A stretch of DNA of 64,000 bases, from assembly GCF_016863275.1 (NCBI RefSeq), contig NZ_BOOO01000019.1, forward strand, positions 186,001 to 250,000, given 5' to 3'. The DNA is from Planotetraspora mira. GTDB lineage: Bacteria; Actinomycetota; Actinomycetes; Streptosporangiales; Streptosporangiaceae. This document shows positions 1-64,000 of this stretch, in pieces. The notes under the pieces were generated by a model. The model had not been told where the DNA came from, ran no database searches, and worked only from the letters and a program-made list of their open reading frames with translations. A program made the translations under genes and the position numbers. The first letter of the stretch is position 1; every line of letters starts with the position of its first letter.

Positions 1-2
1 AC

Positions 3-905
3 ACCAACGGCCATTCGGAGAAGATCATCGGCGACTTCTTCGCCCAGCGCCCCGGGCTGCGCGACCGCGTCGTCCTGGCGACCAAGTTCTTCTGCAATCT
101 GCACCTGGGCGACCCGAACGGCGGCGGAGCCGGACGCAAGGCGATCCTCGGGCAGGTGGAGGACTCGCTGCGCCGCCTGCGGACGGACTACATCGACCTC
201 TACTGGCTGCACAACTACGACTGGTCCACGCCCGTGGAGGAGACTCTGCGGACGCTGGACGACCTCGTCACCGCAGGCAAGATCCGATACGTGGGCTTCT
301 CCGACACCCCGGCCTGGTTCACCGCGAAGGCGCACACCATGGCCCTGCTGCGCGACTGGACGCCGATCACCGCTCTGCAGATGGAGTACTCCCTGCTGGA
401 GCGCACGATCGAGGGCGAGCTGATCCCACTGGCGCAGGACGCCGGCATGGGCGTGCTCCCCTGGAGCCCGCTCAAGAGCGGCTACCTGTCCGGGACGTAC
501 GTTCGCGGCAACGGCATCCCCGCCGGGACCAGGCGCTCAGCAGTGCTCGGCGTGCCCAGCGAGGCCCAGTTCGAGGTGATCGACGCACTCGCCGCCGTCG
601 CCGAGGAGGCCGGTGCGAGCTCCGCTGCGGTCGCTCTCGCCTGGGTGCAGAACCGCCCCGGCGTCACCTCCACGATCATCGGGCCCCGCCGGCTCGACCA
701 CCTCGAGGCGAACCTCGCCGGACTGGAGGTGCGCCTGACCGAGGAGCAGACCGCCCTCCTGGACGAGGTGTCCACTCCCACGCTGAACTTCCCCGCCGAG
801 CTCAACCGCCGGGTCGCGCCCATGCTCAAGTACTCGGGTGCCACCGTCGACGGGCAGAAGACGTCCGCCTACCCGCCTCTGCTGGAGAGCACGACCCGCT
901 ACTGA
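3..905 (+). CDS. Aldo/keto reductase, 5'-truncated by window edge
   Basis: An open frame runs in from the window start and ends at TGA 903-905, so the true start and the N-terminal catalytic Asp/Tyr lie outside. What is visible is the C-terminal two thirds of an aldo/keto reductase TIM barrel. There is a VVLATK strand carrying the likely catalytic lysine (about residue 28 of the visible part), then DYIDLYWLHNYD with the catalytic histidine, GKIRYVGFSD, and a C-terminal NADPH-binding segment around TSTIIGPRR. The family reduces aldehydes and ketones with NADPH; the substrate cannot be read here. It converges on the MFS gene that ends at 959. Family confidence is high, specific function unknown. 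Confidence 0.93.
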   Translation, partial: TNGHSEKIIGDFFAQRPGLRDRVVLATKFFCNLHLGDPNGGGAGRKAILGQVEDSLRRLRTDYIDLYWLHNYDWSTPVEETLRTLDDLVTAGKIRYVGFSDTPAWFTAKAHTMALLRDWTPITALQMEYSLLERTIEGELIPLAQDAGMGVLPWSPLKSGYLSGTYVRGNGIPAGTRRSAVLGVPSEAQFEVIDALAAVAEEAGASSAAVALAWVQNRPGVTSTIIGPRRLDHLEANLAGLEVRLTEEQTALLDEVSTPTLNFPAELNRRVAPMLKYSGATVDGQKTSAYPPLLESTTRY

Positions 906-958
906 GCCGGGCGCTGGAGGTACTTGTCGCCCCACTGCATGAGAGCGAGGACAGGTGT

Positions 959-2257
959 TCAGCCGTTTCCGGCAGCGTGCGCCGGTGGCAGGGCGCGGAG
1001 CCGGCTCACCGGGGAGACGATGAGCCCGATCACCACGGCGGCCGAGCCGATGGCCGCCGTGGTCAGCGCGCCCTTGGCGCCGGCCGCACCCGCGAGGAGA
1101 CCGGCGGACAGACCGCCGAGTGCGCCGCCACCGAACAGCAAGGTACGGAAGACCGCGGTCATGCGGCCCATCATCACCTGCGGGGTGCTGATCTGGCGCA
1201 GGCTCACGATGATCACATTGGCGACGCCGAGGCCCAGGTAGGTGGCGAAGAAGGACAGGACGAACATGCCCACCATCACCGGCCTCGGTCCGGCCGCCAG
1301 CACGATCAGTGCCGGGCCCAGTAGGAGAGCCGTCTGGGCGACGAGATAGACCAGCCCAAGCCGGAATCGCTCGATGATCTTCCGGGAGATCAGCGCGCCG
1401 ATCAGGCCGCCCGCGGAGGCCGTCGCGAAGATGCCGCCCAGGGTCGTCGAGTTCAGCTGCAGGTCGCGTGTGCCGTACAGCAGGAACAGGGTCCAGACGG
1501 TGACCATGGAGAAGTTGCAGCAGAACCCGACGAGGGCCAGCGCTCGCAGGATCGGGTTGCCGAAGACCCAGCGCAGACCGTCGCGCAGTTCGGTGAGCAG
1601 ACGTCTGTTCGCCGCAGGCGGTTCTGGACGTGGCTCGTGCGTGCGGATCAGTAGCAGGGACACCAGTGAAACCAGGTAGGAGAACGCGTCGACGATCAAC
1701 GCCATCGGCGCCGTCACCGCGCCGACCAGGACACCGGCGAGCCCTGGACCGGCCACATCGGCCGAGGAGGAGCTGATCCCCATCTTGGCGCCGGCCTCGA
1801 CGTAGTGCTTGGGGTCCTTCACGAGGATGGGCACGAAGGACATCCAACTCACGTCGAACAGCACCGACGCGACGCCGATGGCGCAGGCGATGACCAGCAG
1901 CGGTGCCATGCTGAGGACGTCCAGCCAGGACAGGACCGGGATAAGGACGAGCAGGACCATCCGGGTGATGTTTGCCCACACCATGACAGGCCGCCGCCTG
2001 ACCCGGTCGACCCAGACCCCGAACAGCAGAGCGAGCCCGAGGTAGGGCGCGAGCTGCAGGAACCGCAGGAGACCGACCTGCTCGTCGGTGGCATGGAAGG
2101 CGTAGATCGCAGTCAGTGGCAGCGCGAGGTTGGTGACCTGGGTGCCGAGCAGCGACAGGGTCTCACCGAGCCAGAACTTCAGGAAGTCGCCGTTGCGCCA
2201 CAGGCCTTCCTGCGCGGAGGCAGCCGCCGACTCGGAGAGAGGTTCGGTGGTCGTCAC
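959..2257 (-). CDS. MFS transporter (multidrug-efflux-like)
   Basis: A 432-residue integral membrane protein with about twelve hydrophobic segments. The motif A-type loop (FGVWVDRVRRRPVMVW) sits between TM2 and TM3, as in MFS_1/MFS_3 efflux proteins of actinobacteria. The frame extends further upstream, but a GTG at 2257 forms a 4-bp GTGA overlap with the stop of the upstream aminotransferase gene; this start begins the protein about 28 residues before the first membrane segment and removes an Arg-rich extension with no membrane or domain logic. The overlap implies translational coupling, so the transporter probably exports (or takes up) something related to the aminotransferase reaction. Direction and substrate are inference. 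Confidence 0.85.
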   Translation of the reverse strand: MTTTEPLSESAAASAQEGLWRNGDFLKFWLGETLSLLGTQVTNLALPLTAIYAFHATDEQVGLLRFLQLAPYLGLALLFGVWVDRVRRRPVMVWANITRMVLLVLIPVLSWLDVLSMAPLLVIACAIGVASVLFDVSWMSFVPILVKDPKHYVEAGAKMGISSSSADVAGPGLAGVLVGAVTAPMALIVDAFSYLVSLVSLLLIRTHEPRPEPPAANRRLLTELRDGLRWVFGNPILRALALVGFCCNFSMVTVWTLFLLYGTRDLQLNSTTLGGIFATASAGGLIGALISRKIIERFRLGLVYLVAQTALLLGPALIVLAAGPRPVMVGMFVLSFFATYLGLGVANVIIVSLRQISTPQVMMGRMTAVFRTLLFGGGALGGLSAGLLAGAAGAKGALTTAAIGSAAVVIGLIVSPVSRLRALPPAHAAGNG

Positions 2258-3498
2258 GGCTGCCGCCTGAGATTTGCGACGCCGAGGTCGGCGACCGCCG
2301 CGACGACCTGGTCCACTTCTTGCTCGGTGTTGTAGTAGTGGGGCGACAGGCGCAGGCACCAGTCGATGTCCTTGTCGCCGAAATCGAACTGCGCGAAGTG
2401 GCGGAAGCTGAGCGCCGAGTTGATGTGGTGTGCGTCCATGGCCGCCTTGAACGGCTCCGGCTGCCAGCCGTCGATGGCGAAGGTGACCAGGGCGCTCAGC
2501 TGCCGGCCGTGATCGAGCACGCGTATTCCGGGGAGGTCGGCGAGCCTGTCGCGCAGGCCGGCGGCCAGGGCAGGGGTACGAAGGGCGATGGCGTCCATGC
2601 CGACCGCGCGGGCGTAGCGTGCGGCGGCCGCACAGCCGAGCACGATGGCGTAGGGGAACTCCCAGTCCTCGAACCTGGCCGCCGTCTCGACGGGCTGGTA
2701 GCGGCCTGGCTCGACCCAGCGCGCGCCGTACATGTCGATGAAAAGCGGCTCGTAGCCGGCGCGCAGCACGCGGTCGGACACGTACAGAAAGCCGGAACCG
2801 CGAGGTCCGCGCAGAAACTTGCGACAGGTGGCGGTGAGCAGGTCGCAGCCGATCTCGGCCACGTCGATCGGGTACTGGCCGACGGACTGGCAGGCGTCGA
2901 CCAGGTACAGCAGATCCAGCTCGCGGCAGTGCCGGCCGATCTCGGCGACCGGCTGGACCAGGCCGGAGTTGGTGGGGATGTGGGTGGCGGCCACCAGCCG
3001 CGGGCGGTGCCGGCTCATCAGCCCGGCCATCGCCGCCACGTCCACCCCGCCCTCGGGGAGGTCGGGCGCGTGCACGACCTGCACGCCGAACCTCTTGCTC
3101 AGCGATAGGAAGGCGATCTGGTTGGAGATGAAATCGTTGCGGGTGGTGAGGATGACGTCACCGGCCTCGAACGGTATCGCCGACAGGGCGGTGGAGAACG
3201 CATGGGTGGCGCTACCGGCGAAGGCGATGTTTTCGGGAGCGCAGTTGATCAGAGCTGCGGTCTCGGCGTAGAACTCGCGGACTTGCCCGGCGCGGGCGGC
3301 CGCGGCCTCGTAGCCACCGATGTGCGCCTCCAGGCGCAGGTGGTCGATCATCGCGGCCAGCACGGGGGTGGCCAGGAGACCGCAACCGGCGTTGTTGAAG
3401 TGCACGACGTCGCCGGCGCCGGGGGTGTCCGCACGCAGGGCCGCGACGTCCAGAAGCGATTCTGCGAAATCGTCAGAAGCGCTATTGTTGTTGTTCAT
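2254..3498 (-). CDS. Class V aminotransferase fold PLP enzyme
   Basis: A 414-residue fold-type I PLP enzyme of the class V (cysteine desulfurase / isopenicillin N epimerase-like) group. Visible signatures are FNNAG near residue 34, the PLP-ring Asp in YLVDACQS (Asp201) and the Schiff-base lysine in CRKFLRGPRG (Lys227). There is no obvious desulfurase cysteine loop, so it need not be a desulfurase; an epimerase, lyase or transaminase is equally possible. The ATG at 3498 was chosen because the extra upstream 15 residues run into the divergent regulator gene. Its ATG and the regulator's ATG share the tetranucleotide CATG at 3496-3499, and no clear Shine-Dalgarno precedes it. It forms an operon with the MFS gene and is probably controlled by the adjacent MocR protein. 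Confidence 0.85.
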   Translation of the reverse strand: MNNNNSASDDFAESLLDVAALRADTPGAGDVVHFNNAGCGLLATPVLAAMIDHLRLEAHIGGYEAAAARAGQVREFYAETAALINCAPENIAFAGSATHAFSTALSAIPFEAGDVILTTRNDFISNQIAFLSLSKRFGVQVVHAPDLPEGGVDVAAMAGLMSRHRPRLVAATHIPTNSGLVQPVAEIGRHCRELDLLYLVDACQSVGQYPIDVAEIGCDLLTATCRKFLRGPRGSGFLYVSDRVLRAGYEPLFIDMYGARWVEPGRYQPVETAARFEDWEFPYAIVLGCAAAARYARAVGMDAIALRTPALAAGLRDRLADLPGIRVLDHGRQLSALVTFAIDGWQPEPFKAAMDAHHINSALSFRHFAQFDFGDKDIDWCLRLSPHYYNTEQEVDQVVAAVADLGVANLRRQP

Positions 3499-4930
3499 GT
3501 CCGACAGTAGCAGTTCTGCGGAGTTGGCGGCTCGGATGCGCACGATGATCGGCCGGCTGTCGCCGGGCGACCGTCTGCCAAGCAGCCGGGAGCTGATCCG
3601 GCGCTACCAGGTCGGCCCCGCCACCGTGTCGCAGGCGATCGCCACGCTCGCCGCTGAGGGCGTGGTGGTCACCCGGCCAGGGAGCGGCACGTACGTGGCA
3701 GCACGCGCCCAGCGGCGCACCGAGGTCGCGGACACCGCCTGGCAGACCGTCACCCTCGCCGACCGGACCGTGGACACGCGCATCCTCACCAATGCATACG
3801 GCGAGCCACCCGCAGGGACGATCATGCTGGACGGCGGCTACCTGCATCGATCGCTCCAGCCCACCCAGATCCTGACCGCGGCGCTGGCCCGCGCGGCACG
3901 CCGCCCCGACGCGTGGGACCGCGCCCCCGCGAGTGGCCTGGCGGCCCTGCGGAGCGTGTTCGCCACCATGGCCGGCGGCGGCGTGAGCGCGGACGACATC
4001 CTGGTCACAGCAGGCGGGCAGAGCGCCCTGTCCATGGCGTTCCGGGCTATCGCAGGGCCAGGTGACCCCATCCTGATGGAGTCGCCCACCTATCCGGGAG
4101 CGATAGCCGCCGCCAGGGCCGCGAGTCTCCGCCCGGTACCGGTACCGATGGACGGCGACGGCCTGCAGCCCGACCTCCTGGCCGACGCCTTCGCGATGAC
4201 CCGTGCACGCCTGCTGTACTGCCAGCCGACCTATCACAACCCCACAGGCACCGTGCTGGCGCCACAACGCCGCCGGCAGATCATCGACACGGCCAGAGCA
4301 GCAGGCGCATTCGTGATCGAGGACGACTTCGCGCGGCACCTCGGCCACGGCGCGCCGGTACCGCCGCCCCTGCTGGCCGACGATCGCGACGGCACCGTGG
4401 TCTACCTGACCTCACTCACCAAACCGGCGGCGCCGAGCCTGCGCATCGGCGCCCTGGTGGCCCGGGGACCAGTGATGGAACGGCTGCGGGCCATCCGCCT
4501 GGTCGACGACTTCTTCGTCACCCGCCCACTCCAAGAAACGGCGCTCGAACTCCTCAGCTCTCCCACGTGGGAACGGCATGTCCGTTCCCTGGCCGCGGCA
4601 CTGCGGGAGCGGTGCGGCGCACTGGCTGCCGCCGTCACGAACGAACTTCCTGATTGGACCCTCACCCGCGTTCCCACGGGGGGACTCCACCTGTGGATCC
4701 GCCTGCCATCCGGCGCCGACGACACCGTGGTCACCGGCACGGCCCGTCAGTACGGCGTCGCCGTCAGCGCCGGCAACCGCTACTTCGCCACAGAGCTTCC
4801 GGCAGCCTATCTGCGCCTCGGCTTCGCCGCCGCCACCGACCGCGCTGAGCTGATCGAAGCCGCACGCCGGCTCGCGTCCGCCCACGCGCCTGTTGCCGGC
4901 CGCTTCCCTCCGGCTCAGCCGAGTCCATAG
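3497..4930 (+). CDS. MocR-type GntR/aminotransferase fusion regulator
   Basis: A 477-residue chimera. An N-terminal winged helix of GntR type (about residues 5-68; GDRLPSSREL and GSGTYVA are diagnostic) is fused to a fold-type I aminotransferase-like domain. The PLP features are retained: NPTG (248-251), the acidic EDDF (275-278) and the PLP lysine in SLTKP (Lys309). MocR proteins usually sense PLP or an amino acid through this domain. It is transcribed away from the class V aminotransferase/MFS pair with start codons overlapping in CATG, which makes that pair its likely target. No Shine-Dalgarno is visible; a TATTGT hexamer at 3483-3488, 8 nt before the ATG, would give a nearly leaderless transcript. 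The 3' end overlaps the convergent WYL gene by 16 bp. Confidence 0.9.
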   Translation: MSDSSSSAELAARMRTMIGRLSPGDRLPSSRELIRRYQVGPATVSQAIATLAAEGVVVTRPGSGTYVAARAQRRTEVADTAWQTVTLADRTVDTRILTNAYGEPPAGTIMLDGGYLHRSLQPTQILTAALARAARRPDAWDRAPASGLAALRSVFATMAGGGVSADDILVTAGGQSALSMAFRAIAGPGDPILMESPTYPGAIAAARAASLRPVPVPMDGDGLQPDLLADAFAMTRARLLYCQPTYHNPTGTVLAPQRRRQIIDTARAAGAFVIEDDFARHLGHGAPVPPPLLADDRDGTVVYLTSLTKPAAPSLRIGALVARGPVMERLRAIRLVDDFFVTRPLQETALELLSSPTWERHVRSLAAALRERCGALAAAVTNELPDWTLTRVPTGGLHLWIRLPSGADDTVVTGTARQYGVAVSAGNRYFATELPAAYLRLGFAAATDRAELIEAARRLASAHAPVAGRFPPAQPSP

Positions 4931-5892
4931 GCCCGGACAAGTACGCGCACGGTGTCCGCCATCATCTGGCGCAGTTCCAGGGGTGCGACGACCTCGGCAT
5001 CGATACCGAGTCTCAGCAGTTCGCCGCAGGCATGCTCAACGCTCTCGATTGGGATGACTCCCTCGATCCAGTCGTCGCCGTCGACCACAGTCGCCGTGGA
5101 GTCGAAGGACCGCACCACCTCCGGGGGGACATTGGCGGCCAGCCGTTCATGCCCCCGGGGAGACAACCGGATGGTGGCCGTGCCCGTATAGCGACGTGCT
5201 TGAAAGTCGTCCAGGTAGGACGACCAGTATTCACTCAGGACGAAGCCCTCCGGCCGGTCGAAGCGCTCGTCGCTCAGCACCGCGTCGAGGACCTGGGTGA
5301 CCCGGTAGGTGGCGGTTCGACCCTTGGCCGCAGCCACGAGGTACCACGTGCCCGACTTGAGCACGAGGCCGTAGGGGCGCAGTCTGCGGTTCACCTCCTG
5401 TGGTTCGCGCCACCGGCGGTATCGGACGTCCACCGCACGCCGGCTGAACAACGCGTCCACGAGCAGTGGCAGATGCGGCGTCGCCTCGGCTTCCCTGTAC
5501 CAACCGGGAGCGTCCAGGTGGAACACCGCGTCGGTCCGCGTCGCCTCTTCACGCAGGGCGACGGGCAGCGCGGCCAGCAACTTCAGCCGCGCTGCGGTGA
5601 CTTCCGCGGCGAGTCCGAGGTCGGCGGCGGGCGCGGGCAGGCCGGCGAGGAACAGCACCCGGGCCTCGCCCTCGCTCAGCCCGGTGAGGCGGGTGCGGTA
5701 GCCGTCGAGCAGTTGGTAGCCGCCGGCGCGTCCATGCTCGGCGTAGAGCGGGACCCCGGCGGCCTGCAGGCGATCCAGATCACGGTAGGCGGTCCGCACG
5801 GAGATCCCCAGCTCATCGGCCAGCCGTCGGGCGGACATACGGCCACGGGTCTGGAGCAACAGCAACATCGACAACAACCGGTCGGCAGACAC
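4915..5892 (-). CDS. YafY-type HTH_11/WYL transcriptional regulator
   Basis: A 325-residue regulator. It has an N-terminal DeoR-like HTH_11 domain (RMSARRLADELGISVRTAYRDLDRL, quoted here in part: recognition helix about residues 24-38) followed by a WYL ligand-binding domain in which the motif reads GTWYLVAA, and a C-terminal WCX extension. The GTG at 5892 was chosen because it gives the usual SADRLL opening; the open frame continues far upstream into the divergent gene without domain support. A GGAG lies about 14 nt upstream, so the ribosome site is weak. It is divergent from the NIPSNAP gene, its most likely target. A small inverted repeat, AGGAG/CTCCT, sits at 5893-5912 next to its start. 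Confidence 0.88.
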   Translation of the reverse strand: MSADRLLSMLLLLQTRGRMSARRLADELGISVRTAYRDLDRLQAAGVPLYAEHGRAGGYQLLDGYRTRLTGLSEGEARVLFLAGLPAPAADLGLAAEVTAARLKLLAALPVALREEATRTDAVFHLDAPGWYREAEATPHLPLLVDALFSRRAVDVRYRRWREPQEVNRRLRPYGLVLKSGTWYLVAAAKGRTATYRVTQVLDAVLSDERFDRPEGFVLSEYWSSYLDDFQARRYTGTATIRLSPRGHERLAANVPPEVVRSFDSTATVVDGDDWIEGVIPIESVEHACGELLRLGIDAEVVAPLELRQMMADTVRVLVRAYGLG

Positions 5893-6009
5893 AGGAGAGG
5901 ATTTTGCTCCTGAACACTGACAGCTTCTGGCACGCCGGCCCCCTAGCGTCGTCCTGGCCGTCCCACCCGGCTCGGACCGAACGCGAAGAATGTGAACCTG
6001 GAGCTCGCC

Positions 6010-6753
6010 ATGACCAGAACCGGCCCCGCAGGCCACCCCGCTGTACTTGAGCTTCGCCAGTACACACTGCGCCCCGGCCGCCGCGAGGAGCTCATCGAGC
6101 TGTTCGAGCGGGAGTTCATCGAAACCCAGGAAGAGACCGGGATGATCATCCTCGGCCAGTTCCGGGACCTTGACGACCCTGACCGCTTCGTATGGCTGCG
6201 CGGCTTCCAGAACATGGAGACCCGACGAGAGGCGCTGTCGGCCTTCTACGGCGGGCCGGTCTGGGCCGCACACGGTCCCCAGGCCAACGACACCATGATC
6301 GATTCCGACGACGTCCTGCTGCTGCGGCCCCTGCCGGCCGACAGCGGTTTCGTGGTGCCGTCCCCGTCCGAACGGCCGCAGGCCGGCGCCGCGGCACCGG
6401 ACCGGTTCGTGGCTGCCACGCTGTGGCACTTCCCGCCAGGCCGTCACGACGGCACAGAGCTGATCCGGCACGGTCTCGTTCCCGCGCTGAACAGCACGGG
6501 GCCCGCTTCGCTCGCCGTACTCACCACGGAGACGGCGCACAACACGTTTCCCAGGCTTCCGGTCCGCACCGGGGAGAACGTCGCCGCGGTCTTCACCTCG
6601 TACGCGGACGAGAACGCCCACCGCCGACACCTCGCCGACGTGCTGGCCCATCCCCTCGTCCAGGACGGGATCCTTTCGGACATCGAGCGCGCACAGGCCG
6701 CGGCCCCCCAGTCCCTCCGGCTGGCGCCCACGGCCCGCTCGCTCATCCGCTGA
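6010..6753 (+). CDS. NIPSNAP-family protein
   Basis: A 247-residue protein containing two dimeric alpha/beta-barrel (ferredoxin-like) repeats of NIPSNAP type. The first begins ELRQYTLRPGRREEL and includes FVWLRGF; the second starts near residue 135 (ATLWHFPPGRHDG). Bacterial NIPSNAP proteins are small cytosolic proteins of unknown biochemical role, often beside WYL or TetR regulators and sometimes induced by stress. The ATG at 6010 is preceded by GGAG with 6-nt spacing and was preferred over a GTG at 5992. A strong hairpin downstream (6788-6816) probably ends the transcript. Function cannot be assigned beyond family. Confidence 0.8.
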   Translation: MTRTGPAGHPAVLELRQYTLRPGRREELIELFEREFIETQEETGMIILGQFRDLDDPDRFVWLRGFQNMETRREALSAFYGGPVWAAHGPQANDTMIDSDDVLLLRPLPADSGFVVPSPSERPQAGAAAPDRFVAATLWHFPPGRHDGTELIRHGLVPALNSTGPASLAVLTTETAHNTFPRLPVRTGENVAAVFTSYADENAHRRHLADVLAHPLVQDGILSDIERAQAAAPQSLRLAPTARSLIR

Positions 6754-6787
6754 GGCCGCGGGCGCCGTCGCCTTCGTCGGGAGAGCG

Positions 6788-6816
6788 AGGCTGGAGCCCG
6801 GAGTCGGCTCCAGCCT
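6788..6816. terminator. Terminator-like hairpin after NIPSNAP gene
   Basis: A perfect 11-bp stem (AGGCTGGAGCC / GGCTCCAGCCT) with a 7-nt loop. There is no T-tract, as is common for actinobacterial terminators. It lies 35 nt after the stop at 6753. Confidence 0.65.
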
Positions 6817-7007
6817 GTCTCGCGCGATACCTCGCACCTCAGAAATGGTCAAGACGGACTTCACCCTGGTTATCCGTCGTTCACAAGACCCTGAAATACG
6901 GATTTCGTCGTCATTTTCGGATATCTCGAAAGATTCATTGACTGAGCCGTTATGTGCTTCTAGCGTCCGCAGCATCCGTCGATCATCACGACATGGCGAG
7001 GTGCCAC

Positions 7008-8918
7008 GTGGCCAAGTTCACCGACGACGAGTTGGGCATGAAGCGGGGAATCACCCGGCGGGACCTTCTGAACGGAATGCTGGTGGGCGGCGGAGCGGCG
7101 GCGCTGACCGCGTTGCCGGGGGGCGCGGCGCATGCGTCCAGCGGGCACGGTGGCGGTTCCGCGTATCCGCCGAGCAGCAACGGCGTCGTGGGCCAGACGG
7201 ACGCCGCCCGGACGGTCGGTCACAATGTCACGTTCGGCGGCGCCGACACCGGGCCGGCCCGTGACCTGCGTGAGCACTACGACCTGGTGGTCGTGGGCGG
7301 AGGAGTGAGCGGCCTGGCCGCCGCGTATTTCTACCGGAAGACCTTCGGCTCCCGCGCTCGCGTCCTGGTCCTCGAGGCCCTCGCGGACTTCGGCGGCCAC
7401 CAGCACCGCAACGAGTTCCGCGTCCAGGGCCGCACGTTGCTGAGCAACGGCGGCATGGTCAACCTCGACAGCCCCGACACGTGGAACTCCCCGTCGCTGA
7501 ACCTCATGGAGGACCTCGGCATCGACTTCGCGAAACTCGCCGAGGGCGTGGACACCGGCTACTACACGTCGAAGGGGCTGGGCACCGGCTACTTCTTCCC
7601 GGAGGAGAGCTTCGGCGCCGACCGGCTGGTCACGCGCGGCGCGACCGAAGCGCTCAGCGCGTTGATCGCCCGGCTGCCGCTGTCGGAGACGGCGCGCGCG
7701 GACATCCTCAAAGTGGAGAACACGACGGAGGACTACTTCCCCGGCCTCAGCGACGCGGACAAGAAGCAGCGCCTCGCCCGGATCAGCTACGCGGACTACC
7801 TGCGCCACCACGTGGGCGTCGGTGAGGAGGCCCTCGTCTTCTACCAGCGCCGCACGCACGGGTTGTGGGGCACCGGCATCGAGGCCGTCCCCGCCGGAGA
7901 CTGCTGGGGAACCGGCCTCCCCGGCTTCAAGGGGCTCGGGCTCGAGCCGACTCCGTACAACGGCATCGGGCGCACGCCCGCGATGTCCCTCACCACGACC
8001 GACGAGGAGCTCTACTACTTCCCCGACGGCGGCGCCACGGTGTCGCGGCTGCTGGTGTCGCGACTCGTCCCCGGGGTGTTCTCCGGACGCCAGACGATGG
8101 AGAGCATCATCACCGCCGGGGCCGACTACGGAAGGCTCGACCGATCGGGTGCGGACGTGCGGATCCGGCTCAACGCCATGGCCACCGACGTGCGTCATCG
8201 GCGCGGCACCCGCGGGCCGGTCGACGTCAGCTACGTCAGCGGCGGCAAGGCGTACCGGGTGAGCGGATCGCACGTCGTCATGGCGTGCTGGAACAGCGTG
8301 GCCTCCTACATCGTCCCCGGGCTTCCCGCCGCTCAGGTCGAGGCCATGCGCTACGGCGTGAAGGTGCCGCTGGTCTACGCCAGGGTCGCCCTCCGCGACT
8401 GGCGGGCCTGGGAGCGGGCCGGCATCTCGCGGGTCACTCCGTACGACACGTTCTGGGACAGCTGCTCCCTCGCGACGCCCACGCACCAGGGCGGCTACGA
8501 GTCGGCCCGCAGGTCCGACCAGCCGATCGTCGTCACGCTCTCCAAGACGCCGAACCAACCCGGCCTGCCGATCACCCGGGACCAGCACAGGGCCGGGCGC
8601 CGCCAACTGCTCGAGACGTCCTTCAGCGACTACGAACGCGAGATCCGCGACCTCATGCAACGTGCTCTCGGCCCGAGCGGCTTCCGCGCCTCCAAGGACA
8701 TCATGGCGATCACCGTGAACCGCTGGTCGCACGGGTACGCGTACGAGTACAACTCGATCGCCGACCCGGTCATCTTCAAGCCGGTCGCCGAGCAGCCGTT
8801 CGTCCGCGCTCGCCGGCCGTTCGGGAACATCACCATCGCGAACTCCGACGCCGGGGCCTTCGGCTACACCCACGCCGCCGTCGACGAGGCCGCCCGGGCG
8901 GTGAAGGAGCTCACCTGA
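7008..8918 (+). CDS. Tat-exported FAD/NAD(P)-dependent amine oxidoreductase
   Basis: A 636-residue flavoprotein. The N-terminus carries a twin-arginine signal, TRRDLLNG, followed by a hydrophobic Gly/Ala stretch and an A-x-A cleavage region near residue 40, so export in a folded state is expected. The mature domain opens with the FAD dinucleotide fold YDLVVVGGGVSGLAAAY and the VLVLEA ribose-binding acidic residue. The short leader before TRRD (AKFTDDELGMKRGI) resembles proteins annotated as spermidine dehydrogenase-like oxidoreductases, so polyamine or amine oxidation is a reasonable guess but not shown. The GTG at 7008 has GAGG 6 nt upstream and removes an unsupported extension. A hairpin follows at 8978-9001. 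Confidence 0.8.
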   Translation: MAKFTDDELGMKRGITRRDLLNGMLVGGGAAALTALPGGAAHASSGHGGGSAYPPSSNGVVGQTDAARTVGHNVTFGGADTGPARDLREHYDLVVVGGGVSGLAAAYFYRKTFGSRARVLVLEALADFGGHQHRNEFRVQGRTLLSNGGMVNLDSPDTWNSPSLNLMEDLGIDFAKLAEGVDTGYYTSKGLGTGYFFPEESFGADRLVTRGATEALSALIARLPLSETARADILKVENTTEDYFPGLSDADKKQRLARISYADYLRHHVGVGEEALVFYQRRTHGLWGTGIEAVPAGDCWGTGLPGFKGLGLEPTPYNGIGRTPAMSLTTTDEELYYFPDGGATVSRLLVSRLVPGVFSGRQTMESIITAGADYGRLDRSGADVRIRLNAMATDVRHRRGTRGPVDVSYVSGGKAYRVSGSHVVMACWNSVASYIVPGLPAAQVEAMRYGVKVPLVYARVALRDWRAWERAGISRVTPYDTFWDSCSLATPTHQGGYESARRSDQPIVVTLSKTPNQPGLPITRDQHRAGRRQLLETSFSDYEREIRDLMQRALGPSGFRASKDIMAITVNRWSHGYAYEYNSIADPVIFKPVAEQPFVRARRPFGNITIANSDAGAFGYTHAAVDEAARAVKELT

Positions 8919-8977
8919 CCGTCGCCCGGCACGATCCGCAGTGACGCGGGCCGAGGCGGCATCTGAAGGAATCGGAC

Positions 8978-9001
8978 GGGGGCGCACCGGCGTGCGCTCC
9001 C
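8978..9001. terminator. Terminator-like hairpin
   Basis: A 10-bp stem (GGGGGCGCAC / GTGCGCTCCC, one G-T pair) with tetraloop CGGC, 60 nt after the oxidoreductase stop. No T-tract follows. Confidence 0.55.
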
Positions 9002-9113
9002 GTTCCGAGATCCCCGCCACGCGGGACACCGGTCTCTGTCTCCGGGATCACCTCCGTTGCCACGATTGCGCTGCGCCGATCCTCGGTGCGAGAACTCGTG
9101 AAGGGAGTGCGTC

Positions 9114-9806
9114 ATGGTTTCTTCGAGGTGGCGCGTCGCGGCAGGGATCGCCTGCCTGCTGGTGGGTTCGATCGGGCAGCTCGCGCAGTACCTGGTGACG
9201 CCGGTCCTGGGCGGCGACGCCGCCGCCGCAGACCAGGTCCGCGAGGTGGCGGCCCACCTGCCCGAGATGCGGCTCGCGCTGTGGCTGGACCTCGCGGTCC
9301 TCCTGGTGGTCCCCGCCGTCCTGTACGTCGGGGCGGTCGCGGGCAGGTCCCGGCTCGCCGCCACGGGAACGGTGCTGGCGTTCCTGACGTCGCTCGGCGC
9401 GATCGTCCTGGTGGCGGGCGACGCCCTCTACTACGAGGCCGCCCTGCAGGCCGACCAGGCGGGCAGCGTCGCCCTGGTCACGGCGTACCTGGCGAACGGG
9501 CTGGTCAGCGGCTTGCTCGTGGCCTACCTGCTGGGTCACGCGGTCGGGTTCATCCTGCTGGGCATCGCGCTCGCCCGGGCTCGTGCCGTGCCGGTGTGGG
9601 CGGGGGTGGCGTTGTGCGTGTCGCCTGTCGCGGAGATCGCGGGACAGGCCTCGGGGACGTCCGCGCTGGCAGCCGCCGGCTACGCCCTGCTGGTCGTGGC
9701 CTTCGGCGCGTGCGCGGTGGCCCTGGCCCGCACGGGTCTGACCGCGGCCGCTGCGTCCACGGCGGCGGGGGGCCCGGTCGCGTCGACGACCCTCACGGCC
9801 TCCTGA
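9114..9806 (+). CDS. Six- to seven-span membrane protein (DUF4386-like)
   Basis: A 230-residue protein with hydrophobic segments at about residues 8-28, 55-75, 80-102, 120-150, 155-175 and 185-210, and an Ala/Thr-rich C-terminal tail. The pattern resembles the DUF4386 group of actinobacterial membrane proteins but no diagnostic motif was recognised. The ribosome site AAGGGAG is well placed before the ATG at 9114. It lies 40 nt upstream of the histidine kinase and may be co-transcribed with it, which would fit a sensor accessory role; that is inference from position alone. Confidence 0.65.
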   Translation: MVSSRWRVAAGIACLLVGSIGQLAQYLVTPVLGGDAAAADQVREVAAHLPEMRLALWLDLAVLLVVPAVLYVGAVAGRSRLAATGTVLAFLTSLGAIVLVAGDALYYEAALQADQAGSVALVTAYLANGLVSGLLVAYLLGHAVGFILLGIALARARAVPVWAGVALCVSPVAEIAGQASGTSALAAAGYALLVVAFGACAVALARTGLTAAAASTAAGGPVASTTLTAS

Positions 9807-9846
9807 AGATGCGCGGGCGCGTCGCGCGACGTATGAATGGATCTCG

Positions 9847-11835
9847 ATGAACCGATCCAGGCTTCTCGTCGTGATCACCCGGGCCGCCGTCGCCCTGGCC
9901 GGACTTCTGGCCCTGGCGACGGTGGCCGTCGCGCTGCTCCACCGGCACGAGGCGCTGGACCTGGTCCTCGCGGCCATCGCCGTCGTCTTCCTGTCCGTGC
10001 CGATCGTGGGCGGCGCGGTGGCGCGGGCGGAGCCGGCCAACGCCGTCGGCTGGATCCTGCTGGCCAGCGGGGTCGGGATGCCGCTGGTGATCGGGGCGTA
10101 CCTGTACTCGCAGGCGGCGTTCGCGCACGGCGTCCCTCTGGCCGGTGCTCAGCTGGCGGGCTGGCTGGACGGCTGGCCCTGGGTGTTCGCCGTGGCGCTC
10201 GTGCCGACCTTCGGCCTCCTGCTGTTCCCGGACGGCCGCCTGCCCTCGCGCCGCTGGCGCCCGGTGTCGTGGGCCTGCGCCGCGGTCGTCGGCGCGCAAC
10301 TGGCCTCGACTCTCTTCGCGCCCGGGCTGCTCGACTACCCCGAGCAGGACAACCCGACCGGTCTGCCGGGGCCCGCCGGCGCCTTCGCCCAGGGTCTCGG
10401 CGGCACGATCATCCTGATCGCACCGCTCGCGACGGTGACCGCGCTGTCGGTCCAACTGCGGCGGCGCAGGGCCGCCGACGCCGGCGACGCCGCGGCTCTG
10501 GCCCTCGTCACACCGGCCGCCTGGTTGATCGCCGCGTCCTGGTGGAGTTGCATCGCCATCAGCGTCGCCAGTGACGACAGCATCAACGCTCTGCCGTACG
10601 AAGCCGTCGCCATGGTGAGCCTCGCGGTGACCGCGTGGATCGCCATCAGGCGGTACGGACTGTTCGACGCCCGTCTGGTCATCAGCACGACCCTGGTGTA
10701 CGGCACGCTGACCGCCTCCGTGATCGGCCTCTATCTGGCGGTCGCCACCGGCGGGGAGCGGCTCGCGTCGGACTCGGTCAGCCACCCGGCCGCCGTCGCG
10801 GTCGCCGTGCTGGTCGCGCTCCCTCTCCGCGACCTGCTGCAACGGGCCGCCAACAGGCTGGTCTACGGCTACCGCGACCGCCCCTACGAAGCACTGGTAC
10901 GGCTCGGCCGCCGACTGGAGGACGCCGCGGCCTCCGAAGAGGTGCTCCCCGCGGTCGCGCGCACGGTGCGCGAGGTGTTGCGCCTCCCCCACGTGTCCAT
11001 CGAGATAGGCGAGGAGACCGTCGCGGCCGCCGGGCGTTCAGCGGGCACGCCGCCTGAGGAGTTCCCCCTGGTCTTCGCCGGAGAGACCATCGGAACGCTC
11101 ATCGCGGAGCCCCGTGAGCCGGGCGGTCCCTTCACCACGGAAGAGCGGCGGCTGCTCGCCGGGATCGCCCGCCAGGTCGCGGCGGCAGGACACGCCGTCT
11201 CGGTCACCGCGGACCTGCTCCGCTCCCGCGAACGCCTCGTCGCCGCCACCGAAGAGGAACGCCGCCGCCTGCGACGCGACCTCCACGACGGTCTGGGGCC
11301 GGGTCTGGCCGGCGTGGTCCTCGGACTGCAACGCGCGCGCAGGCATCTCGCCACGGACCCGGCCGCCGCGACGAGCCAGCTCGACGAGCTCACCAGCCAG
11401 ACCCAGCAGGCCGTCGCCGAGGTGCGCCGCCTCGTCTACGGCCTGCGCCCGCCCGCGCTGGACGAGCTCGGCCTCGTCGGCGCGCTCCACGAACATGCCC
11501 GCGTGCTGGGCGGGATCACGGTCGACGGCCCGGACCCGGCTCCGGCCCTGCCCGCCGCCGTGGAGGTGGCGGCCTACCGGATCGCCCTGGAGGCGATGAC
11601 CAACTCCGCCCGCCACGCCCGCGCCACCACGTGCACGGTCCGGGTGCACGTCGACGGCGCCCTGCACCTGGAGGTCGCCGACGACGGCGCCGGGCTGCCC
11701 GCGGAGTACCGGGCCGGAGTCGGCATCTCCTCCATGCGGGAACGCGCGACCGAACTCGGCGGCGTGTGCACGATCGAGCGTCTGACCCCCACCGGCACCC
11801 TGGTCCGTGCCACGATCCCGTTGGAGCCGGAATGA
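9847..11835 (+). CDS. NarL-group sensor histidine kinase
   Basis: A 662-residue membrane sensor. The first roughly 300 residues hold eight or so hydrophobic segments with little extracytoplasmic sequence, so the signal is probably sensed within or at the membrane. A linker with GAF-like character (about 335-440) leads to a HisKA_3 dimerisation helix, where RRLRRDLHDGLGP places the phospho-accepting histidine at His480. The HATPase_c domain follows (N box in EAMTNSARHA, G box in DDGAGLP). The ATG at 9847 is the only start before the first membrane segment. Its stop overlaps the response-regulator start (ATGA, 11832-11835), so the two form one two-component system. Confidence 0.92.
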   Translation: MNRSRLLVVITRAAVALAGLLALATVAVALLHRHEALDLVLAAIAVVFLSVPIVGGAVARAEPANAVGWILLASGVGMPLVIGAYLYSQAAFAHGVPLAGAQLAGWLDGWPWVFAVALVPTFGLLLFPDGRLPSRRWRPVSWACAAVVGAQLASTLFAPGLLDYPEQDNPTGLPGPAGAFAQGLGGTIILIAPLATVTALSVQLRRRRAADAGDAAALALVTPAAWLIAASWWSCIAISVASDDSINALPYEAVAMVSLAVTAWIAIRRYGLFDARLVISTTLVYGTLTASVIGLYLAVATGGERLASDSVSHPAAVAVAVLVALPLRDLLQRAANRLVYGYRDRPYEALVRLGRRLEDAAASEEVLPAVARTVREVLRLPHVSIEIGEETVAAAGRSAGTPPEEFPLVFAGETIGTLIAEPREPGGPFTTEERRLLAGIARQVAAAGHAVSVTADLLRSRERLVAATEEERRRLRRDLHDGLGPGLAGVVLGLQRARRHLATDPAAATSQLDELTSQTQQAVAEVRRLVYGLRPPALDELGLVGALHEHARVLGGITVDGPDPAPALPAAVEVAAYRIALEAMTNSARHARATTCTVRVHVDGALHLEVADDGAGLPAEYRAGVGISSMRERATELGGVCTIERLTPTGTLVRATIPLEPE

Positions 11836-12515
11836 CCGCCGACAAGCCGATCCGCGTCGCGATCGCCGACGACCACCCGATGTTCCGCTCCGGGCTGCGC
11901 ACACTCGTCGAGGAGAGCCCTCACCTCGAGTTCGCCGGAGAGGCCGGCGACGGCGAGGAGGCCCTCACGATCTGTGCGGAGACTCGGCCCGACGTCATCC
12001 TCATGGACATCCGGATGCCGGGAACCAGCGGTGTCGAGGCCACGCGCCGCATCCTGGCCGGGCAGCCCGCGATCGGCGTCCTCATGCTCACCATGCTGGA
12101 GGACGACACCTCCGTCTTCGCCGCCATGCGCGCCGGCGCCCGCGGTTACATCCTCAAGGGGGCGGCGCCGGACGAGATCGTCCGCGCCGTCGTCTCGGTC
12201 GCCGCGGGTGAGGCCATCTTCGGTGCCGCCCTCGCCACGCGCATGGCGCATTTCTTCGCCACCGGCCCACGCGGCGGCGCCCACCCGTTCGCCGCCCTCT
12301 CCTCCCGCGAACGCGACGTGCTCGACCTCATCGCGGCCGGTCACTCCAACACCGTCATCGCCGCCCGGCTCGCTCTCAGCGAGAAGACGATCCGCAACAA
12401 CGTGTCGAGCATCTTCGCCAAGTTGCAGGTCGTGGACCGGCCCACGGCGATCGTCCGGGCGCGGGAGGCGGGACTCGGCACACCGGACAGCGCATTCGGC
12501 GAGACCCCCCTATGA
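11832..12515 (+). CDS. NarL/FixJ-type response regulator
   Basis: A 227-residue response regulator. The receiver domain shows the acidic pair Asp13-Asp14, the phosphorylation site Asp59 in VILMDIRMPG and the conserved lysine in GYILKGA. The C-terminal LuxR-type HTH begins LSSRERDVLDLIAAG with recognition helix near SEKTIRNNVSS. The ATG overlaps the kinase stop by 4 bp, giving coupled synthesis. No binding site for it could be identified. It converges on the GH31 gene that ends at 12547. Confidence 0.93.
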   Translation: MTADKPIRVAIADDHPMFRSGLRTLVEESPHLEFAGEAGDGEEALTICAETRPDVILMDIRMPGTSGVEATRRILAGQPAIGVLMLTMLEDDTSVFAAMRAGARGYILKGAAPDEIVRAVVSVAAGEAIFGAALATRMAHFFATGPRGGAHPFAALSSRERDVLDLIAAGHSNTVIAARLALSEKTIRNNVSSIFAKLQVVDRPTAIVRAREAGLGTPDSAFGETPL

Positions 12516-12546
12516 CCTCCATGTCGTGCGTGGTCGGCCGAGGCCG

Positions 12547-14064
12547 TCAGCCCTGGCGGCGGAACCAGGGCAGTCGTGACAGGGGCGCGCTGACGGTCAC
12601 GACGTCGGGTCCGTGCAGGAGGGCGCCGTCATCGGCCTGCCAGACGCCCGGCGGCAGCGTGACGTCGCGTGAGGTGGCGCCCTTGACCAGGACCGGCGCC
12701 ACCAGGAGGTCGGGACCGAGCAGGAACTGGTCGATGACCCGCTCGTAGCCCTGTCCGGGGAAGGCGAACTCCAGTGACCGCATGATCGGGTCGCCCGTAC
12801 GGGACGAGTCCTTGGCCAGGGCGAGGATCTCCGGGCCGAACCGCTCGTGCAGGGTGGCGGCGGACCTGCAGTGCTCCAGGTGCTCGGCGGGCAGCAACCG
12901 CCAGGGCGCGGCCGAGAACTGCATCATCGGGAACAGCGCGGAGGCCTGCGCGTAGCGGACGAAGAGTTCGGGATCGAAGTCGGCGCTGCCGAACGACTGG
13001 TACTCGCCGCCGCCGATCATGTCGGGACAGGTGTAGGCGTGCCCGGTGAGCGCCTGGGCCAGGGCGTTCGGGATGAGGCTGGCCAGCCCGTCGCGGCCCT
13101 CCCAGGCGTGGTGTTTGTCGCGCTGGCGCTGGGCCAGCGGCAGTCCCGCCGCGAGCCACGCGTCGCGGAACTCGTTGAGGGGGTACGGCAGGCCGAACCG
13201 GTTCCAGGCGATCGTGTACGCCTGCGGATCGGGGCATCCGAGGTCGGCGTAGAAGGCCGCCTCTCCGCCGTCGAACTTGAACCCGTCCACCCCGATGTCC
13301 TGGCGCAGCCGTCTCAGTTCTCCCGAGAGCCATCGGAGCGCGTCGGGCTTGAGCAGGTCGAGCGCCGCGCCGAACCCGTTCCACCACTCGCCGATCGCGG
13401 GCCGTCCTCGCCGGTCGCGGATCAGCAGGCCGTCGTCGCGCAGCCTGCGGAAGACCTGCGAGTCGGGGGTGACGTAGGGCACGAGCCACAACATCACCTT
13501 GAAGCCCATCTCGTGCAACCGGGCCACCATCGCCGCCGGGTCCGGGAAGCGTCCGGTGTGGAAGGTCCACTGGCCGTACTCCTCGTGCCAGCGATCGTCG
13601 ATCATCAAGATGCCGGGCGGGAACCCGTGGTCCAGCACGGCCTGGGCGTAGCCGAGCACGTTCTGCTGGGTCGGCTCGAAGAGGGTCTCGATCCACAGGT
13701 TGTACTGCGGCGCGGTGAACAGGAGCGGGTCGGGCATCCGCCCGTCGGGCGGGAAACGGTCCTCGGCCAGTTGCCGGTAGACCCCCGGCAGGTCGCCGTG
13801 GCCGCCGCCGACGATGATGCCGGCGGACACGTCGGCCCGCAGCAGCAACTCGCCGCCGGCCATCTCGATCGCGAACGGCCGATCGGACCAGATGTAGCGT
13901 CCCTTGCTGGACAGGAGCATCGGCATGCCCTGGTTGCCGCCCAGGTCGCGCAGGTCGGCGCGGTAACCGTCGGTGAACGGCATCTCGATGCCGTCCGCCG
14001 TGGCGCCGCCCCACCAGTACTCGCCGTCCTCGATCGGCAGTCTGACCGTTGCCCCGAGTGTCAC
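12547..14064 (-). CDS. Glycoside hydrolase family 31 (alpha-glycosidase)
   Basis: A 505-residue protein. After a short N-terminal beta domain, the TIM barrel carries PQYNLWIET, GILMIDDRWHEEYG and the family nucleophile segment VDGFKFDGGEA (Asp265). C-terminal strands include LGPDLLVAPVL. GH31 enzymes cleave alpha-linked hexose or xylose. The short form with YNLWIET resembles the MYORG/bacterial alpha-galactosidase branch more than classical alpha-glucosidases, but this is inference. No signal peptide, so it acts on imported oligosaccharide. The GTG at 14064 follows GAAGGGGAG and is preferred to an ATG at 14097 that lacks a ribosome site. It is divergent from the DeoR/ABC operon and shares its control region. 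Confidence 0.87.
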   Translation of the reverse strand: MTLGATVRLPIEDGEYWWGGATADGIEMPFTDGYRADLRDLGGNQGMPMLLSSKGRYIWSDRPFAIEMAGGELLLRADVSAGIIVGGGHGDLPGVYRQLAEDRFPPDGRMPDPLLFTAPQYNLWIETLFEPTQQNVLGYAQAVLDHGFPPGILMIDDRWHEEYGQWTFHTGRFPDPAAMVARLHEMGFKVMLWLVPYVTPDSQVFRRLRDDGLLIRDRRGRPAIGEWWNGFGAALDLLKPDALRWLSGELRRLRQDIGVDGFKFDGGEAAFYADLGCPDPQAYTIAWNRFGLPYPLNEFRDAWLAAGLPLAQRQRDKHHAWEGRDGLASLIPNALAQALTGHAYTCPDMIGGGEYQSFGSADFDPELFVRYAQASALFPMMQFSAAPWRLLPAEHLEHCRSAATLHERFGPEILALAKDSSRTGDPIMRSLEFAFPGQGYERVIDQFLLGPDLLVAPVLVKGATSRDVTLPPGVWQADDGALLHGPDVVTVSAPLSRLPWFRRQG

Positions 14065-14137
14065 GTTCTCCCCTTCACGACGTCCGATGTCGCTCATGGT
14101 GAGGAACGCGGGCGAGCTTGTCAATGAGAAACCAACT

Positions 14138-14205
14138 CTTTCCAAACAGAAAGGATCTTGTGTGTCATAAGCGTTACAAATTGCCGATTGACAAGGTTTG
14201 GAAAG
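14138..14205. promoter_or_regulatory. Inverted-repeat operator between GH31 and DeoR genes
   Basis: CTTTCCAAAC at 14138-14147 and its exact reverse complement GTTTGGAAAG at 14196-14205 flank an AT-rich 48-nt centre. TTGTCAA (14118-14124) and TTGACAA (14188-14194) are a second inverted pair in the same stretch. Position between the two divergent genes fits DeoR half-sites or paired promoter/operator elements that would let one regulator control both sides. Confidence 0.5.
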
Positions 14206-14215
14206 TGTTAGCACC

Positions 14216-15058
14216 ATGGCGGCCATGGTTCCCGAGCCTGAAGGCGTCCCTACCGAAGGGCGCCGCGAACGCATCGCGGTCCTGGTGGCCGACCGCACTT
14301 TCGTCCGCATAGGCGATCTGGCCGAGGCGTTCGGCATCTCCAGGGTCACCGTCCGTGCCGATCTCGACTTCCTGGAGAAGCAGGGCAGGCTCAAACGGGT
14401 CCGCGGTGGGGCACTCGCCGACGCGCGGCCCGGCGCACTGCCCGCCAGCCGGGCCGGCGGCCTCATCGAATCCTCCTTCGAGGACGCGATGGACGCCTCC
14501 GCCACGGAGAAGACACTCATCGGCCGGGCCGCCGCGCAGCTCATCACCTCGGGCGAGAGCGTGATCCTCGAGGCCGGCACCACGACGATGGCGGTGGCCA
14601 GGGCACTCGTCGAGCGCGCCGACCTGCGTGATGTGGTGATCTTCACCAACGGCCTGTCGATCGCGCTGGAGCTGGAACGGGCGATCCCCCGCTTCACCGT
14701 GATCATCACCGGCGGCACCCTGCGCCCGCTGCAACACTCCCTGGTCAACCCGCTGGGGGTGGGCATGCTGGCCCAGATCAACGCCGACACCCTCTTCCTG
14801 GGCTGCAACGGAATCCACCCCAGGACCGGCTTCACCAACCTCAACCTTCCCGAGGCCGAACTCAAGCAGGCCATGATCCGCTCGGCGGGCCGGCGCATGT
14901 TCGTGGCCGACGGCTCCAAGGTGGGCCGCGTCGAACTGGCCCCCATCTGCCCGATCGACGAGGCGGATCTGCTGTTGACCGGCGCCTCCGCCGACGTCCA
15001 GGCGCTGGCCGACTGCCGCGAGGCCGGCCTCGACATCGAGATCTGCGAGGAGGCGTGA
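14216..15058 (+). CDS. DeoR-family transcriptional regulator
   Basis: A 280-residue protein with the N-terminal DeoR HTH (RRERIAVLVADR, then FGISRVTVRADLDFLEKQG; about residues 14-60) and a DeoRC sugar-phosphate-sensing domain (TTTMAVARAL, IITGGTLRP, LGCNGI, VADGSKVGR). DeoR proteins usually repress and are relieved by a sugar phosphate. It is the first gene of an operon whose next gene starts inside its stop codon (TGATG), so it probably controls its own ABC importer and the divergent GH31 gene. The ATG at 14216 is 11 nt after the inverted repeat, which is consistent with autoregulation. Confidence 0.9.
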   Translation: MAAMVPEPEGVPTEGRRERIAVLVADRTFVRIGDLAEAFGISRVTVRADLDFLEKQGRLKRVRGGALADARPGALPASRAGGLIESSFEDAMDASATEKTLIGRAAAQLITSGESVILEAGTTTMAVARALVERADLRDVVIFTNGLSIALELERAIPRFTVIITGGTLRPLQHSLVNPLGVGMLAQINADTLFLGCNGIHPRTGFTNLNLPEAELKQAMIRSAGRRMFVADGSKVGRVELAPICPIDEADLLLTGASADVQALADCREAGLDIEICEEA

Positions 15059-15990
15059 TGGCCGCCACCACCCTGGAGCGGCCACTCGGACGCCGCACGG
15101 CGCGGCGGGCCGGGCCGTCGTGGCAGCGTGGCCACGGCAGGATCGCACTGCTCTTCCTCGCGCCCGCGCTGATCGGGTTCGCCGCCTTCTACCTGGTGCC
15201 GACCGCGCGTGGCCTGTGGTTCAGCTTCACCGACTACAACCTGCTGTCCGATCCGAAGGTCGTCGGGCTGGGCAACTACGGCGAGGTGCTGGGCGACCGG
15301 GTGTTCTGGAATGCGCTCAAGGTGACCGGCGTCTACGTCGTGTTCAACGTCGCCACCCAGACCGTTCTGGCCCTGGGCCTGGCCGTCCTGATGGAAAGAC
15401 TGACGAGGTCGGTCATGATCAGGGCGATGGTGCTGCTGCCGTGGCTGGTGCCGAACGTCACCATCGCCCTGCTGTGGATGTGGCTGCTCGATGCCAACGT
15501 CGGCTTCGTCAACCACGTGATGGAGCAGATCGGGCTGTCCAAGCAGGGCTTCCTGTTCAGCCCCGACCAGAGCATCCTCACCATCGCCTCGATCAACACC
15601 TGGCGGCACGTCGGCTACACGGCGTTGTTGCTGTTCGCCGGCATGCAGCTCATCCCCAAGCACCTCTATGAGGCGGGCAGGATCGACGGCGCGGGCGAAG
15701 GGCGGATGTTCCGGCAGATCACTTTGCCGCTGCTGCGCCCGGTGCTCGCACTGGTGCTCGTGGTCTCCCTGATCGGATCGTTCCAGATCTTCGACACCGT
15801 GGCGGTGACCACGGAGGGCGGGCCGGTCAACGCGTCCCGGGTCATCTACTACTACATCTACGAGAAGGCCTTCACCCAGTTCGAGTTCGGCTACGCCTCG
15901 GCGATGTCGGTCTTCCTCATCGTGTTCCTCGTCGCGCTGACCCTGCTGCAGATGCGGCTGCTGCGCGCCTCGACCTCAGATCTCGCCTAG
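15058..15990 (+). CDS. ABC sugar importer permease (MalF type)
   Basis: A 310-residue permease with six predicted membrane spans and the EAA loop (YEAGRIDGAGEGRMFRQITLPLLRP) that contacts the ATPase. The carbohydrate uptake transporter-1 family is indicated. The ATG lies in TGATG with the regulator stop, and GAGGAGG sits 4 nt upstream. It pairs with the next permease and the downstream lipoprotein. No ATP-binding subunit is encoded nearby, which is usual where a shared MsiK-like ATPase serves many importers in actinobacteria. Confidence 0.93.
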   Translation: MAATTLERPLGRRTARRAGPSWQRGHGRIALLFLAPALIGFAAFYLVPTARGLWFSFTDYNLLSDPKVVGLGNYGEVLGDRVFWNALKVTGVYVVFNVATQTVLALGLAVLMERLTRSVMIRAMVLLPWLVPNVTIALLWMWLLDANVGFVNHVMEQIGLSKQGFLFSPDQSILTIASINTWRHVGYTALLLFAGMQLIPKHLYEAGRIDGAGEGRMFRQITLPLLRPVLALVLVVSLIGSFQIFDTVAVTTEGGPVNASRVIYYYIYEKAFTQFEFGYASAMSVFLIVFLVALTLLQMRLLRASTSDLA

Positions 15991-15998
15991 GCGGAACC

Positions 15999-16874
15999 AT
16001 GCGGAAAAATCCAGCCCGCCTGCTTGCCTGGGTGGGTCTCCTCGCAGCGCTCGCGATCACTCTGTTCCCGTTCTGGTGGATGCTCCGCACGGCGCTGACC
16101 GGAAACGCGAGCCTGTTCAACGGCAGTTACTCACTCCTTCCCGAGCACCCGACCCCGATCAATTTCGAGCGGGTCCTCGGCCTGGCCTCCCCCGAGGAGG
16201 CCAGAGCGGCGGGCGGCACCGCGGCCAGCATGGACTTCTGGCTCTACCTGCGGAACTCGGTGCTGTTCGCCTCGGCCGTCGTCGCCGGGCAGGTCACCTT
16301 CAGCGCGATGGCCGCCTACGCCTTCGCCCGCCTGCACTTCCGCGGCCGGGATGTGCTGTTCTACCTGTTCCTCAGCACGATGATGATCCCGCCGATCTTC
16401 ACCATCCTGCCCAACTTCGTGCTCATCAAGAGCCTCGGCGGAGTCAACACCTTCTGGGGTCTGGTCGCGCCGTACTTCTTCATGACCCCGTTCGCGGTGT
16501 TCTTCCTGCGTCAGTTCTTCCTCAGCGTGCCCGGCGAGATCGAGGAGGCGGCCGGGCTCGACGGCGCGAGCCGCTGGCGCATCTTCTGGCAGGTCGTCGT
16601 GCCGATGAACAAGGGCCCCCTGCTCACTCTGGCCATCATCACCGCGGTGCAGACCTGGAACGAGTTCCTGTGGCCGCTGCTGATCGCCAAACAGGAGGAC
16701 GTCCGGGTGCTGACCGCGGCCATGGCGATCTTCCGGCAGCAGACGCCCAACGCCACCCCTGACTGGGCCGGTCTCATGGCCGGCGCCACCCTCGCCGTCC
16801 TGCCCGTCCTCCTGCTGCTCGTCCTCTTCGGCCGCCGCCTGGTCGATTCGATCCGTTTCACCGGCATCAAGTAA
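15999..16874 (+). CDS. ABC sugar importer permease (MalG type)
   Basis: A 291-residue permease, six membrane spans, with the EAA loop EEAAGLDGASRWRIFWQVVVP and C-terminal RRLVDSIRFTGIK typical of MalG-type CUT1 permeases. It starts 8 nt after the MalF-type gene and belongs to the same importer. The insertion between spans 1 and 2 (about residues 45-80) is hydrophilic and somewhat long. Confidence 0.93.
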   Translation: MRKNPARLLAWVGLLAALAITLFPFWWMLRTALTGNASLFNGSYSLLPEHPTPINFERVLGLASPEEARAAGGTAASMDFWLYLRNSVLFASAVVAGQVTFSAMAAYAFARLHFRGRDVLFYLFLSTMMIPPIFTILPNFVLIKSLGGVNTFWGLVAPYFFMTPFAVFFLRQFFLSVPGEIEEAAGLDGASRWRIFWQVVVPMNKGPLLTLAIITAVQTWNEFLWPLLIAKQEDVRVLTAAMAIFRQQTPNATPDWAGLMAGATLAVLPVLLLLVLFGRRLVDSIRFTGIK

Positions 16875-16890
16875 CCCCCCTGGAGAGATC

Positions 16891-18231
16891 ATGAAGACCC
16901 CCCGCCGCACCCTGTTAGCGACCATGCTCACCCTCAGCACTCTCACGGTCACCTCCTGTGGCGGTGGTGGTTCGGAGACTCCCGCAGCCGGCGGGAAGGT
17001 CACACTCACCTACGCGTTGTGGGACGACAAGCAGCAACCCGCCTACCAGCAGTGCGCCGACGCCTTCCAGGCCGAGAACCCCGGCATCGCCATCAAGATC
17101 ACCCAGTCCGGCTGGGACCAGTACTGGACGGACCTGACCACCAAGCTGACCGCGGGCGACGCGCCCGACGTGTTCACCGACCACCTGTCCCGCTATCCCG
17201 AACTGGCCGCGAACAACCAGGTCCTCGACATCCAGTCGTACGTCGACAAGGACAAGCTCGATCTGTCGATCTACCAGAAGGGTCTCGCCGACCTCTGGGT
17301 GCGCGACGGCAAGAGGTACGGCCTTCCCAAGGACTGGGACACGATCGCGGTCGTCTACAACACCAAGCAGGTGGCCAAGGCCGGGATCGACCCCAAGGAG
17401 TTCGCCACCTGGACGTGGAACCCCACCGACGGCGGCGACTTCGAGAAGGCGGTCGCCGAGCTCACCGTCGACGGCCAGGGCCGCAACGGCCTGGACCCGA
17501 AGTTCGACAAGACCGACGTCAAGACCTACGGCCTGGCCCTGGAGACGGGAGGCGGCGCCTACGGCCAGGGCCAGTGGAGCCACTTCGCGGCCAGCGACGG
17601 CTTCGTCTTCACCGACAAGAACCCCTTCGGCTCCCGGTACAACTACGACGACCCCAAGCTGGCCGAGACGATCAACTGGTACGCAGGACTGATCAAGAAG
17701 GGTTACATGCCGCCCTACGACCAGGCCGGCAATCTCGGCGTCACCCCGATGATGGAGGCGGGCAAGGCCGCCATGGTCACCACGGGTTCCTGGACCATCT
17801 CCAGCTGGGGCAAGGACTTCGCCTTCGCGCCGCTCCCCGTCGGCCCGCAGGGACGCAAGACGATGATCAACGGCCTGGCCGACTCGATCTACGCCGGCAC
17901 CGAGCACAAGGACGAGGCCTGGAAGTGGGTCCGCTTCCTCGGCTCCGCCGAATGCCAGGACCTGATCGCCAAGAACGCGGTGGTCTTCCCCGCGATCACC
18001 ACCTCGGCCGACAAGGCCCTGGCCGCGCACAAGGCCGCAGGGCGTGACGTCAGCGCCTTCGTCGAGGAGGCCGCCGACCCGCAGGGCACCTTCCTCTACC
18101 CGATCACCGACAACGCGGCGAAGGTCGAGCAACTCGTCCTGGCCGCCTACGAGAGCGTCATGCTCGGCAAGGCCGACGCCTCCACGGCGTTGCCCGCCGT
18201 CAACACCGAGGTCAACAACCTCTTCCAGTGA
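16891..18231 (+). CDS. ABC sugar-binding lipoprotein
   Basis: A 446-residue CUT1 substrate-binding protein. It has a signal peptide with lipobox TVTSC (lipidated Cys23), then a Gly-rich linker and the typical opening KVTLTYALWDDKQQPAY, with family 1 extracellular-binding features such as MMEAGKAAMVTTGSW. GGAGAG precedes the ATG. It completes the importer begun at 15058. The ligand is not readable; the divergent GH31 enzyme suggests an alpha-linked oligosaccharide. Confidence 0.93.
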   Translation: MKTPRRTLLATMLTLSTLTVTSCGGGGSETPAAGGKVTLTYALWDDKQQPAYQQCADAFQAENPGIAIKITQSGWDQYWTDLTTKLTAGDAPDVFTDHLSRYPELAANNQVLDIQSYVDKDKLDLSIYQKGLADLWVRDGKRYGLPKDWDTIAVVYNTKQVAKAGIDPKEFATWTWNPTDGGDFEKAVAELTVDGQGRNGLDPKFDKTDVKTYGLALETGGGAYGQGQWSHFAASDGFVFTDKNPFGSRYNYDDPKLAETINWYAGLIKKGYMPPYDQAGNLGVTPMMEAGKAAMVTTGSWTISSWGKDFAFAPLPVGPQGRKTMINGLADSIYAGTEHKDEAWKWVRFLGSAECQDLIAKNAVVFPAITTSADKALAAHKAAGRDVSAFVEEAADPQGTFLYPITDNAAKVEQLVLAAYESVMLGKADASTALPAVNTEVNNLFQ

Positions 18232-18275
18232 CCTGGTTTCGTTCCGGCCTGATCAGGCGGCCCGTCCGGTGGCGG

Positions 18276-19115
18276 TCAGCCGGGTTCACGCCCGTGGCTC
18301 AGCCGTTCCGCGGCCAGGATGAGCCGCCACGTCAGCTCGCCGGAGGCGGGGACCACCGCGGCGTCCCCCGGTCCCGCCTCGGCGAGGTCGAAGACCGCGC
18401 CCAGCATGGGCTCCACGCCGATGCTGCGGTACGGCGCGTGAGCGGGGAATCCACCGAGGTTGCGCCACAGGGCGACCGAGACCGGGACCCCGGCGGGCGC
18501 CTCCACCCGCAGGCTGAGCGTGTCGGGACCGTCGGTCACCCGTACGGCGCCGCACCGGAGAACCGCCCCCACCGCGGTGCCGTCTCGCGGGCCGAACCGG
18601 TCGAGCGGCAGGTCCAGGGGAGCGGGCCAGCGGCCCTCGACGTAGGGGGCGCCGGAGGGCCAGGGACGGCCGAGCATCGGGGCGGCCTCGGGGAAGACCC
18701 GCACCGGGGTCGCCGGAGGAGCGACGAGCCGGGCGTCCTCACCGAGATCGAGCAGGGCATGGGCGGCCCAGACGAACGGGTATCCGGGCTCGGCCGACAG
18801 GCGGTAGGACGCCACCACCGTCCCGGCCTCCTCGGCGACCGCGCGGCGCAACTCGAAGCCCTCGCCGTGGACGGAACTCTCGGCGGCGGAGCCGTTCCAG
18901 GGGCGACTCCACACGTCGCCGTGGTCGGGCAGGCCGCGCACCGTGGGAAGGCACTCCTCCAGGCCGCCCGCGTCGACGAAGTCCGCGCCGGGAACCGCGG
19001 TCTCCCGGTCCGGATCGGGACGCGACCACAACCACTCGCGGCCACCGCCGGCGAGGGACGTCCATCTGCCGCCCCGCTTCAGATCGAAGCGGGGACGCAG
19101 CGGGATCGAAAGCAT
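18276..19115 (-). CDS. Aldose 1-epimerase-like (galactose mutarotase fold) protein
   Basis: A 279-residue all-beta protein with galactose-mutarotase-superfamily character: GGREWLWSRPD early, GGLEECLPTV, WSRPWNG, GVEPMLGAVFD and GELTWRLIL near the end. Classical GalM catalytic His/Glu spacing was not certain, so it may be a relative acting on another sugar. The ATG at 19115 follows GGGAG at 5 nt; earlier GTG/ATG codons are less well placed. It is downstream of the SDR gene (46 nt) in one transcription unit and converges on the ABC operon. A sugar anomer-conversion role in the same catabolic island is likely. Confidence 0.68.
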   Translation of the reverse strand: MLSIPLRPRFDLKRGGRWTSLAGGGREWLWSRPDPDRETAVPGADFVDAGGLEECLPTVRGLPDHGDVWSRPWNGSAAESSVHGEGFELRRAVAEEAGTVVASYRLSAEPGYPFVWAAHALLDLGEDARLVAPPATPVRVFPEAAPMLGRPWPSGAPYVEGRWPAPLDLPLDRFGPRDGTAVGAVLRCGAVRVTDGPDTLSLRVEAPAGVPVSVALWRNLGGFPAHAPYRSIGVEPMLGAVFDLAEAGPGDAAVVPASGELTWRLILAAERLSHGREPG

Positions 19116-19161
19116 CAACTCTCCCATCGGGGCGTGCACGCGCCTGTCCTGAGGAACGCGA

Positions 19162-19893
19162 TCAGGCGGAGTCCTTCACCGCGCTCCACCCGCCGTCCAC
19201 GACCAGGCACGCCCCGGTGACGTACGAGCTCTCCTCGCAGGCGAGGAAGGTGACCGCGGCCGCCACCTCGTCGGGCCGGCCGAAGCGTGCGGCCGCGGTG
19301 CCCGCCACGCTGCGCCGGCGGTCCTCCTCACCGATGCCGTCCCAGGCGGGGGTGAGGATCGGCCCGGGAAGCACGGTGTTGACCCGCACGTCGGGGCCGT
19401 ACTCGACCGCGAGCTGGCGGCCGAGCGACACGAGGCCGCCCTTGGCGGCGGCGTAGGCGGGGTGCCCCGGCAGGCCGAACAGCGCGTGCACGGAGGAGCT
19501 CAGCACGACGGCGCCCCGGGTCTCCCGCAGGAGCCCGACGCAGGCGTTGACCGCCAGGTACGTCCCCTTGAGATTGACCGCGATCTGCCGGTCCCAGTCG
19601 TCCTCGGCCAGTTCGTGCGCGGGAGCCCGGACCACCATGCTGGCGTTGCTGTGGAGCACGTCCAGCCGTCCGAACTCGGCCCGCGCCGTCTCCACGATCC
19701 GCCGCCAGGTCGCGGCATCCGACACGTCGCCGGTGACCGTCAGCACATCTGGCCTGTCGGAGCTCCGCGCGGCGATGTCCACCGCGATCACGCGCGCGTC
19801 CTCGACGAGGAACCGATCCACGACCGCGGCGCCGATGCCCGAGGCCGCACCGGTCACCACGGCGACCTTCCCGGACAGCAGTCCTCGTCCCAT
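19162..19893 (-). CDS. Short-chain dehydrogenase/reductase (sugar-type)
   Basis: A 243-residue classical SDR. The nucleotide motif is TGAASGIG (residues 13-20 region), the catalytic tetrad includes Ser in LSSSVHALFG and YAAAK, and the C-terminus has VTGACLVVDGGWS. The usual NNAG is replaced by HSNAS. ATG 19893 follows GGAG with 3-nt spacing, better than a GTG at 19902. The context with an aldose-epimerase-like protein suggests oxidation of a sugar to a lactone or keto sugar; that is inference. It is divergent from the AraC regulator. Confidence 0.87.
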   Translation of the reverse strand: MGRGLLSGKVAVVTGAASGIGAAVVDRFLVEDARVIAVDIAARSSDRPDVLTVTGDVSDAATWRRIVETARAEFGRLDVLHSNASMVVRAPAHELAEDDWDRQIAVNLKGTYLAVNACVGLLRETRGAVVLSSSVHALFGLPGHPAYAAAKGGLVSLGRQLAVEYGPDVRVNTVLPGPILTPAWDGIGEEDRRRSVAGTAAARFGRPDEVAAAVTFLACEESSYVTGACLVVDGGWSAVKDSA

Positions 19894-19931
19894 TCTCTCC
19901 ACCTTGTCCCCGACGGTGAGTGATACGTCGA

Positions 19932-19957
19932 GCCGATCCCTTCAGGCCGGGATCGGC
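19932..19957. promoter_or_regulatory. Palindrome between SDR and AraC genes
   Basis: A perfect 9-bp inverted repeat GCCGATCCC / GGGATCGGC with an 8-nt centre in the divergent intergenic region. No gene ends here, so an operator is more likely than a terminator. Confidence 0.35.
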
Positions 19958-20060
19958 CCGGTTGTCCATCGCGACCAGTCAACACGCGCCGGCGGTCGCG
20001 GGGAATGTCCGATGATCGCGGTCACCTGGACGATCCGATGGTTCGTGCCATACTGAGCCC

Positions 20061-20924
20061 ATGCCGATCCAGGAGGGGTTCCACAACCAGCGGCTGACCG
20101 TCGTGCCTCGCCGGGTCGTCGTCGAGGCGATCTCCCGCCCGGTGACGAGACGCCTCATGGTCACCGATACCGGCTACTATCCGAACGCCGCGGACCACCT
20201 GATGAGACGGCTGAGCGGCATCGAGGAGACCATCCTCATCCTGTGCACGGCCGGCACGGGGTGGGCGAACGTCGGGGGGACCCAGCATCGCGTCGGGGCC
20301 AACACGGCCTTGGTGATCCCCCACGGCATCCCCCACGCGTACGGCGCGTCCGCCGATAATCCCTGGACGATCTGGTGGTGCCACTTACGAGGCGCTGACC
20401 TGACGGAGCTCATCGAGGAGATCGGGGCGGGCGCGTCCAGACCCGTGGTCCCGATCGGCCGCCTCGATCGGGCGATCGCCTTGATCGACGAGATCGTGAC
20501 CATACTTGAACGGGATCATTCACCGGCGAGCCTGATGGGCGCGGCCGGCGCCGCGTGGAAACTCCTCACCCAGATCGTGGTCGACCGCACCATGCCGGTG
20601 CCCGGTGACCCCCTGCAGCGCGCGATGGCCTACCTGGCCGAACGGCTGGACAGGACCGTCCGGGTCGCCGACCTGGCGGCTCTGGTCGGCGTCTCCCCTT
20701 CCCACCTGAGCGCGCTGTTCCGCCGCGCCACCGGAGGCGGGGTGCTCGCGCACCACACGGCGCTCCGGATGGCGCAGGCGCGCAACCTCCTCGACACGAC
20801 GGACGCGACCGTCGCGGCCATCGCCCGCGAGGTCGGCTACCCGGACCCGTTCTACTTCTCCCGCCACTTCAAGCGGATGCACGAGGCCAGCCCCACCGAG
20901 TACCGCAACCGCGCGAAGGGCTGA
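20061..20924 (+). CDS. AraC-family regulator with cupin sensor domain
   Basis: A 287-residue regulator. The N-terminal half is an AraC-type cupin (NTALVIPHGIPHAYGA, then PWTIWWCHLRG, with the WxxW-CHLRG strand typical of sugar-responsive AraC proteins). The C-terminal half is a double HTH (VRVADLAALVGVSPSHLSALFRR and VAAIAREVGYPDPFYFSRHFKRM; second recognition helix near residue 262). It lies between the epimerase/SDR unit and the GH97-ABC-GH36 operon, and either or both are plausible targets. Such AraC proteins commonly accompany alpha-galactosidase or rhamnosidase genes. No ribosome site is striking; ATG 20061 gives normal length. Confidence 0.88.
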   Translation: MPIQEGFHNQRLTVVPRRVVVEAISRPVTRRLMVTDTGYYPNAADHLMRRLSGIEETILILCTAGTGWANVGGTQHRVGANTALVIPHGIPHAYGASADNPWTIWWCHLRGADLTELIEEIGAGASRPVVPIGRLDRAIALIDEIVTILERDHSPASLMGAAGAAWKLLTQIVVDRTMPVPGDPLQRAMAYLAERLDRTVRVADLAALVGVSPSHLSALFRRATGGGVLAHHTALRMAQARNLLDTTDATVAAIAREVGYPDPFYFSRHFKRMHEASPTEYRNRAKG

Positions 20925-20990
20925 GCCCGTACGGCCTCTCCCCCTGTCACGACGCCGTGGGCACACACGGAGCTGAGCCCGCCTTCCAGG

Positions 20991-23144
20991 TCACAAGGCG
21001 ACCGGCGCGCTGACGACCCGGAGCAGCACCGAGCGGTCGACGTCCAGTGACGGCGCCTCGATGCCGACGAGCCGGAGCGCACGCCCGGGGAGGGTCACCC
21101 CGTCGCGCTGCCACGGCGGCAGCACGGCGCCGGCCGCCGGCGCGGATCCGGGGTGAACCGCTTCGACGGTGTAGTGGCGCTCGTCGTCGAGGCCGGGCAG
21201 GCGGATACGGCCCGGCGGCCACGTCGAGGGACGCTCGACGACGCTGAACGCGTAGAGCGCCTCACCGCGGTCTCCCGCCACGACGCCCTCCAGGCGGAAC
21301 GCCGCGTCGGCGAGATCTGCGTGAACGACCTCGCCCGAGTGGAGCAGCGCCCGGTGCTCCTTGTGGAAGGCGATCCACCGGGCGAGCGCCGCGTGGGTCT
21401 CGTCGTCGGCCGTGAGCAGGTTCACCTCGATGCCCAGGTGACCCCACAACGCCTTCTCCGCGCGGTAGTCGAGCGGATGCGTCCGGTGCGTCGTGTGCGA
21501 CTCCTCGGCTCCGATGTGCGTGCCCTGCATCTCCGGGGGCACCAGCAACCCCGTCCAGCGCTGGATCTCGAGCCGCTCGTGCGGGTCGTTGCAGTCGCTG
21601 GGCCAGACCCGGTCGGTGAACTCGAGGACACCGAGGTCGATCCGGCCGCCGCCGCTGGCGCACGACTCGATCTCCAGGCCCGGATGGGCGGCCTTGAGTT
21701 CCGCCATCAGCCGGTAGGCCTGCTCCACCTGCCTGCGCACCCCCGGGCGGCCGTCGGGAGTGTGGCCGGCGTCGAGCAGGTACCGGTTGTGGTCCCACTT
21801 GATGTAGTCGATGCCGAGCGACCCGACGAGGCCGCTGATCCGGTCGAACAGATGGGCGTACGCCTCGGGATGGCCGAGGTCGAGCACATGCTGGTGGCGG
21901 GAGGCGAGGCCGGGACCGTGCCCGCCGTCGAAGATCCATTCCGGATGCTCGCGGGCCAGGTCGGAGTCGAGGTTGACCATCTCCGGCTCGAACCAGAGCC
22001 CGAAGTCCATGCCGAGTTCGCGGACCCGGGCGACGAGCGGTTCGAGGCCGTCGGGCCAGATGGCCGGGTCGACCGTCCAGTCGCCGAGCGAACTGGTGTC
22101 GTCGCGGCGGCCCAGGAACCATCCGTCGTCGAGCACGAACCGCTCGGCGCCGGCCTCCGCTCCGCGCTCGGCGAGCGCGGTGAGAGTGTCGAGATCGTGG
22201 TGGAAGTAGACCGCCTCCCACGTGTTCAGCACCACGGGCCGGGGCGAGCGAGGGTGCTGCGGCCGCGACCGCAGGTGCCGGTGGAACCGCGAGGCGAGGT
22301 CGTCGAGCCCGGCTCCCCACGAGCCGTACTGCCAGGGGCTCCGATGCGACTCGCCCTGCCCGAGCACCACCTCGCCGGGAAGCAGCACCTCCCCCGCCGT
22401 GAGGTGCCTCGTGCCCGCCGGTGTCCGCTCCGCGGCGAGCACCTGGTTGCCGCTCCACGCGAGATGGGTCGCCCACACCAGGCCCTGCCGGAACCCGAAC
22501 CCGGCCTCGCCGGCGACCAGCAGCATCGTGTGCTCGAGCCCCGGCTTGCCTCCCCGCGAGGCCCTGACCCACTCCCCCACGTGGAACGGTCGTCGCTGCG
22601 GCACACGCTCCAGCGCCCAGCGGCCGGTCAGGTCGAGGATCTCCGACGCGTCCGACGGCACGGGGAGAGCCAGTTCGAGGGAGTCGATCCGGTACGGCGT
22701 CGCCGCGTCGTTCCTGATGGCCACCCGCTGGCGGACCAGCCCGCTCGCGGCGAGCACCTGGATCTCGAAGTCGGCGGCCAGGCCGTGCTCCGGGTCGACG
22801 GCCGTGGTGCGCAGCACGGGCCCGTCGGCCGCGTCGTCGACCTGGTGCGTCGCGTCCCGGAACTTGGGGGCCCAGCGGCGGCCGTCCGCGTCGCCGACGA
22901 GTCCCGGGCGCCCGAGCCAGCCCTCCGCCAGTTGCGGGAGCACCGGAACGGGCTGCGGATAGGTGACCGCGCTGTCGCCGACGGCGGGGAGCGCCGCCCG
23001 GTGCAGGTCCGCCAGGGCGTCGTCCCCGAGCGCGCCGAGGTCCGGCCCCCAGTGCAGGATGCGCGGGAGCCGGCCGCCGTCGACGGCGATGACGAGGCTG
23101 GTGCCGCCGGCGTTCAGGTGGATCGGTGTGGAGCCGTCGTTCAC
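20991..23144 (-). CDS. Alpha-galactosidase, GH36
   Basis: A 717-residue GH36 enzyme with N-terminal beta-sandwich (1-300), TIM barrel (about 300-620) and C-terminal beta domain. Signatures are ERFVLDDGWFLGRRDD, DFGLWFEPEM, the nucleophile in YIKWDHNR (Asp451) and the SDxxD-type acid/base segment at 516-520. No signal peptide, so it hydrolyses imported alpha-galactosides such as melibiose or raffinose, releasing galactose. It is the last gene of a five-gene operon; its GTG start lies 7 nt after the stop of the MalG-type permease. Confidence 0.93.
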   Translation of the reverse strand: MNDGSTPIHLNAGGTSLVIAVDGGRLPRILHWGPDLGALGDDALADLHRAALPAVGDSAVTYPQPVPVLPQLAEGWLGRPGLVGDADGRRWAPKFRDATHQVDDAADGPVLRTTAVDPEHGLAADFEIQVLAASGLVRQRVAIRNDAATPYRIDSLELALPVPSDASEILDLTGRWALERVPQRRPFHVGEWVRASRGGKPGLEHTMLLVAGEAGFGFRQGLVWATHLAWSGNQVLAAERTPAGTRHLTAGEVLLPGEVVLGQGESHRSPWQYGSWGAGLDDLASRFHRHLRSRPQHPRSPRPVVLNTWEAVYFHHDLDTLTALAERGAEAGAERFVLDDGWFLGRRDDTSSLGDWTVDPAIWPDGLEPLVARVRELGMDFGLWFEPEMVNLDSDLAREHPEWIFDGGHGPGLASRHQHVLDLGHPEAYAHLFDRISGLVGSLGIDYIKWDHNRYLLDAGHTPDGRPGVRRQVEQAYRLMAELKAAHPGLEIESCASGGGRIDLGVLEFTDRVWPSDCNDPHERLEIQRWTGLLVPPEMQGTHIGAEESHTTHRTHPLDYRAEKALWGHLGIEVNLLTADDETHAALARWIAFHKEHRALLHSGEVVHADLADAAFRLEGVVAGDRGEALYAFSVVERPSTWPPGRIRLPGLDDERHYTVEAVHPGSAPAAGAVLPPWQRDGVTLPGRALRLVGIEAPSLDVDRSVLLRVVSAPVAL

Positions 23145-23151
23145 TTTTCTT

Positions 23152-24015
23152 TCATCCCTTGAGTCCGCTGCTCGCGATGCCCGCGAAGAACTGCCGTTGC
23201 AGAACCAGGAAGACGATCACGAGAGGTATCGAGCACACGAGCGCACCCGCCATGAGGGTCGGGTAGTCCGTACCGAACTGTCCTTGCAATCCCGCGAGGC
23301 CGACCGGCAGTGGCCGGTTCTCCCCGGAGGGGGAGACGATGAGCGGCCAGAGCAGGTCGTTCCATGAGTAGAGGCCGGTCAGCACGGCGAGAGCGGCGAG
23401 CATCGGCCGGGCCATCGGGAGCATGACGTACCAGAACACCTGGAAGGTGTTGGCGCCGTCGAGCCGGGCCGCCTCCTCGTAGTCCCCCGGCATCGTGAGG
23501 AACGCCTGCCGCATCAGGAAGGTGCCGAACGCCGAGAAGAGACCGGGGATGGCGAGCGCCGGGAGGGTGTCCAGCAGCTTCATGTCGCGGATGAGCTCGA
23601 ACTGGCCGATCAGGAAGAGCTGGCTCGGGACCATCAGCATGACGATGAACAGGCCGAACAGCACTTTGCTGCCGCGGAAGGGGATGCGCGCGAACGCGTA
23701 GCCGGCGAGCGCGGCCACCACGATCTGACCGGCGACCCGCAGGACGAGGGAACCGGCGGAGACCGCGAACATCGACCAGAACGGCACGGTCGAGAAGAAC
23801 GTCTCGAACGAGTGCAGGCTGAAATCCGCGGGCAGGATCGTCGGCGGGATCCGGGTCACCTCGGCCGTCGTCTTGAAGACGGTGAGGAGTTGCCAGACGA
23901 ACGGCACCACCATGAAGACGACCGCGACGATGAGGAGCGCGTGGATCGGCCAGGTGGTGCTCGGCTTCCCCCGCCGCCGGGAGCCCGGCGTGCGGCGGAC
24001 GGTGATCTCAGCCAT
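23152..24015 (-). CDS. ABC sugar importer permease (MalG type), alpha-galactoside operon
   Basis: A 287-residue CUT1 permease with six membrane spans and EAA loop YEEAARLDGANTFQVFWYVMLP; the C-terminus RQFFAGIASSGLKG is typical. Its ATG lies inside the end of the MalF-type gene (8-bp overlap at 24008-24015). It works with the neighbouring permease and lipoprotein; the gene after it is the GH36 enzyme. Confidence 0.93.
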   Translation of the reverse strand: MAEITVRRTPGSRRRGKPSTTWPIHALLIVAVVFMVVPFVWQLLTVFKTTAEVTRIPPTILPADFSLHSFETFFSTVPFWSMFAVSAGSLVLRVAGQIVVAALAGYAFARIPFRGSKVLFGLFIVMLMVPSQLFLIGQFELIRDMKLLDTLPALAIPGLFSAFGTFLMRQAFLTMPGDYEEAARLDGANTFQVFWYVMLPMARPMLAALAVLTGLYSWNDLLWPLIVSPSGENRPLPVGLAGLQGQFGTDYPTLMAGALVCSIPLVIVFLVLQRQFFAGIASSGLKG

Positions 24016-24937
24016 AGAAGACCCACGATCTCTGCAGACGGAACTGGACGGCCGTCGCGATCATGATGACCATGAGCAGCACGATCGCGATCGCGGCGCC
24101 GTAGCCCTGGTCGAACTGGACGAACGCCTTTTCGTAGAACAGGTACACGATCGTCTTGGAGTCGGTGAGGGCCGTGTTGTTCACCCCGCGCAGCATGATG
24201 AACAGCAGGTCGAACATCTGCAGGGCGGCGATCACGCTGAGGATCGTCACGAAGAAGATGCTCGGGCTGAGCAGCGGCACGGTGATGTGGAAGAACTGCC
24301 GGACGCGGCCGGCGCCGTCCAGGGCGGACGCCTCGTAGAGGGCCTTCGGGATGGCCTGCAGACCGGCGCCGAGGATGATCAGGTTGATGCCGAGGCCCAT
24401 CCAGATGCCGACGACGCCGAACGCGTAGATCGTGAACCGCGGATCGGCCACCCAGAACTGCCCGTCGACGCCGAACCACGACAACACGTAGTTGAGCAGC
24501 CCGAAGTCGCCGTTGTAGATGAACCGCCAGACCATGCCGATGGCGACGGGCAGAGTGACGACCGGCAGGAAGAAGAGCACACGGTAGATCGCGCGGCCCC
24601 GGCCGACCTGTTCGATCAGCGCCGCGAGCACGACGGCCAGGGGGATGCCGAGCAGGATGATCGCCGTGTAGAGCGCGGAGTTCCCGAACGCCTTCCAGAA
24701 GTCGCCGTCACCGATGAGTGTCGTGTAGTTCTCGATCCCCACGAAGGTGGCGGGCCCGAACGCCGGCACGTCCTGGAAGCTCTTCATCAGTGTGGACAGG
24801 AACGGCCAGACATACAGCGCGACCAGGCCGATCGTCGCGGGGGCGATGAACGCGAGCGCCCACCACCCGCTGGGCTTGCTGACGCCTGTGCGGCGGCCGG
24901 TCGGCCGCCGCACAGGCTTCGTCGCGACGTTCGTCAT
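24008..24937 (-). CDS. ABC sugar importer permease (MalF type), alpha-galactoside operon
   Basis: A 309-residue CUT1 permease, six spans, with EAA loop YEASALDGAGRVRQFFHITVPLL in part. The ATG at 24937 makes an ATGA overlap with the binding-protein stop; longer readings of the frame add a Pro/Arg-rich extension inside the lipoprotein gene and are rejected. No ATPase gene is present in the operon. Confidence 0.93.
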   Translation of the reverse strand: MTNVATKPVRRPTGRRTGVSKPSGWWALAFIAPATIGLVALYVWPFLSTLMKSFQDVPAFGPATFVGIENYTTLIGDGDFWKAFGNSALYTAIILLGIPLAVVLAALIEQVGRGRAIYRVLFFLPVVTLPVAIGMVWRFIYNGDFGLLNYVLSWFGVDGQFWVADPRFTIYAFGVVGIWMGLGINLIILGAGLQAIPKALYEASALDGAGRVRQFFHITVPLLSPSIFFVTILSVIAALQMFDLLFIMLRGVNNTALTDSKTIVYLFYEKAFVQFDQGYGAAIAIVLLMVIMIATAVQFRLQRSWVFYG

Positions 24938-26190
24938 TGCTTGGCGAGCACCTGGTCGACGGCGTCCTGGTACTCCTTCGCCGCCTGCTCGACGGGCTTC
25001 TTGCCGTCCCAGGCCGGGCTCAGGAACTGCGGGGCGAGGCCCTGCCACTCGGACGCGTTGCCCGCGACCGGGAGCGGCACGCTGTAGTCGATGGCGTCGA
25101 TGAACACCTGCAGGTGGAACTCGGGCATCGAGTCGAGCCAGGGCTTCTGCGTGCCCTGGTAGGCGGGCAGCACCGTCCCGGTGGCCGCCTGGATCTCGGC
25201 CGCCTTGGTCCCGCCGAGGAAGGCGAGGAACTTCTTGAGCTCCTCAGGGTGCTTGCTCCCCGCGTATCCGGCGTTGCCGATGCCGCTGGTGACGGTGGCG
25301 CGCTTGACGCCTTGCGGCAGCGGTGCGACGTCGACCTTGTCCTTCAGGTCGGCGTTCTTGTAGAACCGCAGGGCCCAGTACGCGCCGGAGGTGTACATGG
25401 CGACCTTCTGGTTCTCGAACATCGAGACCGCCTCGGTGTCCGACAACTGCTTCAGCGTCGGCGATTCGCCCGCCGCCTGCAGGTCGGTCCAGAACTTCAG
25501 GCCGGCGACTCCCGCCGGGCTGGCGAAGTCGGACGCGGTGCCCTCCGGGTTGATGATGCTGCCGCCGGCCTGCAGGATCGTGTTGTAGAAACCGCCCTGC
25601 GAGTCGATCGGCGCGGCGATGCCCCACACGCCCTTCTTGGGGTCGGTCAGCTTCTTGGCCGCGTCCTGAAGGTCCTGCCAGGTCCACGTGTCGTCCGGAT
25701 ACTTGACGCCCGCCGCGTCGAAGAGCGCCTTGTTGTACCAGAGGCCGTTGGTGTCGAAGTCCTTCGGCAGCGCGAAGACCTTGCCCTCGTAGGTGTAGGA
25801 GTCCGAGACCGGCTTGGGGTAGGCGCTCATGTCGATGTTGTTGGACTTCACGGTGTCCGACAGGTCGAGCAGCTGGCCGCCCTTCGCGTACTCGCGGAAG
25901 TGGTCGGCGAGCATCCAGAACGCGTCCGGCGCGGTTCCGCCCGCGGCCCCGACCTGAAGGGTCGACCAGTATTCGGGCCACGGCAAGGTCTGGACCTTGA
26001 TGGTGATGTTCGGGTTCGCCTTCTCGAACTCCGCCGCGATCTGCTTCATCGCGGGGGTCTGGTCCTCACTCCAGTTCGCGTAGGTGAGGGTGACCTTCTC
26101 GTTCGACGTGTCGCCGGATCCACCCGAGCAGGCGGCGAGGAGCCCGGTCGCCACGACCATTGCCGTGGCGGCGATCCACTTGCGTTTCAT
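24934..26190 (-). CDS. ABC sugar-binding lipoprotein, alpha-galactoside operon
   Basis: A 418-residue family 1 extracellular solute-binding lipoprotein. The signal peptide ends in the lipobox LLAAC with Cys21, followed by SGGSGDTS linker. The mature protein begins KVTLTYANWSEDQTPAM and contains ALPKDFDTNGLWYNKALFDAAG, a common motif of CUT1 binding proteins. It sits between the GH97 enzyme and the permeases, which suggests alpha-galactoside-type oligosaccharides as ligand. Confidence 0.93.
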   Translation of the reverse strand: MKRKWIAATAMVVATGLLAACSGGSGDTSNEKVTLTYANWSEDQTPAMKQIAAEFEKANPNITIKVQTLPWPEYWSTLQVGAAGGTAPDAFWMLADHFREYAKGGQLLDLSDTVKSNNIDMSAYPKPVSDSYTYEGKVFALPKDFDTNGLWYNKALFDAAGVKYPDDTWTWQDLQDAAKKLTDPKKGVWGIAAPIDSQGGFYNTILQAGGSIINPEGTASDFASPAGVAGLKFWTDLQAAGESPTLKQLSDTEAVSMFENQKVAMYTSGAYWALRFYKNADLKDKVDVAPLPQGVKRATVTSGIGNAGYAGSKHPEELKKFLAFLGGTKAAEIQAATGTVLPAYQGTQKPWLDSMPEFHLQVFIDAIDYSVPLPVAGNASEWQGLAPQFLSPAWDGKKPVEQAAKEYQDAVDQVLAKQ

Positions 26191-26240
26191 GTGTTCCTCT
26201 GATCATGTTGCGCGCCGGTCGCCGGGACCGGCACGGGGGG

Positions 26241-28775
26241 TCACCGATTGGTGGATGTGACGTGAACGGTGGTGTCGACCCAGTCGACGTGCACGCCGAT
26301 GTCGTCCGGAGTCGCGGTCTCGCTGCGCAGGCACAGGGTTCGGACGCCGTGGACCTCCAGGCAGAAGGTCGTGACGGGCTTGCCCGCCTCGACCACGGCG
26401 GTGAAGAGTTCGTCGTCGTCCGCGAGCACACTGACCCTGGCGCTGCCGGTGGACTCGTCGTCGACGCCCACGGCGCCGGTGAACGTCCCGGCGCGTCCGC
26501 CGAGGTGGAAGTGCGCCTCCGAGTACGGCGCCGCGCCGAGGCCGCGTTCGAACGCCTGGCCGGCCACGCGCATGGGCCGCCCGTCGCCGGGGTTTCCCGC
26601 CCCGTTCGACTGGTCGCGTTCGACGGGGCCGTCGTCGTTGACGAAAGCGATCATCGGCAGGTCCGACAACGCGTACTCGCCGGGGGTCAGGGGGCGCACC
26701 ACACGCGCGTGCGAGACGACCGGGACCACCCCGTCGCCGTCCCGCTCGACCGTGACGACGCCGAGTCGCCCGGGCCGCAGCGAACGATCGGGCCGTACGG
26801 CCCAGCCGGTCTCTCCGGAGCGGTGGGCGGACCACCCCGCCGGCAGGCGCAGCCGGGCGTCCGCGTCGGTCGTCAGCGACGCGGTTCCGTCGGCTCCGAC
26901 CTCGGCGACGGCCGGGTGCACGATCGGCTCGGGAAGAAGTGGACGTGGCGCGGCCCGGAAGAGCGCCGTGTCCGCCGGGGCCACGATCGCGACGAAGCCG
27001 CCGTCGCGGGCGACCTCGACGTCGATCGCATCCGTCGCGGTCGTGGTCGTCTCCGCGAGCCCGGTCGCCGGCACCTCGGCGGACGTCGGCGCCGCGTCGC
27101 CGACGACCCAGACCTGGGCGTCCGGCCCCGCCCGGAGCGCGTCCAACGGCACCCGGACGGTGCGCGCGTCCCCTGTGGCGATGCCGCCGACGAACCATCG
27201 GTCGCCGGCTCGGCGGGCGATGACCGCGTGGGTGTCGGGGTCGCCGGCCAGCAGGACCGTCTCGTCCCAGACCGGTGCCAGCTCCGCGAGGAACCGGGCC
27301 GCGGGCGGACGTGAGGCGTAGGCGTCGACGTGGTCGGCGAAGTGGGTGATCCCGGATTCGAACGCCACCGAGAGTCCGAGTTCGTGGCCGTCGCTGGTCG
27401 TGCGGTTCGCGGCGCCGAACGCGACGGGCGTGGCGTCCATCGCCCCGACGACGTTGCGGGTGAACGGCTGGACGACGTTGTGGGACGCGGTGAGCGCCTG
27501 GTTCTCGAAGAACACGTAGTATTCGGCGCCGCGGATCGCCTCGTACCCGATGACCTGGGGGAAGGTTCGCGCCCAGCCACGCGGGATGACCGATCCGTGG
27601 AAGTTCACCATGAGGCCGAGCCGTGCGGTCTCGGCGAGGATCGTGTCGTACCAGCGGTAACGGTCCTTCGACTCCGACTCCATGAAGTCGACCTTGATCC
27701 CGGCGACGCCCCAGGAGCGCCACAACGCCAGCTTCCGGAGGTCCTCCGGGCTGTTGAGGTCACGCCAGATGGTCCACAGGTGCACCTGGATTCCCCGCCG
27801 GCTCGCGTAGGCGACGATCTCCGGCACCCAGGTCTCCTCCCATCCGCAGTCGATGAGCAGGTGTTCCCAGCCGAGGTCGGCGGCGACGTCGACGAAGTGC
27901 CGCTGCTTGTCCAACTGGGCGCCCGAGTAGAAGTCCGACCACCACGACCAGGCCGCGCGACCCGGCCGGACCCACTCCGCGTCCTCCAGGTCGGGAGAGA
28001 CGGGCGGCGCGAGCTCGTCGACGAGCAGCGAGGACACGAGCTCGGGCAGTGTCCCGACGAGGAAGACGCGCCACGGCGTGACCACCCCGCGGGTGACCTC
28101 GACGGCGTCGTCGGCGAGTGTGAACCGCAACGTCCGGCTCCCGTCCGCGCCGGGCTCACCCACCTCGGCGTGCGCGCCGGCGAAGCGGCCGTCGATCCCC
28201 GACTCGGTGATCAGCACGTGCGCCGCCTCGTCAAGCCGGGCGAGGAACGGGAAGCCGTACGCGCCACCTGCCAGTTCGGCCGTGTCCGCGCCGAAGCGGG
28301 GGGTCTCGTACCAGGTCTGGTAGTCGAGCACCCAGCTCCTCGCCCCGGAGGGAAGCGTGACGGCGGTGCGGTCCGCCGTGACGCGGGCGGTCCCGTCGAG
28401 CGTGGGCATCGCGTAGCGGATCGCGACGCCGTCGCGCGCCGTGCGCAGGATCACCTGCCATTCGACGCCACCGGCCTCACGGAAGGTGTGCACGCGCTCG
28501 TGGTGCTCGTAGTCGTGCTCGCCTGCGGCCTTGCCCGAGCGGAGGCTGATCCGATCACGAACCGTGCGGTCCGAGACGTGCACGAGTTCCGCGTCGACGC
28601 CGAGTTCGGCCCCGTCGACCGTGAACCCGAGCGGCACCCGGTCAAGGATGATCGCGTCGTTCCAGGTGACGGTCAGTCGCACGCCCGTGTCCGCGTCTCG
28701 GACCAGGGCGCTCACCGCGCCTGTGCTCACCGCGTCCGTGCTCGTCGCGGGGAGGGGGCGTACGTCGTCGCTCAA
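26241..28775 (-). CDS. GH97 glycosidase with C-terminal NPCBM module
   Basis: An 844-residue protein: N-terminal beta-sandwich (about 20-265), TIM barrel (270-560) and a C-terminal NPCBM/CBM51-like domain (about 700-844; LSDLPMIAFVNDDGPVERD, then RGLGAAPYSEAHFHLGG). The barrel segment AGIKVDFMESESKDRYRWY carries Asp363 where retaining GH97 alpha-galactosidases have their nucleophile, and YEAIRG (Glu412) supplies an acid/base candidate. Inverting GH97 alpha-glucosidases lack that Asp, so a retaining alpha-galactosidase is favoured. No export signal is visible although carbohydrate-binding modules usually occur on exported enzymes. It starts at TTG 28775 with GGAG upstream and is the first gene of the operon. 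Confidence 0.88.
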   Translation of the reverse strand: MSDDVRPLPATSTDAVSTGAVSALVRDADTGVRLTVTWNDAIILDRVPLGFTVDGAELGVDAELVHVSDRTVRDRISLRSGKAAGEHDYEHHERVHTFREAGGVEWQVILRTARDGVAIRYAMPTLDGTARVTADRTAVTLPSGARSWVLDYQTWYETPRFGADTAELAGGAYGFPFLARLDEAAHVLITESGIDGRFAGAHAEVGEPGADGSRTLRFTLADDAVEVTRGVVTPWRVFLVGTLPELVSSLLVDELAPPVSPDLEDAEWVRPGRAAWSWWSDFYSGAQLDKQRHFVDVAADLGWEHLLIDCGWEETWVPEIVAYASRRGIQVHLWTIWRDLNSPEDLRKLALWRSWGVAGIKVDFMESESKDRYRWYDTILAETARLGLMVNFHGSVIPRGWARTFPQVIGYEAIRGAEYYVFFENQALTASHNVVQPFTRNVVGAMDATPVAFGAANRTTSDGHELGLSVAFESGITHFADHVDAYASRPPAARFLAELAPVWDETVLLAGDPDTHAVIARRAGDRWFVGGIATGDARTVRVPLDALRAGPDAQVWVVGDAAPTSAEVPATGLAETTTTATDAIDVEVARDGGFVAIVAPADTALFRAAPRPLLPEPIVHPAVAEVGADGTASLTTDADARLRLPAGWSAHRSGETGWAVRPDRSLRPGRLGVVTVERDGDGVVPVVSHARVVRPLTPGEYALSDLPMIAFVNDDGPVERDQSNGAGNPGDGRPMRVAGQAFERGLGAAPYSEAHFHLGGRAGTFTGAVGVDDESTGSARVSVLADDDELFTAVVEAGKPVTTFCLEVHGVRTLCLRSETATPDDIGVHVDWVDTTVHVTSTNR

Positions 28776-29136
28776 CAGTTCTCCATCGGATGCCGCAGGG
28801 TTGTTCGAGGGGCCATGACCCGCTGTGTAGGGGTGACGCTATAGGTCGTCTCGTCCTCGACCACATGGGCCTTCGTAGTTGCGGGATGGACAATCCGACG
28901 ATTCCGGGAGGCGCCGCTGCGGGGGTGCGCCGGGTGGCTTGGACCCTCACATCACGACGTCAGGTGAGTCGACTGTCGCGGTCGCCCCGAATGCGCGCTC
29001 GCTCAGGATGGTGTTTACGCCGGAACTCAGCGGAAGTCCGGCGGTCGCCGTCGCGGGGCGCCGGCAACCGACGGCCACCCGGACGGTCGAGGGGATCCTC
29101 GGCCGCGCAGAGGACGAGGCCGCCGCCGAGTGACCT
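28776..29136. other. Gene-poor 361-bp interval; operon promoter region
   Basis: This is the interval upstream of the GH97 operon, between it and the end of the XRE gene. A short + strand open frame (28879-29133) has no recognisable domain and no good ribosome site. No clear repeat or operator was found. It probably holds the promoter of the GH97 operon; the reverse-strand CTATAG near 28840 is a weak -10 candidate. Confidence 0.4.
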
Positions 29137-29988
29137 CTATCGGCTGACCTTCATCGGGCGTCCTTCCGCGCTCCGGAGCGGGGTGACAGCCCGCAGCCCG
29201 GCGAGTGCGCGCTCGGACGGGCTGCCGGGCTCGGCCTGGAAGACGACGAGTTTCTGGCCGGGCGCGCCGTCGATGCTCAGCGCCTGGTAGGAGAGGGACA
29301 GCTCTCCGACATCGGGGTAACGGAAGCGAATGGCGTCGGGGGTTTTCGTCCGTACGTCATGGCGGGCCCACATCCGGCGGAAGTCCTCACTCGCCCGCGA
29401 GAGTTCCTCGACCAACTCGAGCAGGGCCCGGTCGCACCCCGTTCCCGCGGCGGCACGCAGATGGGCCACCACACCATGGGCCTCGTCCTCCCAGTCCAGC
29501 CATATCTCGCGGGTCGCGGGTTCCAGGAAGGTCAGCCGCATGATGTTGTCGCGATGCTCCAACCCTTCATAAAGAGCCTCGAACGCCGAGTTCTGAACCA
29601 GGATGTCCAGAAGGCGGTTCACCACGAGGGCCGGCTTGTCGTGCCAGGTTTCCATGAGCCGCAGGATGTCCGGGTGAACCCGATCTTCCTGCTCGGGGGA
29701 CGTGCCGTCGCCCGCCGTCAGGCGTGCGAGATCGTGGAGGTGGCGGGCGGCCTCGGGACCGAGTTGGAGGACCCCCGCCAGGGCGCCGAGCACCTGATCC
29801 GAGGGTCGGCGCTCCCGGCCCTGCTCCAGGCGCGTGTAGTAGTCGATGCTGACACCGGCCAGCATCGCCACCTCCTGACGTCGCAGGCCGGGCGTCCTGC
29901 GACGATCACCGGCCTGCCTCAGCCCCACCTGATCAGGAGTCGTGAGCTGGCGCCGAGCGCGGAGAAACTCACCCAGACGGCTACTCAT
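29137..29988 (-). CDS. XRE-family regulator with MmyB-like ligand domain
   Basis: A 283-residue protein. An N-terminal helix-turn-helix (residues about 5-80, with the typical PGLRRQEVAMLAGVS and YYTRLEQGRERRPS) is followed by the MmyB-like PAS-related domain (WHDKPALVVNRLLDILVQN, then FRYPDVGELSLSYQAL). Members bind a fatty-acid-like ligand in structures and usually sit beside a dehydrogenase they control. Here the neighbour upstream is the MarR gene and no obvious target lies downstream. ATG 29988 was chosen over ATG 29997; neither has a Shine-Dalgarno, so a leaderless mRNA is possible (TACTAT lies 7 nt before 29988). Confidence 0.86.
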   Translation of the reverse strand: MSSRLGEFLRARRQLTTPDQVGLRQAGDRRRTPGLRRQEVAMLAGVSIDYYTRLEQGRERRPSDQVLGALAGVLQLGPEAARHLHDLARLTAGDGTSPEQEDRVHPDILRLMETWHDKPALVVNRLLDILVQNSAFEALYEGLEHRDNIMRLTFLEPATREIWLDWEDEAHGVVAHLRAAAGTGCDRALLELVEELSRASEDFRRMWARHDVRTKTPDAIRFRYPDVGELSLSYQALSIDGAPGQKLVVFQAEPGSPSERALAGLRAVTPLRSAEGRPMKVSR

Positions 29989-30075
29989 GGCGTGCATAGT
30001 AAGAAATAGCAGGTCAAGGCCGTTTAAAGCGCCGATCATAGGGACCGGACGCACGCCGAAGCGGGGGCGAGACGC

Positions 30076-30543
30076 TCACGTTCCGAACCAGCTGACGGTA
30101 TCGACGCGTAGCTCGGCGGAGCCTACGGCTGTCCGCAGTGCGTCTTCCAGATCCGCCAGGCGATCGACGCCGAGGGTGGCCGCCCAGTCGGCACGCAGCT
30201 CATCGAAGATGATCGCTGATCGGCCGAGCGCGTCGATGCCGCGGGGAGTGAGACGGATGAGCTTGCGCCGCCCGTCCACCGGATCATCCACACGTTCGGC
30301 GTATCCGAGTTCCTCGAGTCGATCGACGGTCTTGCCTGCGGCCTGCTTGGACACGCCGAGCCGGCGGCCCATTTCGCTGGCCGACGCGCCGTCGAGGCCG
30401 ATGGCCTGCATCGCGAACCCGTACACCGGCCGCACGTCCGGGTGGCCCTGGCGGGCCAGCTCGGCGTTGAGCCGGTCGATGAGCGCGCGGAAGCCCGCGA
30501 GCAGCAGCAGCGGCAGCTCGAAGCCGGGACGGCCCTCAGTCAT
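30076..30543 (-). CDS. MarR-family transcriptional regulator
   Basis: A 155-residue winged-helix regulator: ASASEMGRRLGVSKQAAGKTVDRLEELGYAERV in two overlapping motif blocks gives the HTH (about 55-85), and DGRRKLIRLTPRG the wing. MarR proteins are dimers that release DNA on binding phenolic, oxidant or lipid ligands. The ATG at 30543 is 68 nt from the divergent AhpD-like gene; two 14-bp direct repeats with palindromic cores lie between them, so it probably represses that gene and itself. Confidence 0.9.
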   Translation of the reverse strand: MTEGRPGFELPLLLLAGFRALIDRLNAELARQGHPDVRPVYGFAMQAIGLDGASASEMGRRLGVSKQAAGKTVDRLEELGYAERVDDPVDGRRKLIRLTPRGIDALGRSAIIFDELRADWAATLGVDRLADLEDALRTAVGSAELRVDTVSWFGT

Positions 30544-30551
30544 TGCGCAAC

Positions 30552-30586
30552 TCGACAACCAGGTTTACCATTTCGACAACCACGTT
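30552..30586. promoter_or_regulatory. Tandem operator repeats, probable MarR sites
   Basis: TCGACAACCAGGTT (30552-30565) and TCGACAACCACGTT (30573-30586) are direct repeats differing at one base with a 21-bp period, exactly two helical turns. Each contains a small palindrome: AACC-A-GGTT in the first and CAAC-CAC-GTTG in the second. They lie in the divergent promoter region of the MarR and AhpD-like genes. Confidence 0.6.
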
Positions 30587-30611
30587 GCCTATTTTAGTGC
30601 GAGGAATCGTC

Positions 30612-31166
30612 ATGACCTTCACCGACCACACGATCGAGTCCGCGCCGGCCGCCGCCCGCCGCTCCATGGAGGCCGTACTCAAGCACCAGGGATATCTGCC
30701 CTCGGCCGTTGGCCGTCTCGCCGGCTCGCCCCAACTCCTCAACGGTTTCCTGCAGATCAGCGGCCTGTTCGAGACGACCACCCTGGAGCCGATCGCCCGC
30801 GAGGTCCTCGTCATGACCATCGCGACGCGCAACGGCTGCCACCTGTGCGTCGCCATGCACTCGGCCAAGCTCACCTCCCTGGAAGCCGACCCCACCTTGA
30901 TCGCCGCGTTGCGGGAACAGCGGCCGCTGGACGATGCGCGACTCGAAGCCATCCGGCTGTTCACCCTGGACGTGGTCGCCACCTCCGGAGCGGTCACCCC
31001 CGACACGTTGCGCTCGTTCCTTGAGCACGGCTACACGGAGCAGAACGCGCTGGAGGTGGTCCTCGGCATCGGCGCGTACACCTTGTCCACGCTGGCCAAC
31101 AGAATGACCGGCGCACCCGTGGACGAGGCCCTTCAGCCCTTCGCCTGGAGCGAGCACGCCGCCTGA
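30612..31166 (+). CDS. Carboxymuconolactone decarboxylase/AhpD-like protein
   Basis: A 184-residue all-helical protein of the CMD/AhpD family. The redox motif is complete: RNGCHLCVAMH gives Cys76, Cys79 and His83, and Glu64 matches the AhpD proton-relay glutamate. The family works as thiol-disulfide alkylhydroperoxidase or as decarboxylase; the CxxC with His favours the peroxidase branch. GAGGA is 6 nt before the ATG at 30612; upstream in-frame starts would run through the operator. Probably derepressed by oxidant or phenolic ligand via the divergent MarR protein. Confidence 0.88.
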   Translation: MTFTDHTIESAPAAARRSMEAVLKHQGYLPSAVGRLAGSPQLLNGFLQISGLFETTTLEPIAREVLVMTIATRNGCHLCVAMHSAKLTSLEADPTLIAALREQRPLDDARLEAIRLFTLDVVATSGAVTPDTLRSFLEHGYTEQNALEVVLGIGAYTLSTLANRMTGAPVDEALQPFAWSEHAA

Positions 31167-31287
31167 ACGAGCAGTTCAGCGTGAACCGGCAACAAGCCAT
31201 CGTGCGAGGCCGGTTTCAGCGAATGGCCCACCGGGCCGAAGAATCGGGCATATCGCACATATATGTACATTCGAAATCCGACATATA

Positions 31288-31316
31288 CGACAATCTATAT
31301 CAAAATGATCTAGACT
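31288..31316 (+). promoter_or_regulatory. Candidate promoter of leader A
   Basis: CGACAA (31288-31293) and TAGACT (31311-31316) are separated by 17 nt in an AT-rich stretch that stands out from the surrounding high-GC DNA. The paralogous locus has a similar arrangement (TGACAT at 33242-33247 and TCTAGC at 33265-33270). Transcription from here would give a leader of about 180 nt. Confidence 0.45.
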
Positions 31317-31319
31317 AAC

Positions 31320-31500
31320 CTAAAGCAGTTAATAACGAGATAAGCAAGCGCCAATATCCCGTGATCATCGTTTATCACCCTCTCTGCGCGGAAAATAAGA
31401 CAAAGCAGGCACTACCTATCAAAGGTAGCCTGACGGACATTTTCCACATCATTGGGAAAACGTCGCAGCGTAGAGAAATCAAACCTTTCACGGGGGAAAA
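31320..31500 (+). ncRNA. Structured 5' leader A (candidate cis-regulatory RNA)
   Basis: An AT-rich leader before the first small secreted protein. In order it has box 1 AATAACGAGATAAGC (31331-31345), a weak hairpin GTGAT/ATCAC (31361-31378), box 2 CGGAAAATAAGACAA (31389-31403), a bulged hairpin CAGG-ca-CTACCT-loop ATCAA-AGGTAG-CCTG (31406-31432), a second hairpin GACATTTTCC/GGAAAACGTC (31436-31464, one mismatch) and GGGGGA just before the ATG. The same order occurs before the paralogue at 33457. Cis-regulatory function is inference; no known riboswitch class was recognised. Confidence 0.5.
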
Positions 31501-31854
31501 ATGCCCAACTTCAAGAGCCTCGTCGGGGTTCTCGCCATCAGCACCGCGCTGACCGGCGGGGCCGTCGCGCTCGGCACCGCGGTCACCACCGGCGCAGCGA
31601 ACGCCAGCACTGTCATGGGTTGCGGCGGCGGCTGCGGAGGTGGCGGTTGCGGATGGGGCCGCGGGCACCGCAACCACAACCGCAACTTCAACCACCAGCG
31701 GCAGCACACCCGTCAGCGCCAGCACCAGAACCAGCACCTGCTGCGCGACTTCACGCTGATCGTGACGCCGTTCCAATCGAGCGACACCCAGGCCACTCCG
31801 TGGCAGAGGCAGGCCACCGACTCGGCGGCTCACCCGATCACCGGCCTGAACTGA
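31501..31854 (+). CDS. Small secreted Gly/Cys/His-rich protein A
   Basis: A 117-residue protein of unknown function. Residues 1-36 form a signal peptide with cleavage after AANA. The mature part starts with a Gly/Cys run (three Cys in CGGGCGGGGC), continues with a His/Asn/Arg/Gln-rich basic stretch (RGHRNHNRNFNHQRQH) and then LLRDFTLIVTPFQ before a low-complexity tail. Cys and His content suggests possible metal binding; basic charge could favour cell-wall contact. It is paralogous to the protein at 33457: the signal-peptide codons are almost identical. GGGGG lies 4 nt before the ATG. A strong terminator follows. Small size with such regulation suggests high expression under a specific condition. 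Confidence 0.75.
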   Translation: MPNFKSLVGVLAISTALTGGAVALGTAVTTGAANASTVMGCGGGCGGGGCGWGRGHRNHNRNFNHQRQHTRQRQHQNQHLLRDFTLIVTPFQSSDTQATPWQRQATDSAAHPITGLN

Positions 31855-31943
31855 CAATCGGGCCATGGACGTGCCGTACCTGGCCGTTTCCCGTAGAGCC
31901 GACCTGATGGCGCGCGCCGTCTAGTCCTTCTCGGGATCGACCG

Positions 31944-31987
31944 GAAGCCGGCCGCCGACGATTCGTTCCGTCAGCGGCCGGCTTCTT
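31944..31987. terminator. Terminator after secreted protein A
   Basis: A perfect 12-bp stem GAAGCCGGCCGC / GCGGCCGGCTTC with an 18-nt loop, followed by TT. It is 90 nt past the stop at 31854. The rest of the interval to 32197 holds only the short upstream region of the SUKH gene, with no other element seen. Confidence 0.75.
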
Positions 31988-32197
31988 GCGTCGGCGGCCT
32001 CACCCGAGCAGGGACACGACCACAGCTCCCCACTGCGGTCTCCATCCCGGCTCACCACCGCCTACAGCGTCACAGACCCGGCTGAGACGCCGGGCGCCGT
32101 CCCCGTACGCCCCCGAAAAACCGAGCGATCAGGTTATTGCGCGGACTGGGTCCGTTAGCAATCAGGAGCGCGCCATGCGTGGCTAAGATCGCCGGCT

Positions 32198-33037
32198 ATG
32201 ACGACGATCGACAGGTTGGCACACCTTGCGGCGCCCCCGGCGTCGCCGGTCGACGCGGACGAGGACTGGGCCGTGGCCGAGGCGGAGTTGGGCCTGGAAC
32301 TGCCTTCCGACTTCAAGGAACTGGTCCGGCGGTATGGCGTCGGCAACTTCTGCGATTACCTTTTCACGCATCCGATGCGCTCTTTGATCGACTACAACCT
32401 GGAACTGCTGGAGGCGAACCGGCTCGACCGGGTGGAGTACCCGAGTTGGTATCGGTACCCGCTCTACCCGGAACCGGGCGGGCTGCTGCTGTGGGGGGCG
32501 ACCTTCAGCGGCGATCGGCTGTGCTGGCTCACCGGCGGCCACCCGGATTCCTGGCCGGTGGTGGTGTGGAATCCACGCGACTCCGAGTTCCTGCCGCAGG
32601 GCGTGGGCGTGGTCGAATTCATCGAGGCCGGAGTCAGCGGACGGACCGAACTGTTCTTCGACGAAGACGAGGAGGACAAGACCGCGTGGTTCGAGCCTTA
32701 CCGAGAACTGGTCCAGGTCCATGTAAGGCTGGCCGACGGCGAATTCCCCTACCTTGATCGTCTTCGGATCTTGCGTGAGGCGCTGGCACCCACGGCCAAC
32801 CGAGGAAGCGTGGAGACCTTGGACGGAAGCCGGCAAGATCACTTCGCCGCCACCGAGGCGATGTGGAACGTGACCTACGAGACGATGTACGGCCACCAGA
32901 TCCGGATCGCGTTCCCTCCCGATTCCGAAGACGAGGTTCGTGTCAAGATCATGGCTGCGGTCGAGTCCATGGGATGCCAGGTGCTGTCCGCGGGTCGCGC
33001 CGACGGGGAGGCGGTTTGGGTCGCCGGCACGAACTGA
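32198..33037 (+). CDS. SUKH (SMI1/KNR4) family protein
   Basis: A 279-residue protein. The N-terminal 170 residues have the SUKH fold pattern: AEAELGLELPSDFKELVRRYGVGNF, given here only in part, is the diagnostic start, followed by LLLWGATFSGDRLCWLT and WPVVVWNPRDSEF. A C-terminal region of about 90 residues (from about 190) includes a further alpha/beta segment ending ADGEAVWVAGTN. In bacteria SUKH proteins often serve as immunity proteins against secreted nuclease-type toxins. No toxin gene is adjacent; the neighbours are two small secreted paralogues, so the role is open. No signal peptide. Confidence 0.82.
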   Translation: MTTIDRLAHLAAPPASPVDADEDWAVAEAELGLELPSDFKELVRRYGVGNFCDYLFTHPMRSLIDYNLELLEANRLDRVEYPSWYRYPLYPEPGGLLLWGATFSGDRLCWLTGGHPDSWPVVVWNPRDSEFLPQGVGVVEFIEAGVSGRTELFFDEDEEDKTAWFEPYRELVQVHVRLADGEFPYLDRLRILREALAPTANRGSVETLDGSRQDHFAATEAMWNVTYETMYGHQIRIAFPPDSEDEVRVKIMAAVESMGCQVLSAGRADGEAVWVAGTN

Positions 33038-33274
33038 CCTGGTACGGCAAACTCCCCCGCCGCCACCGGGCCACCATCGCCGTCGTCGACGGTCGGCTCG
33101 CACCGGCTTTGCGGTCAGGCACCCCTTCCTGACCTCCAGACCTTCGGCTGCGACGCGGAATCCGCCCCCTCGAGATGCGATCCACTGATTGGGAAATCCG
33201 AAATATCACCCCATATTCGGATATGCGAAATGCGACATAAATGACATTTCCCTGCAAGGTGCGCTCTAGCAGTC
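33038..33274. other. Intergenic interval upstream of leader B
   Basis: No gene seen. The last 90 nt (from 33185) are AT-rich and share GAAAT, CGACATA and GACA words with the region upstream of leader A; TGACAT (33242) and TCTAG (33265-33269) occupy the promoter position. Confidence 0.4.
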
Positions 33275-33456
33275 CAACGTCGTCAATAAAGAGATAAGCG
33301 GTATGTAAAAGCTGCCTATCACCGTTTGTCGCGCGAGCGACACGGAAAACAAGACAATGTATGGACGATCCACCAAGGATCGCCAGAAAAACATTTTCCA
33401 GTCTATTTGGAAAATGTCAGCGCATAGGGCACAAGTCCTTTCAAGGGGGAAATGAA
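33275..33456 (+). ncRNA. Structured 5' leader B (candidate cis-regulatory RNA)
   Basis: The second copy of the leader. It has box 1 AATAAAGAGATAAGC (33285-33299), a hairpin TGTCGC-GCGA-GCGACA with GNRA-type loop (33327-33342), box 2 CGGAAAACAAGACAA (33343-33357), a bulged hairpin TGG-a-CGATCC-loop ACCAA-GGATCG-CCA (33362-33385), a perfect 10-bp hairpin ACATTTTCCA/TGGAAAATGT (33391-33417), then AAGGGGG before the ATG. The bulged hairpin keeps stem length, bulge side and a 5-nt AYCAA loop relative to leader A while its stem bases differ, as expected for selected RNA structure. Function is inferred. Confidence 0.5.
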
Positions 33457-33873
33457 ATGCCCAACTTCAAGAGCCTCGTCGGAGTTCTCGCCATCAGCAC
33501 CGCGCTGACCGGCGGAGCCGTCGCGCTCGGTGCCGCTGTCACCAGCAGCGCCGCGAACGCCACCACCGTCATGGGTGGCGGCGGCGGCTGCGGCGGCGGT
33601 GGCTGGGGCCGGGGTCACCGGAACCGCAACCACAACTGGAGCCGCAACCAGGCGCGTCAGCACGAGCGTCAGCACCAGCACCAGCGCCAGTACCTGCTCC
33701 GCGACTTCACCCTGCTCGTGACGCCCTTCCAGAAGAGCGAGAACCAGGCCGTCACGCAGCAGAAGCAGGACACCGACTCCAAGTCGAAGGCGGAGGCCGA
33801 GGGCTACTACGGGGCGCCTCGTCCGGTCGTCACCGTCACGGCCACGCTGATTCCGCCCGCCCCAGTGGTGTGA
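33457..33873 (+). CDS. Small secreted Gly/His-rich protein B
   Basis: A 138-residue paralogue of the protein at 31501. The signal peptide (1-36, cleavage after AANA) is nearly the same at DNA level. The mature part keeps the Gly run but has one Cys, then the basic His/Asn/Arg/Gln region (RGHRNRNHNWSRNQ) and LLRDFTLLVTPFQ. It differs in a longer C-terminus with a Lys/Glu stretch and a Pro/Val-rich end (VVTVTATLIPPAPVV). Only one cysteine remains, so a Cys-based metal site common to both is unlikely, while the His-rich part is shared. The frame continues upstream into the leader; ATG 33457 is set by homology and AAGGGGG. Function unknown. Confidence 0.75.
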   Translation: MPNFKSLVGVLAISTALTGGAVALGAAVTSSAANATTVMGGGGGCGGGGWGRGHRNRNHNWSRNQARQHERQHQHQRQYLLRDFTLLVTPFQKSENQAVTQQKQDTDSKSKAEAEGYYGAPRPVVTVTATLIPPAPVV

Positions 33874-33880
33874 CCCGGTG

Positions 33881-33920
33881 ATCGAGGCCTCTCCGATGGC
33901 TGCCGGGGAGGCCTCGATTT
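33881..33920 (+). terminator. Terminator after secreted protein B
   Basis: An 11-bp perfect stem ATCGAGGCCTC / GAGGCCTCGAT followed by TT, 8 nt past the stop. It points with the secreted-protein gene. Confidence 0.75.
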
Positions 33921-33928
33921 CGCCCTTG

Positions 33929-33961
33929 CTTCCACCGGCCGGGCGCTCCGGCCGGTGGAAG
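33929..33961 (-). terminator. Terminator of the MFS operon
   Basis: A 13-bp perfect stem CTTCCACCGGCCG / CGGCCGGTGGAAG with 7-nt loop, 7 nt beyond the MFS stop on the reverse strand. With the hairpin at 33881 it separates two convergent units. Confidence 0.7.
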
Positions 33962-33967
33962 CGGCGG

Positions 33968-35638
33968 TCACGTCTGGGATTGGAGTGCGGCCAACTCCCG
34001 GGCGACGGCGCGCTCATGCTCTTCGGCGTCCTCACGTGCCCGCCGGGGACTCCAGCGCCCGGTCATGACGAAGATGAACGGCAGGAAGATGATCTGTCCG
34101 GCGAGGCACACCCACCACCAGGTCTGCCACTGACCCGGCCCTTCCAGCGACGCCTTCTGGACCTCGGCCCCGTGCTCCTGCAGAACCTTGAGCTGCGGCC
34201 CCGCCTGCTGTACGACGGCGAGGTCGGCGGCGCCCACCTCCTGGGCCGCCCGGGCCGCGAGGTCAGGCGGAACGGAACCCGCCGGGTGTTCGGCCAACTC
34301 GGCGAAGATCTGCGGATGGGCGTTCACGATCGCCATCGCGGGGGCCGCCTGTGCCTGAGCGGCCTGCACCTCGGCTCCGTGCTCCACGAGCGGGGTGACG
34401 GCGGTGACCACGATCGGCACGAACGCCGCCGAGACGGCCACGACGACGCGCAGGATCCATCCCCAGACGGCGAGGCCGGTCGCGGTCGCGGCGGGGTTGT
34501 GCCTCTCGACGGTCTCGGTGAAGCTCGCCATCCAGGGGGCGTACGTCAGGCCGCCGAGGATGCCGATCGCGACGAACAGCGCGGCGAACGTGGAGTACTC
34601 GGTGTCCGGGTGGGTGGCGAGCGTCGCGAAGATCGCCGTGACGACGGCCGACCCGATGCCGCCGATGAGCATCAGGGGCTTGCGGACGCCGAGCCGGTCC
34701 GACAACAGGCCCGCCAGGACGAGAGCGACGGCGTTGGCCGCCCAGTACCAGTTGGCGAGCCCGTTGGCGCGCTGCTCGCTGTAGCCGAACGTCGAGGAGA
34801 AGTAGATGACGAAGTTGCCGACGGCCGCGTAGTACAGCAGCAGGTAGACGCTGATGGCGAAGGCCGAGCCGACCACGTCCAGCCGGAGCATCTGCCGCCA
34901 GTGCCCGGAGGCCTGCTGCTCGGCGTCGATGCCCCGGGCACGCGCCTCGATCAGGGCGCGGTCGCGCATGCTGACCATGACCTGGTCGCGCAGCCGCGGT
35001 GACAGCTCACGCAGGCCGAACAGGGCGACGACGAACACCACCAGGGCGCTGATCCCGGAGTAGCGGAGCTCGTCCTGCCAGGTCGCGGTGTCGAGGGTCG
35101 CGCTGGTGATGCTCGTGACCACGAGGCTTCCGATGACCGGGCCCATCGTCCAGTAGCCCATGGCGGTGGCGCGGCCGAGTTGCGGGGAGAAGTCGCGGAT
35201 CAGGGCGGGGGTGGCGACCAGGACGATGCCCTCGATGAAGCTGAGCACGGCGAACAACACCAGGTAGACGGTCTTGTTCGGTGAGCTCGGCAGGACCAGG
35301 ACCAGCACCCCGGCGACCAGCAGGCCGTACACGACGAGGTTCGCGCGGCCCCAGCGGTCGGCGAGCCCGGCGAGCAGCGACGCGAACGCGCCGATGGCGT
35401 TGCCGACGACCGACAGCCAGATGAAGTAGCCGAAGGTCATCTCATAGTGCGTGATGATCGAGGTGGCGACGGCGTACTGGATGTAGAGCAGGTAGTACAG
35501 CACGATCGTGGTGACGACCACGATCGCCAGATAGGCGTAGCGACGGCCCGACTCGGGGTAGTGCGCGAGGTCGCGGCGCCACAGCCGGCCCGCGAGACTT
35601 GGTGTGGCGGCGTCGTCGGCGGATGTGGAAACGGTCAC
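33968..35638 (-). CDS. MFS transporter, lactonase operon
   Basis: A 556-residue MFS permease. Twelve membrane segments are visible, with motif A-like GLADRWGRANLVVYG after TM2 and the second-half copy GLLSDRLGVRKPLML. A hydrophilic loop of about 100 residues between TM11 and TM12 (Ala/Glu/Gln-rich, from VEHGAEVQAAQAQ) is unusual and may form a periplasm-side or cytosolic helical hairpin. GTG 35638 follows GGGAG by 6 nt. It is the third gene of an operon with an acyl-CoA ligase and a phosphotriesterase-like enzyme and probably imports their substrate. Confidence 0.88.
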   Translation of the reverse strand: MTVSTSADDAATPSLAGRLWRRDLAHYPESGRRYAYLAIVVVTTIVLYYLLYIQYAVATSIITHYEMTFGYFIWLSVVGNAIGAFASLLAGLADRWGRANLVVYGLLVAGVLVLVLPSSPNKTVYLVLFAVLSFIEGIVLVATPALIRDFSPQLGRATAMGYWTMGPVIGSLVVTSITSATLDTATWQDELRYSGISALVVFVVALFGLRELSPRLRDQVMVSMRDRALIEARARGIDAEQQASGHWRQMLRLDVVGSAFAISVYLLLYYAAVGNFVIYFSSTFGYSEQRANGLANWYWAANAVALVLAGLLSDRLGVRKPLMLIGGIGSAVVTAIFATLATHPDTEYSTFAALFVAIGILGGLTYAPWMASFTETVERHNPAATATGLAVWGWILRVVVAVSAAFVPIVVTAVTPLVEHGAEVQAAQAQAAPAMAIVNAHPQIFAELAEHPAGSVPPDLAARAAQEVGAADLAVVQQAGPQLKVLQEHGAEVQKASLEGPGQWQTWWWVCLAGQIIFLPFIFVMTGRWSPRRAREDAEEHERAVARELAALQSQT

Positions 35639-35678
35639 ATTGGACTCCCTGGGTTGTCTCCCCCGAGAAACCGGAAAC

Positions 35679-36662
35679 TCAGGACGCTTCGAAGAAACGG
35701 CGGGGAACGTCCAGAAGCATCGAGGTGATCTGCTCGTCCGCCACGCCCTTGTCCCGCAGGTACGGCAGGACCTCCTGGCCGAGGTGCAGGTAGTGCCACT
35801 GGGGCAGGAACGGCATCACGTTCGGGTCGATCCAGTCGATGTAGCAGGCCGCGTCCTGCGACAGCACCATGCGGTCGGCGTAGCCGCGACGGCACATCTC
35901 GACCACGGTGTCGGCGCGCGCCTCGAAGGTGGTGTCCTGGTAGAGGCCGAACCGGTCCATGCCGAGAATGAATCCGGCGTCGGCGAGCTCGGCCAGATGA
36001 TCGCAGTCGGTGGTGTCGCCGCTGTGCCCGAGAACGATCCGGGACGGTTCCACGCCTTCCTCATCGCACAGCACCTTCTTGACCAGGGCTCCGGCCCGGG
36101 ATCCCGGGTGGGTGTGCACGGTGATCGGCGCCCCGGTGCGCTGGTGGGCGCGGGCGACGGCGCGCATCACCCGCTCGACGCCCGGCGTCAGCCCCTCATG
36201 GTCGATCGCGCACTTGAGCATCCCGGCCTTGACGCCCGTGCCGGCTATGCCGTCGGTGAGGTCGGTGACGAACATGTCGACCATCGGGTCCGGGACCTCG
36301 GTGCCGAGCACCGCATTGAGGGCCGGACCGCGGTGGAGGAAGAAGAACGGGACGCTGTCGTAGGTGTAGACCCCGGTCGCCACCACGATGTTGAGCTCCG
36401 GCACCTGCTCGGCGATCCGCTGGATCCGCGGGATGTACCGGCCGAGCCCGATCACCGTCGGGTCGACGATCGTCTTGACGCCCTGCTCGGCCAGGGCGCG
36501 CAACCTGGCGACCGCGTCGGCGATCCGCTCGTCCTCGTCGCCCCATTCGCCGGGATGGTTCAGCTGGACGTCGGCGGTGAGGACGAAGATGTGCTCGTGC
36601 ATATACGTCCGGCCGAGCTCGGCGGTGTCCACCGCGCCTTGGACGGTGTTGACGAGACTCAT
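35679..36662 (-). CDS. Phosphotriesterase-like lactonase
   Basis: A 327-residue amidohydrolase-superfamily enzyme. The binuclear metal set is complete: His22 and His24 in YMHEH, the carbamylated lysine in GMLKCAIDHEG (Lys150), His183 in TVHTH, His213 in LGHSGDT and Asp270 in LSQDAA. Spacing matches the PLL group (lactonases with side phosphotriesterase activity) rather than true phosphotriesterases. It probably hydrolyses a lactone or related ester in the cytosol. The ATG overlaps the ligase stop (ATGA), which couples the two steps: ring opening to an acid, then CoA activation. Substrate unknown. Confidence 0.88.
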   Translation of the reverse strand: MSLVNTVQGAVDTAELGRTYMHEHIFVLTADVQLNHPGEWGDEDERIADAVARLRALAEQGVKTIVDPTVIGLGRYIPRIQRIAEQVPELNIVVATGVYTYDSVPFFFLHRGPALNAVLGTEVPDPMVDMFVTDLTDGIAGTGVKAGMLKCAIDHEGLTPGVERVMRAVARAHQRTGAPITVHTHPGSRAGALVKKVLCDEEGVEPSRIVLGHSGDTTDCDHLAELADAGFILGMDRFGLYQDTTFEARADTVVEMCRRGYADRMVLSQDAACYIDWIDPNVMPFLPQWHYLHLGQEVLPYLRDKGVADEQITSMLLDVPRRFFEAS

Positions 36663-38170
36663 GCGCGCAGCTCCTTCTTGAGGATCTTGCCGGTGGGACC
36701 GACGGGCAGAGCGTCGAGGAAGCGGATCTCTCGCGGATACTTGTAGGCCGCCAGATGCTCCCTGCAGAAGGCGATGACCTCCTGCTCGGTGACGACCGCG
36801 CCCGGGTGGAGCGTCACACAGGCGACGACCTCCTCACCGAGCCGCATGTCCGGGCGGCCGATGACCGCCGCCCCGGAGATCGCCGGGTGGGTGTAGAGGA
36901 TCTCTTCGACCTCGCGGGGATAGACGTTGTATCCGCCGCGGATGATGAGGTCCTTCTTACGGTCCACCACGAACAGGTAGCCGTCGTCGTCGGCGTAGGC
37001 GAGGTCACCGGTGTGGAACCAGCCGCCGCGGAACACCTGGGCGGTGTCCTCTGGCCGGTTCCAGTAGCCCTTCATGACGTTGTGCCCGCGCACGACGATC
37101 TCGCCGACCTGGTCCGGGCCGGGCGGCAGGGGCCGCTCCTCCTCATCCACGATCATGGTCTGCACACCCCAGATCGGCTTGCCGATCGAGCCGACCTTGC
37201 GCTGCTCCGCGCTGATGTTGAACGTGGTGGTGCTGGCCGTCTCGGACAGGCCGTATCCCTCGAGGATGACCACACCGGGGAACTTCTCCTCGAACGCCCG
37301 GAGGATCTCGCCGGGAATCGCGGCCCCGCCCGAGACGCCCACCCGCAGCGACGCCAGGTCCCGGCCCGAGGTGTCGGCCTGCAGCATGGCGAAGTACATG
37401 GTCGGCACGCCCGAGAAGATCGTGCAGCGGTGCCGTTCGATGGCCTCCACGACGGGCCCGACCTCGAAGCGGGGCACCAGCGCGACCGTCCCGCCGAACC
37501 GCACGGCCACGTTGAGCACGCTGGACAACCCGAAGACGTGGAACAGCGGCAGCACCGCCAGGCCGATGTCGTCGTCGCGGAACCCGAACAGCTCTCCGCC
37601 GACGGTGCAGTTCATGTAGAGCTGGAAGTGCGTGAGCTCGGCGCCCTTGGGCCGTCCGGTGGTTCCGCTGGTGTAGAGCAGGACGGCCGTGTCGTCGGCG
37701 TCGGTCGTCTCGATCTCACCGGTGTCGGCCGCGGCGTACAACTCGGCGTACGGAAGGGTCCCCTCGGGGCGCTCGTCGTCGCCGGGCAGGGTCACCACGT
37801 AGGTCGGGACGGTCCCGGCGGCCTTGGCCGCCGGCTCGGCGATCGACGCGAACGTGATGAGCACCCGCGCGCCCGAGTCCTCCAGGTGGTACGCGATCTC
37901 GGAGGCGTGCAGCAGCGGGTTCAGCGGGACCATGATCAGGCCCGCCTTGAGGATCGCGAAGTAGCTGAACAGGAACTCCGGGAGGTTGGGCAGGTGGACC
38001 GCCACCCGGTCGCCGGGCTCCAGCCCGAGCCCGCGCAGGCTCGCGGCGACCCGTCCGGACATCTCGTCGACCTGGCTGTAGGTGAAGCTCAGGTCCCCGA
38101 TGTGGCAGAGCGTCTTGTCGGGCCGGGCCTGCCGCGATTCGCGGAGGATCGTCGCGAGGTTGAAGCTCAT
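36659..38170 (-). CDS. Acyl-CoA ligase (AMP-binding)
   Basis: A 503-residue adenylate-forming enzyme. Core motifs are LLYTSGTTGRPKGAELTH (A3), GYGLSETASTT (A5), YWNRPEDTA and WFHTGDLAYADDDGYLFVVDRKKD (A7/A8 region, here split by words), and the C-terminal catalytic lysine in PTGKILKKEL. It resembles long-chain or cyclohexane-carboxylate-type ligases. GGGAG is 4-5 nt before ATG 38170; a longer reading to 38242 is not needed. First gene of the operon with the lactonase and MFS transporter, so it likely activates the carboxylate produced from an imported lactone. Confidence 0.9.
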   Translation of the reverse strand: MSFNLATILRESRQARPDKTLCHIGDLSFTYSQVDEMSGRVAASLRGLGLEPGDRVAVHLPNLPEFLFSYFAILKAGLIMVPLNPLLHASEIAYHLEDSGARVLITFASIAEPAAKAAGTVPTYVVTLPGDDERPEGTLPYAELYAAADTGEIETTDADDTAVLLYTSGTTGRPKGAELTHFQLYMNCTVGGELFGFRDDDIGLAVLPLFHVFGLSSVLNVAVRFGGTVALVPRFEVGPVVEAIERHRCTIFSGVPTMYFAMLQADTSGRDLASLRVGVSGGAAIPGEILRAFEEKFPGVVILEGYGLSETASTTTFNISAEQRKVGSIGKPIWGVQTMIVDEEERPLPPGPDQVGEIVVRGHNVMKGYWNRPEDTAQVFRGGWFHTGDLAYADDDGYLFVVDRKKDLIIRGGYNVYPREVEEILYTHPAISGAAVIGRPDMRLGEEVVACVTLHPGAVVTEQEVIAFCREHLAAYKYPREIRFLDALPVGPTGKILKKELRA

Positions 38171-38343
38171 GATGCTCCCGCTCTGTTCGTACCGACCGTC
38201 CGGTATGCCGCGCAACGTACTGCTCGCCTCATCCGGTGTCAATGGATCTCACATGTGCGAGATACGGCCGGTGCGCGGCGCGCCCGCGAGCGCCGCCGCC
38301 CGCCCTTGCCTGTCGTAGAGGGGACACGAATCAGCGGCGCCCG

Positions 38344-38922
38344 TCACATGTCGGCGGACCTTCTCCGCCGCGACGAGGAGGGCGTGAACAGGCCGGGACC
38401 TCGACGCCAGATCAGGATGGCCAGGGGAACGAGCACGGCGACCCCGGCGACGCCCAGAACATGGGTGAGGTGCACCAGTTTCTTCCCGGCGTCCACCACG
38501 GTGCCCGCCGGATCGGCCGGGTCGTAGATCACCTGCCGGGTTTCCCCCATAGTCGGACGCCCCTCCCAGCGAGAGGTGCCGACCTTTGTCCTGATCACCA
38601 CCCCGTCCCGGGTGGCGAATTGAACGACGGTTCCATCGAACCGATGCCGGCGTGTGTCGTCGATCCCGACGACGACGGCCGTGGACACGATTCCATGGTC
38701 GAGCACCTGACGTACGCGCATGAAGTCGTACGCCGTGACGAGCGCGATCACGATGGCGGCAAGGACCATCACGATCGCGATCTCGCCGTGAAAGGAGGAC
38801 ACCCGATCCCAGGTCGACAGCTCCGAATAGGTGGGAATCGCGTCCGATCCGGCGGCGGCGTTCGTCTTGTGATGGTGAAGCCGGCGTTGCCTACGCCGCC
38901 TTGCGGTCTTCTCACGGCCCAT
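38344..38922 (-). CDS. DUF3592-type membrane protein
   Basis: A 192-residue protein with a very basic N-terminus (RRRRQRRLHHHK), a membrane segment at about 46-66, a beta-rich extracytoplasmic part (ATVVVGIDDTRRHRFDGT and VIYDPADPAGTVVD) and a second membrane segment at about 152-172, then a basic tail. The YDPADPA motif is typical of DUF3592, a family of unknown function. It lies between the ligase operon and the NurA gene on the same strand with a 52-nt gap to the latter and is probably an independent gene. Confidence 0.75.
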   Translation of the reverse strand: MGREKTARRRRQRRLHHHKTNAAAGSDAIPTYSELSTWDRVSSFHGEIAIVMVLAAIVIALVTAYDFMRVRQVLDHGIVSTAVVVGIDDTRRHRFDGTVVQFATRDGVVIRTKVGTSRWEGRPTMGETRQVIYDPADPAGTVVDAGKKLVHLTHVLGVAGVAVLVPLAILIWRRGPGLFTPSSSRRRRSADM

Positions 38923-38974
38923 GGGTTCCCCTCGGCCGGCCCCTTAGACCAACGGCCGGTGAGCCCCGGAGGTT

Positions 38975-39955
38975 TCAACGGTCGGCGGCGGCGCGCAGGG
39001 ATCGGTAGAGCAGACGGGGATCGCCGAGCCGATGACGTAGGAGCTTCTCGAGTCCGCCGATGGGGACGAGATTCTGAGGCGCACGCGGGTCCTTGTAGTC
39101 CACGCCCGCGAGGGACGGCAGGGCAAGCGTGACCGCGTCAGCGAGCCGCACCGCCTCGTCCGGTTTCATGTCCGCGCCGCTCTCGCACCGCACGACCCCC
39201 GCCCAGGGCGCGGCCGATCGGATCGGCAGGGCCACATACCAGGCGTGGCGGCGCCAGCTTGTGCCCATGAGGAAGACCGGTGTGCGTTGCCCGGGACCGA
39301 GCGCGGAGACCACGGCGGCCTGGGGCCCAGGGAGATAGGCCGTGTGGTGCGTCTTGATGTAGCCCACGGTCCGTGGCAGGTGGGTGCGACCGCGGAGCGG
39401 CCCGTCGACGAGCAGCAGGTCGTCCTCACCGGCGTCATCGGCTCGGGCGCGAACCGAGAGATCCACTTCGAGCTCGGTGAGCCGCTGCTGAAGAGCGAGG
39501 GAGAGTCCCTCCATGGAGTCGTCGGCCGCGGTCTCCACTCGATAGATGCCGGCGGTCGTCTTGATGTCCGACGCGTACGGCGAGGCGGTGAACAGAGATC
39601 GGCGCACCTCGACGGCGGCGAGCGTCGCGGGCGCGGCCCCGCCGGGAGCGCAGCGGACGATCCCGGCGGCATAGGAGGCGGCGACGCCCGGCGAGGGCGG
39701 AGCGACGCCCGCGTCGTGGCTCCAGACGCGGGCGTCGATGCGGCGGACGCCGTCGGCTATCGACATCACCGCGGGTGGCGCGGCGTCGGGGGCGGGACTG
39801 ACGGGACGCCAGTCGGCGGCGGGGAGCTCGACGTCCAGGTCGAGCTCAGCGCTCGTCGCGCCCAGTTCGGCGAGCGCGTCGGCGGCCAGTGCCGCCGAGT
39901 ACCCGGGGTCCCACGCGTCGACGGTGAACCCGCCGTGTCCGATCGCGATGCTCAC
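38975..39955 (-). CDS. nurA: NurA-domain nuclease
   Basis: A 326-residue protein. It is weakly conserved but has the NurA landmarks: an N-terminal acidic motif SIADGVRRID (Asp68), the central LLLVDGPLRG (Asp184) followed by VGYIKTHH (199-204), and C-terminal PIGGLEKLLRHRLGD. NurA is a 5'-3' exonuclease and endonuclease dependent on Mn2+ that works with the HerA translocase in archaea. The start GTG overlaps the SbcC stop by 4 bp (GTGA), placing it as the last gene of herA-sbcD-sbcC-nurA. Context raises confidence, since motif evidence alone is moderate. Confidence 0.8.
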   Translation of the reverse strand: MSIAIGHGGFTVDAWDPGYSAALAADALAELGATSAELDLDVELPAADWRPVSPAPDAAPPAVMSIADGVRRIDARVWSHDAGVAPPSPGVAASYAAGIVRCAPGGAAPATLAAVEVRRSLFTASPYASDIKTTAGIYRVETAADDSMEGLSLALQQRLTELEVDLSVRARADDAGEDDLLLVDGPLRGRTHLPRTVGYIKTHHTAYLPGPQAAVVSALGPGQRTPVFLMGTSWRRHAWYVALPIRSAAPWAGVVRCESGADMKPDEAVRLADAVTLALPSLAGVDYKDPRAPQNLVPIGGLEKLLRHRLGDPRLLYRSLRAAADR

Positions 39956-42390
39956 TGCGCCGCCTTCGTCAGATGCGAGCCCTTGGCGTCCCGGGTGATC
40001 TCGAAGCGGACCGGCACTCTGTCCGCGAGCGCGGGCACGTGCGTGACCACCCCGACCATCCGCTCTCCACCTGTGGCCAGGCGTTCCAGCGTGGTGGCGA
40101 CGGTGTCCAGCGTGGCAGGGTCAAGGGTGCCGAACCCCTCGTCGAGAAAGATCGAGTCCAGGCTGCGGGCGGCGGCCGCGGACAGTCCCGCCACCTGGCT
40201 CGACAAAGCCAGCGCGAGGGCCAGCGCGGCTTGGAACGTCTCCCCACCGGACAACGTGCGAGCGCTGCGCCGCATCCCCGCCTCGCCGTAGTCGATGACC
40301 TCGATGTCGCTCTTGGGGCTGACCGCCAGCTCGTATTGGCCGTCGGTCAGGTCCCGCAGGGTGTCGGAGGCAGTGGCGACCAGCAGCTCCAGCGCTTCGG
40401 AGCACAGCCACCGTTCGAAGGCGTCGGCACGCAGCCGGAGCGCGAGTTCGTGGGCGACTCTCGCCTCCTGTTCCTTCGCGGCCGCGAACTCGGCCAGCTG
40501 CCTGGCGCGTTCGCGGTTCTCCCTCACCCGGTCCAGCTGCGCCGCCGCCTGGGTGACGGCGGCGGTCACGAACTCGCCGATCGCGCTGGGTGTGACCTCA
40601 CCGGAAACGGCGACGTCGTGCTCCGCCAGCCGCCGGAGGAGCTCGGCCCGCTCCCCGTCCAGCCGCCGGCCTCCCTCGTCGATCTCCCCGTCCTGTACGG
40701 CCAGGGCGTCCCGCTCTCGGACGACGACCTCACCACGCCAGGCGAGCAGTTCGGCCCACGCGCGCCCGAGATCCTTTCGATCCAGGGGCGGCGCGCCGAA
40801 CGCCACGACGGTGTCGCGAGCCGCGTCCAGGTCACGCCACGAAAGGTCGGCCCTGTTCCGCAGGTCTCCTGCGCGCCGCTCGGCCTCGGCCAGTTTCGCC
40901 CGGAACTCCCGTGTGCTCTTCCTGCACGCGGCGGCCCGGAGCTCTGCCTTCTGGCAGGCGACCAGGCGCTCCTCGAGGTCGGCCCGGTCTCCCGTGGCCT
41001 GCGGGGACTCCGCCAGCCGTTCACCGCAGATCTGCACCTGCTTCGCGGCGTGGTGGGCGTCGTTCTCGGCCTGACGGTGCCGGGAGGAGACCTCGGCCGC
41101 GCGCTTCTTGCGGACCTGAACCTCCTGCTCCGCCGTATGAAGATCGGACAGGGCGGCATGCCGGGGGATGTCGGTGACGGGGCTCAGACAGGTGGGACAC
41201 GGCTCCCCGACGACCAACTTCTCGGCGAGCGCCGCGGCGGCGTGGGCATCACGCGATTCGTCCCGGCCGCGCTCGGCCGCCGCCAGCGCCGCGTCAGCCT
41301 GCTCGGCCTCGCCGGCGAGCCGTTCCAGCGCGGTCTGCGCCTCCTGTGCCTCCGCTTCGGCCTGCGCGAGGTCGGCTTCCCTCCGTGCCTGCTCCTCAAG
41401 GGCGGCCAGCGCGGCGGCGAGGGCCGCCCTGTCTCCCAGAGCGGTCAGTTCCTCGTCGGCACGCTGTTCCTCGGCCTCCAGCCGCCCGATCTCGATGCCG
41501 AGCGCGGCGATCCCCTTCTCCGCCTCGCGCTGCTCCCCCGCCAAGGTCGGGACGTCGTCGGGCATGCGGAGGCCGGTGAGCGCGGCCAGCCTTTCGGCGA
41601 TCGCGTCCCTGTCGCGGATCTTCCTCTGCAGGGATTCCTCCTGGTCGCGCAGCGTGCCGAGGTCGCCCTGGATACGGTCACGCAGAGCGCGCAGCGCGGC
41701 GAGCCGCCGGGCGGCGGCGCGCTCGTCGTCCTCACCTGCGCCGCTGAGACCGGAGAGCTCGTTGCGAGCGAACTCCGCGGCCTGCTTCGCCAGGTCCTCC
41801 TCACGCCCGGCACGCTTCTGGATACGCTCGTAGACCTCTGCGTCGAGCAACTGGACCAGCAGGTCCTGCCGCTCGCGGGGCCGGGCATGCAGGAATTCCG
41901 CGAACTTGCCCTGCGGGAGCACCACGCACTGCGTGAAGAACTTGTACTCGAGACCCGTGATCTTCTGAACCTCGTCGCTGACCGCTTCGCCCTCGGCGAC
42001 CGGGCGCACGACCGCGTCCATGATCTCGGCGAGCTCGGCGGTCGAAGGCACGCCGGGGTCGAGTTCGTCGAGCCTGGCCTCCTTGGTGTGCACCGTGCCC
42101 TTGGCGTCACGCCGGAGAGACCGCGCCACGGCATGGCGGCGGCCGGAGGACTCGAAGACCAGCACGACCTTGCCGTAGACAGCCGAAGGCGAGAGCGCAT
42201 GGGCGATGACGTTCTCCTTGCCCCAGCGCGGGACGGTTCCGTACAAGGCGAAGCAGATCGCGTCGATGATCGTGCTCTTGCCCGCTCCCGTGGGCCCGAC
42301 CAGCGCGAAGTAGTCCACGTCGGCGAAGTCGACCGTGACCGCCTCGCGGAAGCTGCCGAAATTGTCCAGGTGAAGCCGCAGAGGGCGCAT
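39952..42390 (-). CDS. sbcC: SbcC/Rad50-like SMC-family ATPase
   Basis: An 812-residue ATPase. Walker A is GPTGAGKST (32-40). Long coiled coils rich in Glu/Ala/Arg flank a zinc hook CPTC (Cys398, Cys401). The C-terminal half of the ATPase has the signature LSGGE (713-717) and Walker B FLDEG (748-752). Rad50-type proteins tether DNA ends and gate the Mre11 nuclease. It is shorter than E. coli SbcC, with coils of about 200 residues per arm. The ATG is joined to the SbcD stop in TGATG, so the two are coupled. Confidence 0.95.
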   Translation of the reverse strand: MRPLRLHLDNFGSFREAVTVDFADVDYFALVGPTGAGKSTIIDAICFALYGTVPRWGKENVIAHALSPSAVYGKVVLVFESSGRRHAVARSLRRDAKGTVHTKEARLDELDPGVPSTAELAEIMDAVVRPVAEGEAVSDEVQKITGLEYKFFTQCVVLPQGKFAEFLHARPRERQDLLVQLLDAEVYERIQKRAGREEDLAKQAAEFARNELSGLSGAGEDDERAAARRLAALRALRDRIQGDLGTLRDQEESLQRKIRDRDAIAERLAALTGLRMPDDVPTLAGEQREAEKGIAALGIEIGRLEAEEQRADEELTALGDRAALAAALAALEEQARREADLAQAEAEAQEAQTALERLAGEAEQADAALAAAERGRDESRDAHAAAALAEKLVVGEPCPTCLSPVTDIPRHAALSDLHTAEQEVQVRKKRAAEVSSRHRQAENDAHHAAKQVQICGERLAESPQATGDRADLEERLVACQKAELRAAACRKSTREFRAKLAEAERRAGDLRNRADLSWRDLDAARDTVVAFGAPPLDRKDLGRAWAELLAWRGEVVVRERDALAVQDGEIDEGGRRLDGERAELLRRLAEHDVAVSGEVTPSAIGEFVTAAVTQAAAQLDRVRENRERARQLAEFAAAKEQEARVAHELALRLRADAFERWLCSEALELLVATASDTLRDLTDGQYELAVSPKSDIEVIDYGEAGMRRSARTLSGGETFQAALALALALSSQVAGLSAAAARSLDSIFLDEGFGTLDPATLDTVATTLERLATGGERMVGVVTHVPALADRVPVRFEITRDAKGSHLTKAAQ

Positions 42391-43544
42391 CAGCTCGTCA
42401 CCTCGTCATACAGCCGGTCGAACAGGGCGGCGACCTCGCCATCGTCCCTGCCGGTGTCCGCCAGGTAGTCGCGGAACAACTCGCGTGGACTGCGCGGGGA
42501 CCCGTTGCCCGCGCTCCCTCTGCGCTGCGGACGCGTCGGGCGGAAGCGCTCGTCGATGTCGACGTCCAGGGCATTCGGCAGGATCTCCCGCACCGCCTCG
42601 GCGAGCCCGGGCCGGGGCCTCTCCTCAACGATCACGCGCAGCCAGGTCTCGCCCAACTCGTCCGCCATCTCCTCGAGCTTCTCCAGCGACCCGTTCACCG
42701 TGGCCAGGGCGCGGGCCGAGTCGACGACGACATCGCGGACCACCGCCGGACGGCTCGGTTCCACCGTGACGAGCAGCGCCCCCGGACTGTTCCGCTCCTC
42801 CCCGAAGTCGACCGCGAGGGGAGAACCGCTGTACCAGATCGGGCACGCCCCGGGAATCTGCTGACGCCGGTGGAGATGCCCCAGCGCGACGTACTGCGTC
42901 GACGCCGGGAAGGCGGTGGCCTCGAAGTAATAAGAGAAGATCGACTGAGCCTCGCGCTCGCCGCCGCCGAGTTTCCCGCCGGGCAGCGTGCCGTGTGTCG
43001 TGACCAGGTTGACGGTGTCGGCGGAGAAGTCCCTGGTGAGGGCGCCGATCAACATGGCGATCCGTTCGGCGTAGTCGCGATTGTGTTCCGCGGCGGTACC
43101 CGAGAGCACCTCGGCCGCGCGGACCACGTAGCGGCGTGACAGGAACGGCAGGACGGCCAACTGGACCGGCTCACCGGAGCGTGCCGTGAACGAGAGAGTT
43201 CCGCCCTGGCCGGGCCGCCGGAAGGTGCCGACGACGTGGATGCCCAACGCCCCCAGCACGGGCCGGTAGACATCGAACAGATGAGGGTTGTCATGATTCC
43301 CGGCGAGCACGACCACATCGCGCCCCTCTTCACGCAACTCCATCAGCGTGGGCATCACCAGGGACTGTGCCTCCGGCGTGGGCGCGGAGGTGTCGAAGAC
43401 GTCGCCGGCCACGATGACCGCGTCGACGTCCTCTTCTCGAGCCACCTCGACGAGTTCACGCAGCACAGCACGGTGTTCGTCGATCCGGGGTCGGCCCTTG
43501 AGCACCTTGCCGACATGCCAGTCGGCGGTGTGCAGGATTTTCAT
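42390..43544 (-). CDS. sbcD: SbcD/Mre11-like exonuclease
   Basis: A 384-residue calcineurin-like phosphoesterase. All five Mre11 motifs are visible: HTADWHVGK (5-13), IVAGDVFD (44-51), LAGNHDN (80-86), a TTHGTLPGG histidine and ALGHLHRRQ. It degrades or nicks DNA ends as a dimer with SbcC. The gene starts 9 nt after HerA and its stop overlaps the SbcC start. The C-terminus after residue 300 is likely the SbcC-binding region. Confidence 0.95.
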   Translation of the reverse strand: MKILHTADWHVGKVLKGRPRIDEHRAVLRELVEVAREEDVDAVIVAGDVFDTSAPTPEAQSLVMPTLMELREEGRDVVVLAGNHDNPHLFDVYRPVLGALGIHVVGTFRRPGQGGTLSFTARSGEPVQLAVLPFLSRRYVVRAAEVLSGTAAEHNRDYAERIAMLIGALTRDFSADTVNLVTTHGTLPGGKLGGGEREAQSIFSYYFEATAFPASTQYVALGHLHRRQQIPGACPIWYSGSPLAVDFGEERNSPGALLVTVEPSRPAVVRDVVVDSARALATVNGSLEKLEEMADELGETWLRVIVEERPRPGLAEAVREILPNALDVDIDERFRPTRPQRRGSAGNGSPRSPRELFRDYLADTGRDDGEVAALFDRLYDEVTS

Positions 43545-43553
43545 CCGGCTCCT

Positions 43554-45338
43554 TCAGAAGGGGGGAATGTCGTCGTCGGCCCCGGGCAGCCCCGCGAAGG
43601 GGTCGGCGACCGTACGACGGGCGGCGGTGCTCGGGGCAGGGCCTGCCTCGGATGGCCGCGTCGCCCATGCGGGGAACGGAAAGGTGACCGCGAGGGGCAC
43701 CGGGATTTCGGGCTGGGCGACGAACATCGTGCCCGGCTTGGCGATGGTGGCACGTTCCCGGGAGATCGCCGGCAGCCAGCCGTACTCGGGACGCGATGCC
43801 TCGGCGGGGTCGAGCCGGCCCGCCACCCGGACGGCGCAGTTCGCGACGATGCGCCGCTCGACCTCCGAGGCCGTCTGCTGGGCGCCGATGAGGATCACTC
43901 CCAGGGAGCGGCCACGCTCGGCCACGTCGAGCAGGATCTCCTTGATCGGTGAGTCGCCCTCGCGCGGCGCGTACTTGTTCAGTTCGTCGAGCACGACGAA
44001 CAGCAGGGGGCGAGCGGTGCCGCTGCTCTCCTTGCGGGCGAACTCGCCACGCAGGACCACGCCGACGACGAACCGCTGCGCCCTCTCGGGCAGGTTGTGC
44101 AGATCAACGATCGAAACCTGCGCGTCCGAGGTGCTGATCGAGTGTGGCCGGCCGGAAGGCAGTTCCCCGCGAACGATCGGCGCCAGCGCGCGCACCGCGC
44201 CGCGGAGACGGCGCAGGAACGCGTTCACCGTTCCGAGCGGCACCTGCGCGCCCGCCCACGTCGCACGCGTTCCGTCGTCGGTGAGCTGATCCGCGATGTG
44301 GTCGACCAGGTCGGCGAAGGTGCGGCAGGTGACGCCGCCCCCTCCGGGGACCGTGATCACAACCGCTCCCCCGTCGCCGGCGGGAGTCGCCCAGGCCTGC
44401 AGGCGGGCCGCGACCGCGCCCACGAGCAGGGAGTATTGAGCGCGCTCGTCATCGGCGTCGGCGAACACGAAGCGGAGCAGTTCCTCGTCGCAGAACTCGC
44501 TCAACGTCCAGAAGAAGGCGCTGACCCCCTGCGTCCGGGCGGACACGTGAGGGACGCCGTTGGGATCGCCGGGACGCGGCGGCGCGAACACGTGAACGCT
44601 GTGGAACGGCCGGGCGGGCAGACCGAGCCGGCCGTACATGTTCGTGGCGGCCTCGTCGAGCCGGGCGTTGGGGTGGTCGAGGAACAACAGGTCCTCACCC
44701 TTGACCGAGAAGATCAGGGCTTTGGTGTTGGCCGACTCCGCTTCGAGAACACCCGAGTTGAAGATCGAATAGATGAGGAACGTGGCGAAGGAGGTCTTGG
44801 TCGCCACACCGGAGACCCCCGAGATCGACACGTGTGCGCCGCGCGTGCCGTCGAGGAAGTCGAAGTTGACGTACATCGGGTGCCCGTCACGTCCGAGTCC
44901 CATCGGAATGCGCCGGTCCATGACGTCGAAGTAGAGCGCCTGGTCCCGATCGGCGGCCTGGGCCCGGTAGACGACCGCTCCCGGCGACGGCGGAACGAAG
45001 ACCTCCGGTTCGACCCGGGTGACCCGCACCTCCGCGCACTCCACCACGGCGGCGGGCAAGGTGCCCTCCGCGATGAGGAAGACGTCCGAATCGAAGCTGG
45101 CGCCTTCGTGCCGCGCCTCGACCGTCGTGACGATCCCCGCCATCAGCACGGGGCCGTGCCCGGGCACATCTCGCCGAGTGATGACGACCTCGTCAAGCTG
45201 CACGGCCTGTCCGGGTTCGATACCGATCCAGAACGACAGCGGTGACGCCGCCTGCGTGCCGAGCACCCGCCCGACCGCCACTCCGGAGGATGCGGACCCA
45301 TTCGCCGACGTGAGTATCGGCGCTCCGTTCTCTACCAC
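43554..45338 (-). CDS. herA: HerA-like DNA translocase ATPase
   Basis: A 594-residue HerA/FtsK-clade ATPase. An N-terminal HAS-type beta barrel (about 15-120) precedes Walker A GVSGVATKTS (174-183); Walker B is FVVLDELNKYAP (Asp451-Glu452), and the sensor segment ILIGAQQTASEVERRI follows, as in HerA proteins. HerA forms a hexameric ring that pumps DNA into NurA during end resection. GTG 45338 lies 5 nt after GGAGG; a TTG at 45350 is less likely. First gene of the operon with sbcD, sbcC and nurA. Confidence 0.9.
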   Translation of the reverse strand: MVENGAPILTSANGSASSGVAVGRVLGTQAASPLSFWIGIEPGQAVQLDEVVITRRDVPGHGPVLMAGIVTTVEARHEGASFDSDVFLIAEGTLPAAVVECAEVRVTRVEPEVFVPPSPGAVVYRAQAADRDQALYFDVMDRRIPMGLGRDGHPMYVNFDFLDGTRGAHVSISGVSGVATKTSFATFLIYSIFNSGVLEAESANTKALIFSVKGEDLLFLDHPNARLDEAATNMYGRLGLPARPFHSVHVFAPPRPGDPNGVPHVSARTQGVSAFFWTLSEFCDEELLRFVFADADDERAQYSLLVGAVAARLQAWATPAGDGGAVVITVPGGGGVTCRTFADLVDHIADQLTDDGTRATWAGAQVPLGTVNAFLRRLRGAVRALAPIVRGELPSGRPHSISTSDAQVSIVDLHNLPERAQRFVVGVVLRGEFARKESSGTARPLLFVVLDELNKYAPREGDSPIKEILLDVAERGRSLGVILIGAQQTASEVERRIVANCAVRVAGRLDPAEASRPEYGWLPAISRERATIAKPGTMFVAQPEIPVPLAVTFPFPAWATRPSEAGPAPSTAARRTVADPFAGLPGADDDIPPF

Positions 45339-45568
45339 CGGGCCCTCCAACCTGGGCGTTCACATCGCCCCCACACGGAGCGTAGCGGCACAAAAAACAC
45401 CTCTTGGCTCCTTTCGCAAACTGGAGCACCCCGATGCCCGGGCCGGCCGAGACGCAAGCAGGCTTACGACCACCTGCTGGCCGGGACATACATGGCCGGG
45501 CAACAGTGACTAACGAGGCACCACTGTATTGCGTGTGAGCCGAGTTAACAGAGAACCATGCAATTGAG

Positions 45569-47515
45569 CTAGATCCCGACCAACGACCCGCCGGCGAAGC
45601 CCTCGAATCCGAGCCGAACCAGAGCGGCGCCCTGTTCGTGCACGCCGTTGACGATCTCTTCGACCCGCTCAAGCCTCTCGAATGCCTCGCCGAGCCGGCG
45701 CTGCTCGCTCAGGGGCAGCCGAGGGATCTCGACCCGTCTGATATCGGAGCGGGAGGTGCCCGACTGGCCGCGTCCGGCGGTCTGCTTTCCCGCCAGTCTG
45801 AGGAAACCGGCCAGACATGCCGGGTCCACCCGTTCAGGGTCCACGCGGAGCAGGTGAAGCCCGCTGCCGAGTACGGCGCCGCCTTCGCGTACGACGCGCG
45901 CGACGAAAGTGCGCCCTCCCCAGGGGACGACGACGTCGCCGGATCGCAGGGTGACCATGTCCTCGAAGGCGGCGGTGCGCCCGCTGGGCTCCCGGCCCGC
46001 GATCACATCCTCCACTGTCAGCATGGGGAGACCGCCCGAGACAGGCTCGTGCTTGGGCACCTGCTGAAGGAAGATGGCCCCGGCCCTGGCCTGCTCCGCG
46101 ATCGTCGCCTTGGGCAGCTCGGCCCGGTCCGGCGAGAACGCCCGCAACTCTTCCATGGCCTGCTGCAACGCGGAAACGGAGGCGACCATGGCGTCGACGG
46201 CGGCCGTGAACTCCTGCCCGGTGCTGTCAGGCGGTCCGCCTGCGACATAGCAGGCCGGAGTCAGATCGACGTCCTCGTCCAGCAGGTCAATGAGCGGCAC
46301 GGCTCCGTCCACCTGGGGCGACGCGCAGAAGGCCTGCCACCGCTTGACCACCTCCGCACGTATCCGAGGCCACGGCAGCTCGGCGACGTCCATCATCAGG
46401 ACGTGCGACGGGATGGGGTCCTCGGCTTCGGGCTTGCGCAAGATCCACAGGTGAGGGGATCCCAGGGCGTGCGGCGCCGCTCCGACCGGAAGCGTGACCA
46501 CGCCTCGCAGGGTGCCGGTCCTGAGCAACTGGGCACGGATCCGGCGGCCCGAGCGGCGGTCCGCGGCGGCCGACGGCATCAGGATGACGACGTGCCCACC
46601 TGGTCTGACGTGGTGCAGCCCATGCTGAACCCACGGCAACTCCGGCTCGCCCCGGGGCGGCAGGCCGTACTGCCATCTGACGTCGCTGGCCAGCTCCTCA
46701 TATCCCCAGCTGCGTTCGCCGAAGGGTGGACTGCAGACGACGCCGTCGGCCTGCAGGGGGCCGAACCGGTCGTCACGGAGCGAGTCTCCGACGTGGACGG
46801 TGGCGTCGTGACCGTGGAGCGTGAGCCGTACGGCGGTGATCCGGGCCACCGCCTCGTCCCGATCCTGGCCGGCCACCTTCGCCGCACCCGAGGACGCGGC
46901 CGCCAGCAGGAGCGTCCCGAGCCCGCAGGTCGGATCGAGGACGGTGCCACCATCGGACGCGACGAGGTCCACCATGAGATCCGCGACCCCGGCGGGCGAT
47001 GTGGCGACCCGTCTGGAATGGGCTTCGAGGTAGCGGGTGTACAGGAAGTCGAAGGTCGCCGTGGTGCCCCGCTCCGCGGCCAGTTCGGCTACGGCGCGCA
47101 ACAGGGAGAGGGTGATGTCGACCCGAGATGCACCGGGAAGCCTCTCCTCCGCGAACTCCTCGGAGGACAGTCCGGCATCCTTCCGCCGGGAGAGCTCCTG
47201 CCACTTCTTCGGATATCGGTCGAGGAAGAGCAGGAACGCGCCCACATGACCGAGGACGTCCGCCAGGCCGAGGTCCTCGACACCCGCCCGCAACTGCTGC
47301 CAGACACGCTCGTCCAGCGGGATCTCGGCGAGTTTGCCCTGGCGGCGGAGCCAGTCCTCCACGTCGAAGAGCGAGAACAACGGGCTGCTCGACGTCCCCC
47401 CGACCGGGGAGGGGAAGTCGTCGAACCTGCGACGCCAGTTGCTGACAGCGGCGCGCCCGACACCGGCCAGCCGGGCGATGTCGGCTGCCGCGACCGTGGC
47501 GCTGTCGTCGTACAT
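45569..47515 (-). CDS. HTH / N6-adenine DNA methylase / specificity-domain fusion
   Basis: A 648-residue protein in three parts. An N-terminal MerR-like or excisionase-type HTH (about 8-60) is followed by an HsdM-type methylase (about 80-400) with AdoMet motif DPTCGLGT (194-201) and catalytic motif SPPF (262-265), and then a C-terminal HsdS-like target-recognition domain (about 480-648: MLTVEDVIAGREPSG, then LPLSEQRRLGEAFERLE). The catalytic motif has Ser where type I methylases have Asn. No restriction subunit is nearby, so it is an orphan or a regulatory methylase. It precedes herA by 230 nt in the same direction and probably has its own promoter upstream of 47515. Confidence 0.85.
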   Translation of the reverse strand: MYDDSATVAAADIARLAGVGRAAVSNWRRRFDDFPSPVGGTSSSPLFSLFDVEDWLRRQGKLAEIPLDERVWQQLRAGVEDLGLADVLGHVGAFLLFLDRYPKKWQELSRRKDAGLSSEEFAEERLPGASRVDITLSLLRAVAELAAERGTTATFDFLYTRYLEAHSRRVATSPAGVADLMVDLVASDGGTVLDPTCGLGTLLLAAASSGAAKVAGQDRDEAVARITAVRLTLHGHDATVHVGDSLRDDRFGPLQADGVVCSPPFGERSWGYEELASDVRWQYGLPPRGEPELPWVQHGLHHVRPGGHVVILMPSAAADRRSGRRIRAQLLRTGTLRGVVTLPVGAAPHALGSPHLWILRKPEAEDPIPSHVLMMDVAELPWPRIRAEVVKRWQAFCASPQVDGAVPLIDLLDEDVDLTPACYVAGGPPDSTGQEFTAAVDAMVASVSALQQAMEELRAFSPDRAELPKATIAEQARAGAIFLQQVPKHEPVSGGLPMLTVEDVIAGREPSGRTAAFEDMVTLRSGDVVVPWGGRTFVARVVREGGAVLGSGLHLLRVDPERVDPACLAGFLRLAGKQTAGRGQSGTSRSDIRRVEIPRLPLSEQRRLGEAFERLERVEEIVNGVHEQGAALVRLGFEGFAGGSLVGI

Positions 47516-47851
47516 GTGCGAATTACCCCAATTTCGGAACTACCGGATGAGCGGACCTTCGCCCCGTCCCGGCCGTGCAGGACGCTGAGGATCGGAGCGT
47601 TCTAACGGATCCACGCCCACCTGCCTCGACAGCGACCTCAAAGATCGATCCAGCACGACTCGCCCAGGATATGCAGGCAGCTCACGCCAGGTACCGGTTT
47701 CCCATCCCGGAGGCGCCTGTGTGCCCTGGATCACGCTCCGACACAGTAATAGATCGATGCATCTACGTCTACACACTATCGATGTGCATTCAGTTCACAG
47801 TTACGTCGATGACGGTTGGCCATCCATCGCCCAGGACCGCTCCATTGAGCC
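47516..47851. other. Divergent intergenic region, methylase / Ser-Thr kinase
   Basis: No gene is seen. It contains ATCGATGCAT (near 47754) and ATCGATGTGCAT (near 47779), a partial direct repeat, and the 18-mer TGTGCATTCAGTTCACAG at 47783-47800, which recurs with two changes before the DUF4352 gene. Promoters for both flanking genes must lie here. Confidence 0.45.
47783..47800 (+). promoter_or_regulatory. Shared 18-bp upstream motif, copy 1
   Basis: TGTGCATTCAGTTCACAG lies 51 nt before the kinase start at 47852. Copy 2 (50170-50187) reads TGTGCGTTGAGTTCACAG. The match of 16 of 18 bases in two promoter regions 2.4 kb apart suggests a common regulator or sigma factor. Confidence 0.45.
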
Positions 47852-49135
47852 ATGATCCGTATGATTCGCGCTGTGCCTCCAGCCACGCCCCCTTCGCCCC
47901 GTGCGCGTATCCCCGACAGGCCGTTCATCCTCGGCGTGCCGCTCAGCTTCGCCTGGGCGCTCTGCTCGCTCTGCTGCTGCGTAGGGCTGTCGACGCCGTT
48001 CATCATCGGCCATGCGGCCGTGCGGCTGAGGAGCCGCAACCTGGGCTACGCCGCGGTCGGCTACGGCGTGACACTGATCTGCTGCATGTCCCTCATCAAC
48101 ACCTACAGCGACCAGGACCCCGCCACGCCGGACCCTCCGATCGTGGACGTGGCCGCCGCCGTCCTGCTCCTGGTCGTGATGCTGGGCGGAACGATCCACG
48201 CCCTGGTCCTGCGGTCGACGGTGTTCGGGCCGGCCATGGCGGCCCCCATCCCCCATTCCGTGTCATGGCACAGCCCCATGCATGCTCCTCGAACCACTCC
48301 ACAGGGACCGCCTCATCCCACCCCTCAACCGGCGTGGAGTCCCCAGCGTGCGCAACCCTCCCAACTCGGGTGGTTCGGCCACTACACGCTGATACGCACG
48401 CTCGGTGAAGGCGGTCAGGGGATCGTCTACCTCGGCCAAGGTCCGGACGGACGCCCTGTCGCCGTGAAAGTCCTGCGGGACCCCGTCGTCGGTGGAGACG
48501 ACGGTCAACGACGTTTCCTTCAGGAGGTGTCGAACGCCCGGAGAGTGCCCGGATACTCCACCGCCAGGATTCTCGACGCGGGCATGATGGGCGATCGCGC
48601 CTACATCGTCAGCGAATACGTCCACGGGCCCTCGCTGGAGCGGCTGGTCGCCGACGAACGGCCCCTGGACGGTGACAGCCTCACCCGACTGGCCATCGCG
48701 ACGGCGGCGGCGCTCAAGGGCATCCACGCGGCGGGCGTCGTGCACCGCGACTTCAAGCCCGCCAATGTCCTGATCGGCTCGGACGGCCCTCGGGTGATCG
48801 ACTTCGGCATCGCACGGGCGCTCGACCACGTGACGCTGACAACCGGGGGCCTCCGGGGGACTCCGCCGTACATGTCACCCGAGCAACTCCACGGCGAACC
48901 GGCCGGCCCTGCCGGGGACATCTTCAGCTGGGCGTCGACCATGTTCTACGGAGCGACAGGGCAGTTGGCGTTCACAGGCTCCAGCTTCCCGGAGATCGTT
49001 CACAAGATTCTGTCGGTTCAGCCCGACTTGGCGGCCCTGCCGCTGCCGCTCAGGGCCCCGCTCGCCGGCTGCTTCGAACAGGATCCTCGCAACAGACCCA
49101 CCGCCGCCGATCTGATGCTGGCCCTCACCCGGTGA
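47852..49135 (+). CDS. Ser/Thr protein kinase with N-terminal membrane spans
   Basis: A 427-residue kinase of unusual layout. Three membrane segments come first (about 26-55, 66-84 and 99-121), then a Pro-rich linker (130-172), and the PknB-type catalytic domain last (177-425). The catalytic elements are intact: Gly loop GEGGQGIVY (185-193), Lys206, HRD (298-300), DFG (317-319) and TPPYMSPEQ. Most actinobacterial receptor kinases have kinase first and membrane anchor after. No extracellular PASTA or sensor domain. ATG 47852 or 47861 is possible; no clear ribosome site. It converges on a second kinase 7 nt away. Confidence 0.88.
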   Translation: MIRMIRAVPPATPPSPRARIPDRPFILGVPLSFAWALCSLCCCVGLSTPFIIGHAAVRLRSRNLGYAAVGYGVTLICCMSLINTYSDQDPATPDPPIVDVAAAVLLLVVMLGGTIHALVLRSTVFGPAMAAPIPHSVSWHSPMHAPRTTPQGPPHPTPQPAWSPQRAQPSQLGWFGHYTLIRTLGEGGQGIVYLGQGPDGRPVAVKVLRDPVVGGDDGQRRFLQEVSNARRVPGYSTARILDAGMMGDRAYIVSEYVHGPSLERLVADERPLDGDSLTRLAIATAAALKGIHAAGVVHRDFKPANVLIGSDGPRVIDFGIARALDHVTLTTGGLRGTPPYMSPEQLHGEPAGPAGDIFSWASTMFYGATGQLAFTGSSFPEIVHKILSVQPDLAALPLPLRAPLAGCFEQDPRNRPTAADLMLALTR

Positions 49136-49142
49136 CGGGATG

Positions 49143-50051
49143 TCAGAGGTGGACGAACCCCTGGCTCCGGGCGAGCACCGCCGCATAGAGCTGGGTCGGA
49201 GCGACGGCCTGATCGACCACCCCGGGCAGCGGAGGAAGGTCCCGGGCGAGCGGGAGAAGCCGGTGCACGACTTCCTCTGCGGCCTGCGGGCGCTTCGCCG
49301 GTTCCTTCTCCAGTAGCTCCATGATCAATCGGTCGAGTTCGTACGGCATGGCCGGATCCATGTCGACCGGTGAGACCGGCTCGCTGTACAGGTGTCCCCT
49401 GACTTCGACGGCGATCGTGGGGGCCTCGAACACCCTTTGCCCGATGGCCATCTCGTAGAGGAGGCAGCCCACGCCGTACAGGTCGGTCAGTGCGTCGGCC
49501 CTCCCCTCGGTGACGTTTTCCGGGGCCATGTAGCGGTCGGTGCCGAGCCGGTCCATAGAGCGTGTGATCTTCGAGAAGTCGGTTGAGTTCAGCACCGTGG
49601 ACAGCCCGAAATCGAGCACGACCAGGCTGCCGTCACGGCAGAGCATGAGGTTGCCGGGCTTGAGATCACGGTGAATGAGCTGCTGCGCGTGGGTGGCGGA
49701 CAGGACCGCGCAGAGTTGCGCCCCGATCATCGCGACCCAGGGAATCGGCAGCGGCCGGTGCATGTCGAGCACATGGGCGACGGACCAGCCGTCGATGTAC
49801 TCCATGACCAGGAACAGCCCGTCGGCGTCCTCACCGAAGTCGTACACCGTCGGCACACCGGGATGACGGAGCAACGCCATGAGCCTGGCCTCGCGCCGGA
49901 AGCGGCGGATCGTCTCCTCAGAGAGACGATCCCGGCGGATCCGTTTGACGGCCACCCGCCGGTTCAGGCGGATGTCGGTCCCCTCCCACAGGTCGCCCAT
50001 CCCTCCACGCGTGATCGGCTGGAGCAGCTGATAGCGCTCGGCGACCTGCAC
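49143..50051 (-). CDS. Soluble Ser/Thr protein kinase
   Basis: A 302-residue Hanks-type kinase that is nearly all catalytic domain. It has Gly loop TRGGMGDLWEG, Lys36 in VAVKRI, HRDLKPGN (127-134), DFG (147-149) and an activation loop ending GTDRYMAPE. No membrane segment, so cytosolic. The short C-terminal tail after residue 270 has no recognised domain. GTG 50051 follows GGGAGGA by 3-4 nt and fits the kinase start; a GTG at 50078 is less well placed. Substrates unknown; the convergent kinase could be a partner. Confidence 0.9.
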   Translation of the reverse strand: MQVAERYQLLQPITRGGMGDLWEGTDIRLNRRVAVKRIRRDRLSEETIRRFRREARLMALLRHPGVPTVYDFGEDADGLFLVMEYIDGWSVAHVLDMHRPLPIPWVAMIGAQLCAVLSATHAQQLIHRDLKPGNLMLCRDGSLVVLDFGLSTVLNSTDFSKITRSMDRLGTDRYMAPENVTEGRADALTDLYGVGCLLYEMAIGQRVFEAPTIAVEVRGHLYSEPVSPVDMDPAMPYELDRLIMELLEKEPAKRPQAAEEVVHRLLPLARDLPPLPGVVDQAVAPTQLYAAVLARSQGFVHL

Positions 50052-50169
50052 CGTTCCTCCCAGGGGCCCGGAGAACACCCGCGCACGCGGACAGCCGGAT
50101 CATAACCACCCCACGCTCACCCGAGATGTGAACATCAAACCGCGATACCAGTCAACACAAGTTCATGTT

Positions 50170-50187
50170 TGTGCGTTGAGTTCACAG
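50170..50187 (+). promoter_or_regulatory. Shared 18-bp upstream motif, copy 2
   Basis: TGTGCGTTGAGTTCACAG, 82 nt before the DUF4352 gene. TTGTGC (50169-50174) and TAGTGT (50192-50197) with 17-nt spacing form a possible promoter that contains the motif. Confidence 0.45.
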
Positions 50188-50269
50188 ACACTAGTGTGCT
50201 CCATCGAGACAGACCGCATTGGGGCGCGATGCCCCTTGCGCTCCCCTTCCCTCACTGTGGAGCTCCCCC

Positions 50270-50947
50270 ATGAACGACAACCCCCAGAACCAGGCCCCGT
50301 ACGGCTACCCTCAGCCGCAGCCGTACCCGCAGACCGTGATCGTGCAGAAGAAGGGCGGCGGCTGCTTCAAGGCGATGCTGATCGGCGCCGCCGTACTCGT
50401 GGGGCTGGTCGTTCTCGGCATGCTCGTGAACGGTGGCGGCTCCGACTCCGGCGCCTCCGGCAGCGGTCCCGATGCGACGTCGGTGGCCGCGCCCGAGCAG
50501 GAGACCTCCAAGGAGGAGGCCCCGCAGGAGGAAGCGGAGAAGCCGAAGGTGGCCGGCATCGGTGACGTGGTCAAGGACGGCAAGTTCTCCTTCAAAATCA
50601 CCAAGGTCGAGAAGGGACTGTCCAAGGTCGGTCAGGGTTATACGGCCTCCAAGGCTCAGGGGCAGTACGTGCTGGTCCACGTGACCGTGAAGAACATCGG
50701 CGACGAGGCCCAGATGTTCAGCGACTCGGAGCAGAAGCTCATCGACACCAAGGACCGCGAGTACGACGCCGACTCCGGCGCCGCCATCTGGCTGGAGGAC
50801 TCCAACGGGTTCCTGAAGAACATCAACCCCGGCAACACGGTCAAGGGCTTCGTACTGTTCGACGTGCCCAAGAACTTCAAGCTCAAGGCCATCAAGCTGC
50901 ACGACTCGATGTTCTCCGGCGGCGTCACCGTGTCCCTCGCGGGATGA
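50270..50947 (+). CDS. DUF4352 membrane-anchored protein
   Basis: A 225-residue protein. A Pro/Tyr/Gln-rich cytosolic N-terminus (YGYPQPQPYPQT) leads to KKGGGCFKA and one membrane segment (about 34-55). A Gly/Ser then Glu/Lys-rich linker follows, and a C-terminal immunoglobulin-like DUF4352 domain (about 100-225) with GQYVLVHVTVKNIGDEAQ and GNTVKGFVLFDVPKN. DUF4352 domains occur on extracytoplasmic lipoproteins and membrane proteins; function unknown. It lies near two kinase genes and shares an upstream motif with one of them, so it may be a phosphorylation target or envelope partner; speculative. Confidence 0.85.
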   Translation: MNDNPQNQAPYGYPQPQPYPQTVIVQKKGGGCFKAMLIGAAVLVGLVVLGMLVNGGGSDSGASGSGPDATSVAAPEQETSKEEAPQEEAEKPKVAGIGDVVKDGKFSFKITKVEKGLSKVGQGYTASKAQGQYVLVHVTVKNIGDEAQMFSDSEQKLIDTKDREYDADSGAAIWLEDSNGFLKNINPGNTVKGFVLFDVPKNFKLKAIKLHDSMFSGGVTVSLAG

Positions 50948-51131
50948 CCGCCGGCCAGTCGGCGCCGCGGTGACTCCTCGGCCGGTTCGAGCCCGGTCAC
51001 TACTCACGGAAGATCGCATACCGGTTGCGGTCTTCGACCGGTCGCATTTCGCGGTGAGTTTCCGAGGGGATGGCGCTCGAACCAACCGATGGGGTGAAAT
51101 GTCCGGACACCTGTGACGCTTGGAGATCGCT

Positions 51132-52112
51132 GTGCCGCTGTTCGACCTTCCCCTTGAAGAGCTCCGTGACTACCTCCCCGCGCGTGACGAACCCGCCGAC
51201 TTCGACGCCTTCTGGTCCAGGACCCTCGCTGAGGCCGCCGAGCACGACCTGTCCCCCACGTTCACGCCCTACGACATCCCTCTCACCGCCGTCGACGTCT
51301 ACGACACCGACTTCGCCGGCTGGGGTGGCGACCGGGTGAACGCCTGGTTCCTGGTCCCGCGCGGCGCGCAGGGTCCGCTGCCGTGCGTGGTGAAGTACAT
51401 CGGCTACAGCGGGGGGCGGGGCTTCGCGCACGATCACCTGACCTGGCCGTCGGCCGGCTACGCCACGCTCGTGGTCGACACCCGCGGCCAGGGCGCGGCG
51501 CACGTGCAGAACCCGGGCAGCACCGCCGACCCGCACGCGGGCGGCCCCCCGCATGCGCCGGGCATGATGACCAGGGGCGTCCTCGACCCCGACACCTACT
51601 ACTACCGGCGGGTCTTCACCGACGCGACGCGCGCCGTCGACGTGGCGGCCGGGCATCCCGCGGTCGACGCCGGGGCGATCGTGGTGACGGGTGCCAGCCA
51701 GGGCGGAGGCATCGCCCAGGCGGTCGCCGCGCTACGGCCCGGCGTGCGGGCCGCACTGATCGACGTGCCGTTCCTCACTCACTTCCGCAGAGCCGTGGAG
51801 ATCACGGGCCGCGACCCCTACCAGGAACTCGTTCGCTTCCTCGCCTCCCAGCGCGGCACGCCTGAGCAGGTGTTCCGCACGCTTTCGTACTTCGACGGCC
51901 TCAACTTCGCCTCCCGGGGCCAGGTCCCCGCGCTGTACTCGGTGGCGCTGATGGACGACATCTGCCCGCCGTCCACGGTGTTCGGCGCCTACAACCACTG
52001 GCGGGGACCGAAGGAGATCAGCGTCTGGCCGTGGAACAACCACGAGGGCGGCGGCCCCTTCCAGGTGGAGGAGCAGTTGCGCTACCTGCACAAGCTCCTG
52101 GCCGACCGCTGA
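51132..52112 (+). CDS. Acetyl xylan esterase family (CE7) alpha/beta hydrolase
   Basis: A 326-residue esterase. It has the CE7 layout: DFDAFWSRTL at the start, RGQG (118-121), the nucleophile elbow GASQGG with Ser189, Asp276 in MDDICPPST and His304 in NNHEGG. CE7 enzymes deacetylate xylo-oligosaccharides and cephalosporin C and are usually cytosolic hexamers, which fits the absence of a signal peptide. GTG 51132 is 6 nt after GGAG; a TTG at 51120 would put that GGAG inside the gene. It stands alone, closed by a hairpin at 52182. Confidence 0.92.
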   Translation: MPLFDLPLEELRDYLPARDEPADFDAFWSRTLAEAAEHDLSPTFTPYDIPLTAVDVYDTDFAGWGGDRVNAWFLVPRGAQGPLPCVVKYIGYSGGRGFAHDHLTWPSAGYATLVVDTRGQGAAHVQNPGSTADPHAGGPPHAPGMMTRGVLDPDTYYYRRVFTDATRAVDVAAGHPAVDAGAIVVTGASQGGGIAQAVAALRPGVRAALIDVPFLTHFRRAVEITGRDPYQELVRFLASQRGTPEQVFRTLSYFDGLNFASRGQVPALYSVALMDDICPPSTVFGAYNHWRGPKEISVWPWNNHEGGGPFQVEEQLRYLHKLLADR

Positions 52113-52181
52113 GTCCTCGGAGTACGGCTCGGCGTTCTCGCGGAGTAGCCCTGCGCGGGATCGCCGGCCGCCACGACGCGA

Positions 52182-52212
52182 AGGGCCCGCGCCGGTCGAC
52201 GGCGCGGGCCCT
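52182..52212. terminator. Bidirectional terminator
   Basis: A 13-bp perfect GC-rich stem AGGGCCCGCGCCG / CGGCGCGGGCCCT with 5-nt loop, between the esterase stop (52112) and the convergent amidase stop (52226). Confidence 0.75.
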
Positions 52213-52225
52213 CCTTGGGTGACGG

Positions 52226-55200
52226 TCAGTGGCGGGGACGGGACTGGAGGAGACGGTCACCGGGGTTGCACAGCTCCCCGGTGAAGAACGTGCTGCCGGG
52301 CACGCACCGCCACATGCTCGGATTGGTGTAGCTGGGGGCGAGGCGGACGTTCGTCGCCTGCTCCAGGGCGTAACCGTCGGCGAGGAGGGTCGCCTCGCTG
52401 AAGGCCGTGCCGACGAGGGTGACGCCGATCGGGTTGTGGCCTGCGGAGCTGGCGGTGGCGCCGTACCCAGCGGGGATCGTCAGCGCCGGATAGCCCGCTC
52501 GGTCGGCGTACCCGACGAGAGCACTGCCGCTCGGCGCCATGACGGCGTCGAAGTCGTCCGACGTGTCGCCGGGCGTTCCGTTGGTGAGGATGCCGTCGAT
52601 CAGCGCCCGGGTGGACGTCTTGCCCGCCTCCAGGTCGGCCTCGTACGCCGCGCGGGTGGCGGGGTCGGACAGGTCGACGGCCTGGGCGGCGAGTAGCTGA
52701 CCCTGTTGGTACTTCAGTCCCTCCACGGGGTGGGCCTCGTTGTAGCCGATGACGGCCTGCAGCGACCGGGCTCCGGGACCCCGCCGGATGCCCGACAGGT
52801 AGGAGTTCAGGTCGCGCTTGAACTCGCTCGGCACGACACTCGCCGGGTCGGGGGTCGGCGTGCCGATCGTCACCTGGGTGGTCGTGGCGCCGAGCGCCTG
52901 CAGTGCCGTCACCGTCGCGGGGTACGGCGCGGCCGTGCCCGCCACGACGGCGATCCTCTTGCCCTGAAGGGCGGTCGTGGACAGACCCGCGGTGTAGTTC
53001 CTGACGGGCGCGCCCGCCGTCGCCGGATCGGCCCGGTCGGGACCGGCGATCGCCGTGAGCGCGGTCGCCGCGTCGTACACCGTGCGGGTGATCGGCCCCG
53101 GCGCGTCCTGCGATCGGGCGACCGGCAGGACGCCGGTGCGGCTGACCAGGCCGACCGTCGGCTTCAGCCCGACGACGCCTGCCGCGTCGGCAGGAGCCAC
53201 CAGTTGGGCCGAGTCGGTGGACGTCTCCATTCCGATGGTGAACGCCGCCAGCCCGGAGGCCGTCGCCGCCGCCGAACCGCCGGACGAACCGGCCGGGGTC
53301 TTGTCGGTGTCGGACGGCAGGAGCACCTGACCGGCGAGCGAGGAGTACCCCTTCGGCATGTTCGCGTCGAAGACGCCGTTCAGCTCGGAGACGTTCGTCT
53401 TGCCGAGGATGATCGCCCCGGCGGCCTTGAGCTTGGCCACGACCGTCGAGTCGCGGCCGGGCTCGAGGTCCTGCAGGGCGATCGAGCCGCCTGTGGTCGC
53501 CAGCGAGTCCACGTCGAACCCGTCGTTGAGCAGCACGGGCAGGCCGTACAGAGGCCCGCGCGGCGGCTTGTGCCCCTTCTTGTCCTTCCTGTCCTGGTCT
53601 CGCTCCCGGTCGAGGGCGCGGGCCTCCTTGACGGCGTCGGTGTTGATCGTGCGGACCGCCTGGGTGGCCGGCCCCTCGGCGTTCGTCAGCGCGATCCGGT
53701 AGAGGTAGGCCTTGACGAGCTCCTCCGAGGTCAGCGTGCCGGCGGCGAGCCGGGCGCCGAGGCTCTGCGCCGACTCCGTCTCCAGCGAGAACGGCAACGG
53801 CCTGGGGGCGTTGCCGAGCATCCGCATGATGGTGTCGTAGTCGGGGTTGCAGTGCCCGCGAGCGGCGAAGGGCTCCGCCGGGACCGTCTTCGCGCAGCGG
53901 TACATGCTCGGGTTCACCGAACCGGCCGTCTGGCGCAGCCGGGTGGCCTGCTCGATGACGTATCCGACGCCGATCAGGTTGTACTCGTCGTAGGCGTTGC
54001 CGTGGACCTGCACGTTGACCGCGCGGCGCGTCGTGGCGGCGTACCCCATGGGGATCGTCATCGAGGGGTAGCCGGCCTGAGGCCCGTTCGGAACGCTGCC
54101 GAGGATCGCGATCACGGGGTCGGCGGGCTTGGCCGGGTCGGAATCGGTGTAGGTCATCATGTCGTCGATGGCCTTGTGCCAGGCGGCCTTGCGGATGGGC
54201 AGGTTCGCCCGATACGCGATCTCGTTGGCACCACCGGGGGTGATGTCGGCGGCCGCCGCGCTGAGGTGGCTGTTGTTGCCGTATTTCAGTGCTTGCTGGG
54301 CGTTGGCCTGGTTGTCGGCCACCTCCTGGACCAGCGACGTGATCGGCGCCTTCGGGCCGAGCCGGTTGTAGTACTCATCGATCGTCTTGTGCTGCTCGTA
54401 CCCGCTGGGCAGGCTCGGGAGCGTGCCCACGGACACCGTCGGCCGCGGCACCATGATCGCGCCTGCGGCGGTCAGCGCGTCGTACGCGGTCTTGAGCGGG
54501 CTGCCGTCGGTGAGCGTGCCGTTGTAGCCGATCTTCTTGCCCTTCACGAAGTCGACGTTCAGGGCCGCCATGTAGTTCGGCAGCTTCGCGGGCGGCGTGG
54601 GGATGACGCCGGTGGCGAGGTAGTCGGGTCCGAAGATCGCACGGTACTCCGCGTCGCCGTCCGGATCGGGTCCGGCGATCGAGGCGAGCGTCATCGCCGC
54701 GTCCGACACACTGCGGACCATCGGTCCCGCCGTGTCCTGCGACGCGCTGATCGGCGCGATGCCGTACCCCGGCACGAGCCCGACGGTCGGCCGCAGCCCG
54801 ACGAGGCTCTGCGTGCTCGACGGGCTGATGATCGAGCCCGACGTCTCCGTGCCGATCCCCAATGTGGCCATCGCCGCCGCCATGGCCGCGCCGGTTCCCG
54901 ACGACGAACCGCTGGGGTTCTGGTCGGCGTCGATGCCGTTGAGCACCTGGCCGGTGAGGTTGCTGAAACCGGACGGCTGGCTGCCGAAGCTGTTGGCGAA
55001 CTCCGAGAGCCCGACCTTGCCGAGGATCACGACCCCGCGCTCGCGCAGCTTCTTGGTGATGCCCGCGTCCGTCGCCGGATACGAGTCACGCAGCGAGTAG
55101 TTGCCGGCCGAGGTGTACATGCCCTTCACATCGACGAGATCCTTCAGAAGGATCGGCAGCCCGTGCGCGGGGCCGAGGACCTGCCCCTTCGCCCGCTGCC

Positions 55201-55486
55201 GGTCGGCCAGCGCCGCTTCCTTCAGCGCGTCCTCGTTGAGCTGCGTCACGGCGTTGAGGCCTGGTCCGCGCTTGTTCAGTGCCTCGATGCGGTCGATGTA
55301 CGCCTGGGTGAGCTCGACGGAGGTGAGCCGCCCCTTCGCCATCATGGCCTCGGCCTGGGCGCCGGTGAGCGTTTCCAGGTCGAGTACGGGAGGCCGGCGG
55401 GTGTGGGCCGAGGCGGTCGTCGGCGCGAGCGGGATGGCGAGAGAGAGGGTGAGGAGTGCTGCCAGGGTGAAGCGGAGTTTGCGCAC
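52226..55486 (-). CDS. Secreted tandem-domain amidase, second domain degenerate
   Basis: A 1086-residue exported protein. Residues 1-28 form a signal peptide (cleavage after ASA). Two amidase-signature domains follow (about 35-540 and 545-1080). The first has a full Ser-cisSer-Lys triad: LLKD (Lys115), SGSSSG (Ser194) and TETSGSI (Ser218). In the second, LLKD is replaced by LLND (codon 53525-53527), and TDTGGSI-type sequence by METSTDSA, so it is probably inactive. Each domain ends in a similar SMWRC/SMYRC block with paired Cys, showing an internal duplication. Such enzymes hydrolyse amides or peptides outside the cell. GTG 55486 is 6 nt after AAGGAG. Confidence 0.88.
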   Translation of the reverse strand: MRKLRFTLAALLTLSLAIPLAPTTASAHTRRPPVLDLETLTGAQAEAMMAKGRLTSVELTQAYIDRIEALNKRGPGLNAVTQLNEDALKEAALADRQRAKGQVLGPAHGLPILLKDLVDVKGMYTSAGNYSLRDSYPATDAGITKKLRERGVVILGKVGLSEFANSFGSQPSGFSNLTGQVLNGIDADQNPSGSSSGTGAAMAAAMATLGIGTETSGSIISPSSTQSLVGLRPTVGLVPGYGIAPISASQDTAGPMVRSVSDAAMTLASIAGPDPDGDAEYRAIFGPDYLATGVIPTPPAKLPNYMAALNVDFVKGKKIGYNGTLTDGSPLKTAYDALTAAGAIMVPRPTVSVGTLPSLPSGYEQHKTIDEYYNRLGPKAPITSLVQEVADNQANAQQALKYGNNSHLSAAAADITPGGANEIAYRANLPIRKAAWHKAIDDMMTYTDSDPAKPADPVIAILGSVPNGPQAGYPSMTIPMGYAATTRRAVNVQVHGNAYDEYNLIGVGYVIEQATRLRQTAGSVNPSMYRCAKTVPAEPFAARGHCNPDYDTIMRMLGNAPRPLPFSLETESAQSLGARLAAGTLTSEELVKAYLYRIALTNAEGPATQAVRTINTDAVKEARALDRERDQDRKDKKGHKPPRGPLYGLPVLLNDGFDVDSLATTGGSIALQDLEPGRDSTVVAKLKAAGAIILGKTNVSELNGVFDANMPKGYSSLAGQVLLPSDTDKTPAGSSGGSAAATASGLAAFTIGMETSTDSAQLVAPADAAGVVGLKPTVGLVSRTGVLPVARSQDAPGPITRTVYDAATALTAIAGPDRADPATAGAPVRNYTAGLSTTALQGKRIAVVAGTAAPYPATVTALQALGATTTQVTIGTPTPDPASVVPSEFKRDLNSYLSGIRRGPGARSLQAVIGYNEAHPVEGLKYQQGQLLAAQAVDLSDPATRAAYEADLEAGKTSTRALIDGILTNGTPGDTSDDFDAVMAPSGSALVGYADRAGYPALTIPAGYGATASSAGHNPIGVTLVGTAFSEATLLADGYALEQATNVRLAPSYTNPSMWRCVPGSTFFTGELCNPGDRLLQSRPRH

Positions 55487-55629
55487 CACGTGCTCCTTGA
55501 GGGGTGATGCCCGCGACCGTATAGACGATCAGTTACGGCCAGATGTCCGGGATGTTCCCGTCCGGATAGCGAAGATCATGGGTCCGAATCCTGATATGTG
55601 ACCCGATGGATCATCGTGGCCGCTGACAA

Positions 55630-55658
55630 ATTAGACAAACTTCGGCTTGCTGTCTAAT
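55630..55658. promoter_or_regulatory. TetR operator overlapping promoter
   Basis: ATTAGACA (55630-55637) and TGTCTAAT (55651-55658) are perfect 8-bp inverted arms with a 13-nt centre. TTAGAC and TCTAAT inside the arms, 16 nt apart, are plausible -35 and -10 elements, so a bound dimer would block RNA polymerase. The site lies just upstream of the TetR gene. Confidence 0.65.
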
Positions 55659-55682
55659 GTGTCAGGAGTGAGCAGTTCGGAG

Positions 55683-56252
55683 ATGGAGAACGACGACCCC
55701 AAGCGCGGCGCCGTCCTCACGGCCGCCCTCGGCCTGTTCGGGCGGTACGGGTTCCAGAAGACGTCGATGGAGGAGGTCGCCAAGGCGGCGGGCATCTCCC
55801 GGCCGGGCCTCTACCTGCTGTTCCCGAACAAGGAACAGCTGTATCGCGCCACGATGCAGGGCGTCATGGAACGGGCGCAGCAGGCCATGGAAGTATCCTT
55901 CGCCGACGAGTCACTGGGCTTCGAGGAGCGGATCGTCACGGCACTGGACGCGCTGATGGGCCAGTACGTCGAGACCCAGGTGGCCAGGGACCTCAGCGAA
56001 CTGCTGGAGAACAGTGAGCCGCAGCTCGGCTCGATGTTCCATGACTACCAGGAGAAGGCCAGGGCGACCATCAGCGCGCAGGTCGGCTCACTCGCCCCGC
56101 CGGGCGTCCTCACCGGGGACCTGGGTGCGGACGACGTCATGGACGTCCTGTTCTCCGCCGCCCTGACCTGGAAGCAGACGGCGGCCACCCGCGCCGAGTT
56201 CCGCGACAGGACCAGGCGCGCTGTTCGGCTGATCTGCCGCACCGCGGACTGA
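55683..56252 (+). CDS. TetR-family transcriptional regulator
   Basis: A 189-residue regulator. The N-terminal HTH is clear (FQKTSMEEVAKAAGISRPGLYLLFPNKEQLY in two overlapping parts; recognition helix about residues 35-44). The C-terminal ligand domain is unclassified. ATG 55683 gives the usual length; GTG 55668 in the same frame lies close to the expected transcript start and could be used without a leader. The palindrome upstream suggests autorepression, and the SDR gene 103 nt downstream is the natural second target. Confidence 0.88.
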   Translation: MENDDPKRGAVLTAALGLFGRYGFQKTSMEEVAKAAGISRPGLYLLFPNKEQLYRATMQGVMERAQQAMEVSFADESLGFEERIVTALDALMGQYVETQVARDLSELLENSEPQLGSMFHDYQEKARATISAQVGSLAPPGVLTGDLGADDVMDVLFSAALTWKQTAATRAEFRDRTRRAVRLICRTAD

Positions 56253-56355
56253 GCTCGCCACAAGCCGACCTCACGCCACGAACGACCCCACGCCGCGGGC
56301 CGACCTCACACCCCCGCGGCGCTTTCACCGACACATCGACCCACGGAGTACAGCC

Positions 56356-57315
56356 ATGCCCGAAATCACGACCCCCTTCGACGCGAAGTCGACCGCCGCC
56401 GAGGTGATCGCCGGTGTCGACCTGACCGGCAAGCGCGCCGTCGTCACCGGCGGCACGTCCGGGATCGGCCTGGAGACCGCCCGCGCGCTGGCCTCAGCGG
56501 GCGCGCAGGTGACCCTGCCCGCCCGCGACACCGACGCCGGCGAGCGCGCGGCCGCCGACATCCGATCGGCGACGGGCCGCGACGACGTCCGCGTCGTCCC
56601 CCTCGACCTGCTGGAACGTTCCACCATCGACGCGTTCGTCGCCGGTTGGAACGGCCCCCTGCACATCCTGGTCAACAACGCCGGTGTGATGGCCCTGCCC
56701 GAGCGGACCACGACCCGGGAAGGCTGGGAAACGCAGTTCGCCACCAACCACCTCGGCCCCGCCGCCCTGACGCTGGGCCTGCATGGAGCGCTCGCCGCCG
56801 CGCGGGGTGCCCGGGTCGTCGCCGTCAGCTCCTCCGCCCATCTGATGTCCCCCGTCGTCTTCGACGACATCCACTTCACGTCCCGGCCCTACGAAGCCTG
56901 GTCCGCCTATGGCCAGTCGAAGACGGCGACCATCCTGTTCACCGTCGCCATGGCCGGGAGGTGGGCCGCCGACGGCATCACCGCCAACGCGCTCCACCCC
57001 GGCGGCATCATGACCAACCTTCAGCGCCATCTGGACGACGCCCAGTTGCGCTACGTGGGCGCGATGGACGAGCAGGGCCGCCTCCTCGACGTGCCTCCGG
57101 GCTGGAAGACCCCGCAGGAGGGCGCGGCCACCTCCGTCCTGCTGGCCGCCTCCCCCCACGTCCAGGGAGTGACCGGACGTTACTTCGAGGACTGCAACGA
57201 GGCCGTCGTCGTCACCGGAACGGGTGACGGCCTGCGCGGAGTCGCCCCCTACGCGCTCGACGCGGACGGCGCCGACCGCCTCTGGGACGAGACGATCCGG
57301 CTCCTCCGGCGCTGA
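56356..57315 (+). CDS. Short-chain dehydrogenase/reductase (retinol-dehydrogenase-like)
   Basis: A 319-residue SDR. It has the NADP motif TGGTSGIG (about 31-38), NNAG, catalytic Ser in AVSSSAHL and YGQSK. The longer C-terminus with PGWKTPQEGAATSVLLAASP is typical of retinol-dehydrogenase/WW-oxidoreductase-like bacterial SDRs. The gene follows the TetR regulator in the same direction and is probably induced by the compound that it reduces or oxidises. Substrate unknown. Confidence 0.9.
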   Translation: MPEITTPFDAKSTAAEVIAGVDLTGKRAVVTGGTSGIGLETARALASAGAQVTLPARDTDAGERAAADIRSATGRDDVRVVPLDLLERSTIDAFVAGWNGPLHILVNNAGVMALPERTTTREGWETQFATNHLGPAALTLGLHGALAAARGARVVAVSSSAHLMSPVVFDDIHFTSRPYEAWSAYGQSKTATILFTVAMAGRWAADGITANALHPGGIMTNLQRHLDDAQLRYVGAMDEQGRLLDVPPGWKTPQEGAATSVLLAASPHVQGVTGRYFEDCNEAVVVTGTGDGLRGVAPYALDADGADRLWDETIRLLRR

Positions 57316-57801
57316 AGCCACCTCGCAGAGGAGATCTCCGCCCAGGTCGGAACGGGCCAGGGTGAGCTCCTGGGCCAGAAGACGGGCGGTGCCCGCGACC
57401 GCGTGGACGTCCACCGGCGTCTCGTAGGCCATGCGCCGAGGAACCCGCTGTACTCGAGCAGGACCACCAGGCGGTCCTCGGCGTCGCGGCCGCTCGCCGC
57501 TGTTCGTACTCCTCGGCGAGCCGTGCGAATCGTGCGTCGAGGTCGGAAGGTCGATCACGCGTCCGAGGGGTACGTCTCCGGCCCCTGCGGCATGCCGGGC
57601 GAGACCTCCGTGCTGTAGAAATGAAGCCCGGCGAACCGAGAGTTCGGCGCGGCACCAGAACCCCCCGCCATCTGTGCACGGTGCACACATACCGGCTCCG
57701 GGCTGTGCCGATCGCATCGTGACGAGGACTGGGCCTGTTCCTACGCTCAGGGCACCACCCGCGGCCCGGCCCAGCGCTCTTCGCCCCCCTCGGAGGCAAT
57801 G
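57316..57801. other. 486-bp interval with possible decayed coding sequence
   Basis: No intact gene. On the reverse strand three frames contain protein-like pieces that could once have been one frame: SRFAGLHFYSTEVSPGMPQ near 57600, LDARFARLAEEYEQRRAA near 57510 and AYETPVDVHAVAGTARLLAQ near 57400. They read in order but in different frames. No domain was recognised, so decay is a guess. The 3' part holds the promoter of the NCS1 permease gene, with GGAGG at 57792-57796. Confidence 0.3.
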
Positions 57802-59148
57802 ATGGCTTCTTCTCTCGGCACCGACGACTACGCGATATCCCGAGTCCCCGCCCGCGCCCGATACTCCTGGGTGTCGGTCGCGGTCCAGCGGTTCGGGCAG
57901 ATCTCCGCCCTCAGCCAGTTCCTGTTAGGAGCGACCCTCGGCTTCGGGATGAGCTTCTGGAGCGCGTTCTGGGCGATCACGCTCGGCGCGGTCATCCTCG
58001 AACTGGTGGCCATCGCGCTGGGCGTCATCGGCATGCGTGAAGGGCTGACGACCTCCATGCTCGCCCGGTGGTGCGGCTTCGGCCAGGCCGGGTCCGCGCT
58101 GATCGGCCTGGCCATCGGGATCAGCCTCGTCGGCTGGTTCGGCATCCAGTCCGGGGTGTCGGCAGAGGGTCTGCACCAACTGCTTCCCGGGCTGCCCGTG
58201 TGGGCCTGGTCCCTGTTGTTCGGGCTCGCGGTCACGGCCATCGTCGTCAAGGGCTTCCACTCGATGGCGTGGACCGCCTACCTCACCGTGCCCGCGTTCA
58301 TCCTGCTGGTCGCCTGGTCGGTGGGGAGCGAACTGTCCCATCGCTCGCTGTCCGAACTGGCCGCGGCGGCCCCCGCCGGCCCTTCGCTGTCGCTGCTGCA
58401 GGGCACCACGCTGGTCGCCGGCGGGTTCATCGTGGGGGCCGTGATCACTCCGGACATGACCCGGTTCAACCGGTCGGTCGGCGACGTGGTCAAGCAGACC
58501 CTGCTGGGGATCACCCTCGGCGAGTACGTGATCGGGCTGGTCGGCGTGCTGCTGGCGCACGCGATCAAGTCGGCGGACATCATCACGATCATCACCTCCA
58601 CCGTGGGCTGGGTCGGCGTGCTGGTCATCGTCGTCGGAACACTGAAGATCAACGACTGGAACCTGTACTCCTCCGGGCTCGGCCTGGTGAACTTCGTCGG
58701 CACGGTCTTCGGCCGGCAGGTCAACCGCGCGGTGGTGACCCTGCTCATCGGCCTGGTCGGCAGCGTGCTGGCCGCGGCGGGCATCCTCAACAGCTTCACC
58801 GACTTCCTCACGGTGCTGGGCGTGGCGTTCCCCCCGATCGCAGGCATCATGATCGCCGAATACTTCGTGGTTCGGACCTGGCGGCGCGACCTGGACAGCG
58901 GCAAGGCCGCGGACGGAGTCCCGCCCGAGGCGCCCCGCTGGGTGCCGGCGACCCTCGTGATCTGGCTCGTCGCGGGCCTGATCGGGAAGTTCGTGACATG
59001 GGGCCTGCCCAGCATCAACTCACTGGTCGTCGCGTTCGTGCTGTACGCCGTCGTGGGCCGGCTCGGCCTGATTCGGGGATACGGCATCGCGCGCACCGAG
59101 ACGGCGGACGGCCAGACGGCCGCCGCGTCCGCACCCTCGGCCGCCTGA
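57802..59148 (+). CDS. NCS1/CodB-type permease
   Basis: A 448-residue permease with about twelve membrane segments. It matches the cytosine permease-like NCS1 group: SVAVQRFGQISALSQFLLGATLGFG in TM1 (in part), GWFGIQSG in TM3 and DMTRFNR in TM6. NCS1 proteins import cytosine, allantoin or hydantoins with H+ or Na+. GGAGG lies 5 nt before ATG 57802; ATG 57799 is too close. First gene of the operon with a hydantoinase and three DUF917 genes, so a hydantoin-like ring compound is the likely cargo. Confidence 0.9.
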   Translation: MASSLGTDDYAISRVPARARYSWVSVAVQRFGQISALSQFLLGATLGFGMSFWSAFWAITLGAVILELVAIALGVIGMREGLTTSMLARWCGFGQAGSALIGLAIGISLVGWFGIQSGVSAEGLHQLLPGLPVWAWSLLFGLAVTAIVVKGFHSMAWTAYLTVPAFILLVAWSVGSELSHRSLSELAAAAPAGPSLSLLQGTTLVAGGFIVGAVITPDMTRFNRSVGDVVKQTLLGITLGEYVIGLVGVLLAHAIKSADIITIITSTVGWVGVLVIVVGTLKINDWNLYSSGLGLVNFVGTVFGRQVNRAVVTLLIGLVGSVLAAAGILNSFTDFLTVLGVAFPPIAGIMIAEYFVVRTWRRDLDSGKAADGVPPEAPRWVPATLVIWLVAGLIGKFVTWGLPSINSLVVAFVLYAVVGRLGLIRGYGIARTETADGQTAAASAPSAA

Positions 59149-59159
59149 AAGGACCTGTA

Positions 59160-60716
59160 ATGCGGATCGGAATCGACGTCGGCGGGACCAACACCGACGC
59201 CGTGCTCATGGACGGGCAGAGCGTCCTGGCCGCGGTCAAGACCGCGACCACGCGTGACGTGACCAGCGGCATCAACACCGCGCTCGCCGAGCTGAAGCGC
59301 CAGCGGGCCTTCGACCCACTGGCGGTGAACGCGGTGATGATCGGCACGACGCACTTCATCAACGCGCTGGTCGAGGCCGACCGGCTGGCGCCGACCGCCG
59401 CGGTGCGGCTCGGGCTGCCCGCCACCGCGTCGTTGCCGCCCATGGTCGACTGGCCCGATCGGCTGGTGAACGCCATCGCGGGCCGGGCCTACCTCTGCCA
59501 CGGGGGGCACGAGTTCGACGGGCGTCACATCGCCGAACTGCGCGAGGACGAGATCCTGCGGGTGGCGGAAGAGCTGCACCGGCACGAGATCCGCAGTGTG
59601 GCCATCTCGAGTGTGTTCTCCCCGGTCAACGCCGAGTTCGAGCAGCGCGCCGCCGACATCCTCACCGGGCAGCTGCCCGCGATCGCCGTCTCGCTGTCAT
59701 CGGAGATCGGCCGGATGGGGCTGCTGGAACGGGAGAACGCCACCATCATCAACGCCTCGCTGCGCGAGCTCGCGACCCAGATCGTCGACGGGCTCTCCCA
59801 GTCCCTCGAAGGCGCGGGCATCAGCGCACCGCTGTATCTCAGTCAGAACGACGGCACGTTGATGGACGTCGACTTCGCCCGCCGCTACCCGGTCGCCACC
59901 TTCGCCTCGGGTCCGACCAACTCGATGCGCGGCGCCGCGTTCCTGTCCGGTGTCGAATCGTGCGCGGTCGTGGACGTGGGCGGCACGACGAGCGACATCG
60001 GCGTGCTGCAGCACGGCTTCCCGCGGGAGGCCACCACCGAGGTGAGCGTCGCCGGGATCCGCACCAACTTCCGAATGCCCGACGTGCTCAGCCTCGGCAT
60101 CGGCGGGGGCAGCCGGATCCGCGGCGACGGCGGGGTGACGGTGGGGCCGGACTCGGTCGGCTACCGCCTCGCCGACGAGGCGCTGGTGTTCGGCGGGGCC
60201 ACCCTCACCGCCACCGACGTCGCGGTGGCGGCGGGTCGCGCCGTGATCGGCGACCCCGGCCTCGTGAAGGAACTGGACCGGTCGCTGGTGCAGGCGGCGC
60301 TGCTCCGGATCGGCCGCGACATCGGCGACGCCATCGAGCGCATCCGCACGTCCCCCGAGCCGCTTCCCGTGGTCGCGGTCGGCGGCGGGTCGATCCTGCT
60401 CCCGGACGAGATCGGCGACTCCGGGCCGGTGCACCGGCCCGAGCACTTCGCCGTGGCCAACGCCATCGGCGCCGCCATCGCCCAGATCGGCGGAGAGGTC
60501 GACCGGATCTTCCCGGTGGAACCCGGCCAACGGCAGGCGGTGCTGGACGACGCCAAACAGGAGGCGGTCGACAAGGCGATCGCCTCGGGAGCCAAGCCCG
60601 GCAGTGTCCGGGTCGTCGAAGTGGACGAGGTGCCCCTGGCGTACCTGCCGGGAAACGCGACCCGGATCCGCGTCAAGGCGGTCGGCGACCTGCAACTGGA
60701 GGCGGGTCGTGGCTGA
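59160..60716 (+). CDS. Hydantoinase/oxoprolinase family protein (HyuA-like)
   Basis: A 518-residue ATP-grasping acetate-kinase/HSP70-fold enzyme. It has IGIDVGGTNTDAVLM at the start, DVGGTTSDIGVL near residue 278 and GIGGGSRI. It corresponds to the HyuA half of oxoprolinase and N-methylhydantoinase but is short and lacks the long C-terminal domain, as do members found beside DUF917. It probably opens a hydantoin-type ring with ATP. AAAGGA precedes ATG 59160; the longer frame upstream lies over the permease gene. The stop overlaps the next start by 8 bp. Confidence 0.9.
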   Translation: MRIGIDVGGTNTDAVLMDGQSVLAAVKTATTRDVTSGINTALAELKRQRAFDPLAVNAVMIGTTHFINALVEADRLAPTAAVRLGLPATASLPPMVDWPDRLVNAIAGRAYLCHGGHEFDGRHIAELREDEILRVAEELHRHEIRSVAISSVFSPVNAEFEQRAADILTGQLPAIAVSLSSEIGRMGLLERENATIINASLRELATQIVDGLSQSLEGAGISAPLYLSQNDGTLMDVDFARRYPVATFASGPTNSMRGAAFLSGVESCAVVDVGGTTSDIGVLQHGFPREATTEVSVAGIRTNFRMPDVLSLGIGGGSRIRGDGGVTVGPDSVGYRLADEALVFGGATLTATDVAVAAGRAVIGDPGLVKELDRSLVQAALLRIGRDIGDAIERIRTSPEPLPVVAVGGGSILLPDEIGDSGPVHRPEHFAVANAIGAAIAQIGGEVDRIFPVEPGQRQAVLDDAKQEAVDKAIASGAKPGSVRVVEVDEVPLAYLPGNATRIRVKAVGDLQLEAGRG

Positions 60717-61797
60717 GCGGCTCATCACCGGTCCGGACCTGGACGACATCGCGGTCGGCGCGGCCATTCTCGGCACCGGCGGCGGCGGGGATCCCCACAT
60801 CGGCCGGTTGCTCGCGCACGCGGCCGTCCGCGCCGACGGCCCGGCCCGGCTCATCCCCCTGGAGGACGTCCCGGACGACGCGGTCGCCGTGGTGGTCGCC
60901 ATGATGGGCGCACCCACGGTGATGCTGGAGAAGGTGCCCTCGACCGAACAGGCGAAGCTCGCGGTCCAGGCCCTCGCCTCCTATCTGGGCAAGTCCCCCA
61001 CTCATCTGGTGTGCGCGGAGGCCGGCGGCGTCAACGCCCTCGTGCCGGTCGTCGCCGCCGCCCAGCTGGGGCTCCCCCTGATCGACGCCGACGGCATGGG
61101 ACGGGCCTTCCCCGAGCTGCAGATGGTGATGCCCACGTTGTACGGCCTCGGCGCCACCCCGATGTCGATCGCCGACGAGAAGGGCAACCGCGGGATCTTC
61201 GACACCGTGGACAACCACTGGGCGGAACGGCTCGCCCGCTCCGCCACGATCGACATGGGCTGCTCCGCGATGATCAGCCTCTTCCCGATGACCGGGGCGC
61301 AGGCCCGCGAGGCGCTCGTCCCGGGCACCCTGTCCCTCTGCGGCGAACTGGGCCGGCTGGTGCGCGAGGCACGCGCCGCACACCAGGACCCGGTCGCGGC
61401 CGTCGTCGACCGGCTGGACGGGGCCGAGCTGTTCAGCGGCAAGGTCGTGGACGTCAGCAGGCGGACCGAGGGCGGATTCGCGCGCGGCGAGGCGACGCTG
61501 GAGGGGCTGGACGGCAGGTCCGGCGAGCGGTTCCTCCTGCGATTCCAGAACGAGCACCTCGTCGCCGTCAGGGACGGCGTCGTCGTGGCCACCGTCCCCG
61601 ACCTGATCTGCGTGCTCGACGCCGAGGTGGGCACCGCCGTCACCACCGAGACGCTCCGGTACGGCCAGCGGGTGCGGGTCATCGCGGCGCCGTGCGACCC
61701 CCGATGGCACACCCCCGAAGGACTGGAGCTCGTCGGGCCCCGGTACTTCGGCTACGACCACGACACCGTCCGTGTCGGCTCTGGAGCGCTCACGTGA
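60709..61797 (+). CDS. DUF917 (S-Me-THD-like) protein 1
   Basis: A 362-residue protein. The family start is AAILGTGGGGDPHIGRLL (about 17-34), then DADGMGRAFPELQM and FSGKVVDVSRRTEGGFARG. DUF917 proteins occur beside hydantoinases and NCS1 permeases; recent family naming, as I recall it, links them to S-methyl-thiohydantoin desulfurase. GTG 60709 is 6 nt after GGAGG and overlaps the HyuA-like stop. It forms a pair with the next gene and may act as a heteromer with it. Confidence 0.88.
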   Translation: MAERLITGPDLDDIAVGAAILGTGGGGDPHIGRLLAHAAVRADGPARLIPLEDVPDDAVAVVVAMMGAPTVMLEKVPSTEQAKLAVQALASYLGKSPTHLVCAEAGGVNALVPVVAAAQLGLPLIDADGMGRAFPELQMVMPTLYGLGATPMSIADEKGNRGIFDTVDNHWAERLARSATIDMGCSAMISLFPMTGAQAREALVPGTLSLCGELGRLVREARAAHQDPVAAVVDRLDGAELFSGKVVDVSRRTEGGFARGEATLEGLDGRSGERFLLRFQNEHLVAVRDGVVVATVPDLICVLDAEVGTAVTTETLRYGQRVRVIAAPCDPRWHTPEGLELVGPRYFGYDHDTVRVGSGALT

Positions 61798-62897
61798 GCT
61801 ACACCCTCGAGATTCACGACCTCGCCGACCTGGCCCGGGGGGCGGCGTTGCTCGGCACCGGCGGCGGAGGTGATCCGTACATCGGGAGGCTCCTCGTGGA
61901 GCAGGCGCTGCGCGACGGTCCGGGCACGATCACCGTGCTCGACCCCGCCGAACTCGGCGACGACGACATGGTCATCCCGACGGCCCAGATGGGCGCCCCG
62001 ACGGTGATGGTGGAGAAGATCCCCCGGGGCGACGAGGCCGTCGCGGCGCTGCGGGCGCTGGAGGGACACCTGGGACGCCGGGCCGACGCGACCATGCCGA
62101 TCGAGTGCGGCGGGATCAACTCGATGATCCCCCTGCTGGTCGCCGCCCGCACGGGCCTGCCCGTCGTGGACGCGGACGGGATGGGCCGCGCCTTCCCCGA
62201 ACTGCAGATGGAGACCTTCTCCGTGTACGGCGTGCCGGGTTCACCGCTCGCCATCGGCGGCGAGAACGGCGAGACCGTCATCATCGACACCGGCGCCGAC
62301 AACAAGCGCCTCGAGTGGCTCGCCCGCGGGATCGCCATCCGGCTCGGCGGCGTCGCGCACATCGCCGAGTACGCGATGAGCGGCGCGGACGTGAAGCGGA
62401 CGGCGGTGCCGAACACACTCAGCCTCGGACTGCGGATCGGGCGCGCCCTGCGCACCGCGCGCGAGGAACACCACGACCCGGTCGCGGCGCTCGCCGACAC
62501 GATGTCCGGCACCCTCTATGACAAGGTCCGGGTGCTGTTCCGCGGCAAGGTCGTGGACGTCGAGCGGCGTACGGTCGCCGGGTTCGCCCGCGGGAGCGCC
62601 ACCCTCGCCGCCTTCGAAGGCGACGGCAAACTCGAGCTGATCTTCCAGAACGAGAACCTGGTGGCGCGGGCCGACGGCGAGATCCGGTGCGTGGTCCCCG
62701 ATCTGATCTGCGTGCTCGAGGCCGATTCGGGCGAGCCGATCACCACCGAGGGGCTCCGGTACGGCCAGCGGGCCGTCGTCGTGGGGATCAGCACCCCGGA
62801 CCTGATGCGCAGCCCCGAGGCCCTCGCGGTGTTCGGACCTCACGCGTTCGATCTCGACGTGGAGTTCCAGCCGGTGGAGGATCTCGTGTCACTCTGA
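61794..62897 (+). CDS. DUF917 (S-Me-THD-like) protein 2
   Basis: A 367-residue paralogue with the same motifs, LLGTGGGGDPYIGRLL, DADGMGRAFPELQM and FRGKVVDVERRTVAGFARG. It is clearly related to protein 1 along its whole length. GTG 61794 overlaps the previous stop in GTGA. Two adjacent DUF917 genes are the usual arrangement in this type of operon. Confidence 0.88.
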   Translation: MSYTLEIHDLADLARGAALLGTGGGGDPYIGRLLVEQALRDGPGTITVLDPAELGDDDMVIPTAQMGAPTVMVEKIPRGDEAVAALRALEGHLGRRADATMPIECGGINSMIPLLVAARTGLPVVDADGMGRAFPELQMETFSVYGVPGSPLAIGGENGETVIIDTGADNKRLEWLARGIAIRLGGVAHIAEYAMSGADVKRTAVPNTLSLGLRIGRALRTAREEHHDPVAALADTMSGTLYDKVRVLFRGKVVDVERRTVAGFARGSATLAAFEGDGKLELIFQNENLVARADGEIRCVVPDLICVLEADSGEPITTEGLRYGQRAVVVGISTPDLMRSPEALAVFGPHAFDLDVEFQPVEDLVSL

Positions 62898-62901
62898 GTG
62901 C

Positions 62902-63969
62902 ATGCCTATCCGCTACCTCGGTGAGCCGGACATCGATCACCTCGCCCGGGGCACCACGCTGCTCGGCTCGGGCGGCGGCGGGCAGACGGACACGGCCGCC
63001 CGACTGCTCAGGCGGAGCCTGGCGGGCAGCCGGATCGAGCTGCTGAGCAGCGACGCCGTCCCCGGCGGCCACGTCGTCCCCGTGGGGATCGTCGGGGCGG
63101 TGTCGGCGTTCACGGAGAGGCTGCCGTCCGGTGGAGAGTGGGCGCCCGTGCTCGCGACGATCACGGACCGGACGGGGATCAGCCCCGCCGGGCTGATCGC
63201 GATCGAGGCGGGCGGGGTGAACGGCATCGTCGTGTTCGTCGCCGCGGTCGAGCTCGGCCTCCCAGTGATCGACGCGGATCTGCAGGGCCGGGCACTGCCG
63301 CGGCTGGACCAGATGTCCGTGGCTGCGGTCGGCGAACCGCTCACGCCCCTGGCCATCGGCGACGCCGGCGGCCGGTTGCTCATGCTGGACTCGCTGTCTC
63401 CCCAGGCCGCCGAGCGGATCGTCAGGTCCGCGCTCACCGAATTCGGCGGCTGGGCGGCGATCGCGCTGCGCCCGCTGCCCGTGGAGCTGCTGGACCGCCT
63501 GACCATCCTCGGCTCGTTCAGCCGCGCCCTGCACCTCGGATCTCGTCATGCGGCCTGGACCCTGAGCGCCGATCCACGCGAGGCGGCCGCGTCACTCGGG
63601 GCCCGGATCCTGGTCACCGGCCGCGTCATCGAGGTCGTCCGGCACCGGGCGGCGGCGGGGTTCGGCCGCGGATCCGTGATCATACGAGCCGGCCGTGACG
63701 GGACCCTCGTACGGCTGGAGATGGAGAACGAGTACCTGCTCGCTCTCATCGACGGCGAACCCGTCGCGTCCACCCCCGACATCCTGTGCGTCCTCGACAG
63801 GACCAGCGGTCTGCCCATCTCCTGCGACACCGTGCGCGGCGGCGCGGAGGTCGTCGCGCTGCACCTTCCCGGCCCGCCGTTCTGGTGGCGGCCGGAGGCC
63901 GTGGACATCGTCGCGCCCCGCGCCTTCGGGCTGGACATCGACCCGGTCCCTCTGCGGGGGGCGACATGA
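62902..63969 (+). CDS. DUF917 protein 3, divergent
   Basis: A 355-residue member that departs from the first two at conserved points: LLGSGGGGQTDTAARLL in place of GGGGDP, and DADLQGRALPRLDQMS in place of DADGMGRAFPELQM. The C-terminal GRVIEVVRHRAAAGFGRGS is retained. The changed motifs suggest altered metal or substrate binding, or a structural role. It starts 4 nt after protein 2 and its stop overlaps the next gene (ATGA, 63966-63969). Confidence 0.85.
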   Translation: MPIRYLGEPDIDHLARGTTLLGSGGGGQTDTAARLLRRSLAGSRIELLSSDAVPGGHVVPVGIVGAVSAFTERLPSGGEWAPVLATITDRTGISPAGLIAIEAGGVNGIVVFVAAVELGLPVIDADLQGRALPRLDQMSVAAVGEPLTPLAIGDAGGRLLMLDSLSPQAAERIVRSALTEFGGWAAIALRPLPVELLDRLTILGSFSRALHLGSRHAAWTLSADPREAAASLGARILVTGRVIEVVRHRAAAGFGRGSVIIRAGRDGTLVRLEMENEYLLALIDGEPVASTPDILCVLDRTSGLPISCDTVRGGAEVVALHLPGPPFWWRPEAVDIVAPRAFGLDIDPVPLRGAT

Positions 63970-64000
63970 CGGACGCTCCGCCGACCCTGCGCGAGCTGAT
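63966..64000 (+). CDS. Start of next operon gene, cut by window edge
   Basis: Eleven codons are visible, reading MTDAPPTLREL. The ATG is joined to the DUF917 stop in ATGA. The opening resembles PucR-type regulators that often close such operons, but the sequence is too short to decide. Confidence 0.5.
   Translation, partial: MTDAPPTLREL

Follow-up and report, generated by a model that had tools for sequence, protein, structure and literature searches.

In Streptomyces coelicolor, the promoters read by homologues of the sigma factor SigB are similar to the Bacillus subtilis SigB consensus GTTTAA-N12-14-GGG(A/T)A(A/T), and GTTT is described as more strictly maintained in the promoters of SigF, SigH and SigN, the factors of sporulation; the tabulated -10 elements include GGGAAA and GGTAAA, and the first three G of the SigB-type -10 element are described as almost invariant (PMC8346170). 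SspA of S. coelicolor is a SigF-dependent exported lipoprotein with PepSY domains that is associated with sporulation, and its promoter reads GTGT-16N-GGTTAC (PMC4282423). At the level of the message, the ompA leader of Escherichia coli and the aprE leader of B. subtilis are given as 5' UTRs that stabilize their mRNAs (PMC7509114).

The window analyzed here, a 64,000-nt stretch of the 9.03-Mb genome of Planotetraspora mira, contains two leaders that resemble each of these systems in part. Like the ompA and aprE leaders, each has a hairpin near its predicted 5' end and then a strong Shine-Dalgarno sequence. Unlike them, it has two hairpins, is repeated many times per genome and is tied to a signal peptide, and a stabilizing effect would be ascribed to it by analogy. 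The cargo of the leader is similar to SspA in being an exported protein under predicted control of a SigB-family sigma factor, whereas SspA is set apart by its lipoprotein nature, its PepSY domains and its promoter sequence. Like riboswitches and other Rfam families, the leader is conserved and precedes genes, but it has no match in Rfam 15 at the gathering score, whether in the whole window or in the loci of ten relatives, and none of the seven Rfam matches found up to an E-value of 5 overlaps either leader. This result agrees with an earlier note on this DNA, in which no known riboswitch class was recognized. In a limited literature search, which is not proof of absence in print, we found no described element that fits the leader. 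We lean toward the explanation that the leader is not one RNA but a composite expression module, in which a promoter, a 5' UTR with twin hairpins and a conserved signal peptide form a front end that is reused for unrelated cargo.

Both leaders lie on the + strand and have the same order of elements, which is box A, box B, GTTT, CGGAAAA, a bulged hairpin (P2), a second hairpin (P3), GGGGG and ATG. In leader 1, box A (GTTAATAACGAGATAAGC; 31328..31345), a probable DNA element as judged from its spacing and from its lack of a clear fold signal, is followed by box B (31350..31359), a degenerate form of GCAAAAGCC that is recognized by its distance to GTTT. The predicted -35 element GTTTAT (31370..31375) and the predicted -10 element CGGAAAA (31389..31395) were assigned with the motif GTTT-N15..17-GGn[AT]A, and the latter was compared with SigB-family promoters. 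The second conserved box, CGGAAAATAAGACAAAG (31389-31405), contains the predicted transcript start region (31398..31404), which was placed by its distance to the -10 element. Next come P2 (31406..31432), with the inner stem CTACCT/AGGTAG and the loop ATCAA, and P3 (31436..31464), both supported by pair counts and fold z-scores, then the Shine-Dalgarno sequence GGGGG (31492..31496) and an ORF for a small, predicted exported protein of 117 aa (31501..31854, with the ATG at 31501), which has paralogues.

In leader 2, spacing and conservation identify box A (GTCAATAAAGAGATAAGC; 33282..33299) and box B (GTAAAAGC; 33305..33312), and conservation together with the same motif predicts a -35 element GTTTGT (33324..33329) and a -10 element CGGAAAA (33343..33349). 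The second conserved box, CGGAAAACAAGACAATG (33343-33359), again contains a predicted transcript start region (33352..33358). Pair counts and fold tests support P2 (33362..33385), with the inner stem CGATCC/GGATCG and the loop ACCAA, and P3 (33391..33417), and GGGGG (33445..33449) precedes a predicted exported protein of 138 aa (33457..33873), whose ATG at 33457 was chosen by homology. An in-frame ATG at 33361, at the edge of P2, would give a longer ORF of 170 aa, and automatic gene callers may choose it. A gene with a SUKH domain (SMI1/KNR4) lies between the two leaders (32198-33037). When leader 2 was used as a query against its own genome, bases 74-201 of the query matched leader 1 with 72% identity (E = 4.0e-11), which indicates that the likeness is not due to chance; the nine matches listed were leader 2 itself, leader 1 and seven elsewhere, two of them short. 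The earlier note had described the two leaders as having common boxes (AATAAmGAGATAAGC and CGGAAAAyAAGACAA), two hairpins and a G-rich ribosome site, and had pointed to a bulged hairpin that keeps its shape with different inner stems. The former description is borne out with slightly changed coordinates, and the latter can be read directly in the sequence; the strongly conserved GTTT element between the two boxes is absent from that note.

To describe the element beyond the window, a profile was built from 11 leaders, which gave 97 matches (56 distinct, at 68 loci), and 25 of the 56 distinct matches make up the covariance model R1. Each of five Planotetraspora genomes contains 11-14 matches to R1, although two of the 11 in one genome (G003) are weak. 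The earlier note had called for a covariance-model search of actinobacterial genomes, and further homologues were indeed found, with R1 matches in 103 of 297 Streptosporangiaceae genomes (16 of 68 genera). Matches were also present in 115 of 345 genomes of the order (16 of 70 genera), a set that overlaps the family search, and in 9 of 394 genomes in a class-wide sample, all nine of which are Streptosporangiaceae. These searches scored the best nine, eight and seven candidates per genome for family, order and class, respectively, so the copy numbers are lower bounds. Within the limits of so few scored candidates per genome, the leader looks confined to Streptosporangiaceae. For alignment, 91 loci were picked out of 153 to avoid duplicates, which yielded 128 copies from 16 genera. 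All 128 copies (123 distinct rows) entered the pair-count test on P2 and P3, and a set of 107, reduced at 95% identity, was used for the all-pairs scans, the fold tests, spacing, bits and motif counts.

The 117-aa and 138-aa proteins are paralogues. In both, a start that resembles a signal peptide is combined with a Gly/Cys stretch and a tail rich in His, Asn and Gln, and neither matched a Pfam or NCBIfam family above the cut-off. Thus, the paralogy asserted in the earlier note is confirmed, and the secretion asserted with it is predicted from the signal-peptide-like starts. The 138-aa protein has 15 matches in its own genome, which correspond to 14 genes. Among 13 aligned paralogue starts, 11 carry the leader, and the two that do not are located behind another paralogue in tandem; the 14th gene, also in tandem, was left out of the start alignment and has no model match nearby. 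At L003:2376 and L007:1495, later tandem genes have the same type of signal peptide and only a ribosome site, with no leader, and are perhaps co-transcribed.

Downstream genes could be assigned to 125 of the 128 matches, as the other three are without downstream sequence. A regular expression for a signal-peptide start was passed by 120 of these 125 proteins; of the five that failed, three (L130, L141 and L147) look signal-like by eye, one (L128) probably uses a GTG start, and the fifth (L138:1501-1673) is from a gene that apparently has no start codon at the expected place and is perhaps a decayed copy. When only the first 38 residues were compared, 117 of the 125 proteins fell into one BLAST cluster, with a consensus that begins MPKFKSLVGVLAISTALTGGAVALGA. 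The parts past residue 38 were split into a cluster of 55 and numerous small clusters, the number of which is inflated by low-complexity filtering. Pfam identified a PF00144 serine hydrolase behind leader L147 (E = 5.3e-53) and a PQQ_2 propeller behind leader L126 (E = 6.8e-16). A single signal-peptide cluster joined to a varied remainder indicates that the front end is reused for different proteins. By eye, the cargo of L141, L142 and L146 also looks like PF00144.

We examined P2 and P3 for evidence of pairing. In an alignment that was fitted to the structure, with copies found by a model that rewards P2/P3 pairing and therefore favors those hairpins, 85.3% of the cells in the 18 modeled pairs were paired across the 128 copies (123 distinct rows), versus 71.9% in shuffled controls and 35-57% with a slid partner. 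Cells changed on both sides numbered 293, versus a shuffled mean of 89 and a slid range of 37-84, and such changes occurred in all 18 pairs (shuffled mean, 15.6). Because the alignment was fitted to the structure and the search rewarded pairing, a fold test was run on a sequence-only alignment, in which each region was scored against its own dinucleotide shuffles and the leaders in the lowest 5% were counted. For leaders from loci outside the seed, some of which may belong to Microtetraspora, the second genus in the seed, the hairpin stretch reached the lowest 5% in 39 of 53, and for the remaining leaders it did so in 41 of 54. All of these leaders, like those of the second fold test below, had been found with the model that favors the hairpins. 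The corresponding counts were near background for both the box region (5 of 53 and 3 of 54) and the Shine-Dalgarno region (0 of 51 and 4 of 53), for the latter of which short segments were excluded. The DNA 65 nt farther upstream was in the lowest 5% in 10 of 107, which is also near background. When the fold test was instead run on the model columns, P2 and P3 were in the lowest 5% in 79 of 105 and 79 of 106 leaders, with short segments again excluded from the 107, and the Shine-Dalgarno region was in 5 of 106. The box region was in 14 of 107 (mean z, -0.70) in this run, which used a slightly shorter segment, and this count is above the 5% expected. Structure comparable to P2 and P3 was found nowhere else in the leader.

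The all-pairs scans, for which the null was generated by a custom script rather than by R-scape, gave a more divided result. In the model-fitted alignment of 107 rows, the only one on which the scan was strong, the top five of 14,878 pairs belong to P2/P3, with E-values of 0 (in 30 null sets), 0.17, 1.1, 1.2 and 1.7, and the sixth does not. In an alignment made without structure, the scan was not significant, with the top two of 14,535 pairs located in P3 and P2 (E = 3.2 and 3.8), and with the best 60 sequences, also without structure, the top pairs were elsewhere and the first P2 pair ranked 14th (E = 21). RNAalifold predicted P2, P3 and two other helices from a trimmed 56-row alignment and P2 with other helices from a 25-row alignment; it predicted zero pairs from the tool's own 56-row alignment. 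The covariation that the earlier note proposed to check is therefore strong by pair counts but not significant by the all-pairs test without structure. The pair counts and the fold signal support its claim that compensatory changes maintain a structure in the leader, and selection appears to act on the pairing of P2 and P3, with their letters mostly free.

The most conserved letters of the leader are found outside the hairpins. Conservation reaches 1.74 bits in GGAAA and 1.51 bits in GTTT and its neighbors, versus 0.29 bits in the spacer between them and 0.35-0.84 bits in the stems and loops of P2 and P3. Distances are also kept, with 21 nt from AATAA to CAAAA in 90 of 107 leaders, 17 nt from CAAAA (box B) to GTTT in 104, and 20 nt from GTTT to GGAAA in 92. 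Fixed distances across spacers with free letters, in the absence of pairing, are how a promoter and operator behave, which suggests that the boxes are probably DNA rather than RNA. Of the 107 leaders, 102 contain the motif GTTT-N15..17-GGn[AT]A, versus a mean of 0.6 of 107 in shuffles, and its commonest -10 forms, GGAAAT (43) and GGAAAA (30), are one letter off GGGWAW. The composite GTTTG-N15-GGAAAN thus resembles a promoter of the SigB/SigF family with one base off, from which the sigma type is predicted. In comparison with such promoters of Streptomyces and Bacillus, as described in PMC8346170, the leader has GTTT at -35, a -10 element of G then A, and a spacing that fits. In contrast, its -10 element is mostly GGAAAN with A as the third base, where the same text has an almost invariant G, which counts against the SigB reading; the form GTTT-N15..17-GGGTA was present in 0 of 107 leaders. 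The leader also differs from those promoters in having two extra upstream boxes at a fixed distance. An AT-rich motif with repeated GACAT (e.g., CGACATAAATGACATTT) is present at 31280-31295 and 33234-33250, about 30-50 bp upstream of box A, and also upstream of box A in several other genera, and may be a second operator. As for a housekeeping sigma-70 promoter, the plus strand gave no match, and the single match is on the minus strand (33420-33393).

Several other explanations of the leader were weighed against the composite module. One of them holds that the whole 175-nt leader is RNA, with the boxes, P2 and P3 acting together as a ligand- or protein-binding riboregulator of the translation of exported proteins. 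The high conservation of the boxes across genera would fit this explanation, as would two candidate P1 helices for the boxes (GAUAAGC/GUUUGUC and GRCAAA/UUUGYC), in which 82% and 80% of the cells are paired, versus 33-51% when slid. However, the double changes in these helices, 6 and 8, are within the slid ranges of 4-29 and 7-41. The hexamer CCUUUC immediately 5' of the Shine-Dalgarno sequence (31484-31496 and 33437-33449 for the stretch that includes both) is conserved at 1.23 bits and could mask the ribosome site, yet a Shine-Dalgarno hairpin shows 2 double changes, or 12 in its other register, versus 1-19 when slid, and does not fold beyond shuffles. This hexamer, CCTTTC in the DNA, resembles the 3' end of 16S rRNA. 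Between 31150 and 33950, a terminator-like site was found only at 32367-32379, away from the leaders, which offers no terminator or attenuator. Thus, a paired core holding the conserved residues was not found by what is an indirect test, as the boxes show little fold signal and none of the helices proposed for them covaries beyond slid controls, and an expression platform was not found either. Spacers of constant length but free sequence are not typical of folded RNA, and the cargo is varied rather than from a single pathway. Taken together, these results make the all-RNA riboregulator unlikely. Of the candidate new cis-regulatory RNA put forward in the earlier note, the structured leader, its many homologues and the lack of an Rfam family stand; what falls is the placement of the boxes in the RNA, given that their region folds about like shuffles, and the riboswitch-like whole, as neither aptamer, terminator nor Shine-Dalgarno switch is supported.

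It is very improbable that the leaders are alike merely through duplication of a gene with its upstream DNA, with hairpins that have no function. In favor of such duplication, many copies are paralogues and several are in tandem, pair counts can be inflated by kinship among the rows, and the all-pairs scan of unfitted alignments was not significant. Against it, the sequences of the stems vary across 16 genera while their pairing persists, at a level far higher than for slid partners, and the cargo behind the leader is unrelated. Somewhat less likely than the riboregulator, and well ahead of duplication, is that P2 and P3 form the site for a post-transcriptional regulator, either an RNA-binding protein or a small RNA that acts on the P2 loop, which co-ordinates exported proteins. 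The P2 loop is slightly conserved, at 0.65 bits versus 0.35 in the P3 loop, and is about as conserved as the P2 stems (0.61 bits), which leaves room for a regulator that binds the loop; its commonest strings among the 107 leaders are CACCAAG (6), CAUUAGG (6), CACUAAG (5) and UAUCAAA (4). In contrast, loop conservation is weak, and in L140 and L151 the model matches 121 nt only, with one hairpin left by eye.

Under the composite module that we favor, a promoter for an alternative sigma factor of the SigB/SigF type, together with two upstream boxes for a putative activator, would initiate transcription at a predicted start 2-10 nt before P2. The mRNA would then open with a 5' UTR of about 100 nt that carries P2 and P3, selected for shape and free in most letters, followed by the strong Shine-Dalgarno sequence and the codons of the conserved signal peptide. 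Two hairpins at the predicted 5' end, with no terminator and no Shine-Dalgarno switch, point to 5'-end protection as the likeliest role of P2 and P3, and binding of a regulator ranks second. By guarding the 5' end from nucleases, the hairpins may give rise to long-lived messages for exported proteins, and the front end would have spread by repeated copying and fusion to exported cargo of unrelated kinds. Such an element would be an RNA that Rfam 15 does not contain, and the unannotated exported proteins behind it would form a regulon in a large family of soil actinobacteria. As a natural example of one front-end module serving unrelated cargo, it would also allow tests of how new exported proteins originate and of the role of 5' hairpins in the life of actinobacterial mRNA, and it could be developed into a portable cassette for expression and secretion in these hosts.

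We also considered which factor might read the promoter. In the P. mira genome, CAAAAGC-N8..13-CGTTTG has seven matches (control, 0), all in leaders, and CGTTTG-N14..16-GGAAA has ten (reversed control, 1), nine of which are inside leaders. If a general SigB-type factor read it, the motif would be expected to front other genes too, so this restriction, which is a further difference from SigB/SigF promoters, counts against such a factor and may point to a reader devoted to these leaders. We therefore raise, tentatively and with less confidence than the module itself, the possibility of a dedicated Streptosporangiaceae system, in which a sigma factor or activator specific to this promoter would drive a portable front end and thereby place an exported repertoire under one control with one RNA-level property. 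The genome encodes two SigB/F/G-type sigma factors above the NCBIfam cut-off, and four more sigma genes match nearly the full SigB/F/G model below it. The sole match of CGTTTG-N14..16-GGAAA outside a leader (L168; G000:C23:3291-3316) precedes an ORF that, by eye, resembles an NAD-dependent epimerase.
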